Source of the DNA: Patescibacteria group bacterium
Lineage (GTDB): Bacteria > Patescibacteriota > Minisyncoccia > Moranbacterales > UBA2206
Assembly: GCA_022709735.1 (NCBI GenBank)
Contig: JAKLIG010000003.1
Coordinates: forward strand, 134,384-172,784
Reading direction: 5' to 3'
DNA length: 38,401 bases
Below, piece by piece: positions 1 to 38,401 of this stretch. Under the pieces are notes generated by a model. It had not been told where the DNA came from. It did no database searches and saw nothing but the letters and a program-made list of their open reading frames with translations. The translations under genes were made by a program, and so were the position numbers. Each line of letters opens with the position of its first letter. Position 1 is the first letter of the stretch.

Positions 1-1
1 A

Positions 2-880
2 TTAGTCGAAAGCAAAGATTATTTTATAGCTCATTGTCCGGAAAGAATAAATCCCGGGAAAGATGCAGTAAGCAAGGGTTATAATGTAACTAACATTGCT
101 CGTGTAGTTGGCGCAATGTCTAAAAAAGGATTATTAATGGCTCAAAAATTTTATGAATCTATAATTGACGCACCGATAAAGCCAATGGGATCAATAAAAG
201 AAGCCGAGGCTTGTAAGGTAGTAGAAAATTCTTTCCGCGATATAAACATTGCTTTTGTGAATGAGCTAGCTAAAAGTTTCAACAAAATGGGCATTGATGT
301 GAAAAATGTGATCGAAGGAGCAGCAACCAAGCCTTTTGCTTTTATGGCGCATTATCCTAGCCGAGGCGTAGGCGGACACTGCATTCCAGTTGATCCTTAT
401 TATTTAATTGAAAGAGCTAAAGAATCAGGATTTGATCATAAATTTTTGCGTGTTGCTCGAGAAATTAATAATTCTATGCCTGCCTATACGGTTGAGCTTA
501 TGCATAATCTCTTAAATGAACTTGGGCTCTCGATAAAAGGCACCCCTATTGGTCTTATGGGTCTTTCTTACAAGGCTAATGTCGATGATCTTCGTGAATC
601 GCCCGCAATAAAAATAATTGAAGAACTTAAAAAGAAAGGCGCGCGGATTATCCGCTTTGATCCATTTATCAAATCGATGTCAGATGTAGACAATCTTGAA
701 GAACTTTTGCAAAAATCTAAAGCCCTTATTCTTGTCACTAATCATCAAGTGTTTTTAGATATTGATCCAAAAGTTTTCAAAAAATTTGGCATCAAAGCGA
801 TTGTGGACGGAGTGAATTGCTTGGATAAGGAAAAAATCAAAAAGCTCGGAATAAAGTATCGCGGAATTGGAAGAAAATAA
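2..880 (+). CDS. Nucleotide-sugar dehydrogenase (UDP-GlcNAc/UDP-ManNAc/UDP-Glc 6-dehydrogenase family), 5'-truncated by window edge
   Basis: The reading frame is open from base 2, so the gene begins outside the window; the ATG at 116 is internal, because the residues before it (HCPERINPGKD and NVTNIARVVGA) are already conserved family sequence. The family carries out the NAD-dependent two-step oxidation of a UDP-sugar C6 alcohol to a uronic acid for capsule or glycan synthesis. Visible are the central dimerisation helix region, the catalytic-cysteine motif GVGGHCIPVDPYYL (Cys at about 380-382) and the C-terminal UDP-binding Rossmann domain (GLSYKANVDDLRESPA). GHCIPVDP fits the WecC/TviB-type branch better than plain UDP-glucose dehydrogenase, but the exact substrate cannot be read. 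The N-terminal NAD domain is missing. It ends at TAA and is followed at once by a terminator. Confidence 0.9.
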   Translation, partial: LVESKDYFIAHCPERINPGKDAVSKGYNVTNIARVVGAMSKKGLLMAQKFYESIIDAPIKPMGSIKEAEACKVVENSFRDINIAFVNELAKSFNKMGIDVKNVIEGAATKPFAFMAHYPSRGVGGHCIPVDPYYLIERAKESGFDHKFLRVAREINNSMPAYTVELMHNLLNELGLSIKGTPIGLMGLSYKANVDDLRESPAIKIIEELKKKGARIIRFDPFIKSMSDVDNLEELLQKSKALILVTNHQVFLDIDPKVFKKFGIKAIVDGVNCLDKEKIKKLGIKYRGIGRK

Positions 881-900
881 ATTTGATATTTAGAATTTTA

Positions 901-937
901 AAAAAAGCGATTTTAATCAATCGCTTTTTTATTTTTA
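901..937. terminator. Bidirectional intrinsic terminator between convergent genes
   Basis: The inverted repeat AGCGATT / AATCGCT is flanked by A- and T-runs on both sides, so it can stop transcription from the sugar dehydrogenase (+) and from the histidine kinase operon (-), which converge here. Confidence 0.8.
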
Positions 938-949
938 GTTTTTTGGAAA

Positions 950-2599
950 TTATTCTTCAGTTTTCATCTCTTTCGGCGCTTCGATGAAGAAAGTTGAGCC
1001 CATGTTCGCGCCGGCAGATTCTACCCAGATTCGACCGTGCAGAGCTTCGATCATTCGTTTTCCGACATGAAGCCCGAGCCCCGTGCCTCCAACATTCAAA
1101 CGACTAACATCTTTTCCGCGGGAAAATTTAGAAAAAAGATAAGGAAGTTCTTCCGCTGGCACGCCAATCCCAGTATCAGTGATAGCCACCTTAATATTTT
1201 CGCCCATATCCGCCAGTTTTATTTTCACTCCCCCTTTGATTGTATATTTCAAAGCGTTGTCCACAAGGTTAGAAATAACTTCGCGAATTTTGTTTCGATC
1301 TGTCGTTGCTTCAAATTTCGCGTCTTTTGACAAAACAAATTCTAAATATAACTTCTTTTCTTTGGCGCGAAGCGCAAAAGTGTCATAAACTTCCTGGCAA
1401 ACTTCGCCTAGATTTATTTTTTCAAATTTATATTCCATTCGTCCTGATTCAATCCTGGACAAATTCAAAAGATCTTCCACGAGTTCAATTAGCCGTTCAT
1501 TGGAAATGTAGACCTTATTAAGAACTTCATTGACTTCTTTGCTGACTTTTCCGTATGATCCTTCGAGAAGCAATGAGATGAAACCTTTGATAGCCGTAAG
1601 AGGCGTTCGCAGTTGATGCGAAGCGATAGAGATAAATTCCGACTTGGCATTGTCCAATTTTCGCAGTTGATCATTAGCCTTAGCGAGTTTGTCCGACATT
1701 TCCTGCAACTCATTTTTTCTTTCAATTTCAATCTTTATCGATCGAATGAGCATCCAACCAAAACCAACCGATAAAACCAAAGTAATGCCAGTTAAGATTT
1801 GATTGGTAAAAGATTTTATGAAAAAGAATTGCGAACCGATGAGAATAATGAGTCCCGCCACCAGCGCCTGCGCTCCGATCATTTTTATATTAAAGGCTTC
1901 GAATTTCACGATCAGATAAGCAAGCATCGCCATAAAAATTGGCATACCGAACAATCCGTATTGTGTTATCTCCCAATTGGTTGTTAAGTTGCCGACAATA
2001 TTTACCCAAGAAAAAGCTAATAAAAAAGAAATGACACCAGCAGAAAGATAAATTATTTGTTTTTTAAATTCTTTTTCGGCTTTTATATAACTTCTTATAA
2101 GAAATGCAACAATGCAAAGAGAGAAAAATATTTCAATAAAATAGATATACTTAATCATTGGACCCTGCATGGATTCGCAACTGGGAACATCAAAATATTG
2201 AAGGTTAGCAGTTGTTGGCAATAAAATTAAAATGGGAAGTAACAGAATTAAAGTGAATAATTTTATTTTGATATAATTATCTTGCTTATTCACATAGATA
2301 TAAGCGAAATAAAGCATCAGGATATAAATTAATGGTTCCAGAAAATTCATTATTGCCCAAAAAAACATTACTTTTCTACTATCAGGATTTATCCAAGTTA
2401 TAATATCAAAAATAGACCATAAGGAAAAAGTAATTGTTATAAAAAATAATATTTTTGAAAGTAAATCATTTCTGTTTTTAAAATATACAAATAACCCCAA
2501 CAATAAAGCAATCACTATGGCAGGCCAATGTGAATAATATAAAATGGATGGTGCTTCAAAATAACAAGATTCTACATTCGTAATTAAATTATATCCCAT
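950..2599 (-). CDS. Multi-TM sensor histidine kinase
   Basis: A 549-residue membrane histidine kinase. Residues 1 to about 290 hold eight or so hydrophobic helices with almost no extracytoplasmic loop domain. A short coiled signalling helix (290-320) follows, then HisKA with the phospho-acceptor His328 (SIASHQLRTPLTAIKG) and a complete HATPase_c domain: N box around Asn448, G1 DTGIG (475-479) and G2 GGTGLGL (504-510). It should autophosphorylate and pass phosphate to a response regulator, but none is encoded in the window. It lies 22 bp downstream of the ATP-grasp gene, so it is probably last in a three-gene operon. Its N-terminal region resembles the 280-residue protein at 3962-4804. No clear Shine-Dalgarno precedes the ATG. 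The stimulus is unknown. Confidence 0.9.
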   Translation of the reverse strand: MGYNLITNVESCYFEAPSILYYSHWPAIVIALLLGLFVYFKNRNDLLSKILFFITITFSLWSIFDIITWINPDSRKVMFFWAIMNFLEPLIYILMLYFAYIYVNKQDNYIKIKLFTLILLLPILILLPTTANLQYFDVPSCESMQGPMIKYIYFIEIFFSLCIVAFLIRSYIKAEKEFKKQIIYLSAGVISFLLAFSWVNIVGNLTTNWEITQYGLFGMPIFMAMLAYLIVKFEAFNIKMIGAQALVAGLIILIGSQFFFIKSFTNQILTGITLVLSVGFGWMLIRSIKIEIERKNELQEMSDKLAKANDQLRKLDNAKSEFISIASHQLRTPLTAIKGFISLLLEGSYGKVSKEVNEVLNKVYISNERLIELVEDLLNLSRIESGRMEYKFEKINLGEVCQEVYDTFALRAKEKKLYLEFVLSKDAKFEATTDRNKIREVISNLVDNALKYTIKGGVKIKLADMGENIKVAITDTGIGVPAEELPYLFSKFSRGKDVSRLNVGGTGLGLHVGKRMIEALHGRIWVESAGANMGSTFFIEAPKEMKTEE

Positions 2600-2621
2600 A
2601 TTTTTTATTTTTATTTAATAT

Positions 2622-3923
2622 TTATAACCATCCCCATTTTCGTAATTTTTTCATATCTTCTTTTTCAAATTTTAAACCAATATCAGTTCGATAAAACATT
2701 TTAGGTATAACTATATTTTTTATATTTTCATAAACATTTTCCCTAGCTTTTTTTATAGTTTTTCCAACTCCAACTATATGCGCTATATACCCAGATTTAC
2801 TGCAAATTTTATAAACTTTTCTTTTGCTATTTTCAAAAATAGAAACTTCTTCAAAATAAATATCCTGTAATTTCTCTTTTGAAAAATTCTTAAAATAAAT
2901 TTCAAGACCATCTGGAGAATTATAAATAGAATTATTTTTATATGGATATGGAGGCGTTCCAATAAAAACTAGGACAGCATATCCTTTTTTAAATTTTAAA
3001 TCATATTTTTTTCCATCAGCTAAAGCCTTAAAAAATTCACCCAATGGAGATGTAACTAACGACATCTGAGCCTGAGTAGTAGGATAAGCTAGTCGAGAAG
3101 TAGATTCCAACGGATATGCGCCAGATTCATTAACTATACAATTTATATCAAAATAACCCTTATAATTTGTTTTTTTAAGAAATGGCGTCATTTTTTCTAA
3201 AACTTCTTTAAAAAATTTGTTTTCTTTTTCATCATACCACACAAGACTTCCCATCTCTTCGCCTTTCGGGCCAAGATTATTATTAAATAAACCCTTGTGC
3301 TCAACATTCATACATATTGGACCAACCCACTCAGTGCCATTAAAATACCTACCGAATGCAATTTCCACTCCGTCAATCTTCTCCTGCATATCAAAATAAA
3401 TATTATCTTTATTTAAGATTTTTTTATATCTCTTGAGAATTGATATTGAATCTTCTGCGCTATCTAAATTTCCAACATAATTTAAAGTTTTATCAAAATT
3501 CCCATTTTGCTTTACTACCCATTTCCCTTTATTATTTCGTAAAAAAAATATCATTTTATCGATATTGTAAAAATCCTTTGATGGTTTTATAGGTATATTC
3601 AATACCGAAAAAATTTTTTGTCCATATTGTCTATTATCTTCAACTTTTTCACCCAATCCTGAACTACCAAAAACGCTAAAGCCCTTTTCTCTTAATCTAT
3701 CTTGGATTTCTCCCATTCCAGAATAATCAAAAATTATTAAACCTTTCTTTCCTACCCAGGATAGTTCATTTTCCCAATTTGAAATAAATTTAATTAATGG
3801 CCGTTTTATTTTTTTCCCCCAGCAATTATCAATATCGAATATTTTAATAATATTTCCCTCTTCTGCTAACTTACAAGCCAGAGTTATTCCCGTTAAATCT
3901 TTTGAAATAAATAGTATATTCAT
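2622..3923 (-). CDS. PurD-like ATP-grasp ligase (orphan)
   Basis: 433 residues. The start is placed at the ATG at 3923 because it has an AAGGA ribosome site and begins MNILFISKD, a typical first strand; the longer upstream open frame overlaps the preceding gene. The N-terminal third is Rossmann-like (GLIIFDYSGMGEIQDRL; SVFGSSGLGEKVEDNRQYG), like the N domain of phosphoribosylamine-glycine ligase. An ATP-grasp region follows (GKWVVKQNG; EKIDGVEIAFGRYFNG; GYFDINCIVNESG; ESTSRLAYPTTQ), then a PurD-like C domain ending in FYRTDIG. No other purine gene is present, so a role in de novo purine synthesis is doubtful; it may join another amine and carboxylate. It sits between two receptor genes (38 bp and 22 bp gaps). 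Family is fairly sure, substrate unknown. Confidence 0.75.
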   Translation of the reverse strand: MNILFISKDLTGITLACKLAEEGNIIKIFDIDNCWGKKIKRPLIKFISNWENELSWVGKKGLIIFDYSGMGEIQDRLREKGFSVFGSSGLGEKVEDNRQYGQKIFSVLNIPIKPSKDFYNIDKMIFFLRNNKGKWVVKQNGNFDKTLNYVGNLDSAEDSISILKRYKKILNKDNIYFDMQEKIDGVEIAFGRYFNGTEWVGPICMNVEHKGLFNNNLGPKGEEMGSLVWYDEKENKFFKEVLEKMTPFLKKTNYKGYFDINCIVNESGAYPLESTSRLAYPTTQAQMSLVTSPLGEFFKALADGKKYDLKFKKGYAVLVFIGTPPYPYKNNSIYNSPDGLEIYFKNFSKEKLQDIYFEEVSIFENSKRKVYKICSKSGYIAHIVGVGKTIKKARENVYENIKNIVIPKMFYRTDIGLKFEKEDMKKLRKWGWL

Positions 3924-3961
3924 AATATCCTTATAATAAAGCAAAAATATATATTTGGCAA

Positions 3962-4804
3962 TTACATCTTCAAAAAAATTATCATCAGTATAATATAGGC
4001 AATTCCTGAAATTATACTCGAACCTATATTCATAGAAAATAGGAGCATCCCGACAAAAATAAGCAACCAAACAAAAACAACAAGCCAATTTAAGGGAACG
4101 CTACAAAATTCAAATAAATCTTTTTTTATTATAGAAAAAGCAATTAGAGATACAAAGAATAAATTTCCTATAATAAACTGCGGAGTAACATCAATATAAT
4201 TATTACTCAAAAAGCTTATCCTGCTTATTTCTTCATAGATGATTATCCAGATTATAAAAAACCAAATGGCTGGCAACAAAACTTTTATTTGTGATCTGGC
4301 TTGACTTGAGTTTATAGGATTTCGATAATATTTAATCAGAAGATAAGAAGCCCATCCAATGTATAAAAATTCAAAGAGATACAAATATCCGTTCATAAAT
4401 TTAGTATGGGCATAGTTGCAATCGCTAATGTTAAAAACCTGGATATTATATTTAGTAAAAGCGAGAAACAACAAAAGAATGTATGGAATTGCCAAGAGCC
4501 ATTTCTTTTTTATACTAATTTCAGTGCAAGTAAAATGATAAACAAAATAAAGAAAAAACAAAAAAATCAAATCAGCCATAACTGAGATTTCGGCCGAAAA
4601 CATGTTCAAAGAAACACTGTGCGCTGTCCATTGCACAAGATCGTCAATAGTCCAAAGAGCGATAATTAGAATAAAATAAAAAGCATTACGATTAATCGGA
4701 TGCTTTATATCCTTAAAAAGAATTATAAAACCAGTAAGCAAAGTTAGAATAAAAACCGTTATATGGGAATAATAAATAAAAACTGGCGTTTCAAACTGGC
4801 ACAT
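3962..4804 (-). CDS. Multi-TM receptor-like protein without a kinase domain
   Basis: 280 residues, almost entirely hydrophobic helices. The N-terminus resembles that of the histidine kinase at 950-2599: both have a YYSH motif at the first helix, an LWxIxDxxxW motif in the second or third helix, and a short loop with a Cys followed by YxYxxE. The protein ends just after the last membrane helix, where the kinase paralogue continues into its signalling helix, so it is a receptor with no output domain and not an obvious frameshift product. It is the first gene of the operon with the ATP-grasp enzyme and the kinase, and could form heteromers with the kinase. A possible extended -10 element (TGGTAGAAT) lies at 4820-4828 on the minus strand. 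Confidence 0.75.
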   Translation of the reverse strand: MCQFETPVFIYYSHITVFILTLLTGFIILFKDIKHPINRNAFYFILIIALWTIDDLVQWTAHSVSLNMFSAEISVMADLIFLFFLYFVYHFTCTEISIKKKWLLAIPYILLLFLAFTKYNIQVFNISDCNYAHTKFMNGYLYLFEFLYIGWASYLLIKYYRNPINSSQARSQIKVLLPAIWFFIIWIIIYEEISRISFLSNNYIDVTPQFIIGNLFFVSLIAFSIIKKDLFEFCSVPLNWLVVFVWLLIFVGMLLFSMNIGSSIISGIAYIILMIIFLKM

Positions 4805-4837
4805 ATTTTTCTTGACTTTATTCTACCACAACACCAA

Positions 4838-4863
4838 AAAAACGCCAGAATCGGCGTTTTTTA
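4838..4863 (-). terminator. Intrinsic terminator after the small membrane-protein operon
   Basis: AACGCC / GGCGTT stem with a T-run on the minus strand. It ends the operon 5424-4882 and immediately precedes the probable promoter of the receptor operon (-10 at 4820-4825). Confidence 0.75.
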
Positions 4864-4881
4864 AAAATAACAAGAGAAATC

Positions 4882-5043
4882 TTAATCAAAAATAGCAAGA
4901 GTAAAAATAGCCACGAAAATAACCATGCCAATAATGCCAATCGCAAAAAGCATATTTGATAATTTGTTATTATTTCCGCCTATTCTTAAATAAATTGAAG
5001 CGAGAATAAGCACGCCCGAAATAATCCCAATAATTTGTCCCAT
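4882..5043 (-). CDS. Small two-helix membrane protein
   Basis: A 53-residue open frame starting MGQIIGIISGVLILASIYLR and ending FTLAIFD. It has two hydrophobic helices (about 3-19 and 32-51) joined by a short polar loop rich in Asn. It begins 12 bp after the stop of the 122-residue membrane protein upstream and ends just before a terminator, so the two are probably one transcript. Small size, no ribosome site stronger than AAGAA and no recognised family limit the call; position and membrane character support it. Confidence 0.55.
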   Translation of the reverse strand: MGQIIGIISGVLILASIYLRIGGNNNKLSNMLFAIGIIGMVIFVAIFTLAIFD

Positions 5044-5055
5044 AATTTAAATTTC

Positions 5056-5424
5056 TTAATTGTTCTCTTCGCTTTTTTTGTTCTTGCGCCATTCAATCCA
5101 AGAAGCAATAAGATAAAAAAGAATCAAATTAAAAACAACGGTTAGAATAGCCATTGCTGTCCAATAAAATCCGTAAACTTCTTCATTATCAATAATTAAG
5201 CTTTCGGGATCGAAAAATCTTTGAAATATCATTATTATAAAACCAGGAATGATTGAAATTATAGTAGCAAAAATACCCATAATTATTGTTGCTACATTTT
5301 TAATAGAATTTGAGACTCCTGATGATAACTCAAGCGATAAAAGAAATATCCAAAATGGATATATAAACCCGCCAATTAAAGAAATGGCTATTTTAAATTT
5401 AGTTAGTTTTAAAAATTTTTTCAT
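5056..5424 (-). CDS. Small membrane protein, unknown function
   Basis: 122 residues with a basic N-terminus and three hydrophobic segments (about 13-33, 40-67 and 85-107), ending in a charged tail (EWRKNKKSEENN). I recognise no family. A TATAAT box lies at 5459-5464 on the minus strand, 35 bases before the ATG, with no clear -35. It is co-directional and nearly contiguous with the 53-residue membrane protein downstream. Confidence 0.6.
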   Translation of the reverse strand: MKKFLKLTKFKIAISLIGGFIYPFWIFLLSLELSSGVSNSIKNVATIIMGIFATIISIIPGFIIMIFQRFFDPESLIIDNEEVYGFYWTAMAILTVVFNLILFYLIASWIEWRKNKKSEENN

Positions 5425-5458
5425 AATACTAATTTTAGTTTTAAAAAATTATATTTTT

Positions 5459-5464
5459 ATTATA
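5459..5464 (-). promoter_or_regulatory. Probable -10 box for the small membrane-protein operon
   Basis: Perfect TATAAT on the minus strand, 35 nt upstream of the ATG at 5424; no good -35 at the usual distance. Confidence 0.4.
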
Positions 5465-5495
5465 CCTCGTTTTTATACTCAAATAAATACTTCAG

Positions 5496-5529
5496 AACTC
5501 TGACCCAAGATTCTTGGGTCAGAGTTTTT
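5496..5529. terminator. Long hairpin downstream of the exported 311-residue protein
   Basis: A perfect 15-base inverted repeat (AACTCTGACCCAAGA and its complement) around one central base. It lies just after the stop of the gene at 5538-6473. The T-run is on the plus-strand side, so on the minus strand it is a strong hairpin with a weak U tract; it may work as a terminator or as a 3' RNA-stabilising stem. Confidence 0.55.
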
Positions 5530-5537
5530 CGATTAAA

Positions 5538-6473
5538 TCAATCGCAACTCGGCGCCTTAGGATATGGAAACATGCAAACTCCCCAAGCATAAGAAGCACT
5601 AAACTTGCCATCCTTAGCTGTCTTATATTGCAACTTAGTATCAGAATTGCAGCTATGATAACCAGCAACATATCCCTTTTTAGTCAAATCATCGCACATT
5701 TTATCATATATAGGCAATGATACATTGCTTCGTGTCCATTCCTTTGTGCACTTTGTTGACATCTTGCTACTGTCAGCACAAGTTCCGTGATTACACGAGT
5801 TAAATGTATATTTCAACGTTCCGCTACTCGTGTAAAGTCTTACCCTAAGAGCAGAGTGCTCCACGATAGGATAATCATCCAATTTTTTCTTCCTGATCTC
5901 CGCTTTATACTTATATACCGTCGTTGCCATTGTGGAAATTCCCTTCGTATTTATTTCCGGATTGCTTTCATCGAAGAAATCACTTTCTTTGACCGACCCT
6001 GCGCAATTTATAAGTTCTTCCAGTTCGGGAGTTTTGTTTTTTGATTTCTTCTGAAAAGCTTTTAACGCCTTGACAAAATCAGGCAAGAGATAAAAATCAA
6101 AAAGCGTGTCATTATCATCCAAAATAAAACCTTCAGCGACTTTTTGATCCTCAATCCACTGCGGATTAATCATTTTTCCGCCACCTGCGCGAACCACAAA
6201 AGGAATACCCATATCATCCATAATGCGGATATCCACAGAAAACTTTGGTGCGTTAGGATCTCCCTTTGGATTTTTTTCGCCACGAATAGCTTCAAAATAA
6301 ATAGTACGCCCATCTTTAGCAAATGAACCCGAAACCATTCCGTTCGATACAATCGCGATTTTAAGAAGTGGTTTTTCAAATTTGTCTTTCGCTGTTACAT
6401 TTACCGCAATAACAATTAATGCTATAACAGCACCTAAAAACACCATTACCGATATTGCAACTTTCCTTTTCAT
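5538..6473 (-). CDS. Membrane-anchored exported protein with Cys-rich C-terminus, unknown function
   Basis: 311 residues. One N-terminal hydrophobic helix (about 5-27) acts as signal anchor; the rest is soluble and probably outside the membrane. The C-terminal third carries about seven cysteines (for example NSCNHGTCADSS), suggesting disulfides or metal binding. A perfect ribosome site (GGAGGTG at 6478-6484) precedes the ATG. A strong promoter, TTGGCA - 17 bp - TATATT, lies at 6553-6581 and gives a leader of about 70 nt. I recognise no family. It is monocistronic, with its own promoter and a 3' hairpin. Confidence 0.7.
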   Translation of the reverse strand: MKRKVAISVMVFLGAVIALIVIAVNVTAKDKFEKPLLKIAIVSNGMVSGSFAKDGRTIYFEAIRGEKNPKGDPNAPKFSVDIRIMDDMGIPFVVRAGGGKMINPQWIEDQKVAEGFILDDNDTLFDFYLLPDFVKALKAFQKKSKNKTPELEELINCAGSVKESDFFDESNPEINTKGISTMATTVYKYKAEIRKKKLDDYPIVEHSALRVRLYTSSGTLKYTFNSCNHGTCADSSKMSTKCTKEWTRSNVSLPIYDKMCDDLTKKGYVAGYHSCNSDTKLQYKTAKDGKFSASYAWGVCMFPYPKAPSCD

Positions 6474-6552
6474 CTTACACCTCCAAAATTTTTATTGTTT
6501 TTATTTGTCGGGACAATCCCATAGAAGATTAGATACTTAAAGTACTACCTAA

Positions 6553-6581
6553 AATATAACAAAAAAAAGCTTTTCTGCCAA
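6553..6581 (-). promoter_or_regulatory. Sigma70-type promoter of the exported Cys-rich protein
   Basis: TTGGCA (6576-6581) and TATATT (6553-6558) with a 17-bp spacer on the minus strand. Confidence 0.65.
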
Positions 6582-6618
6582 ATTCATCCTCAAGCCAATA
6601 ACCGTCAAATTTATCCGA

Positions 6619-7665
6619 TTAAAATAAATATTTTCCGAAAAATTCAATTACTGACACTCCTGCGAAAGCCACGATTGTCCAATAAGCATTTCCAATTATC
6701 AAACTAGACATAAAAATTATCCAGTCTCTTTTGGACATGCCGGAATATTTATGCGCTCCGCTCCGCATATAGGCCGTAGTGATGAATGGGTCAAATTGAA
6801 TCGACAAAAACAAAAGCAAAACCGGATCACTTTTTTGCATTATCCAAGAAGTGAATTTTCCAATCAATGATTTGCCGTTGTATTCCTTGAGCTGTTTTAG
6901 TGTTTCAATTCCCAACCAGTCTTTTTTCGCCCAGTCATAAAAAATCATTATCGCATAGCAAACTAAAAACGATGCGATAGTCATAACCGCTCCTCCGCCT
7001 AAAATTCCGAGTTTCCATATCGCAAAAGGATAAATAATATAATTGAAAACAAAGTCAATGGATTCATTCACGAGATACCCCACGCCTAAAATTCCCAGTC
7101 TCTTTTTTTCTCTAATCAAAAACTTCATTAGCCGTTCAGACAGCTGATTAAATTCCAGCATCAAAAGACCAGGAAACACCACACCTAAAAGAAAAACAAT
7201 TCTTATTTCTTTAAGACTCGGACCGGATAGAAAACCAATAAGCGCTGGTCCAAAAACCAAACCCAGAATAAATGAAGCCACAATCGCCAAAGAAAAGTTT
7301 TTCATTTTTTCAAAATCACCATGCCAGATTATTCCAATCTGCCCCGCCATTATCATTCCCGCGCCCAATCCCGAGAATGTTCTTCCAAAAACAAAAAGAT
7401 TGGAATCAACCATGAAAAAATTGGCCAAACTTCCAAGAATCATAAAAACTAATCCGGGCTGAATAACAGATTTTATTTTTCCGTTATTCTCAAAAATTTC
7501 AGAAAAAATAAGAAAGATTAGAAAAGATGCAAAAAAAGAAAGAATAAAATCGGCTGGATTTTTTGGAAAAAAAGAAACTGCCGCAATTTGAATTGCTACA
7601 ATGAAATCTACCAAGATTAGGTAGAAAAAGAAGACTTTTTTATTGTCGAGAGTGTTTATTTTCAT
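6619..7665 (-). CDS. Polytopic membrane protein with MFS-like N-terminal half
   Basis: 348 residues with roughly nine to ten membrane helices. The first half recalls a major-facilitator half-unit: helices 1-6 with GRTFSGLGAGMIMAGQIG resembling the helix 4-5 region of drug exporters. The second half is different, with a long polar stretch (about 240-275) and then a conserved-looking segment FDPFITTAYMRSGAHKYSGM before two final helices. It is therefore not a full 12-helix transporter. The ATG lies 8 nt after a perfect TATAAT box, so the message may be leaderless. Function unknown; transport is an inference. Confidence 0.65.
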   Translation of the reverse strand: MKINTLDNKKVFFFYLILVDFIVAIQIAAVSFFPKNPADFILSFFASFLIFLIFSEIFENNGKIKSVIQPGLVFMILGSLANFFMVDSNLFVFGRTFSGLGAGMIMAGQIGIIWHGDFEKMKNFSLAIVASFILGLVFGPALIGFLSGPSLKEIRIVFLLGVVFPGLLMLEFNQLSERLMKFLIREKKRLGILGVGYLVNESIDFVFNYIIYPFAIWKLGILGGGAVMTIASFLVCYAIMIFYDWAKKDWLGIETLKQLKEYNGKSLIGKFTSWIMQKSDPVLLLFLSIQFDPFITTAYMRSGAHKYSGMSKRDWIIFMSSLIIGNAYWTIVAFAGVSVIEFFGKYLF

Positions 7666-7673
7666 AACCTACT

Positions 7674-7702
7674 ATTATACACCAAAAAAACCGCTTTGTC
7701 CA
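7674..7702 (-). promoter_or_regulatory. Promoter embedded in the preceding terminator; leaderless start
   Basis: TGGACA (7697-7702) and TATAAT (7674-7679) with a 17-bp spacer on the minus strand. The -10 ends 8 nt before the ATG at 7665, so transcription should start at or next to the start codon. The -35 lies inside the terminator hairpin of the upstream gene. Confidence 0.65.
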
Positions 7703-7708
7703 GCGGTC
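7682..7708 (-). terminator. Intrinsic terminator of the Cys/Asp-rich protein gene
   Basis: ACCGCT / AGCGGT stem followed by a run of Ts on the minus strand, downstream of the gene at 7831-8316. It overlaps the next gene's promoter. Confidence 0.7.
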
Positions 7709-7731
7709 TGCCTAATTTTGGCTTGTTTAAG

Positions 7732-7799
7732 CCCCCACACCAATTAAAATCACTTCGTTTGCCTGAAATAAACTAATTTTCTCAAAATTGGTGTGGGGG
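7732..7799. repeat. 14-bp perfect inverted repeat with 40-nt spacer
   Basis: CCCCCACACCAATT at 7732-7745 and its complement at 7786-7799. It sits between the 161-residue protein gene and the simple terminator at 7682, so that transcript would end in two consecutive stem-loops. Much more GC-rich than its surroundings. Confidence 0.65.
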
Positions 7800-7830
7800 T
7801 AAAAGATTTTTTTGAAAATTTGACCCAATA

Positions 7831-8316
7831 TCATTCTTCTTCCGCGCTAGAATCGCCCTCATCGCCCGTTTCGTCTTCCTCGGACAAATCCTCATCCTCC
7901 TCGGCTGGATTATTTTTCAAATATTCTTCCGGATCATTGCATTCCACTTCTTGTTCAATTTTATTTTCATCGTTGCAAAAAATTATCTCACAATCATTTT
8001 CCGTGCTTGGATCACAATCCATTGGAAGACAGTTCTCGTCTTTGTCCGGATCACAAAGCGGAATTAGACTGGCATTTCTTCTGGCAATTTGATAATACCA
8101 AATATCATTTTCTTCATCTCCCGTGCACGCTTCGCCTTCAACTGTTGAAGCGGGATCACACTCCCAGATAAAACACTTTTGTGTTTCCGGATCACAATCA
8201 GTCTGCGCCTCCACGACATAATCCTTTTTTATCATTATCCGCCAATAAGTAAGCGCCACTGATCCGGCGATAAGAAGAAACAAAACTGCGAAAAATATTT
8301 TTGATTTTTTATCCAT
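7831..8316 (-). CDS. Membrane-anchored acidic Cys/Asp-rich protein
   Basis: 161 residues. One N-terminal helix (about 8-27) anchors a very acidic exported domain with ten cysteines arranged around repeated CDP units (CDPETQKC, CDPASTVEGEAC, CDPDKDENC, CDPSTENDC), then an Asp/Glu/Ser-rich tail. The spacing recalls Ca-binding or disulfide-stapled repeats, but no family is recognised. No Shine-Dalgarno is present. A TATAAT box lies at 8344-8349 on the minus strand, 27 nt before the ATG. It may be a surface metal-binding protein; this is inference. Confidence 0.65.
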   Translation of the reverse strand: MDKKSKIFFAVLFLLIAGSVALTYWRIMIKKDYVVEAQTDCDPETQKCFIWECDPASTVEGEACTGDEENDIWYYQIARRNASLIPLCDPDKDENCLPMDCDPSTENDCEIIFCNDENKIEQEVECNDPEEYLKNNPAEEDEDLSEEDETGDEGDSSAEEE

Positions 8317-8422
8317 TTTTTTGTTTAAGCAACCTTCGATATTATTATATCAAAATATCAAAACAAAGCAATCAAAATTATTTTATCTCATTTAACCTCT
8401 TTTTGAAAGAGTTTGGGAAAAC

Positions 8423-8451
8423 TTGATTTAAATTAATAGCTATGATATTAT
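8423..8451 (+). promoter_or_regulatory. Promoter of the small gene at 8518
   Basis: TTGATT (8423-8428) and TATTAT (8446-8451) with a 17-bp spacer, about 66 nt before the start codon. Confidence 0.5.
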
Positions 8452-8517
8452 TTTTCAATGCAATTAATTAAAATGCTTTATTATTGTTCCTTTTAACCAT
8501 CAATTTTGGGAGGTACT

Positions 8518-8778
8518 ATGCTGTTAAAATCATCAACAAGATCAATGCTCGCAAAACTAAAAGAGGCAATAGAGGGGAAACTCATCGAGGAGTTTCTTAA
8601 AGTCCATGGCATAGACAAGCATCAAATAATTCTGGGAGCAAAATATGTGCGGGATGATTGTTTGGGAGATTATTTCATCGTATCTCTTGCAGACAACATT
8701 ATGAAAGAAGTATCAGTTGATTTGATGCCGAAAACCCTCAAGGATCATCTAATGATCCTCCATTCTTTTGCAAATTAA
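8518..8778 (+). CDS. Small cytosolic protein, unknown function
   Basis: 86 residues starting MLLKSSTRSMLAKLKEAIEG. The ATG at 8518 is chosen because GGGAGGT (8508-8514) precedes it; an in-frame TTG 12 bp upstream overlaps that ribosome site and is unlikely. The protein is mixed helix and strand with no membrane segment or recognised motif. It has its own promoter and a strong terminator, so it is a monocistronic unit pointing against its neighbours. Confidence 0.65.
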   Translation: MLLKSSTRSMLAKLKEAIEGKLIEEFLKVHGIDKHQIILGAKYVRDDCLGDYFIVSLADNIMKEVSVDLMPKTLKDHLMILHSFAN

Positions 8779-8805
8779 ATGAGACAAAGAACATCTTGTT
8801 TAATT

Positions 8806-8840
8806 GACGGTCGCCGTGGCGACCGTCTTTTCTTTTTCCT
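8806..8840 (+). terminator. Strong intrinsic terminator
   Basis: Ten-base GC-rich inverted repeat GACGGTCGCC / GGCGACCGTC (8806-8827) followed by TTTTCTTTTT, directly after the 86-residue gene. Confidence 0.9.
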
Positions 8841-8886
8841 AAAAATAAAAGCGCCAGACAGGGTAGACCGCTACCCCATCTGGCTA
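8840..8886 (-). terminator. Intrinsic terminator of the 85-residue gene
   Basis: GCCAGA..GGGTAG / CTACCC..TCTGGC stem (12 of 14 positions pair) followed on the minus strand by a T-rich tract. Back-to-back with the plus-strand terminator at 8806. Confidence 0.75.
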
Positions 8887-8905
8887 AAGGCGATTTTATA
8901 ATTGT

Positions 8906-8952
8906 TTGTTCATAACTCTAAATCTTTTTTTTGTTCATAACTCTAAATCTTT
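8906..8952. repeat. Tandem 22-nt direct repeat with 25-nt period at a gene's 3' end
   Basis: TTGTTCATAACTCTAAATC plus TTT occurs identically at 8906-8927 and 8931-8952. The 25-base period shifts the frame, so the duplication changed the C-terminus of the gene at 8918-9175. Confidence 0.85.
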
Positions 8953-9175
8953 CTTGGATGATTTTTCTATTTGATTCGGGCATTGATATCATGCCCCTTA
9001 CAATTACTTCTTCGAAATAATCATCACTGAGATTTTCAAAGTCAATCTTATTTGGATCTTTTTCTACCACCTTTCCGGCTACTCGAATCCTCAAAATCAA
9101 CCTTGTTATGTTTCTTTTTACCAACCTTTTTACCATCAGAATCTTAAAAAATAAACCTGTAAAATTTTTTTTCAC
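8918..9175 (-). CDS. Small basic protein, unknown function, GTG start
   Basis: 85 residues. The start is GTG at 9175, supported by AAGGAGGAG seven bases upstream and by a TATAAT box at 9194-9199. The N-terminal half is strongly basic and amphipathic (VKRLVKRNITRLILRIR), the C-terminal half acidic then basic (NLSDDYFEEVIVRG). I recognise no family. The last residues lie in a tandem duplication: without it the protein would end MNKQL, now it ends MNKKKI. Confidence 0.55.
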   Translation of the reverse strand: MKKNFTGLFFKILMVKRLVKRNITRLILRIRVAGKVVEKDPNKIDFENLSDDYFEEVIVRGMISMPESNRKIIQERFRVMNKKKI

Positions 9176-9272
9176 CCTTTCTCCTCCTTATGAATTATAT
9201 GTTTTCGCCTTCAAAAATCCTATCAAAAAAAACGATTTTAAGCAAATGTTTGTTTTTATATTCAAAATTTAA

Positions 9273-9304
9273 AAGGGCGGATGAATAATATCATCACGCC
9301 CTAA
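9273..9304 (-). terminator. Probable terminator of hisG
   Basis: AGGGCG-GATGA / TCATCA-CGCCCT imperfect stem just after the hisG stop, followed on the minus strand by an AT-rich tract. Confidence 0.6.
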
Positions 9305-9308
9305 TCTT

Positions 9309-10163
9309 TTACATAGAAATATTCAGATTTTGCACTAGAATATTTCTACCTCCGTTTTTTCTGATTGCGATGATTGAATCTGTAATTGCTTCTTTAGCAA
9401 TAATTGTTTCAATCGCAATTGATCTGTCCGCCAAATCACTAATAGTTGGCGATTCCAGAGCTGGCAAAATTTCAATCAACCGATCCTTGTCTTTTGAATC
9501 TGCATTGAATTTTACCAGCTGATACATTTCCGCTTCCAATGCCCCCTTGAGCATTCGGCCAAAAATTTCAAATTCTTGGTTTTCTTTTCGCACAGCGAAA
9601 ATTACTGGAGTAGTCAAGATAACTTTCAAAATTTTAAGATTGTTATCTTTGAGACTTTCTCCACTTTCGACTACGCCAATGCCATATCGAAAGCCAAATT
9701 CTTCAATAGCAACTTTAATTTCAGTCGAACCAGTAGAAAAAACTACTTGTGCTTTTTTAAAGATAGTTCTTGCCAGATTAATGTATTCCGATGAAACTAA
9801 GACTTCCTCTAAATCAACTACCTCATCAGAATCATTTTTTCGACAGAAAACTACCACTTGAGCTGGCACTCTGGATTTTTTGGAAAAATTAAGATTTGTT
9901 ATTATGCAAAGCTCTTTCCCCAAACCACTTTCCAAACACATATCCAGTCCAGTAATGATGCCATCAACAATTCCATTTTTTAACGCCAACGGCAGATCAT
10001 TCGGCCGCATAATTATTGCTTGAGAAAAAATATCGCTTCCTCTGACCTCTGCAATAAAATTACGGCCATTAATAATGATTTCCATCCCGATTTTTTTCAA
10101 TAGTGCCAAAGTTGATTCAAAAAGCGATCCAGAAGGAACTCCCAAAATTAAATTCTTTTTCAT
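9309..10163 (-). CDS. hisG: ATP phosphoribosyltransferase (HisG, long form)
   Basis: 284 residues, the usual length for the long form. HisG condenses ATP and PRPP in the first step of histidine synthesis. The N-terminal catalytic region begins ILGVPSGSLFESTLALLKK, has RPNDLPLALKNGIVDGIITG and a phosphate-binding segment STGSTEIKVA. The C-terminal ACT-like regulatory domain is visible in ALESPTISDLADRS and the final GGRNILVQNL, so feedback inhibition by histidine is likely. AGGAG and AAGGTG precede the ATG. No other his gene is in the window. It lies downstream of a TrpR/YerC-family regulator gene, on the same strand but behind a terminator. Confidence 0.85.
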   Translation of the reverse strand: MKKNLILGVPSGSLFESTLALLKKIGMEIIINGRNFIAEVRGSDIFSQAIIMRPNDLPLALKNGIVDGIITGLDMCLESGLGKELCIITNLNFSKKSRVPAQVVVFCRKNDSDEVVDLEEVLVSSEYINLARTIFKKAQVVFSTGSTEIKVAIEEFGFRYGIGVVESGESLKDNNLKILKVILTTPVIFAVRKENQEFEIFGRMLKGALEAEMYQLVKFNADSKDKDRLIEILPALESPTISDLADRSIAIETIIAKEAITDSIIAIRKNGGRNILVQNLNISM

Positions 10164-10188
10164 AACACCTTTCTCCTTTTTTTAAGTT

Positions 10189-10202
10189 TTTAATGTACTA
10201 AA
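10189..10202 (-). promoter_or_regulatory. Candidate regulator-binding motif upstream of hisG
   Basis: TTTAGTACATTAAA (minus strand), 26 nt before the hisG start. It matches 12 of 14 bases of TTTAGTATAATAAA upstream of the TrpR-like gene (10605-10618). A binding role is inference, since the motif also resembles a -10 region. Confidence 0.3.
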
Positions 10203-10211
10203 TTAAGAGGC

Positions 10212-10249
10212 AACAAAAAAACCTCTTCCTGTCCCAAGAAGAGGTTTAT
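10212..10249 (-). terminator. Intrinsic terminator between the TrpR-like gene and hisG
   Basis: AACCTCTT / AAGAGGTT stem with a run of seven Ts on the minus strand. It ends the regulator's transcript and could attenuate read-through into hisG. Confidence 0.75.
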
Positions 10250-10264
10250 GAAAGATTAAAAAAT

Positions 10265-10591
10265 CTAAATCAGCCTTTTCTTGGAATTAGAAGAAGCTTT
10301 GTGATGTTTTTTTGAGATTCTGTTTAGCATCAATCCATATCCGCCTGTGCCTTTTTGAAACCATTTAGAAATCCGAGCCACAGTTGTCGAGCTAAGACTT
10401 GTTTCTTTCTCAATTTTTGAATAAGAAATTCCCTCATTTAGCATTTGCACTGCCTTCCATCGATTGCCAAATTCTAAGAGTTCCTTTTCAGTCAAAAGGT
10501 CGCGTAAAAACATCTTGGATTCTTTTCTATTCTTTAGTGCCAAAATTGCTCTTATTAAATCTTCAGTTTTCTTGTTATCCCACTTTTTCAT
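10265..10591 (-). CDS. TrpR/YerC-family transcriptional regulator
   Basis: 108 residues with the TrpR-like fold: DLLTEKELLEFGNRWKAVQM, then a helix-turn-helix GISYSKIEKETSLSSTTVARISKW and the family signature FQKGTGGYGLML. Members include TrpR and YerC; as I recall, YerC-type proteins in Firmicutes (called HisR) have been linked to histidine genes, which fits its place in front of hisG. A basic tail (KKHHKASSNSKKRLI) follows the fold. There is no Shine-Dalgarno; a TATAAT box at 10608-10613 lies 16 nt before the ATG. A 20-bp palindrome (TACTTTA, 6 nt, TAAAGTA, 10620-10639) just upstream could be an autoregulatory operator. Confidence 0.85.
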   Translation of the reverse strand: MKKWDNKKTEDLIRAILALKNRKESKMFLRDLLTEKELLEFGNRWKAVQMLNEGISYSKIEKETSLSSTTVARISKWFQKGTGGYGLMLNRISKKHHKASSNSKKRLI

Positions 10592-10604
10592 TGTTTTATA
10601 CTGC

Positions 10605-10639
10605 TTTATTATACTAAACTACTTTACTTGAATAAAGTA
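10605..10639 (-). promoter_or_regulatory. Promoter and candidate operator of the TrpR-like regulator
   Basis: TATAAT at 10608-10613 (minus strand) sits inside the motif TTTAGTATAATAAA. A 7-bp inverted repeat TACTTTA / TAAAGTA at 10620-10639 covers the expected -35 region. Confidence 0.4.
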
Positions 10640-10702
10640 TAACATAAGATAAAATTCTGTCAAGCAATCATTTAACTGCCTGTGGATAACTAAATTTCCC
10701 TT

Positions 10703-10731
10703 TTGACATAAACCTCAATTTTTAATACTAT
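10703..10731 (+). promoter_or_regulatory. proS promoter, leaderless start
   Basis: Consensus TTGACA (10703-10708), 17-bp spacer, TACTAT (10726-10731). The -10 ends 8 nt before the proS ATG, so the transcript should have no or almost no leader. Confidence 0.7.
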
Positions 10732-10739
10732 AAACATAT

Positions 10740-11984
10740 ATGAAACAATCACAACTTTTCACCAAAACTCAAAAACAAGCGCCGAAAGATGAAGTGAGCC
10801 GAAATGCCCAGCTTCTTATCCGCGCTGGTTTTATAAATAAGGAAATGGCAGGGGCTTATTCTTATCTTCCCCTAGGCCTGAGCGTGCTAAATAAAATCTC
10901 CAATATAATCCGGGAAGAAATGAATGCCGTTGGCGGACAGGAAGTTTTTATGACCGTTTTGCAACCTAAAGAAACTTGGGAAAAAACAGGACGCTGGAGC
11001 GACAAAGTTGTTGATAATTGGTTCAAAACATCTCTTAAAAATGGCGGGGAACTCGGGCTTGGATTTACCCATGAAGAATCTCTTGCTAAAATAATGAAAA
11101 ATTATATTTATTCTTACAAGGATCTGCCTGTTTTTATATATCAAATTCAAGAAAAATTTCGAAATGAAGAGCGCGCCAAGTCCGGGCTGATGCGCGGGCG
11201 AGAATTTTTTATGAAAGACCTGTATTCTTTTTCTCTCACCAAAGAAGAACACGAATTATTTTATGAAAAAATGAAAGATGTTTATATGAAAGTTTTTGAC
11301 CGCTTGGGAATGAAAGAAAAAACCTATGTAACCATTTCTTCCGGCGGGTCTTTTTCTAAATATTCTTATGAATTCCAAACATTATCCGAAGCCGGAGAAG
11401 ACACTATTTATATAATCGATAAGAATAAAAAAATTGCTGTCAATAAGCAGGATTTTAATGATGAAATAATTGCAGATTTCAATCTTAATTTAAATAAAAA
11501 AGACCTCGTGCAAGAAAAATCTATTGAAGTTGGAGATATATATTCTTTAGGCTTCAAATATTCAGAAGCTTTTAATTTAACTTACAAAGACAAAGACGGA
11601 AAAGATCAATTTGTTTTTATGGGATCTTACGGCATGAGCCCTTCTCGACTTATGGGAGCTATCGTGGAACTAAACAATGACGAAAACGGAATTATCTGGC
11701 CAGAAGCAATGGCGCCTTTCAAAATTCATTTAATAAGTCTTGGCCAAAACGAAGAAGCGCAGAAGATTTATGAAGAGTTAGAAAAAAATAATATTGAAGT
11801 TTTGTATGACGACCGAGAAATTTCGGCCGGAGAAAAATTCGCTGACTCTGACTTAATCGGCATCCCCTACCGAATTGTCGTGAGCAAAAAATCTTTGGAA
11901 AACGGCGGAGCCGAAATCAAAAAACGAAATGAAAAAGAAAGCAGGATTGTAAAGATAAAAGATATCGCGAAAGAGCTTAAATAA
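10740..11984 (+). CDS. proS: Prolyl-tRNA synthetase, short bacterial type without editing insertion
   Basis: 414 residues. Class II synthetase that charges tRNA-Pro. Motif 1 lies in IREEMNAVGGQEVFMTVLQP, motif 2 in FRNEERAKSGLMRGREF, motif 3 in MGSYGMSPSRLMGAIVE (about 293-310); a C-terminal anticodon-binding domain follows. Typical bacterial-type ProRS is about 570 residues because a roughly 180-residue YbaK-like editing domain lies between motifs 2 and 3. Here that interval is only about 130 residues, so the cis-editing domain is absent and Ala-tRNA-Pro must be tolerated or cleared in trans. No Shine-Dalgarno; the -10 box is 8 nt upstream of the ATG. Confidence 0.95.
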   Translation: MKQSQLFTKTQKQAPKDEVSRNAQLLIRAGFINKEMAGAYSYLPLGLSVLNKISNIIREEMNAVGGQEVFMTVLQPKETWEKTGRWSDKVVDNWFKTSLKNGGELGLGFTHEESLAKIMKNYIYSYKDLPVFIYQIQEKFRNEERAKSGLMRGREFFMKDLYSFSLTKEEHELFYEKMKDVYMKVFDRLGMKEKTYVTISSGGSFSKYSYEFQTLSEAGEDTIYIIDKNKKIAVNKQDFNDEIIADFNLNLNKKDLVQEKSIEVGDIYSLGFKYSEAFNLTYKDKDGKDQFVFMGSYGMSPSRLMGAIVELNNDENGIIWPEAMAPFKIHLISLGQNEEAQKIYEELEKNNIEVLYDDREISAGEKFADSDLIGIPYRIVVSKKSLENGGAEIKKRNEKESRIVKIKDIAKELK

Positions 11985-11992
11985 TAAATTTA

Positions 11993-12028
11993 AAAACAGA
12001 TCTCAATAAATCTGTTTTTTGTTTTTCT
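11993..12028 (+). terminator. proS terminator
   Basis: AAAACAGA / TCTGTTTT stem followed by TTGTTTTTCTTTTTTT. Confidence 0.8.
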
Positions 12029-12038
12029 TTTTTTAATT

Positions 12039-12165
12039 CAGCCTATTTTGATGACGATACAAATTGAAGTTTGCGAGCGTAAAAAATTTACTCATTATTA
12101 TCCTTAGAGGAGTTTAGTAAATTTAGCGAGCAAACTGAAAATTTGTCGGAGACGAAATTGGGCTG
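12039..12165. repeat. Large imperfect inverted repeat, about 127 bp
   Basis: Several collinear complementary blocks: CAGCC (12039) with GGCTG (12161), ACAAATT (12059) with AATTTGT (12140), AGTTTGC (12068) with GCAAACT (12130), AAATTTACT (12084) with AGTAAATTT (12116). The whole intergenic stretch could fold as one long hairpin. No open frame of note. Confidence 0.6.
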
Positions 12166-12178
12166 AGAGTTCTTTTTG

Positions 12179-12207
12179 TTACTTTTTCTTGCGGAAAGAA
12201 AAAGTAA
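12179..12207 (-). terminator. 12-bp perfect hairpin after the YdjC-like gene
   Basis: TTACTTTTTCTT, loop GCGGA, AAGAAAAAGTAA. It lies directly downstream of the stop at 12213 and may end the ABC/YdjC operon. Similar sequences occur in many bacterial genomes from memory, so it may be a widespread repeat. Confidence 0.55.
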
Positions 12208-12212
12208 GAATA

Positions 12213-12959
12213 TCAAAAGTTTTTCATCAAAAACTCATACTCGTTATCCCGTTCTGGATGAAAAACTAATTCCGCTTGAGTGTTCTCCAAAATATTTTCA
12301 AAAAATTCTTCTTCATTTTCCACCCAATCGAAACTCACTAAAAAATCGGAAGTATTGAGTTCAAAAGGATAGCTTCTGGCAATTCCAAGCGGGGTGAAAA
12401 AAATAAGGTTACGCCGAAAATTCATCATTCTCAATTTGTTGAGAATAAAAGCCGCTTTTCCGAATTTCTGAAAATATCTAAGCTTTCCCAAGCGCATATA
12501 AGATATGCCGTATTCTTTTTTGATCTTAAGCGCCGCTTTGAAAAACGGCGGGAAAAAATGAATATGTTCATGCGAATTTATCCCATCCGGATATTTTCCA
12601 AAAAGAGAATGGAAATCTTCAATCTGTTTTCTCCAAATTATCTTAACTTTTGCTTTGCTGTGCGCACCAATTAAAAAATCCGCCAAAAATACCGCAGTTC
12701 TTTTGAATATTCCTTTCTCCGCTTCTTTTTTTCTGTTTTCAAAAAATTCTTTTTCTAAAAGATGAAGGTGAATGTCAATTTTCACTCCTGATTCTAAAAG
12801 CTCTTCAGCTTCCTTTTTTGAAATTTTTCCACCCATCATCACCGATGCGCGATCAATTTTTTTCTCCCGCGCCAACTCTAAGATATTTCGATTAGCTTTT
12901 TCGCTTACTCCGAAATCATCCGCCGAAATTATTAGATTGTTTGAATATTGTGTATACAT
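12213..12959 (-). CDS. YdjC/ChbG-family carbohydrate deacetylase
   Basis: 248 residues, the usual family size. Members are metal-dependent deacetylases acting on N-acetylated sugars. The metal ligands are visible: SADDFG (Asp14-Asp15), HLHL (His64/His66) and SHEHIH (130-134). The short HPERDNEYEFL segment near the end also fits. No signal peptide, so it acts in the cytosol. An AAGGTT site precedes the ATG and only 8 bp separate it from the ABC exporter gene upstream, so both are probably one operon, perhaps for modifying and exporting a glycolipid or sugar. The substrate is unknown. Confidence 0.85.
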   Translation of the reverse strand: MYTQYSNNLIISADDFGVSEKANRNILELAREKKIDRASVMMGGKISKKEAEELLESGVKIDIHLHLLEKEFFENRKKEAEKGIFKRTAVFLADFLIGAHSKAKVKIIWRKQIEDFHSLFGKYPDGINSHEHIHFFPPFFKAALKIKKEYGISYMRLGKLRYFQKFGKAAFILNKLRMMNFRRNLIFFTPLGIARSYPFELNTSDFLVSFDWVENEEEFFENILENTQAELVFHPERDNEYEFLMKNF

Positions 12960-12967
12960 AACCTTTT

Positions 12968-14746
12968 TTACTCTACATCCCCCATTCGTTGCAGATTTAT
13001 AAGTTTCTGATACAATCCGCCTTTCATTTGTGAAAGTTCCGTATGGCTACCCTCTTCCGCTACTTTTCCGTTTTCCAAAACTATAATTTTATCTGCTTTT
13101 TTGATTGTGCTTAGTCTATGCGCAATAATAATCACTGTCCGATTTTTTCTGATTTTTTCCATTGCCTCCTGAATAAGTTTTTCCGAGTAAGAATCAAGGC
13201 TCGAAGTAGCTTCGTCGAAAATCAATATTCTAGGATTGGCTAAAATTGCTCGGGCAATACCAAGACGCTGTCTTTGTCCACCAGAAAGTTTTATCCCTCT
13301 CTCTCCCACCATCGTATCATATCCTTCTCTCAATTGATTTATAAACTCTTCCGCATTGGCAATTTTAGCGGCCGCCTTAATTTCTGAAAAACTGGCATTT
13401 GACTTGGCATAAGAAATATTTTCCCGAACTGTTGAATTAAACACTTCTACTTCCTGGGGAACAATTGCAACAAACTTCCGAAAAGCATAAATATCATAAT
13501 CTTTCACATTTTTTCCATCAATCAATATTTCTCCTGAAATCGGATCATAATGGCGGTAAATCATTCTAGCCACTGTTGTTTTTCCTCCGCCGGAAGGACC
13601 AACAAGCGCCGTAACAGAGTCTGGAGAAATTGAAAAACTAACACCATCCAGAGCTTTTATGGCGCTTTCTTGATAGACAAAACTGACTTTATTGAATTCT
13701 ATTTTCCCTTCAACATTTTTTGGCTTAATTCCATTTTTTGAATTTTTAATTTCAGATTTTTCAAGCGATAAATCGTAAAGTCTTTCCACTGCTTCTGAAG
13801 ATTCCATAATACGGTCATAAAGCCGGGAGATTCGGAAAAGCGAAAGCAAAGCTTTTTCCGATATAGTATACACAAAAATCAAACTGCCGATTGTGATGCT
13901 TCCATGAAACATCAAATAAATTCCAAAAAACAATACCAGCCCTCTTCCTAAATCAATAATAAAATTTCGAGCTAGATTATATCTTAATACATATTTGAAT
14001 TCTTTCGAAATATTATCCTTAACATCTTTAGTTGCCTTGAAAAATTTGTTATATTCCCTAACCTCTTGCACAAAAGATTTTACCGTATTGATATTTATGA
14101 TTGATTGGGCCATAATTCCAGCCGCTTCTTCTTGGCAATTGAACCTCGTCCTTCTGAACGGATAAACTATTTTATTGACTTTCAAAGTCAAAAATACGAA
14201 AGCCGGAACAAAAATAATTGTGATTAATCCAAAAATCCAATTTACCCAAAAAAGAAGAGCCACTGTCAAAATAACTTGAAAAATTGTCGGCGCTACTTCC
14301 CAAAAAAAGTTTCCGAAAAGATTGTCTATCTTATCAATGCCCCGGCTTATCTTTACAATTTTATTTCCAGTGTTTTCTTTTTCATGATATCCCAGACTTA
14401 AAAAAACCATTTTTTTATGGGCATTATTGGAAAGATAAAAAATAGCATCAGCTAAAATCGCAAGTATTTTTTTGTCGGAAAAATAATCCAGAATTGAAGC
14501 AATCTGATTAATCAAAAACATCAAAATGATAAGCACAAAAATAACGCCGATTTGGACTGGATTAAAATTGGCAATTTTATCAATAATAATTTTCAGTATA
14601 TACGGACCGGTAAGAACAATAATTTCTCCGAAAAACAGCAAAATCAGCAAATTTATGATTTGCCTGTGACTGGGCTCTAAAAGCTTCCAAATTTTCACCC
14701 AGAAACTTCTAAAATCAAATTTTTTCTCTTCTTTTATTTCGCTCAT
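12968..14746 (-). CDS. ABC exporter, fused permease and ATPase (MsbA-like)
   Basis: 592 residues, a half-transporter that should dimerise. Six membrane helices (about 20-320) precede a nucleotide-binding domain with Walker A GPSGGGKTT (near 382), Q loop VPQEVEVF, signature LSGGQRQRLGIARA (near 487), Walker B ILIFDEATSSLD and the H loop IIIAHRLSTI (near 544), all intact. The family exports lipids, peptides or drugs. A perfect TATAAT at 14756-14761 lies only 9 nt before the ATG, with no Shine-Dalgarno, so the message is probably leaderless. The YdjC-like deacetylase follows at 8 bp. Confidence 0.93.
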   Translation of the reverse strand: MSEIKEEKKFDFRSFWVKIWKLLEPSHRQIINLLILLFFGEIIVLTGPYILKIIIDKIANFNPVQIGVIFVLIILMFLINQIASILDYFSDKKILAILADAIFYLSNNAHKKMVFLSLGYHEKENTGNKIVKISRGIDKIDNLFGNFFWEVAPTIFQVILTVALLFWVNWIFGLITIIFVPAFVFLTLKVNKIVYPFRRTRFNCQEEAAGIMAQSIININTVKSFVQEVREYNKFFKATKDVKDNISKEFKYVLRYNLARNFIIDLGRGLVLFFGIYLMFHGSITIGSLIFVYTISEKALLSLFRISRLYDRIMESSEAVERLYDLSLEKSEIKNSKNGIKPKNVEGKIEFNKVSFVYQESAIKALDGVSFSISPDSVTALVGPSGGGKTTVARMIYRHYDPISGEILIDGKNVKDYDIYAFRKFVAIVPQEVEVFNSTVRENISYAKSNASFSEIKAAAKIANAEEFINQLREGYDTMVGERGIKLSGGQRQRLGIARAILANPRILIFDEATSSLDSYSEKLIQEAMEKIRKNRTVIIIAHRLSTIKKADKIIVLENGKVAEEGSHTELSQMKGGLYQKLINLQRMGDVE

Positions 14747-14755
14747 TTCATTTGA

Positions 14756-14761
14756 ATTATA
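14756..14761 (-). promoter_or_regulatory. -10 box of the ABC/YdjC operon, leaderless start
   Basis: TATAAT 9 nt before the ATG. It follows a small GGGAT / ATCCC hairpin and T-run (14768-14788). The -35 is weak. Confidence 0.5.
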
Positions 14762-14901
14762 AAAGCAAAAAACGGGATAAATCCCATTCTGTATAATACA
14801 TCAACCAAAAAAAATTAACAAATAAGGGTCTTTTATATTTTTTCTGGCATAAATATTTTTATGTTTTTATTATACCGTAAAAATTTTAAAATGTCAGCGT
14901 C

Positions 14902-14930
14902 TTGACTATTTGGAGATTGTTTATTAGAAT
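14902..14930 (+). promoter_or_regulatory. Promoter of the small HTH gene
   Basis: TTGACT (14902-14907), 17-bp spacer, TAGAAT (14925-14930). Confidence 0.7.
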
Positions 14931-14978
14931 CTAGAGTCATACTTTTTTTAACAACATATTGACCAAAAGAAGAGAGAG

Positions 14979-15227
14979 ATGGGCGTTAAAGAAAATAAAA
15001 AATATAGGAAAAAGTACCCTCATAAAAGAAGAGAGTATAGAAAAAGAAATTATGATAGGACTCTATGCAATGGCTGGAATGAAAAAAAGCCTTGGCTTCC
15101 AAAAGAAGACAAGGAAATAATCCGCCTGGGAAAACCAACCGATAGAATTTTAAGTGCCAAATTTGGCAGATCGGTCAAAGCGATTCAAACAAGAAGGTAT
15201 AAATTAAAAAGGAAGGCAAAAAAATAG
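14979..15227 (+). CDS. Small basic SANT/Myb-like helix-turn-helix protein
   Basis: 82 residues, very rich in Lys and Arg. The N-terminal 30 residues are basic and probably disordered (KKYRKKYPHKRREYRKRN). The C-terminal half, WLPKEDKEIIRLGKPTDRIL then FGRSVKAIQTRRYKLKRK, matches the SANT/homeodomain-like pattern seen in small phage and mobile-element DNA-binding proteins (W..EED..I...GRS..AI..RR..L). It has its own strong promoter, a purine-rich site (AAGAAGAGAGAG) just before the ATG and a terminator. Likely a DNA-binding protein; target unknown. Confidence 0.7.
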   Translation: MGVKENKKYRKKYPHKRREYRKRNYDRTLCNGWNEKKPWLPKEDKEIIRLGKPTDRILSAKFGRSVKAIQTRRYKLKRKAKK

Positions 15228-15271
15228 CCTTCCTTGGGGATCTCTACAATGCGCTAGAGATTCCCTTTTTT
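15209..15271. terminator. Back-to-back terminators for the HTH gene (+) and the PEPS-domain gene (-)
   Basis: The first hairpin, AAGGAAGGC / GCCTTCCTT (15209-15235), contains the HTH gene's stop codon and has a T-run on the minus strand. The second, GGGGATCTCT / AGAGATTCCC (15236-15265), is followed by seven Ts on the plus strand. Confidence 0.8.
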
Positions 15272-15282
15272 TATATTTTTGA

Positions 15283-16224
15283 TTAAAGTGTTGTTATCGG
15301 CCGGCTTTGGACAATATAAAATTTATTCTTCTCATATGCCCATTCAATATCTTGCGGTTTTTTGTAATGTTTTTCAATTCTCAGGCAAATTTTAGCCAGA
15401 GTTATAATTTCTTTTTGAGGCAAAACTTGTTTTCCTTTTTCCGTTTTTGAAACACTCGCCCATTTTATCCTTTTCTTCAAATCTTTTACCAGCTTTTTTT
15501 CTTGATTGCTAATATTCGCATCCATAATTGACATTTTTTTCTTATTAAGAACATAACTGTCCGGCGTAATTGATCCTGAAACAATTGCTTCCCCGAGCCC
15601 CCAGCCAGCTTCAATAATCATTTGATTCCTGTCTTCCGTCACCGGATGCACCGAAAAACAAATTCCAGATTTTTCCGAATCTATCATTTTTTGCACCACA
15701 ACTGCCACGCTTACATGAGTTTTTAACATATCTTTTTCATGGCGATAGAAAATTGCTCGCGGAGTGAAAAGTGATGACCAGCATTTTTTGACATTTGCCA
15801 ATATATCTTTTTCTGTCGTGTTAAGATAACTTTCCAACTCTCCTGCCCAGGAAGCCACTGATGAATCTTCCGCCGTCGCACTGGATCTCACAGCCACAAA
15901 ATTCGCTCCAAGTTTTTTGAAATCCGCCATAATTTCTTTTTCCAAATCTTTCGGAATTTTAGCATCATAAATCAAATCGCGAATAATGGCCGAAGAGCGA
16001 TCTACTGAATTCACATCCTTATAATTTATTTTTTTAAGTTCTATTTCTACTTGCTGAAAGAGATCAGTTTCTTCGAGGAACCGGTCAAAGGCCGAAGCTA
16101 AAATCACAAACCCCGGCGGAACCGGAATTCCCGCCTTAGTCATCTCGCCCAGCGACGCTCCTTTCCCGCCCGCAATTCCAACATCTTTTTTAGTTAGATT
16201 TTTGAAGTTTTTGATGTGATTCAT
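15283..16224 (-). CDS. Stand-alone PEP/pyruvate-binding (ATP-grasp-like) domain of PEP synthase
   Basis: 313 residues corresponding only to the N-terminal domain of phosphoenolpyruvate synthase or PPDK. It starts at the usual point (GIAGGKGASLGEMTKAGIPVPPGF), has VRSSATAEDSSVASWAGE (about 112-129), GICFSVHPVTEDRNQ and WGLGEAIVSGSITPDSY, and ends exactly at the domain border (IEWAYEKNKFYIVQSRPITTL). The phospho-histidine and C-terminal barrel domains of PEP synthase are absent, and no partner gene is in the window. It could phosphorylate another carrier or substrate with ATP, as rifampin phosphotransferase does with its related domain, or be half of a split enzyme. It is last in the minus-strand cluster starting at 20388, 51 bp after the preceding gene. 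Confidence 0.85.
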   Translation of the reverse strand: MNHIKNFKNLTKKDVGIAGGKGASLGEMTKAGIPVPPGFVILASAFDRFLEETDLFQQVEIELKKINYKDVNSVDRSSAIIRDLIYDAKIPKDLEKEIMADFKKLGANFVAVRSSATAEDSSVASWAGELESYLNTTEKDILANVKKCWSSLFTPRAIFYRHEKDMLKTHVSVAVVVQKMIDSEKSGICFSVHPVTEDRNQMIIEAGWGLGEAIVSGSITPDSYVLNKKKMSIMDANISNQEKKLVKDLKKRIKWASVSKTEKGKQVLPQKEIITLAKICLRIEKHYKKPQDIEWAYEKNKFYIVQSRPITTL

Positions 16225-16275
16225 AAAAAAATTTGTATTAATTCTTAATAAATTTTAGATTCCAATAATTATATT

Positions 16276-17691
16276 TCATGCTAAATCTTTATATAAATCT
16301 TCTTCTTTAATATTCAATTGCTTTCTCTCCTCAACTGAAGCTAGGCGATAAAAAGAAATTGGGATCATTGGGTATATAAAAAATTTAATTGGTATTTTAC
16401 TTATTTTTTCAATATATTTTTTTGTTAATGTGTGATTCATCGCTATATCCAAGCCCCATTCTTTATAAATTTTTCCATCTTTTTTTGTTCGAAAGGCCAT
16501 ATCTGCACAATTAAAATTTATAACACTCCAGTACTTGGATAATTCAAGCTCTTTTGCATAATTACTAATATTAAGCACTTTTAACCAAGCTTTTTGCATA
16601 CTTCCACTATACTCGGTTTGCCCTGGTCCGCCACAAGTTTTTGCTCCCATATAAAAAGCTACGGTGGCGAATTTTATAAAAATAGATGGGATTAGAATGC
16701 CTTCGTTTAAAGCTCTTGAGATGTCTTCTGGCTCTAATTTAATATTTCTGGCCTTTTTTTCAGGACTAAATAAAACATCGCCCCTTAAGTCTAGTCGATA
16801 TTCCTGCCCGTCCTCTTCATCGAAACACCAAAAAAAATAGGTGCCAGAATTTTTGCCATAATAATTCCAAGCCCCATAAATTCCATCGAATTCTTTCAAG
16901 ACTATTTCTCTGAATTTTTTATCAAATAAGGATTTCCAAACGATATTATCTTCGTTTTCTAAAACAAATTTTGTTAAGAATTCTATCAAAATTTCATCAT
17001 GTTCGAGAGTTATGCATCGCCTCACATCATTAATTATTCCAGGATCAAACATTTCTAGCCAAATTTTATGGTTAATTTTAATTATTTGGTCAGATAATTT
17101 TTTGCAAGTTGAGAAATCTACATTATCAATTATCAATTGCAATCTTTTGATAAATTCGATTTCGCTTTCATTAAAATCTTTTTTATTTTTATTTACCCAT
17201 TCCATTAAATTATACTTATATAGAGGATATCTGGAGACAAGTTTATTTTTTGTAGATTTAGGATATAAATTAAGATGTTTTCCGTTAATTTGCACTCCCC
17301 TTTTATTTAAAGCATCATTAAAAGGAACATTTCCGCAATTAAGCACAAAATAATCTTTTTTTTCTTTCCGATTAAAAATAGTATCAAATCTAGTAATTAA
17401 ATGAGCCCCGACAGTCGAAGGAAAATTTAAGATACTATGGTGATCGGTAGTATCTAAAATTAACCCTCCGTCAAAATTAACTTTGATATCTTCATTCTTA
17501 AATAATTTTTCTATTTTTTCTTGTATAAGTTTTTTGTATGGTTCTTGTCTTTTTAGATGTTCTGAGGCAAATTCATGTCTTGTTATATATTTTTTGCAAT
17601 AATCAATCAATGGCTCTTCGCAATTTAAAAGCCATCCCATAAAAGGATTGGCTTTTTTTATGATTTGTATGGCTTTTTCTATATCTATCAT
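16276..17691 (-). CDS. Unknown family protein, paralogue of 18931-20388
   Basis: 471 residues from the ATG at 17691 (MIDIEKAIQIIKK). The frame stays open upstream, but those 30 codons run through a tRNA-like element and have no counterpart in the paralogue. Shared with the 485-residue protein: HLKRQ near the N-terminus, a DHHxIL..P..xxHL block, GNVPxN followed by RGxxxNGKxxNLxPKSxKxK, a DFSxCKxLxDQxxKIN block, EFdGIxGAW followed by GTxFFW and a late FYMGxK. No membrane segment or signal peptide. DHH, the Cys and the acidic positions could be active-site residues, but I recognise no fold and assign no function. Next to it are a tRNA-Glu-like element (18 bp upstream) and the PEPS-domain gene. 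Confidence 0.75.
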   Translation of the reverse strand: MIDIEKAIQIIKKANPFMGWLLNCEEPLIDYCKKYITRHEFASEHLKRQEPYKKLIQEKIEKLFKNEDIKVNFDGGLILDTTDHHSILNFPSTVGAHLITRFDTIFNRKEKKDYFVLNCGNVPFNDALNKRGVQINGKHLNLYPKSTKNKLVSRYPLYKYNLMEWVNKNKKDFNESEIEFIKRLQLIIDNVDFSTCKKLSDQIIKINHKIWLEMFDPGIINDVRRCITLEHDEILIEFLTKFVLENEDNIVWKSLFDKKFREIVLKEFDGIYGAWNYYGKNSGTYFFWCFDEEDGQEYRLDLRGDVLFSPEKKARNIKLEPEDISRALNEGILIPSIFIKFATVAFYMGAKTCGGPGQTEYSGSMQKAWLKVLNISNYAKELELSKYWSVINFNCADMAFRTKKDGKIYKEWGLDIAMNHTLTKKYIEKISKIPIKFFIYPMIPISFYRLASVEERKQLNIKEEDLYKDLA

Positions 17692-17709
17692 TTTTCTTGA
17701 ATTATTTTG

Positions 17710-17779
17710 TAGCCCGAGGCAGGTGTGAGCTACCGTCTCTTCGCGGAAAGCGAAGCGTCCTACTCTAGACGATCGGGCC
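17710..17779 (-). tRNA. tRNA-Glu(UUC)-like cloverleaf with atypical loops
   Basis: The 70-nt minus-strand sequence folds as a full cloverleaf: acceptor GGCCCGA / TCGGGCT (7 pairs, one G-U), D stem GTC / GAC, anticodon stem CTTCG / CGAAG, T stem GGTAG / CTGCC (one wobble), discriminator A. The anticodon in loop CTTTCCG is TTC (Glu), and the 5' half resembles ordinary tRNA-Glu (GATCGTCTAG, TAGGAC). Oddities: the D loop is 8 nt (TAGAGTAG) with a single G in place of the GG pair; the T loop is CTCACAC, so T54 and A58 are both C; position 37 is C rather than purine; bases 32 and 38 can pair. All stems are intact, which argues against random decay. CCA is not encoded, as for the other tRNAs here. 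It may be a specialised tRNA or a structured relic. Confidence 0.55.
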
Positions 17780-17827
17780 AAAATTTCATATATTCTTTAT
17801 TAATTCAGCCTAACATTTCAACTTTCT

Positions 17828-18910
17828 CTAGTCAATTGCGTTTTTGATCCAATTTTTTGCATTTGATCTGATAATCTTTTTTATATCCTCGTCTCTCATT
17901 CCAAAATTACGAGATAAAATTTCTCCCAAAATATGAAAATCTTTGGCACTCTTTATTTCATTAAGCCACTCTGGGGCAACGCCACCAAAATCAGTGCCAA
18001 TAGCCAAATGGTCTATGCCTCTATCTAATTGGGCAATTGAATCAATTCTTTCGGCGACTTTTCTGGTGTTATCAAAAAATGGCTTAGTCACTCCAAGCCC
18101 GATTATACCACCCATTTTAATAATTGATCTTACTTCTTCTAAATTTAATAATCGATTTTCTCCAACTTTTCCTTTCCAGCTGTCAATCAAGTCATCCATA
18201 AGAGCACCATGAGTATAGGATATTAAATTTCCTTTTTTTCTTTCCTCCGCAATACCCATTACTTCTTGCCTAGCTTTAAAGCCTGTGTGAGCCAAGTCGA
18301 TAATTAAATTATTATCCAAAAAATATCTCACTGTGTCTTGACCAAGTTCAGTGAGAGCGCCATCTTTATCCACTAAAGTATTTTCTTTGCCATATTGCAA
18401 ACCAAAAATTTTTATACCTTGCTCAGTCAGCTCTTTAGCATCAGCCACTGTTTTGATTAAGTGAGCTCCGGCCTCCAACCCCAAAACTAAATTTCCTTTT
18501 TCTTTAAAATCTTTTTTTCTCCTTATCAGATTAACTCCGCATTTTGCGTCCATATTTTCAAATTGTTGAATTAATTTGAACATCTTTTCTTTTCTAACCG
18601 TATCGTCAGGTGATTCTGGCGATGGAAACATGTATTGATCAAATACTGAGGCAACAATTGTGTCATACTGTCCTTTTATAACTTCTGCCATAATTAAATT
18701 GTACTCCTTTTCGGTTAAATCAACCGCTTTTTTCCCAAAAGTATTTTCAACATCATTAATATCAACGCCAAACTGTTCCATTCTCGTTATAACCGATTTT
18801 TCTTTTGGATCAAATCGTTCCGGATAATTTTTATATTCCCCTAAATGACCAGTAGATTTAGGCACATATACATCATCGTGAAGCGATGAGATTGGCATTT
18901 TTTCTTTCAT
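17828..18910 (-). CDS. M19-family (renal dipeptidase-like) metallopeptidase, cytosolic
   Basis: 360 residues. The M19 family are binuclear-zinc dipeptidases, including enzymes acting on D-amino-acid and beta-lactam-like dipeptides. Metal-ligand motifs are present in order: HDD (His11/Asp13) for the usual HxD, GLEAG (Glu near 146), DLAHTG (His near 206), SYTHG (His near 233) and GTDFGG (Asp near 305). There is no signal peptide, so it acts in the cytosol. It lies 20 bp after the stop of one unknown-family gene and is followed by the tRNA-like element and the second unknown-family gene, suggesting it trims or hydrolyses a small peptide-like product of that cluster. Substrate unknown. Confidence 0.85.
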   Translation of the reverse strand: MKEKMPISSLHDDVYVPKSTGHLGEYKNYPERFDPKEKSVITRMEQFGVDINDVENTFGKKAVDLTEKEYNLIMAEVIKGQYDTIVASVFDQYMFPSPESPDDTVRKEKMFKLIQQFENMDAKCGVNLIRRKKDFKEKGNLVLGLEAGAHLIKTVADAKELTEQGIKIFGLQYGKENTLVDKDGALTELGQDTVRYFLDNNLIIDLAHTGFKARQEVMGIAEERKKGNLISYTHGALMDDLIDSWKGKVGENRLLNLEEVRSIIKMGGIIGLGVTKPFFDNTRKVAERIDSIAQLDRGIDHLAIGTDFGGVAPEWLNEIKSAKDFHILGEILSRNFGMRDEDIKKIIRSNAKNWIKNAID

Positions 18911-18930
18911 ATTATTTCTTAAATTAATTA

Positions 18931-20388
18931 TTAAAATATTTTTTCTAAATTTTTTTTAAGATTTTCTTCGGTTATTGAAAAATTTTTTTTGTCTTTAATA
19001 TTTCCATATTTACTAATACCATAATCATAGGCGAATAGCAAAGGCGGAATCATATATTCCTTAAATTTGATTGAGTCTAATTTATTAAAATATTCTTCAG
19101 AAAATCCTCCTTTCAAAAAAATATCAAAAGCATGTAATTCTTTGAGTTTCCCTTGTGAATCGCGACCCTGACATATTGAAATAAGATTCATATTATCTAG
19201 CGGAATATTTTTTGCCAGTTCTGCTTCCTCGGGAAAATATTCTGCCAATATTTCAATCATTTTTATTTTCATTCTAGTTAGATATTCAAGAGAATAGCCT
19301 GCTAGTGGCTTCATGCCCATATAAAAAATTATAAGCGAGAATTTTAAAAGCATGCCGGGCAATATTTTTTTTGATTTTAATTTTCCAATAATAGCTTCTG
19401 GCGTAAATTCTAACTTAAATTCATTTTCTCCAATTAAAAAACCGCCTTTAAGTTCCAGCCTCAAATGCTCATTGTTTTCGTCTAACCCCCAAAAGAAATG
19501 CGTACCAACTTTTTTTTCTTCATCCCAGGCTCCATTAATTCCTTCGAATTCATCAATTATCAGCTCTCTAAATTCATTCTCAAAAAGCATCTTATAAACA
19601 AAACTGTCTTTTTCGTTTTCAAAAACATAAATCATATAATCAATTACGATGTCGTCATATTCAATAGAAATTAACCTGGCAGCATTCTCTCGCAATTTTT
19701 CTTCAAATAAATATGGCCAGAGATAATAATTTATCTTGGTGTATTGATCTCCTAAAGTCTTGCATGAAGAGAAATCAATGTTTTTTATTACATTATTTAT
19801 TTTCTCCAATAAAAACTGCTCTTGATTTGTAAAAGATTGCCATTGATGGCTTTCTTCTTTTAATCTTTTAACGATGTCGAATTCATATGTATGCAAATTA
19901 TAGACTATTTTATCCTTATCTGATTTCGGGAACAAATTTATTTTCTTTCCATTGAGCACGAATCCGCGACGGCGAAAAGGTTCATTTAACGGAACATTTC
20001 CAGTTGCAAAAGTCAAAATGTCTCCTTCTTTATCTTTATGAAGTAGTTTATAAAAATTAGAAACTAAATGAACCGCTAAAAGCCACGGATGGTCTAAAAT
20101 CCCATGATGATCAACAATCCCTCCAATTACACCCCAACTATCATCAATATTAATTTTTATTTCTTTTCGCTCATTAATATTAAACAAATTCTCTATTTTT
20201 TCTTTTATTTTCTGCTTAAATCTAAATTGCCTTTTTAAATGAATTTCGCTGGGTTTATAAAAATTTATTCTTTTCGAATATTCCGAAAGTGTTTCTTCGT
20301 TTTTATAAAAAGAATTAAGCGAAGGAAGATACTTCACTACTTCATTTGCAATTTCATTAATTTTAGTATCAGAATAAAATTTTTCCAT
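18931..20388 (-). CDS. Unknown family protein, paralogue of 16276-17691
   Basis: 485 residues, soluble, with no signal peptide. Main conserved blocks: IHLKRQFRFKQKIKEKIENL (about 53-72), IVDHHGILDHPWLLAVHL (near 111-128), GNVPLNEPFRRRGFVLNGKK then NLFPKSDKDK (near 149-180), IDFSSCKTLGDQYTKIN (near 215-231), EFEGINGAWDEE then GTHFFWGLDE (near 277-302) and FYMGMKP (near 355). The same blocks occur in the paralogue two genes downstream. I recognise no known family. It is first in the cluster, with a possible promoter TTGATG - 16 bp - TAAAAT at 20403-20430. Side-by-side paralogues suggest a heteromer or two successive steps on related substrates. Confidence 0.75.
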   Translation of the reverse strand: MEKFYSDTKINEIANEVVKYLPSLNSFYKNEETLSEYSKRINFYKPSEIHLKRQFRFKQKIKEKIENLFNINERKEIKINIDDSWGVIGGIVDHHGILDHPWLLAVHLVSNFYKLLHKDKEGDILTFATGNVPLNEPFRRRGFVLNGKKINLFPKSDKDKIVYNLHTYEFDIVKRLKEESHQWQSFTNQEQFLLEKINNVIKNIDFSSCKTLGDQYTKINYYLWPYLFEEKLRENAARLISIEYDDIVIDYMIYVFENEKDSFVYKMLFENEFRELIIDEFEGINGAWDEEKKVGTHFFWGLDENNEHLRLELKGGFLIGENEFKLEFTPEAIIGKLKSKKILPGMLLKFSLIIFYMGMKPLAGYSLEYLTRMKIKMIEILAEYFPEEAELAKNIPLDNMNLISICQGRDSQGKLKELHAFDIFLKGGFSEEYFNKLDSIKFKEYMIPPLLFAYDYGISKYGNIKDKKNFSITEENLKKNLEKIF

Positions 20389-20402
20389 TTTATTATGTCA
20401 AA

Positions 20403-20430
20403 ATTTTAACAATTCCTTGATTTACATCAA
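20403..20430 (-). promoter_or_regulatory. Possible promoter of the unknown-family cluster
   Basis: TTGATG (20425-20430), 16-bp spacer, TAAAAT (20403-20408) on the minus strand, 14 nt before the ATG. Confidence 0.4.
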
Positions 20431-20475
20431 CTTCTACTAAACCCCCATTCTTATCTTAATCCTACTAAATCCACG

Positions 20476-20510
20476 CAAAAAAACAAGGCATTAAAAACCT
20501 TGCTTTTTTC
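20476..20510 (-). terminator. Terminator of the APH-like kinase gene
   Basis: CAAGG / CCTTG stem (20484-20488 and 20498-20502) with T-runs on both strands. It separates the kinase gene from the cluster downstream. Confidence 0.7.
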
Positions 20511-20600
20511 TAAATTTTGCACGAGGTAGTGAAGGATGTTAGAACTTTATTTGAGAAAAATAATAAATATATTTATATTCCTGCTTTGAAAGCTAATATC

Positions 20601-21632
20601 TCATAAACAGGATTTTATAAGCTCAAGGAGTTGTTTTCTTTTGTCTCGTAAAAAAATAACCTTGTCATATTCAGAATACAAAGAAGAATCAGTTTTATTA
20701 TGGTTAAGATAGTAATGATCAGTGAGAGGCCATTGGATAGTTAAAAGTTTTTCATACCATGCTTCAATGGCATATTCTAATTTTGTTAGATCGAATACAA
20801 ATCCACATTCTTTAACATATCCGTTTATAAAAACTTTAGCTTGATCCTTTTTATCTTCAATATGATCAAAATCCCTTCTGATAACAATCATATTAAATGA
20901 CCTAATGAATTCACTATATGGATTGCCAATGCCACTTATATCCCAATCACAAATTCCAATAATATTCCATCGACCATCAAAAAGTATATTTCTTCCATGA
21001 TAATCCCCATGACAAACGAATGCAGGCTGATTTTCCCGTTTAGCAAATTTATTCTTTTTTAAAAGAGAACTCTTTAAATTTATAAATTTTTTTGCTTTTT
21101 TATCATATTCATCAGGGCTGTCTTTCTCGCCTATAAATTTTAATATCTTTTCATATTCCAAAACACTCCTCGCCCTATCGTCCAGGTTCCAGGCTTCAAT
21201 TGTTTTTATCGTTTTAGGTATCGACACTTTTCGAGAAACTAAATGGATTCTACCCAGCATTTCTCCAAGATTCCTTGTATATATAATTCGTTCGACTTCG
21301 GAATTCGGACGAGTTTCCTCATTAGAAATAAAAGGGAAGATACTATATTGCTGACCACTAATTGCAAGGTGTAATTCGCCTTTTTTATTTTTTAAAGACG
21401 ATACAACAGGAATATCAGAATTTTCACTAATAAATCTAGCTGATTTTTCTGAATTTTCTATTTTATCTAGATCTGCTTTTTTATACCGCTTAATAAAATA
21501 TTCTCCTCCATCTTCAGTAGAAGCGATAATATTCTTAGTGCTTATCCCTTTTCTAGGCTCCCTTAAAAAACTTAGTCTGGGTAAATTATATTCTTTTGAT
21601 ATTTTATCTAATAATAATTGTTCAGATTCCAT
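20601..21632 (-). CDS. Aminoglycoside-phosphotransferase-fold small-molecule kinase
   Basis: 343 residues with the APH / homoserine-kinase-II / choline-kinase fold. The N lobe has EYFIKRYKK (ATP-binding Lys) and the hinge YSIFPFI. The catalytic loop is CHGDYHGRNILFD (about 205-217: Asp base and Asn) and the metal-binding motif is GICDWDISG with its Asp near 229. These match ThrB-type and MTR-kinase-type enzymes phosphorylating a hydroxyl of an amino acid or sugar; the substrate cannot be read. A TGATATACT extended -10 lies 6 nt before the ATG, so the mRNA is probably leaderless. Its terminator makes it separate from the downstream cluster. Confidence 0.85.
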   Translation of the reverse strand: MESEQLLLDKISKEYNLPRLSFLREPRKGISTKNIIASTEDGGEYFIKRYKKADLDKIENSEKSARFISENSDIPVVSSLKNKKGELHLAISGQQYSIFPFISNEETRPNSEVERIIYTRNLGEMLGRIHLVSRKVSIPKTIKTIEAWNLDDRARSVLEYEKILKFIGEKDSPDEYDKKAKKFINLKSSLLKKNKFAKRENQPAFVCHGDYHGRNILFDGRWNIIGICDWDISGIGNPYSEFIRSFNMIVIRRDFDHIEDKKDQAKVFINGYVKECGFVFDLTKLEYAIEAWYEKLLTIQWPLTDHYYLNHNKTDSSLYSEYDKVIFLRDKRKQLLELIKSCL

Positions 21633-21638
21633 AATTTC

Positions 21639-21647
21639 AGTATATCA
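21639..21647 (-). promoter_or_regulatory. Extended -10 of the APH-like gene, leaderless start
   Basis: TGATATACT on the minus strand, with the -10 (21639-21644) ending 6 nt before the ATG at 21632. Confidence 0.5.
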
Positions 21648-21672
21648 TAAATTAAGTAAAAGCTAGAACCAA

Positions 21673-21697
21673 AAAGAGGCCTTTTTCAAGCCTCTTT
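21673..21697 (-). terminator. Terminator of tRNA-Trp
   Basis: AAAGAGGC / GCCTCTTT stem with a short T-run on the minus strand. Confidence 0.65.
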
Positions 21698-21716
21698 CTA
21701 ATTAGAATTTCCTAAG

Positions 21717-21787
21717 CACGGGATGTAGGAATCGAACCTACGTCACCGGTTTTGGAGACCGGCGTACTGCCACTGTACGAATCCCGC
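21717..21787 (-). tRNA. tRNA-Trp(CCA)
   Basis: 71-nt cloverleaf on the minus strand. Acceptor GCGGGAT / ATCCCGT with a G-U first pair; anticodon loop CTCCAAA gives CCA; the T loop is a normal TTCGATT; discriminator G, as expected for tRNA-Trp. CCA is not encoded. The promoter cassette at 21786-21891 lies directly upstream. Confidence 0.95.
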
Positions 21788-21891
21788 CTGCCTGATTTTC
21801 CTATCTTATTATAAAACCCCAACTGTTTCAGTCAAATAATCTTTATTCTTAGTTGAGGAAAAATATAAAAAAATAAGAAAATCTGGCAGGC
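21786..21891 (-). repeat. 106-bp promoter cassette with inverted-repeat ends, copy A
   Basis: Bounded by GCCTGCC...GGCAGGC; the ends are complementary over 15 bases with one mismatch (GCCTGCCTGATTTTC and GAAAATCTGGCAGGC). The interior carries TTGACT (21830-21835) - 16 bp - TATAAT (21808-21813) on the minus strand, which should drive tRNA-Trp. It aligns without gaps to copy B at 22426-22531 with 88 of 106 identical bases. The inner end overlaps the first bases of the tRNA. Confidence 0.85.
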
Positions 21892-21904
21892 ACGCCGAAT
21901 ATTC

Positions 21905-22060
21905 CTACTTGGTTTCTTTATGCATTGTGTGCTTTTTGCATTTCTTGCAAAACTTTTTCATCGCCAATTTTTCCTTGAGCTTTTTTTTATTCCTGGTTGT
22001 GAAATAATTGACTGTCTTGCATACTTCGCATTTCATTTTCGCAATGTTTTCTCTAGCCAT
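21905..22060 (-). CDS. rpmG: 50S ribosomal protein L33
   Basis: 51 residues (MARENIAKMKCEVCKTVNYF...), with the zinc-type cysteines Cys11, Cys14, Cys38 and Cys41, the usual L33 length and composition. It lies between tRNA-Thr(GGT) and tRNA-Trp, a location reminiscent of the tRNA/rpmG/secE neighbourhood of many bacteria. It should be transcribed with the tRNAs from copy B of the promoter cassette. Confidence 0.93.
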   Translation of the reverse strand: MARENIAKMKCEVCKTVNYFTTRNKKKLKEKLAMKKFCKKCKKHTMHKETK

Positions 22061-22094
22061 AAAATTAAATTAATTTTTTAAATTTTTATCTTTG

Positions 22095-22167
22095 AGCCTG
22101 AGACCGGGATTGAACCGGTGACCTCATCCTTACCATGGATGTGCTCTACCAACTGAGCTACCCAGGC
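22095..22167 (-). tRNA. tRNA-Thr(GGT)
   Basis: 73-nt cloverleaf on the minus strand. Acceptor GCCTGGG / CTCAGGC, anticodon stem CATCC / GGATG with loop ATGGTAA giving GGT, normal D loop (AGTTGGTA) and T loop TTCAATC. CCA is not encoded. Confidence 0.95.
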
Positions 22168-22228
22168 ACTAGTTCCTGCCTCTTCGGCAGGTCGCCGATG
22201 AGGCGACTACCAACTGAGCTACAACGAC
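22168..22228 (-). pseudogene. Degenerate tRNA in the tRNA-Gly position of the cluster
   Basis: The minus strand begins like a tRNA (GTCGTTG, then TAGCTCAGTTGGTAG) but lacks the second half of the D stem. Two GC-rich hairpins follow: GTCGCC / GGCGAC, which can be read as an anticodon arm with loop CTCATCG, and CCTGCC / GGCAGG in the T-arm position. The 3' end GAACTAG pairs with the acceptor at only 4 of 7 positions. It lies between tRNA-Tyr and tRNA-Thr(GGT), where the conserved Thr-Tyr-Gly-Thr cluster has tRNA-Gly(TCC). Most likely a decayed or rearranged tRNA gene. Confidence 0.5.
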
Positions 22229-22249
22229 ATTAGCGCTTAATAAAACCTG

Positions 22250-22332
22250 TGGGCAGGGAGGGATTCGAACCCCCGAAGCCGTGAGACGGCTGATTTACAG
22301 TCAGCTGCGATTGACCACTCCGCCACCTGCCC
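22250..22332 (-). tRNA. tRNA-Tyr(GTA)
   Basis: 83-nt class II cloverleaf on the minus strand with a long variable arm. Acceptor GGGCAGG / CCTGCCC, anticodon loop CTGTAAA giving GTA, T loop TTCGAAT, discriminator A. Confidence 0.95.
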
Positions 22333-22355
22333 ATTTTATTCATTTTCCATTTTTG

Positions 22356-22427
22356 AGCCGAAGATCGGAGTTGAACCGATAACCTACTGTTTACAAAACA
22401 GTTGCTCTGCCATTGAGCTACTTCGGC
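22356..22427 (-). tRNA. tRNA-Thr(TGT)
   Basis: 72-nt cloverleaf on the minus strand. Acceptor GCCGAAG / CTTCGGC, anticodon stem ACTGT / ACAGT with loop TTTGTAA giving TGT, T loop TTCAACT. First tRNA of the cluster, directly downstream of promoter cassette copy B. Confidence 0.95.
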
Positions 22428-22531
22428 CTGCCTAATTTTTCTATTTTATTATAATGCCTCAACTGTTTTAGTCAGATACTCTTTATTCTTAGTTGGAAAA
22501 AAATGTAGCAAAGTAAAAAAATTTGGCAGGC
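22426..22531 (-). repeat. 106-bp promoter cassette with inverted-repeat ends, copy B
   Basis: Same length, ends and orientation as copy A (21786-21891). Contains CTGACT (22470-22475) - 16 bp - TATAAT (22448-22453) on the minus strand. It sits directly against the 5' end of tRNA-Thr(TGT) and overlaps its first two bases. Confidence 0.85.
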
Positions 22532-22541
22532 AAGCACATTT

Positions 22542-23237
22542 TTATTTCCCAAGCATCTTCTCTAGTTTTTTCATTTTACTCTTAACATTTTCATTTTGCG
22601 GATTAAGTTTCAGCACTTGTTTGAAACATTCCTTGGCATAATTCCAATTTTCAATTTCTAAATAATATTCTCCTAGTCGCTCATAAGCTTCAATGTCCTT
22701 GGGATTGGCCGCAATTCTTTCAACTAGTATTTTTTCCAAAATATCTTTTTTCTCTATTTTATTTTTCACTTCAATTTTTTCAGGTTCCAAAATATTTTCC
22801 GGATTTTTTTCTTTTTTTGACATTCTAGAAAAAAAATCTTTTTGCTTTTCTTCCCTTGCGAGATTTTCTTTTTCTTGCGTTATTTCCACTGCCTGGATAA
22901 CATTTTCTTCTTCTCGCGCCTTTCTTTTGTTTCTAATTGATTCTCCCCAGCCGGCAAAAACATTCTCCAATTTCAAAAATAATACTTTGAATTTTTTTGT
23001 TATTTTTTCCAAAAACAAAAGCATTTTGTGGTTGAAATCTTTTTTGTCCTTATCCTCTTCACCTTCCTCTCGTCTTAATTTTGCCCAAAAACTTTTTTTA
23101 GAAACGCCCGATTCATTTTCTGCCAAATTCTCTTCTTTGCTTAAATTAGCAACTTCCGGCGCTTTTTTTACCAAAAAAATAATTATGCCGACTAGGCTCA
23201 CAACTATTAACACTGGAGGAATAATTGAATATAACAT
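22542..23237 (-). CDS. Membrane-anchored coiled-coil protein with C-terminal TPR
   Basis: 231 residues. One N-terminal helix (about 3-24), a long highly charged region (about 40-170, mostly Lys/Glu, probably helical or disordered), then a TPR pair near the end (DIEAYERLGEYYLEIENWNYAKECFKQ). The TPR suggests protein-protein contacts; no catalytic motif. It begins one base after the stop of the RicT gene, so it is the last gene of the rpsB-tsf-ricT transcript. I recognise no named family. Confidence 0.75.
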   Translation of the reverse strand: MLYSIIPPVLIVVSLVGIIIFLVKKAPEVANLSKEENLAENESGVSKKSFWAKLRREEGEEDKDKKDFNHKMLLFLEKITKKFKVLFLKLENVFAGWGESIRNKRKAREEENVIQAVEITQEKENLAREEKQKDFFSRMSKKEKNPENILEPEKIEVKNKIEKKDILEKILVERIAANPKDIEAYERLGEYYLEIENWNYAKECFKQVLKLNPQNENVKSKMKKLEKMLGK

Positions 23238-23238
23238 A

Positions 23239-24015
23239 TTATTTAAGGTCTTCTTTTCTTATGCTTATATATTTCCCATTTTCTAATTTTACTTTTATCT
23301 CCTGGCTCATAGCGTTCACTTCTACAACCGTTCCCCTGCCTTCTTTTGTATCTAAAACGCTATATACCTCCGGCATTCCTTCCAAAAGATTTCTATATTG
23401 CTCCGCTTCATAGGCAAGGCAACACATGAGACGCCCGCAAAGCCCCGAGATTCTTTCCGTTCCGCGATGCGCTATTTGCTGGACTCGCGCCATATCAGTT
23501 GTGATGCTCGGAATGCTTCCCGGAAATTTAACACAGCAAAGCTCGCGTCCGCAAATTCCAAAGCCTCCTAATTTTCTGGCTTCATCTCGGCTTCCAATTT
23601 GTTGCATTCTGATTGATTTTTTGAGATCTTTCGAAAGAACCTTTACTAATTCTCGAAAATCCACCCGACCATCAGCAGTGAAAACAAAAATTGCTTGCTT
23701 CCCGTCCAAACTTATTTTCGCATCAATAATTTTCATCGCCAGCTCGCCCTTTTTCACTTCTTCATGGCATTTTTCTAAAAGAGCTTCTTTTTCTTTTTCA
23801 TATTTCTCCCAAATTTCAACATCTCTGGCTGTCGCTCTTCGAACTATTTCTTCCTGAGATTCTTCGCCAGATTTCAAATCAACTTCCAAAACTATTCCAA
23901 GTTCATTGCCGTTTTCCATCGGCACAATAATTTTGTCGTTCTTTTTAAGTTCAAAATTATTTTTATAAACTTTGGGATTTTCCCATGAATATACAGAAAC
24001 TAAAACATTGGACAT
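23239..24015 (-). CDS. ricT: PSP1 / RicT (YaaT)-like protein
   Basis: 258 residues with the PSP1 C-terminal domain. In Bacillus, RicT (YaaT) acts with RicA and RicF in an Fe-S complex that supports RNase Y-dependent mRNA maturation. Characteristic here are two cysteine blocks, GICGRELCC (about 152-160) and GLCGRLMCC (about 190-198), which carry Fe-S ligands in the family, and the core FTADGRVDFRELVKVLSKDL. It follows tsf by 6 bp. Whether partners exist in this organism cannot be judged. Confidence 0.88.
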   Translation of the reverse strand: MSNVLVSVYSWENPKVYKNNFELKKNDKIIVPMENGNELGIVLEVDLKSGEESQEEIVRRATARDVEIWEKYEKEKEALLEKCHEEVKKGELAMKIIDAKISLDGKQAIFVFTADGRVDFRELVKVLSKDLKKSIRMQQIGSRDEARKLGGFGICGRELCCVKFPGSIPSITTDMARVQQIAHRGTERISGLCGRLMCCLAYEAEQYRNLLEGMPEVYSVLDTKEGRGTVVEVNAMSQEIKVKLENGKYISIRKEDLK

Positions 24016-24021
24016 ATATTT

Positions 24022-24600
24022 TTACAATTCTATTCTCTTAAATTCTCCCACCTGGATATTTTCTCCAATTTTTCCAATTTTTTCTTTTATAAGCATTTCA
24101 ATCGTTTGTTCCGGATTCTTGACAAATGGTTGAGTGAGAAGCGATAGTTCTTCCCGAAATTTTTTTTCTTTTCCGATTAGTATATTTGGAATGAGTTTTT
24201 CCGGTTTGTTTTCATTTTTGAGTTGCTCTATCCAAATTTCTTTTTCCTTCTCAACAATTTCTTCAGAAACATCTTCTGGTCTTATATATTTTGGATTGAT
24301 CGCTGTAATGTGCATTGCAATATCCTTGGCTAACTCTTTAAATTCTTCATTTCTCGCCACAAAATCAGTTTCACAAAGAAGCTTAACTATTGCACCGACT
24401 TTTCCATTGGAATGGATGTAACTCATCACTACGCCTTCCTGCGTTGTTCGTTCGGATTTTTTGGAAGCTTTTTCCTGGCCCTTTTTTCGAAGAATTTCAA
24501 TCGCTTTTGCTTCATCTCCGTTTGCTTCTACTAGGGCTTTTTTAATATCCACCATTCCGGCGCCAGTTTTCTCTCTTATTTTTTTTATTTTATCTAACAT
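24022..24600 (-). CDS. tsf: Elongation factor Ts, short form
   Basis: 192 residues, near the short Thermus-type length and well below the roughly 283 residues of E. coli. EF-Ts exchanges GDP for GTP on EF-Tu. The N-terminal UBA-like domain begins MLDKIKKIREKTGAGMVDIK, and the core has MSYIHSNGKVGAIVKLLCET followed by DFVARNEEF, the EF-Tu contact. Only one compact core subdomain with the ending IGENIQVGEFKRI remains. It sits 6 bp after rpsB, the universal pairing. Confidence 0.95.
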   Translation of the reverse strand: MLDKIKKIREKTGAGMVDIKKALVEANGDEAKAIEILRKKGQEKASKKSERTTQEGVVMSYIHSNGKVGAIVKLLCETDFVARNEEFKELAKDIAMHITAINPKYIRPEDVSEEIVEKEKEIWIEQLKNENKPEKLIPNILIGKEKKFREELSLLTQPFVKNPEQTIEMLIKEKIGKIGENIQVGEFKRIEL

Positions 24601-24606
24601 ATATAT

Positions 24607-25422
24607 TTATTTTTCTTCTTTAATAATATCATTAGCATTTTCAATTTTATTCTTCCCGTCTAAAACAGCTTTTGCAACATACGACAGCATAAGTTTCAGC
24701 GATGACACAGCATCTTCATTGGCCGGAATCGGATAATCTACTTTTCCTGGATCGATATTTGTGTCCACTAGCGCAATCACCGGAATGTTTTTGTTTATTG
24801 CTTCCTTAAGCGCCAATTCATCTTCCATAATAGAAGCAATGAAAACTGCACCCGGCAATTTCATCATGTCTTTTATCCCGCCCATCTTGTTTTCCAGTCT
24901 TTCCAATTCTTCCGCCTTTTTCATCTGTTCAAATTTTGTATATTTTGCATATTCGCCTCTTTTCATTTTATCTAATCCGTCTCGCAGATATCTGGTTCGA
25001 CCGGAAATTGCGGAAAAATTAGTGAAAGTTCCACCCAACCATCTTTCCGTAATATATGGCATACCGCATTTCTTAGCCGCCGCTTCTACAATTTTTTTAG
25101 CTTGCTTTTTTGTTCCAACAAAAAGCACTTCCTGATTTTCTGAAATTACCTTGGAGATAAAATCCATCGCCTCCAAAAGTTTCTCTTTGGTTTTTTCCAA
25201 ATCCAAAATATTGATATTATCCTTAGTCGTGAAGATATATTTGCTCATCTTCGGACTTTTTCTAGATTTGTGGTGCCCAAAATGAACACCGCCCTTAAAC
25301 ATGTCTTCGAGATTGATTTCCAGTTTGGAAAAATCCAAATCTGAAAAACAATCAATTACCGGCTGTTTAGCTGGATTATTTTGATCAGCCATTCCGGCCG
25401 ATCCATTGTTATTTTCTTCCAT
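24607..25422 (-). CDS. rpsB: 30S ribosomal protein S2
   Basis: 271 residues. The S2 core starts at about residue 36 (LEDMFKGGVHFGHHKSRKSP) and includes VLFVGTKKQAKKIVEAAA, ERWLGGTFTNF and PVIALVDTNIDPGKVDYPIP. An acidic 35-residue extension precedes it; its start is backed by AAGGA eight bases before the ATG. First gene of rpsB-tsf-ricT-TPR. A consensus promoter and a leader of about 125 nt with several hairpins lie upstream, suggesting S2 autoregulation as in other bacteria. Confidence 0.95.
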   Translation of the reverse strand: MEENNNGSAGMADQNNPAKQPVIDCFSDLDFSKLEINLEDMFKGGVHFGHHKSRKSPKMSKYIFTTKDNINILDLEKTKEKLLEAMDFISKVISENQEVLFVGTKKQAKKIVEAAAKKCGMPYITERWLGGTFTNFSAISGRTRYLRDGLDKMKRGEYAKYTKFEQMKKAEELERLENKMGGIKDMMKLPGAVFIASIMEDELALKEAINKNIPVIALVDTNIDPGKVDYPIPANEDAVSSLKLMLSYVAKAVLDGKNKIENANDIIKEEK

Positions 25423-25431
25423 TATTTTTTC

Positions 25432-25549
25432 CTTAATTAATTATTTATCCCGCTTTTTGCGAGATCCACTACTTCTTGTTTTTGGCTTCTTTTTACCCCG
25501 CCTTTAGCAGGGACAGGAACGAAACCACAAAAAGTATGAGTTTTTATAC
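25432..25549 (-). promoter_or_regulatory. Structured rpsB leader
   Basis: On the minus strand the leader can form AAGTAT / ATACTT, CCCTGC / GGCGGG and ATCTCGC / GCGGGAT hairpins before the ribosome site. A candidate for S2-mediated autoregulation; no known consensus was matched. Confidence 0.4.
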
Positions 25550-25555
25550 TTATTT

Positions 25556-25584
25556 AATATACCAGCCCCATTCCCCCTTGTCAA
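25556..25584 (-). promoter_or_regulatory. rpsB promoter
   Basis: TTGACA (25579-25584), 17-bp spacer, TATATT (25556-25561), near consensus. Its -35 shares bases with the divergent rpmE -35. Confidence 0.8.
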
Positions 25585-25606
25585 TTCTCAAAAGCTATGC
25601 TAGATT
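25578..25606 (+). promoter_or_regulatory. rpmE promoter
   Basis: TTGTCA (25578-25583), 17-bp spacer, TAGATT (25601-25606). Back-to-back with the rpsB promoter, sharing the -35 bases. Confidence 0.5.
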
Positions 25607-25640
25607 ACTTTAGTATAAACAATAAAAACTATTGAAATAT

Positions 25641-25943
25641 ATGAAGAAAAACATCCATCCTAAGTATAATTCCGCCTCTAAGATAACTTGTGCTTGTGGC
25701 AATGTAATTGAGACCGGTTCTACTATTTCCGAGATGAAAATTGAAATCTGTGGCGCTTGCCATCCACTTTACACCGGAAAGAAAAAAGTAATGGACGCGA
25801 CTGGACGAGTTGATCGCTTCAAAAAATTGGCCGAAAAAACAGCCGTCAAAAAGTCAGTAGTGGTCAAAAAAAAGGAAAAATCCGTCAAAACCAAAGCGGA
25901 AATTAAGAAAGTAGTTTCCAAGAAGAAAAAAGCGAAAAAATAA
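25641..25943 (+). CDS. rpmE: 50S ribosomal protein L31, zinc type, with Lys-rich tail
   Basis: 100 residues from the ATG at 25641 (MKKNIHPKYNSASKI); the in-frame TTG nine bases upstream is less likely, as L31 normally begins this way. Zinc ligands: Cys17, Cys19, Cys37, Cys40. FTGKKKVMDATGRVDRF-like sequence follows. The last 30 or so residues are an unusual Lys/Val repeat tail (KKSVVVKKKEKSVK...), beyond the usual 66-75 residues, probably contacting rRNA. Divergent from rpsB. Confidence 0.93.
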   Translation: MKKNIHPKYNSASKITCACGNVIETGSTISEMKIEICGACHPLYTGKKKVMDATGRVDRFKKLAEKTAVKKSVVVKKKEKSVKTKAEIKKVVSKKKKAKK

Positions 25944-25955
25944 TCACACTTTTAA

Positions 25956-25983
25956 AAAACCACCCGTAAGGGTGGTTTTTTAT
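25956..25983. terminator. rpmE terminator
   Basis: ACCACCC / GGGTGGT stem with GTAA tetraloop, followed by TTTTTT on the plus strand and by T-runs on the minus strand. It probably also serves the convergent CARDB gene. Confidence 0.85.
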
Positions 25984-25991
25984 ATTTCAAA

Positions 25992-26942
25992 TTAATGAAT
26001 TGGAATTACATTCTTAGTTGAAGTATTATTGTCTTCCTCTTCTTCATTGACATCATCATCTGAATCAACAATCGCCTTCGTTGCATAAGTCGACCAGCTA
26101 GCATAAGTATATTCGCAAGAAACTTCTATGCTATCGCCGGCCTCAAGTTTATTGACTTCTCCATCACATGACGATGAAGCATGCGTTGACCACCATTCCC
26201 ATTTGAAATCTTCAGCATCAGTTTCTCCCTTATTTTTGATAGTAATTTTGACCTTAAATTCCTCTCCCATTACTGGATCATGATTAAATTCATATTTAGT
26301 AATAGTTAGATCGGCTTTATCATGCTTCGGAGTTACTTCTTTCGTAGTGATATTATTACTTTCGTTGCTTTCATCTACATCATTTTGCGAATCGACAATC
26401 GCCTTGGTCGTATAATCATCCCAACTCGTATAAGTATGATCACATTTGACTGTGCTGGCTCCGCCGGCAGAAATCGCACCTACTTTTTTCTTGCAGGATT
26501 GTTTAGAGGAAGTTGACCACCATTCCCAATATGATTCAGCAGATGTAGCCTGCCCCTTATTGCCAATTACTATTGTAGCGGTAAATTCAGACCCAACCTT
26601 TGGACTTTCGCTCAAAGTATAACTTTTCACATAAAGATCAGCTTTTTTGACTTCGGCGGGAGTGACGGTTGTTTCGGTTGTTGTCGTGGTAGTGCTAGTT
26701 GCCGAAGTTTTTTCAGTTACTGAAGGACTAGTATTATCATTTGCAACCGTATTATTTGAAGTTGCGCCATTTTTTTCCATTTCATTTTCAACAGGAGAAT
26801 TTTTTGAAGTATTATAAAGAAAAAGCGCACCCAATCCTACAAGTGCAATAGCTAAAATAATTATTATGGCTATCAGGAAATTTTTTGAATCAGACGCTTT
26901 GTCTGGTTCTGGCGATACATTTAGCATTGGTTCTTGTTCCAT
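25992..26942 (-). CDS. Membrane-anchored surface protein with two CARDB domains
   Basis: 316 residues. A short acidic cytosolic start, one membrane helix (about 22-42), a Ser/Thr/Asn-rich linker (about 50-98, with a run of Thr) and two repeats of an Ig-like CARDB domain (about 100-205 and 207-312). Each repeat begins KADLxxxxY, has GxEFxxxIxIxNKG, a WEWWST motif, two Cys and a TKAIVDSxxDVxExxExNN end. CARDB domains act in adhesion or protein binding at the cell surface. Own transcription unit; no clear Shine-Dalgarno. Confidence 0.85.
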   Translation of the reverse strand: MEQEPMLNVSPEPDKASDSKNFLIAIIIILAIALVGLGALFLYNTSKNSPVENEMEKNGATSNNTVANDNTSPSVTEKTSATSTTTTTTETTVTPAEVKKADLYVKSYTLSESPKVGSEFTATIVIGNKGQATSAESYWEWWSTSSKQSCKKKVGAISAGGASTVKCDHTYTSWDDYTTKAIVDSQNDVDESNESNNITTKEVTPKHDKADLTITKYEFNHDPVMGEEFKVKITIKNKGETDAEDFKWEWWSTHASSSCDGEVNKLEAGDSIEVSCEYTYASWSTYATKAIVDSDDDVNEEEEDNNTSTKNVIPIH

Positions 26943-27032
26943 ATTTTTGGACTTAATATTTATTTTTTAGAAAATCTTCTAGCGCTTTTATTATACCTCC
27001 ATTTTTCCAATAAATCAAAAAATTGCCACAAA

Positions 27033-27062
27033 AAAATCCCCCAGAAATAAGGGGGATTTTTA
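27033..27062. terminator. Bidirectional terminator after the ribosomal operon
   Basis: AAATCCCCC / GGGGGATTT stem with T-runs on both strands. It closes the infA-rpsI operon on the minus strand. Confidence 0.85.
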
Positions 27063-27080
27063 TATAAAAAGTATACTTTT

Positions 27081-27101
27081 TTAGCGTTTAGCCCACTGTG
27101 G
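27081..27101 (-). pseudogene. Second copy of the rpsI 3'-terminal codons
   Basis: Minus-strand codons CCA CAG TGG GCT AAA CGC TAA spell PQWAKR-stop, the same as the true rpsI end at 27206-27226 (CCT CAG TGG GCC AAA CGG TAG). All four differences are at third codon positions. It lies 125 bp downstream, next to a GTCCGC / GCGGAC hairpin, and is not part of an intact gene. Confidence 0.7.
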
Positions 27102-27205
27102 GTCGTCCGCCACAAGCGGACTCTTTGAAACCTTGCGGTTTCAATTCTTCCACCACGGGACAACTTACGTTTTCCCGACCCCTTTTCCTGCCTCATTGTG
27201 CCAAA

Positions 27206-27667
27206 CTACCGTTTGGCCCACTGAGGCGCTCGTCTCGCTTTTTTGAGACCGAACTTCTTTCGTTCCACCTCTCTCGGATCACGCGTAAGATATTTTTGCC
27301 CTTTCAGCGACTTTTTGAGTTCCTTATTAAAAACAACCAGCGCGCGAGCAATTCCAAGTTTCACTGCGTCCGCTTGAGCGCTTACTCCTCCACCATAAAC
27401 ATTCGCTTCAACATTAAATTTCACGCCTTCGCCAGCCAACGCCAAAGGAGCTTTTACTAAATCCGCCCAGCGGCTCACTGGGAAATATTCTTCCAATTTT
27501 TTTCCGTTTATAGAAAAAGTATTCTGCGCGCCTTTTTCTGAAAAAATTTTGACTCTAGCAATCGCAGTTTTTCTTCGGCCGACCGCATAAAAATATTCGC
27601 CCTTCAAAACAGCTTTTTCCTCTTTGACTATTTTCTCTTCTTTTTTTGCAATTTTCTTCGTTACCAT
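27206..27667 (-). CDS. rpsI: 30S ribosomal protein S9
   Basis: 153 residues with a Lys-rich extension of about 25 residues before the core. Core motifs: AVGRRKTAIARVKIF, NVYGGGVSAQADAVKLGIAR and the universal C-terminus KKARRAPQWAKR that reaches the P-site tRNA. It follows rplM by 15 bp, the conserved L13-S9 pair. Downstream lies a hairpin-rich 125-bp stretch ending in a second synonymous copy of the last codons. Confidence 0.95.
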   Translation of the reverse strand: MVTKKIAKKEEKIVKEEKAVLKGEYFYAVGRRKTAIARVKIFSEKGAQNTFSINGKKLEEYFPVSRWADLVKAPLALAGEGVKFNVEANVYGGGVSAQADAVKLGIARALVVFNKELKKSLKGQKYLTRDPREVERKKFGLKKARRAPQWAKR

Positions 27668-27682
27668 AATAATTTCAAAAAA

Positions 27683-28069
27683 TTAATCTATTTTATGTTC
27701 GTGCTTTTCGTCTTTATAAATAAGCATCCTCTTCATCATCGGACTTCGAAGTTTATTTTTCGGAAGCATTCCATAAACTGCGCTTTTTATAACTTCCCTG
27801 GAATCCTTTTTCATTTGTTCTTTGAGAGTCACATTTCGAACTCCGCCCGGATATCCACTGAAATGATGATATATTTTTCCTTCCATCTTGTTTCCAGTTA
27901 CATATAGGCTGTCTGCATTTATCACCACCGCAAAATCTCCCGCATCAATATGGGGAGTGAAATCAGCTTTGTTCTTGCCACGAAGAACCGCGACAATTTT
28001 CGTTGCCATTCGGCCAAGACTTTCCTTTTTAGCATCAAACAAATGATATTTTCTATTGATCGTTTTCAT
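27683..28069 (-). CDS. rplM: 50S ribosomal protein L13
   Basis: 128 residues, slightly shorter than the usual 140. Signature segments: RKYHLFDAKKESLGRMATKI, GDFAVVINADSLYVTGNKM, YHHFSGYPGGVRN and VYGMLPKNKLRSPMMKRML. Two bases separate it from the rplQ stop, so it is the penultimate gene of the operon. Confidence 0.95.
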   Translation of the reverse strand: MKTINRKYHLFDAKKESLGRMATKIVAVLRGKNKADFTPHIDAGDFAVVINADSLYVTGNKMEGKIYHHFSGYPGGVRNVTLKEQMKKDSREVIKSAVYGMLPKNKLRSPMMKRMLIYKDEKHEHKID

Positions 28070-28071
28070 AA

Positions 28072-28434
28072 TTATACAAATTCAATTATTGCTACTTTGG
28101 CGCCATCACCTTTTCGCGGAGCTAGTTTTATCACTCGGGTATAGCCGCTGTTTTTATTTTCAAATCTTTTCAGAAATTCTCCCATTATTTTTTTGATCGC
28201 TATTTCTGGAATATATTTTCCAAAATCTCTCCTAACGCCAAGTTTTTTTGCTTCGCTCTGACCCTTCTTGGCTTTGTTGATTATTTTGTCAATTCTTACC
28301 TTAAGCTCTTTGGCTTTTGCTTCCGTTGTTTTTATTTTTTCCTGCATAATCAAACTGCCCAGCATCGTTTTCCACAATGCTGTTCTCTGGTTTCTAGTTC
28401 TGCCGAATTCTTTTGTCTTGTTTTGATGTTGCAT
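28072..28434 (-). CDS. rplQ: 50S ribosomal protein L17
   Basis: 120 residues. Typical start MQHQNKTKEFGRTRNQRTAL and the block KIKTTEAKAKELKVRIDKII; GYTRVIKLAPRKGDGAKVAI at the C-terminus. 9 bp after rpoA, its usual neighbour. Confidence 0.95.
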   Translation of the reverse strand: MQHQNKTKEFGRTRNQRTALWKTMLGSLIMQEKIKTTEAKAKELKVRIDKIINKAKKGQSEAKKLGVRRDFGKYIPEIAIKKIMGEFLKRFENKNSGYTRVIKLAPRKGDGAKVAIIEFV

Positions 28435-28443
28435 GAGTTTAAT

Positions 28444-29409
28444 TTATTCAGTCTTCTTAAGATTCAATCCGAAATCACCAATCGCTTTTTTGATTTCTTT
28501 TATCCCTTTTGCTCCCATACCTTCTAATTCAGAAATTTCTTTTTCATTGAGTTTCACAATATCCCCGACATTCTTGATTTTCGCTTTTTCCAAAACATTT
28601 AGCGTTCTTGTAGAAAGGCTTTTGAGTCCCATAATTTCCACTTCCAATGGGTCAACGCCTTCTTTTTTTGCTTCTGGCTTATTTTCTTTTTTCTCTTCTA
28701 CTTCCTCTTCTTTTTCTTTGCCAGCTTTTCCTAGGTCTTTCAACACAGAAAATTGTTCAACCAAAATTTCTACGGATTTCAAAAAAGCTTCCTGAGGCGC
28801 AATGCTTCCGTCAGTTGTGATTTCTAAATTTATTTTTTCAAAATCAGTTCTTTTCCCAACACGCATGTTGGAAATAGTATAATTAACTCTTCGAATCGGC
28901 GTGTAAATAGCATCGACTGCAATCACGCCAACTTCTTTTTTCTCTCTATCTTGCTGTTCCACTGGAATGTATCCAATTCCGCTTGCAATTTCCATTTCAA
29001 TCTCCACTTCGCCTTTCGGGCTAGTGATAGAAGCAATGTAGGCATCACCATTGACGACTTCCACATTAGAAGTACATTCAATCATTGAAGCCGTAATTTT
29101 CTTTTCTCCCTTAACTTTCAAGTTAACTTTCACGCTCTCGTCTCCATAAAGTTTGAATCTGACTTGTTTCAAGTTTAGAATTATCTGAATGATATCTTCA
29201 GCTACATTCGGAATAGTAGAAAATTCATGCTTAACATTTTTGATTTTAACTGAAACGATTGCCGCGCCGGAAAGAGAAGAAAGCAAAACTCTTCGCAGAG
29301 CATTGCCCAGCGTTGTGCCATATCCCGGATAACAGCCTTCGATTTGAAAAATGGCCGTCTTTTTATCCGAGGAAGTGTATTTAGGTTTTTGAGGAAGTGA
29401 TATTTGCAT
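28444..29409 (-). CDS. rpoA: RNA polymerase alpha subunit
   Basis: 321 residues, normal length. N-terminal assembly domain (PGYGTTLGNALRRVLLSSLS, IEMEIASGIGYIP, RRVNYTISNMRVG), then a Lys/Glu-rich linker (about 230-255) and a complete C-terminal helix-hairpin-helix domain (LSTRTLNVLEKAKIKNVGDI, LEGMGAKGIKEIKKAI) for UP-element and activator contacts. It lies downstream of rpsD across an 86-bp gap with a strong palindrome (29426-29466). Confidence 0.97.
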   Translation of the reverse strand: MQISLPQKPKYTSSDKKTAIFQIEGCYPGYGTTLGNALRRVLLSSLSGAAIVSVKIKNVKHEFSTIPNVAEDIIQIILNLKQVRFKLYGDESVKVNLKVKGEKKITASMIECTSNVEVVNGDAYIASITSPKGEVEIEMEIASGIGYIPVEQQDREKKEVGVIAVDAIYTPIRRVNYTISNMRVGKRTDFEKINLEITTDGSIAPQEAFLKSVEILVEQFSVLKDLGKAGKEKEEEVEEKKENKPEAKKEGVDPLEVEIMGLKSLSTRTLNVLEKAKIKNVGDIVKLNEKEISELEGMGAKGIKEIKKAIGDFGLNLKKTE

Positions 29410-29425
29410 TTTAGCTTTTGGCTTA

Positions 29426-29466
29426 TAGCTTTTAGGGTTTAGCTTTAGGAATTTCCCTAAAAGCTA
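29426..29466. repeat. 12-bp perfect inverted repeat in the rpsD-rpoA gap
   Basis: TAGCTTTTAGGG and its complement around a 17-nt loop, within a tract of repeated TAGCTTTTGG / ACAGCTAAAA units. It would form a hairpin in the operon mRNA between rpsD and rpoA, without a T-run, so more likely a processing, stability or attenuation element than a full terminator. Confidence 0.6.
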
Positions 29467-29495
29467 ACAGCTAAAAACTAACAGCTATATTAAAT

Positions 29496-30128
29496 TTATC
29501 GAGAATAATATTCAACTACGACTTGAGCATCCACATTTATCCCAATGTCATTTCTTTGTGGATGACTCAAAATTATTCCAGCCTTTTTCTCAGCATCAAA
29601 ACTTATCCAAGCTGGAAAATCTTTTTTATTTTTGAGTATCTGATCTAAATTTTTGAAATAATTTCTTTCTTGTTTGGCGTTGTTTAGACCAACTGTTTGT
29701 CCGATTTTAGTTTCATAAGAAGGAATAGAAACTTTTTTTCCGTTAACGCTGATAAGACCGTGATTCACAAGTTGCCTTGCCAAAGATCTTGAGCTGGCAA
29801 GTCCTAATCGATAAACGACATTATCCAGTCGCATTTCCAATCGATTGAGAAGCAAATCTCCCGTGATACCTTTTTTTCCTTTCACTTCTTCGAAATGCTT
29901 TCGAAATTGTCTTTCCAAAATTCCATAAATTCTTTTAATTTTCTGTTTTGTCATAAGTTGCATTCCGAATTCGCTCATTCCTCGCTTGATTTTTTTTCCA
30001 TGTGCTCCCGGCGCGTAAGCACGCTTAATCATCGCGCACTTTGGCGTGTTGCAACGGTCGCCCTTAAGAAAAAGCTTGTCTCCAGCTCTTCGGCATTTTC
30101 TGCATTTTGCCTCTGTATCTCGTGCCAT
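29496..30128 (-). CDS. rpsD: 30S ribosomal protein S4, zinc type
   Basis: 210 residues. N-terminal zinc site Cys9, Cys12, Cys26, Cys31, then the body and an S4 RNA-binding domain (RLDNVVYRLGLASSRSLARQ, VNHGLISVNGKKV). S4 is a primary 16S rRNA binder and often the translational repressor of this operon. 6 bp after rpsK. Confidence 0.96.
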   Translation of the reverse strand: MARDTEAKCRKCRRAGDKLFLKGDRCNTPKCAMIKRAYAPGAHGKKIKRGMSEFGMQLMTKQKIKRIYGILERQFRKHFEEVKGKKGITGDLLLNRLEMRLDNVVYRLGLASSRSLARQLVNHGLISVNGKKVSIPSYETKIGQTVGLNNAKQERNYFKNLDQILKNKKDFPAWISFDAEKKAGIILSHPQRNDIGINVDAQVVVEYYSR

Positions 30129-30133
30129 AAAAT

Positions 30134-30628
30134 TTATACTCTTCTAGGTTTTTTCGCCCGGCATCCGTTGTGTGGAATTGGGGTTATATCCTTAATTAAT
30201 ATTAAATCAAAACCATTATTAGCTAATGCTCTTATCGCTGCTTCTCGTCCAGATCCAACTCCGCGAACAAAAACTTCCAATTCTTTGAGGCCGTATTTTC
30301 TCACTTTTTCGCTCACATTAGCCACCACTTGAGTAGAAGCATATGGAGTCGCTTTTTTCGCGCCTTTGAAACCCAACATACCGGAGCTAGCCCAGCCCAA
30401 AACTCCGCCAGTCATATCAGAAATGCTAACCATAGTATTATTATATGAACATTTGACAGTCGCTCGGCCTTTGGAAATTTGTCTTTTGGCTTTCTTGATT
30501 TTTTTCTTGGCCACCTCTTCTGCTTCATTTTTTTCTTCTGTCTTGCTTTCTGTTTTTTCCAAATCCAAAATTTCAGACTTTTCTTCTGATTTTTTTATTT
30601 CTTCTTTTTTATTTACTTCTTCTGTCAT
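30134..30628 (-). CDS. rpsK: 30S ribosomal protein S11 with charged N-terminal extension
   Basis: 164 residues against the usual 129. The first 45 or so residues are almost only Glu, Lys and Ser (KKEEIKKSEEKSEILDLEK). The core is standard: GRATVKCSYNNTMVSISDMT, ASTQVVANVSEKVRKYGLKE, VRGVGSGREAAIRAL, ITPIPHNGCRAKKPRR. A 69-bp gap separates it from rpsM. Confidence 0.95.
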   Translation of the reverse strand: MTEEVNKKEEIKKSEEKSEILDLEKTESKTEEKNEAEEVAKKKIKKAKRQISKGRATVKCSYNNTMVSISDMTGGVLGWASSGMLGFKGAKKATPYASTQVVANVSEKVRKYGLKELEVFVRGVGSGREAAIRALANNGFDLILIKDITPIPHNGCRAKKPRRV

Positions 30629-30697
30629 ATTAAATATTATTTTACAAAACTTATTTTATTCGTAGATTCGAATGTCATTCGTAAATTCGCATCGCTT

Positions 30698-31084
30698 TTA
30701 AGTTTTTTCCGTCTTAACTCTTCCCGAACCCATTGTCTTTCGAGTGTTGCCTCTAACTGTCCGGTTGTTCGTTTTAGTTCTTTGTCCTCGAACTGGCAAA
30801 CCTTTTTGGTGTCTTGATCCTCGATAACAGCCAATTTCTTTGAGTCTTTTGACATTATTTCTCACTTCATGTTTGAGTTCTCCTTCAGACTTGATTCTTT
30901 TTTCAATATGAGTTCTGATGCTGTTTTGCTCATCTTCGCTCAAATCTTTCGTTCTTTTATCCTCTGAAATTTTCAATTCTTTTAAAATTTTAGACGCCAA
31001 AGAATTTCCTATGCCGTATATATAGGTTAGAGAAATTACTATTCTTTTTTCGTCTGGAATATTAACTCCTGAAATTCGTAACAT
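30698..31084 (-). CDS. rpsM: 30S ribosomal protein S13
   Basis: 128 residues. [20 protein letters not shown] with [31 protein letters not shown] and a basic tail. 5 bp after rpmJ, the conserved infA-rpmJ-rpsM order. Confidence 0.96.
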
Positions 31085-31089
31085 AGTTT

Positions 31090-31203
31090 TTATCCTTGGC
31101 GTTGTTTATGTTTCGGGTTGGAACAAATGACAAAAAGTTTTCCGTTTCTTTTGACGATTTTGCATTTGTCACAAATTTTTTTTACCGATGCTCTTACTTT
31201 CAT
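31090..31203 (-). CDS. rpmJ: 50S ribosomal protein L36
   Basis: 37 residues ([20 protein letters not shown]...), zinc ligands Cys11, Cys14, Cys27 and His32. Lies between infA and rpsM with 5-bp gaps on either side. Confidence 0.95.
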
Positions 31204-31208
31204 ATTTT

Positions 31209-31427
31209 TTATTTAAGTCTTTGAACTATTCGGCCTTTCGTTAGATCATACGGACTCATTTCAACCAAAACTCTATCCCCCGGGATAAGGCGGATATAAT
31301 TCACTCGCATCCTTCCAGAGATATGGGCTAAAATTTCATGCCCATTATCCAGCCTCACTTTGAAAGTTGTGCTGGGTAAATTTTCCAAAACTTCTCCTTC
31401 TAATTTGACTAATTCTTTATTGTTCAT
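31209..31427 (-). CDS. infA: Translation initiation factor IF-1
   Basis: 72 residues, one OB fold: [57 protein letters not shown]. First gene of the ribosomal operon. The transcript should start near 31563, giving a leader of about 135 nt with a hairpin (CAAGG..CGGC / GCCG..CCTTG, about 31461-31492). Confidence 0.96.
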
Positions 31428-31569
31428 TTAGAAAACAAAAAATAGACGGAATTTTTCAAGGCCGGCAGAATATTTTCGCCGAAACCTTGGGACTGAAATG
31501 ACAATCCAAATTCCTGGAAACTGAAAATTCCCTCTATAAAATGAAACTTTTATTTTAAACTTCTCCCCT

Positions 31570-31598
31570 ATATTATCGCCCCTTTAATTATTTGTCAA
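31570..31598 (-). promoter_or_regulatory. Promoter of the infA-rpsI operon
   Basis: TTGACA (31593-31598), 17-bp spacer, TAATAT (31570-31575) on the minus strand. The -35 lies within the last codons of the preceding gene. Confidence 0.65.
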
Positions 31599-33477
31599 GT
31601 ACCACTTCCACTCGGCTTTCTATGGACGGAATTTGGCTATTTATGAAAGACGGCCAATATTCAACATTAGCATTCTTTATATCCGAAAAAGTGCTTAAAT
31701 AAGCCGTCAGCTCATCGTTGTTTTTTCCTAAAATTTCTTTTTTAATTGCATCCAGGTTCAAGTTAGGCGCGATTTCTCCCGTTGCGTGGAATTTTATATC
31801 AATTGTCCCAGCGGTAAAATCAGCGTTTGTTTTTCCAAAATCAAATTTTATCGTATTGCTTTCAATATTCGCCTTTCCATTTCCTGCTTTTGAAATCATC
31901 CGCGCCACCATATCTTTCAAATCTTTTTCCAAAACAACCATTGCCTTGGAACGAGATTGGATAGTAATTTGAAAAGAATCAGCCATATCTCCGCTGGAAT
32001 TAGATAATTTATAGATTGGCTCGTCTCCTGAAACAGCGTCATCCAAAATAATCGCCTCTCCGCCGGCCGCTTCTTTTAATTTATTTTTTATTTCTTCCTT
32101 AAATTTAGCAAGTGCCTTAGTTTTAGCCGAAGCAATGTCGCTGTCAGTTATAAAATTAGCTGTTTGATTGCCACTTCCTCCGCCTGACATCGCCTCTTCA
32201 GACTTGGCATAAAACTTGGCATATTTTTCATTCCCGCTTCCTTCAAAACCAGGAATGGTAAATTTATCCGGACCGATATTGAAATTTTCTCCCGATTCAT
32301 CAGCAATAACTTGCGCTTCCACCGTTCCCGGCTTCGTTTCACTGCCACTTTTTTCCATCCCAGGAATAGTCACTCCATTTATCAACCGAAAAAGTTTTCC
32401 ACCACTGCTTAGAAATCTGGTAGTAGCGACTAATGGCTGCGGACTTGTGCTATATTCGTTGTAAATTGTAATTTTCCCGCGCGCTTTTTGATTGGAAACT
32501 GACTTGTTGCCGGAAGCATCGAATTTTTCCGTAATTGAATTTTCCGCCGAAACAACTTTAGCTGGAATTATTTCTTTTTCAAAATCAGAATTATTAACGC
32601 TAGTGCTTCCAGTAACATTAGAATCAATTGATTCAATTTTTGTTTTCGCTTCAATTGTCAAAGTAGCTTTCGGCAAAAAAAGATACGCCAATATTCCAGC
32701 TACCGCCAAAGATGAGATCAGGCCGAAAGCTAAAAACCATTTGTGATCTTTTTTAGATAGATTATAATTTTTGAATTCATCTGGCCGAGAATTTTTTATT
32801 TTGTCTTCAAAATTATCTTTTCTGAAGAAAAAGTTTTCTATTTTCTTTTCGCGATTTTTTTCGCCAATTAAATTTTTATGTTCCGATGTTTCTGGGGCTG
32901 GCAATTTTTCTGATCTTGCGGAAATATCGAGGCTAGGTTTCATTAATTTGTTTTTAGAATTCATACCCACGCCTGCCACCAACTCTTTGTTGACTAATTT
33001 TTCTTGAGCCGGTTCAGTTTTTTTCGCTTGTTTAATTTTTATTTTTTCCAGATCAATTTTCGAACTTTCCAAAATTTCTCCTGCATTAAAATAATTTTCC
33101 GATCCGATTTTGTCCAGTCGGCTTTGATTTTCCATAGCTCCATTCATTTCATCTTCCGCTGAATAAAATTTTTCACCCATTCCTTCTTCTTCATTCAAGC
33201 TTATCTCTTCATCGGCAATATTATCCATTTTTTGCTGAACAAAAATTCCTGCTTTTTCAATGAGAATTTTGCCCAATTTATCCTGCGTCACCATCATGAG
33301 TTGCATTTCATTTTCGTCTGCTTCTTTTTTTAGAATCCTCAAATTAACTATACTTTGGATAAGTAGGGCTCTTTTGGGAACGACAATAATAACTTCCCTA
33401 GCTCGAGCTTTTTTGAGCCTTTCCACAATGGAAGTTATTTCTTCGTCGATGTCGATATAAAATGTCTGGTGTGCCAT
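31588..33477 (-). CDS. Large single-pass protein with baseplate-J-like C-terminal region
   Basis: 629 residues. The N-terminal 80 residues form a cytosolic domain (YIDIDEEITSIVERLKKARA, EVIIVVPKRALLIQSIVNLR). A long charged, low-complexity region (about 85-240) precedes one membrane helix (about 245-268). The outer part (about 270-629) is beta-rich, Ser/Gly/Asn-rich and resembles the baseplate-J-like proteins that I associate with Patescibacteria. It starts 21 bp after the PilM-like gene, so the two probably act together in a pilus or envelope-spanning machine. The exact role is inference. Confidence 0.75.
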   Translation of the reverse strand: MAHQTFYIDIDEEITSIVERLKKARAREVIIVVPKRALLIQSIVNLRILKKEADENEMQLMMVTQDKLGKILIEKAGIFVQQKMDNIADEEISLNEEEGMGEKFYSAEDEMNGAMENQSRLDKIGSENYFNAGEILESSKIDLEKIKIKQAKKTEPAQEKLVNKELVAGVGMNSKNKLMKPSLDISARSEKLPAPETSEHKNLIGEKNREKKIENFFFRKDNFEDKIKNSRPDEFKNYNLSKKDHKWFLAFGLISSLAVAGILAYLFLPKATLTIEAKTKIESIDSNVTGSTSVNNSDFEKEIIPAKVVSAENSITEKFDASGNKSVSNQKARGKITIYNEYSTSPQPLVATTRFLSSGGKLFRLINGVTIPGMEKSGSETKPGTVEAQVIADESGENFNIGPDKFTIPGFEGSGNEKYAKFYAKSEEAMSGGGSGNQTANFITDSDIASAKTKALAKFKEEIKNKLKEAAGGEAIILDDAVSGDEPIYKLSNSSGDMADSFQITIQSRSKAMVVLEKDLKDMVARMISKAGNGKANIESNTIKFDFGKTNADFTAGTIDIKFHATGEIAPNLNLDAIKKEILGKNNDELTAYLSTFSDIKNANVEYWPSFINSQIPSIESRVEVVLDK

Positions 33478-33498
33478 GTTATGTTATATTATTTTAAA

Positions 33499-34767
33499 TT
33501 ATTTCTGCATCATCTTCACAGTTCTTCGAAGTATTCCGGCAATCATTTTTTCTTCTCCCGCCAAATCTAGCGCTAAATTAGCCAGTCCCATTGGTGTGAT
33601 ATCTTGCGGATCCTTAAGCTGTCGCGTTTCATCGACAATATTCACTACATCTTTTGGTTGGAGAAATCCCGCCTCAATCAATTTGGCAAACGGCAAATTT
33701 TTTCTCCAATGAGACGAGAGCAAAGCTTTTTTTATTCCCGGCAATCCCGATCCGCCTCCGCAAAGAAAAAATTTATGCGGTAAGACATCTGATTCAGAAA
33801 ATTCTGACAAAGTTAATTCTATTCCGCGAAGCCAAACATCGCAATCATCTGAAAGCATTTTTTCAATTTTCATGCTCACATCTTTCCCTAATTTCCCTTC
33901 CGCATATTTTATTTTGAGCATTTCCGCTTCTTCAAAACCAATATTCAATTCTTGGACCAATCTTTTTGTGAAAGCTCGTCCGCCCAGTCCGAACATTTTC
34001 GTTCCTTCCAGCCCGCCGTTTCGCACTACTGCCACATCAGTCGTTCCTCCGCCGATATCGATAAAGACTGCATTGAAATCCAAAGAATCTTCCACGCCCA
34101 TAGAACGCGCTACGGCATACGGTTCAGCGGCAATGTTTAAAAGACTAAGCCCAAGTTCTTCGGCAATTTTTGTAAGCGCGCCCAAATGCATCATTGGCGC
34201 ATAAGCATTGAAAATAGAAATGGAAACGTCGCGTCCTTGAAATCCAACTGGATTAGAAACTTTATATCCGTCAATTCGGACATCTACAATTACCGCGTTT
34301 ATAAGTTCTATTTCTATTTCACTATGTCCTGTTTCCCATGCCAGCTGACTTCTAATTCTATCAAACGCTTTTCTTTGAACTTTTTGAATAATATTTTTGA
34401 GCTCCGGCAAATCAATTCTAATTTCTGGATTGATTCTTTCATAGTGCACCGTAGTCGTCGTTCCTTTGACCAATTCTCCCGCAATGCCGATAATTGCTTT
34501 TTCCAATTTCTTAACACCGGCCATATTTTGCGCTGCCGAAATAGCTTGTCGGCAATTGACAATTACACCCGAGATATCAGAAACTGCTCCACTGTGCATA
34601 TCCTTGAGACCCTGGCGCGCTCTACCTACGCCCTTTACTATTCCAATTCCCAAGTCTGGATCAATTTTGAAAACCAAAGCTTTCACTACTTCCGTACCGA
34701 TGTCCAGTGACAAAATATATTCCGAAGAAGATTTGCCCAACCCTAAAATTTTAGAAAAAATTCCCAT
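33499..34767 (-). CDS. FtsA/PilM-like actin-fold ATPase
   Basis: 422 residues from the ATG at 34767 (MGIFSKILGLGKSSSEYIL); the longer open frame adds 13 residues without homology. It has the actin-fold phosphate motifs: phosphate 1 LSLDIGTEVVKALVF, the SHS2 insert characteristic of FtsA/PilM (about 85-200), phosphate 2 AVFIDIGGGTTDVAVV and adenosine motif FLCGGGSGLPGI. FtsA tethers FtsZ; PilM is the cytosolic ring of type IV pili. The following membrane protein gene favours a PilM- or FtsA-like scaffold. A TATAAT box lies at 34806-34811 on the minus strand. Confidence 0.85.
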   Translation of the reverse strand: MGIFSKILGLGKSSSEYILSLDIGTEVVKALVFKIDPDLGIGIVKGVGRARQGLKDMHSGAVSDISGVIVNCRQAISAAQNMAGVKKLEKAIIGIAGELVKGTTTTVHYERINPEIRIDLPELKNIIQKVQRKAFDRIRSQLAWETGHSEIEIELINAVIVDVRIDGYKVSNPVGFQGRDVSISIFNAYAPMMHLGALTKIAEELGLSLLNIAAEPYAVARSMGVEDSLDFNAVFIDIGGGTTDVAVVRNGGLEGTKMFGLGGRAFTKRLVQELNIGFEEAEMLKIKYAEGKLGKDVSMKIEKMLSDDCDVWLRGIELTLSEFSESDVLPHKFFLCGGGSGLPGIKKALLSSHWRKNLPFAKLIEAGFLQPKDVVNIVDETRQLKDPQDITPMGLANLALDLAGEEKMIAGILRRTVKMMQK

Positions 34768-34805
34768 TGCAAAAATTTTTATTTTGTTTGTTTTTAACTG
34801 CCTCA

Positions 34806-34811
34806 ATTATA
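34806..34811 (-). promoter_or_regulatory. -10 box of the PilM-like operon
   Basis: TATAAT on the minus strand, 38 nt before the ATG at 34767; -35 weak. Confidence 0.45.
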
Positions 34812-34829
34812 CCACAAATTGCAAAAACT

Positions 34830-34866
34830 AAAAACCGCCCTGATTTAATCGAGGCGGTTTTCTTTT
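34830..34866. terminator. Bidirectional terminator after the arginine decarboxylase gene
   Basis: AAACCGCC / GGCGGTTT stem with T-runs on both strands. Confidence 0.8.
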
Positions 34867-34881
34867 CTAATATTTTCAAGA

Positions 34882-35439
34882 TTATTTATTCTTTATAATT
34901 GGACAAGAATAATTGAGAAAGCAAATTGCTACAACCGCCGTTCCATATCTTTTCTTTGGAATAAAGCTTTTAGTTATCAATTTGACCTTCTTAAGTTCGT
35001 ATTCTTCGCTAAAGCCATTTGTATAAAGTTCGTCGAGACTGGCGTAAAGACTTTCTTTGGCTACTGATACTTTTTCATTGCCATTATACTCGCAAACTAA
35101 TCCGCCAAATTTTTTCTTTGTCTTTTTGTTATACAGCCAGCCAAAAACAATTCCTGCCGTAACTCTCTTCCCCTTTTCCGCGCTAGCAACAGCGCTGATG
35201 TTTTCCATTACCGACCCATGAACTAAATTTTTTGGTCTTCCTACTTCTTTTGCAATACTTGGTAAAATTGATGAGTAGGTAATTATATTGCACATTTCAA
35301 TGCCCGCTTCCTTAAGCGCTAAGTGATATGAACCCGCATGAATAGTAATATCACTTTCTCCTTTCCCCTTAGTTATGAAATAATCCTTGGGAATTCTGCT
35401 CCCAATAATTATTTCAGAAACAGAAGACTGGTTTTTCAT
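34882..35439 (-). CDS. Pyruvoyl-dependent arginine decarboxylase
   Basis: 185 residues, the normal proenzyme length. The enzyme cleaves itself between two serines to make a pyruvoyl group, then turns arginine into agmatine for polyamine synthesis. Seen here: PKDYFITKGKGESDITIHAG, the cleavage site TYSSILPS (Ser56-Ser57), GSVMENISAVASAEKGKRV and the Glu-containing GGLVCEYNG. No other polyamine gene is nearby. A palindrome (AAAGTTAT / ATAACTTT, 35460-35481) lies 20 bp upstream and may be regulatory. Confidence 0.88.
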   Translation of the reverse strand: MKNQSSVSEIIIGSRIPKDYFITKGKGESDITIHAGSYHLALKEAGIEMCNIITYSSILPSIAKEVGRPKNLVHGSVMENISAVASAEKGKRVTAGIVFGWLYNKKTKKKFGGLVCEYNGNEKVSVAKESLYASLDELYTNGFSEEYELKKVKLITKSFIPKKRYGTAVVAICFLNYSCPIIKNK

Positions 35440-35459
35440 TTTTTCATTAAGCTTCTCGC

Positions 35460-35481
35460 AAAGTTATTTCAAGATAACTTT
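35460..35481. promoter_or_regulatory. 8-bp inverted repeat upstream of the arginine decarboxylase gene
   Basis: AAAGTTAT, 6-nt loop, ATAACTTT. Position 20-42 bp before the ATG suits an operator or a leader hairpin. Confidence 0.4.
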
Positions 35482-35577
35482 ATGCTCTGAATGTAAATAA
35501 ATAATTAACAAATTTATTTTACAACATTTCAAAAATAATGCAAGAGCTGTGGATAATTTACCTGTTTAATATACAAC

Positions 35578-36966
35578 TTATCCAATTATAATCTTTCGAA
35601 ATTCCCGTTTTCCAACTTTCAAAATTTTTCCATTCATTTCTTCCGAAATCACCGTTTGAATATCTTTTATAATTTCTCCATCAATCGACACTCCGCCTTG
35701 TTCGATTTTTCTTTTGGCATCCGCATTGCTTTCTGCTAATTTTGCTCGCACTATAAAATCAACCAGCTTCTCTCCATTTTTTGCTTTTTCCTCTTTCACT
35801 TCATCCGGCACTTCTTTTTTTTGGACAATTTTTATAAAATTTTCTTGCGCGAATTGCGCTGCTTCTTCGCCGTGATTTATTTTCACCATTTCATATGCCA
35901 ATTTCATTTTGAAATCCCGGGGATTATTTTTTTCATCCTTAAGCGCCTCTTTTATTTTTTCAATTTCTTCCATTGGAATATTCGTTGCCATTTCAAAACC
36001 AATCGCAATCGTGCCATCCGTCCAACTCATCACTGCGCCGTACATATCCTCAGGAGACTGATCCAAAAAAACTGCATTGCCTTCGCTCTTTCCCATTTTT
36101 TTGCCCGTTTCATCCGACAAAAGTTTCAGTGTCATTACAAATTTTTCCTTGTTGTTAATATTTTTTTGCAAAGTTCTTCCGGCCAGCATATTGAACATTT
36201 GATCATTTCCGCCAATTTCCAAATCAACATTCATTGCAACGCTATCATAACCCTGCGCTAATGGATATAATAATTCATGAAAAGCTATTGGGGTTTCTCT
36301 TAGCCGATCTAACTCCTTCATTACAATATCTTCTTTATCCATTCCAGTCATCTTTCCGCAATTAGGACAATTAGTTTTATTTCCAATAAGCGTACTCGAT
36401 TTAAAATTTTCTATAGTGCCAAATTGTATTGGCGATTTCCATTCAAAACCACAGTATCTGCATTTAACAACAGCCAAATTCCTTTTAAACATTTCCCTAT
36501 CAATCATTTGTTGCAGAGTAAATTTTGAAGCAAGTTCAATTAAATCTTTAAAAGACAATTTATCTGACCACTCGCTGTTATACATTATTTTGGCTGGATT
36601 TTCTCCGTCAAATTTTAAATATCCACTAGCTTGTTTTTTATAATCTTCGGCATTTTTTAAAACTTCTTTACGCGTCATTTTTTTTCTGGTTGCAGTTTTA
36701 TCAGTTGGATCGCCAATCATTCCGGTGAAATCTCCCACCAAAAAAATTACTTCGTGCCCGAGTTTTTGAAATTGAGAAAGTTTATTGATTGTTACGGCAT
36801 TCCCAATATGAAGCGATGGCGCTGTTGGATCATAACCGCAATATAGCCGGATTCTTTCTCCGCTCATTAATTTTTCTTTGAGTGTTTTTTTATCCGGAAA
36901 AATCTGTTCCACACCCCGTTCCAAAATTTCATCAATCAATTTTTCATCAGTAATCACTTGTGGCAT
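35578..36966 (-). CDS. tyrS: Tyrosyl-tRNA synthetase with zinc-ribbon insertion
   Basis: 462 residues from the ATG at 36966 (MPQVITDEKLIDEILERG); a GTG 12 codons earlier gives a longer, less typical start. Class I synthetase: HIGH motif PSLHIGN (about 47-53), KMSKS-type motif KKMGKSEGN (about 288), GYDSVAMNVDLEIGGNDQMF, and an S4 domain at the C-terminus (about 395-462). Between MFKRNLA and RETPIAFHELLYPL lies an extra segment of about 55 residues with CRYCGF and CPNCGK (about 167-203), a four-cysteine zinc ribbon not found in the common bacterial enzyme. Confidence 0.93.
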   Translation of the reverse strand: MPQVITDEKLIDEILERGVEQIFPDKKTLKEKLMSGERIRLYCGYDPTAPSLHIGNAVTINKLSQFQKLGHEVIFLVGDFTGMIGDPTDKTATRKKMTRKEVLKNAEDYKKQASGYLKFDGENPAKIMYNSEWSDKLSFKDLIELASKFTLQQMIDREMFKRNLAVVKCRYCGFEWKSPIQFGTIENFKSSTLIGNKTNCPNCGKMTGMDKEDIVMKELDRLRETPIAFHELLYPLAQGYDSVAMNVDLEIGGNDQMFNMLAGRTLQKNINNKEKFVMTLKLLSDETGKKMGKSEGNAVFLDQSPEDMYGAVMSWTDGTIAIGFEMATNIPMEEIEKIKEALKDEKNNPRDFKMKLAYEMVKINHGEEAAQFAQENFIKIVQKKEVPDEVKEEKAKNGEKLVDFIVRAKLAESNADAKRKIEQGGVSIDGEIIKDIQTVISEEMNGKILKVGKREFRKIIIG

Positions 36967-37030
36967 AAAATTTTTCTTATTTTTATATCTTAAATTTACC
37001 ACTAATATTCGTTGTTTGCAAGAAAATAAA

Positions 37031-37068
37031 AAAACACCCTACAGAGAAAAAAATCTCTATAGGGTGGG
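37031..37068 (-). terminator. Terminator of the 37089-38059 operon
   Basis: CACCCTACAGAGA / TCTCTATAGGGTG stem (12 of 13 pairs) followed on the minus strand by TTTTTT. Confidence 0.85.
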
Positions 37069-37088
37069 CAATGCTTGGCCAAGAAATA

Positions 37089-37817
37089 TTATTCCTCCGG
37101 CCATGTAAAAATTGGTGAAAGAATCGCTCCGGACATTTGAGGCTGGAGATTGATAGTAATTTTTCCATCAATTACTCCATCCCAATTAATGGGAGCTGTC
37201 AATATTTGATCATTTGTATTAACAATCAATTTAATGCCAATCGCTTCGTAAGGCATATACAAATTTACATTGTATTTGCCTGTATTCCATTCTGATGAAA
37301 TATTGACATCCTCTATCCAAATATATTCGTTGAGAAGATATTGGATTTTTCCGTCGATATTGTTCAGATTCAGATCGGCGTTTCCAATTTCAATTTTTAT
37401 TGGATAACCAAGCGGCATCATGGCGATTTCCGGAGAAAGCGTTTCTCCATCATGAATTGTGAAAACCTCATCTGAAGCAGAAAAGAAAAGCGCCGGCGTA
37501 TAATCTCTTCCTCCAACGGCAGCAAAAAATAACTTATAGCTACCAGCCGGGATGCGAATCGTTGCATCATATTCCCTGTTTGCAACAGGAATTGCATACC
37601 ACTCTACACATCTCTCTTGCCATCCTGGCCAATTACCATGCTTCATGCCATCGATTTCGCTTTCATTGATAACATAGTTACTGGGCATAAGGTATATCCG
37701 CAATTCACTCACTTGGTCTTTCATGTTTTCCAGCATTGATGTGGCCATAGATATTGCAGTCATAGAAAAAAAACAAACGAACGACAAAATAACGACTCTA
37801 GAAATAATTTTTTTCAT
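37089..37817 (-). CDS. Exported beta-rich protein, unknown function
   Basis: 242 residues with an N-terminal signal peptide (basic KKIISR, hydrophobic core about 8-22, probable cleavage after the AISMA region). The mature part looks like two or three beta-sandwich repeats (YDATIRIPAGSYKLFFAA; YPIKIEIGNADLNLNNIDG; GKYNVNLYMPYEAIGIKL), a pattern of surface or carbohydrate-binding proteins, without a known signature. AGAGGAGATGG forms a strong ribosome site. Second gene of a two-gene operon (29 bp after the small exported protein). Confidence 0.65.
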   Translation of the reverse strand: MKKIISRVVILSFVCFFSMTAISMATSMLENMKDQVSELRIYLMPSNYVINESEIDGMKHGNWPGWQERCVEWYAIPVANREYDATIRIPAGSYKLFFAAVGGRDYTPALFFSASDEVFTIHDGETLSPEIAMMPLGYPIKIEIGNADLNLNNIDGKIQYLLNEYIWIEDVNISSEWNTGKYNVNLYMPYEAIGIKLIVNTNDQILTAPINWDGVIDGKITINLQPQMSGAILSPIFTWPEE

Positions 37818-37846
37818 TTTACCATCTCCTCTGCTCTTTTTAAATT

Positions 37847-38059
37847 TTAGAATTTTCCTCGAATCCGGACCATTCCGAATTGAGCATTCGTGTTTAAGTT
37901 TGCGATATTTTTCTTACCGACCACTGTTTCACTTTGCGACTCAGTGGGTTTAATTGTCATACCGTAAGTTTCTCCCTGATTGTCTTTTAAACAAGCAAGA
38001 GAAACAGCCATAGCCAGAATCGAAATTAACAAAAAACTAAAAAATAACCACTTCTTCAT
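37847..38059 (-). CDS. Small exported protein, possible lipoprotein
   Basis: 70 residues. Signal sequence MKKWLFFSFLLISILAMAVS followed by LAC, a weak lipobox (Ser rather than Leu at -3). The mature 48 residues are polar (NQGETYGMTIKPTESQSE). The ribosome site GGGAGGTAAGGAG is very strong. First gene of the operon; the promoter at 38203-38231 implies a leader of about 137 nt with hairpin potential. Confidence 0.6.
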   Translation of the reverse strand: MKKWLFFSFLLISILAMAVSLACLKDNQGETYGMTIKPTESQSETVVGKKNIANLNTNAQFGMVRIRGKF

Positions 38060-38202
38060 CTCCTTACCTCCCTTGATATTATTTTTTGAAATAAAATTAA
38101 CTCAATCACCCAATTTCTGCCTCAAATCAGATCACTAATTAAAGGCAAAAATCGGGCAATCGAGATTTTATTCGATTTTTAAGGGACTATTCTTAACTCA
38201 AA

Positions 38203-38231
38203 ATTCTAGCATATAATTTAGTTTTTGTCAA
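38203..38231 (-). promoter_or_regulatory. Promoter of the exported-protein operon
   Basis: TTGACA (38226-38231), 17-bp spacer, TAGAAT (38203-38208) on the minus strand. The long leader can form AAAAATCG / CGATTTTT and ATCGA / TCGAT stems. Confidence 0.75.
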
Positions 38232-38248
38232 TTAGACTTTTCTAACAA

Positions 38249-38278
38249 AAAATAGGGTCTTTTTTGCCCTATTTTAAG
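38249..38278 (-). terminator. Terminator of the gene entering from the right edge
   Basis: AAAATAGGG / CCCTATTTT stem, 9 pairs, then TTTGTTAG on the minus strand. Confidence 0.7.
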
Positions 38279-38308
38279 CCATTTTTAAACTTTATCCCAA
38301 AACTTTTC

Positions 38309-38401
38309 CTACTCCCCAATCTTCTTCACCCACCCAAAGGTAGATTCAAAGTTAGAGACAATGAGATCAAGCACGGATTGTTGTTTGGCCGGAGTAAGCA
38401 G
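38309..38401 (-). CDS. C-terminal end of an unidentified protein, truncated by window edge
   Basis: Thirty codons open to the right edge, ending TAG: LLTPAKQQSVLDLIVSNFES, then TFGWVKKIGE. A terminator follows at the right distance, which supports a real gene end. The fragment is too short to assign. Confidence 0.5.
   Translation of the reverse strand: MLTPAKQQSVLDLIVSNFESTFGWVKKIGE

Follow-up and report, generated by a model that had tools for sequence, protein, structure and literature searches.

The locus examined here raises the question of whether a tRNA-like gene with intact stems and altered loops is a tRNA withdrawn from translation for another job, as the original prediction proposed. 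The gene lies in the window, the whole 38,401-nucleotide stretch of DNA that was analyzed. The window belongs to contig C9 of a genome of 0.99 Mb (15 contigs, 96.6% completeness), which has its class in common with records titled Candidatus Niyogibacteria and Candidatus Portnoybacteria. The gene, hereafter the odd tRNA, and its altered parts are the following.

17779–17710, minus strand: 70-nt tRNA-Glu-like gene, counting discriminator A73; CCA is not encoded and the next base is C (from the sequence, a leave-one-out covariance model and pairs kept in four members)
17761–17766, minus strand: D loop, 6 nt, AGAGTA, with a single G and without G18G19
17746–17748, minus strand: anticodon UUC, within the loop CTTTCCG, with C37
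17723–17729, minus strand: T loop, CTCACAC, with C54, U55, C56 and C58

Written in segments, the odd tRNA reads GGCCCGA TC GTCT AGAGTA GGAC G CTTCG CTTTCCG CGAAG AGAC GGTAG CTCACAC CTGCC TCGGGCT A. All 21 stem pairs (7+4+5+5) are standard and there are no mismatches; the three wobbles are G1-U72, U13-G22 and one T-stem pair. The claim that every stem pair is kept is borne out by this recount, which replaces the earlier figures of 20 pairs and two wobbles. The predicted loop features, namely the single D-loop G, C54, C58, C37, the anticodon UUC and the ability of C32 and G38 to pair, can all be read in the sequence. The surroundings of the two D-loop Gs and of the 54-58 pair in a normal elbow have been described (PMC4810234). 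A standard elbow, with GG in the D loop and a T54..A58 T loop, was present in all 39 of the ARAGORN-called host tRNAs that were checked, and the odd tRNA has neither feature. When the fold of the window element was compared with chance, z was −2.65 and 3 of 200 shuffles folded equally well, so that the shuffle test taken alone gives modest support. The cloverleaf in the window is confirmed.

ARAGORN did not call the odd tRNA in the window, and Rfam RF00005 (gathering threshold 29 bits) did not find it even at E ≤ 10; Rfam run permissively returned nothing but weak, unrelated matches. An exact-letter search among 142 relatives likewise gave only short chance matches. With a covariance model (CM) built from relatives only, the window sequence being excluded, the odd tRNA scored 83.8 bits (E 8.9e-22); with the same model, the top score among ordinary tRNAs of the window was 34.7 bits. 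The set comprises four members: the window element, one in Candidatus Niyogibacteria (L064), one in Candidatus Portnoybacteria (L066) and one in genome G648 (L099). The Niyogibacterial member exceeds the RF00005 gathering threshold at 50.8 bits. The G648 member, unseen in training, was found in the class sample at 72.0 bits with a CM made from the other three sequences. In candidate-phyla genomes, such genes can escape a standard tRNA finder together with Rfam.

Each of the four members has standard pairs at 22 of 22 positions examined (21 stem pairs and the Levitt pair 15-48). Two-sided compensatory changes occur at nine pairs across the members, including the Levitt pair, which is A-U in the Portnoybacterial member and G-C in the other three. 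None of 500 shuffles matched this level of covariation, and sliding the partners abolished the signal. The D loops read AGAGTA, AGTGTA, AATGAA and AGCGTA, and the T loops read CTCACAC, TTCATAT, CTCAATA and CTCGTAG; the loop letters thus differ among the members, and neither the GG nor the T54-A58 pair is restored in any of them. What the odd tRNAs have lost is one of the two D-loop Gs plus the 54-58 pair. Pairing of C56 with the one invariant G of the D loop would still be possible, and the elbow may be reduced rather than absent. All four members retain U8, A14, U55, C56, G1-U72 and U11-A24, together with U13-G22 accompanied by A46 and by the absence of residue 47. In addition, C74 is conserved, and the CCA is encoded in L099. 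This pattern, drawn from four sequences in draft genomes (two or more carry titles that call them metagenome-assembled, and the G648 bin has 4% estimated contamination), is as expected for a tRNA whose body is under selection and whose elbow has changed, and it argues strongly against decay.

The original prediction had named a decayed or chimeric tRNA as its main alternative, to which a scar left by integration next to a genomic island may be added. An origin of this kind would account for an element that ARAGORN and Rfam miss and that has lost its elbow, and it would agree with the fact that the neighboring genes A and B, described below, were absent among the other members of the source genus that were searched. 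However, all pairs are kept in four divergent genomes with changes on both sides, the odd sequences group with one another and not with the tRNA of their own host, and their position before A/B or a glutamyl-tRNA synthetase (GluRS) gene is recurrent. Because the stems are kept through compensatory changes and the loops are persistently odd in the relatives, which is the outcome that the prediction had set against random decay, we consider this explanation very unlikely.

The source genome carries a canonical tRNA-Glu(UUC) gene at L026:95-171 and a tRNA-Glu(CUC) gene at L023:105-181, and the proposal that canonical tRNA-Glu genes would be found elsewhere in the genome was therefore correct. Canonical UUC and CUC genes were both found in all four genomes with the odd tRNA. 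In G131, the notion that the odd tRNA is the only tRNA-Glu(UUC) was ruled out by a tRNA-family search, which yielded a canonical gene at L206:1501-1575. The odd tRNA is not the cell's working tRNA-Glu.

Features of the D helix are major identity elements for GluRS, and its determinants include U11-A24, U13-G22:A46 and the lack of residue 47 (PMC9976931). A37 is a GluRS determinant as well, next to the anticodon U34 U35 C36. Position 37 is A in the Niyogibacterial and Portnoybacterial members and C in the window element. The anticodon is UUC in three members, and the anticodon position of L099 reads UUU. These data bear on the possibility that the odd tRNA is an ordinary translating tRNA-Glu(UUC), an unusual additional isoacceptor that travels on a mobile cassette, much as phages carry tRNAs. 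Its favorable points are the UUC of three members, the kept GluRS determinants and the existence, in phages, of tRNA-Glu genes whose D loop is likewise 6 nt long. Those phage tRNAs, however, keep the GG and a standard T loop. Furthermore, canonical UUC and CUC genes coexist with the odd tRNA in every genome, one member has UUU, the window element has C37, and the linkage is to one gene family and not to a tRNA array. We therefore regard an ordinary role in translation as improbable, although tRNAs with reduced loops can translate, for example those of mitochondria and the short-D-loop tRNAs of phages. If the L099 tRNA carried glutamate into translation, its UUU would lead to misreading of lysine codons.

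The odd tRNA is embedded in a set of genes that all run in one direction, in the order B – M19 – odd tRNA – A – PPDK_N, with B two genes upstream of A.

18931–20388, minus strand: gene B, encoding 485 aa; the linked family is defined from it, and its relatives are at 63, 50 and 45% identity
17828–18910, minus strand: Peptidase M19 (membrane dipeptidase-like; PF01244, E 6e-18), with the metal-site residues HxD, E, H, H and D present
16276–17691, minus strand: gene A, encoding 471 aa and paralogous to B (33% identical), starting 18 nt past the odd tRNA
15283–16224, minus strand: PPDK_N (PEP-synthase-like ATP-binding domain; PF01326, E 6e-102), downstream of A

An open reading frame (ORF) of 501 aa that begins at TTG 17781 is a mechanical extension of gene A through the odd tRNA. 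The closest relative of B (63%) is in the Niyogibacterial locus and another (45%) is in the Portnoybacterial locus; in both, the odd tRNA lies directly upstream of B, ending 10 nt and 14–20 nt before the start codon, respectively. The third relative (50%), in an Omnitrophota bin (L065), starts 60 nt from the contig end, too close for its upstream region to be read. In a class sample of 384 genomes, B was found in three only (G000, G131 and G626), and copies of the odd tRNA scoring at least 90 bits were found in the same three only; these genomes trained the CM, having been found through or beside B, and the other 381 took no part. In this sample, no genome was seen to have B without the odd tRNA, and only G648 has the odd tRNA without B. 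The 21 genomes with distant A/B homologues only gave a best CM score of 60.6 bits, which is in the range of ordinary tRNA-Glu. The odd tRNA is probably absent from the remaining genomes of the class sample, as judged from whole-genome scans that used a first-look filter and missed one canonical tRNA-Glu. The linkage to the A/B family, which the original prediction did not notice, is the strongest evidence for a job outside translation.

In all four members, the odd tRNA lies 10–20 nt upstream of a start codon, or 10–18 nt when the distance is taken to the start of an ORF of at least 100 codons; among ordinary tRNAs in related loci, 12 of 99 lie within 30 nt of one. The gene that follows is B in two cases, A in the window and an extra GluRS paralog in G648. 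These positions would also suit a cis-acting tRNA mimic, comparable to the Escherichia coli thrS operator. The cloverleaf would then remain part of the mRNA leader and, by binding GluRS or A/B next to the start codon, make translation sensitive to the enzyme or to charging with glutamate. In all four members the start codon that follows is on the strand of the odd tRNA, a Shine-Dalgarno sequence is hardly or not at all visible before it, one of the four downstream genes encodes a GluRS paralog, and tRNA mimics in the mRNAs of aminoacyl-tRNA synthetases, the thrS operator among them, are established and likewise place a tRNA-like fold just upstream of the start codon (PMC9976931). On the other hand, an operator could do without a complete acceptor stem of 7 bp, a discriminator, C74, the Levitt pair and the 13-22:46 triple, each of which is kept, and it leaves the encoded CCA of L099 unexplained. 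Known mimics such as thrS have no true acceptor arm, whereas the odd tRNA is a full cloverleaf with acceptor arm and discriminator, and three of the four downstream genes are not synthetases. Nor does an operator for B agree with the window, where the element precedes A instead. Overall, we think a cis-acting mimic unlikely, though it is the strongest of the competing explanations. The proposal of withdrawal from translation is partly supported; it is well motivated by the gene linkage, the loss of the elbow and the UUU of one member, and it shares the observed positions with a tRNA-mimic leader, which fits them as well.

We then consider the partner proteins. A and B had no match in Pfam, NCBIfam, PADLOC or the PDB sequences. 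An AlphaFold2 model of B, calculated with 28 sequences, was confident, with a pLDDT of 93.8 and a pTM of 0.93; Foldseek comparison of this model with the PDB and with viral models gave no significant hit (best E 1.5 and 0.69, respectively). The predicted structure of B would thus have no PDB-like fold, a statement that covers the PDB and viral models and that we do not extend to a new fold. Viral contigs were searched for B, and it was not found there. The PPDK_N protein is a stand-alone protein of 313 aa in which no further domain was found; its gene probably shares a transcription unit with A, and a homologue adjoins an A/B homologue in L068. The M19 protein of the window is 40% identical to the M19 protein adjoining B in the Portnoybacterial locus. 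M19 genes follow B in the window, in L065 and in L066, and one is near an A/B homologue in L071. Beyond B and M19, L065 goes on with three further genes: one ligase-like, one glycosyltransferase-like and one for an ABC exporter, the names of the second and third being taken from their sequences. From such neighbors, we infer that the A/B gene contexts resemble small-molecule biosynthesis. In G648, where B was not found, a third GluRS gene (L138:4777-6087) directly follows the odd tRNA and has FQLG for HIGH and KLSLR for KLSKR; the other GluRS genes of this genome look normal. The altered GluRS is a possible synthetase-derived protein that uses aminoacyl-tRNA. In G131, one clear GluRS gene is present, downstream of B.

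A dedicated Glu-tRNA that is charged by GluRS, performs poorly in translation and donates glutamate to the A/B enzymes is the likeliest reading, to which we give about even odds, its charging and donor steps being deduced from the retained determinants and the gene context. The odd tRNA would be co-transcribed in the B – M19 – tRNA – A – PPDK_N operon, as spacing and strand suggest, and tRNA-processing enzymes would release it, so that the downstream gene retains a short leader. It would fold as an L-shaped tRNA body, and GluRS would recognize the retained determinants and charge it with glutamate; the C37 of the window element, where the determinant is A37, speaks against this reading. The weakened elbow and altered T stem would then disfavor EF-Tu and the ribosome, for which the tRNA-Gly of Staphylococcus aureus offers a precedent. 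Finally, A and B might take Glu-tRNA as an aminoacyl donor to form a glutamyl amide or a peptide-like small molecule, on which M19 might in turn act. The donor role of A/B is a guess from gene context, B being without a recognizable family or fold. More tentatively, we suggest that a ribosome-excluded Glu-tRNA may serve A/B as a new class of aminoacyl-tRNA-using enzymes, with an altered GluRS as partner in one lineage, which would make it a portable module with varied partners. If a dedicated role is correct, a defined set (a 70-nt RNA, GluRS, A/B and M19) would be at hand for testing the way in which a tRNA comes to leave translation.

Retirement of a tRNA from translation is known in only a few cases, of which the best known is that of cell-wall glycine. 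The S. aureus tRNA-Gly(UCC) of the pentaglycine bridge is likewise a supernumerary isoacceptor whose D and T loops are altered and whose stems are kept, in a cell that has the standard isoacceptors too; it is described as charged by the normal synthetase and poorly recognized by EF-Tu (PMC8007984, citing Giannouli et al. 2009). The odd tRNA differs in being of Glu type, with a shorter D loop, in an operon with A/B, and in recurring across candidate phyla; no Fem-type ligase was identified beside it. The Bacillus cereus pseudo-tRNA tRNA-Other is also a tRNA-like molecule outside translation beside an accessory gene region, but its anticodon is that of Trp, its charging is poor and it seems to belong to a larger regulatory RNA, and the sections consulted describe no link to a partner family like A/B (PMC3399842). 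Use of an aminoacyl-tRNA donor outside the ribosome, as proposed for A/B, is found in the PEARLs (PMC11962472, PMC11117183). Unlike PEARLs, A and B are without a Pfam, NCBIfam or PDB match. To our knowledge, PEARL systems have no dedicated tRNA gene. A search of the literature collection at hand found no work on such a tRNA in candidate phyla.

Identity is 65–77% among the odd tRNAs and 47–68% between them and the canonical tRNA-Glu genes of their four hosts; most comparisons place the odd tRNAs nearer to each other than to the host genes. In a FastTree phylogeny of 12 sequences and 60 positions, in which the root position is tentative, they group together with local support of 0.95 for all positions and 0.985 for stems only, beside the Portnoybacterial canonical tRNA-Glu(UUC). 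A single origin with horizontal spread fits these relationships, as it does the absence of A/B elsewhere in the genus. The odd tRNA is probably a specialized third tRNA-Glu, maintained by selection and partly spread by horizontal transfer.

The A/B family occurs in 28 of 380 genomes of the phylum, and homologues are found on plasmids of Streptomyces clavuligerus, Rhizobium, Agrobacterium, Sinorhizobium and Shinella. In S. clavuligerus, the region of the B homologue (L175:11627-13098) is annotated as two hypothetical ORFs and adjoins hypE/hypF, with ATP-grasp and isochorismatase-family genes nearby, a context that suggests a putative biosynthetic cluster. If its dedicated role is correct, the odd tRNA would be an entry point to the chemistry of A/B, a family that reaches Streptomyces and Rhizobium plasmids.

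Several other tRNAs were considered and set aside. The tRNA of G615 (67.8 bits) is a tRNA-Glu(UUC) recognized by ARAGORN with no A/B gene beside it, and where distant A/B homologues have tRNA-Lys, Pro, Ser and Ile genes nearby, these were read as ordinary neighbors. Phage Glu-type tRNAs with a 6-nt D loop from a viral pattern scan have a normal T loop and are not members; two IMG/VR contigs (L159 and L168) carry tRNA-Glu genes of this form, with a 6-nt D loop and a normal T loop, in arrays of 23–25 tRNA genes. A further IMG/VR sequence (L164:296-365), scoring 64 bits, was not added to the set: its T loop is odd, but it lacks UUC at the anticodon position. It forms a cloverleaf with a 6-nt D loop, the T loop CTCAAAC and C instead of U at position 33; it was missed by ARAGORN and sits 26 nt upstream of a 523-aa ORF.
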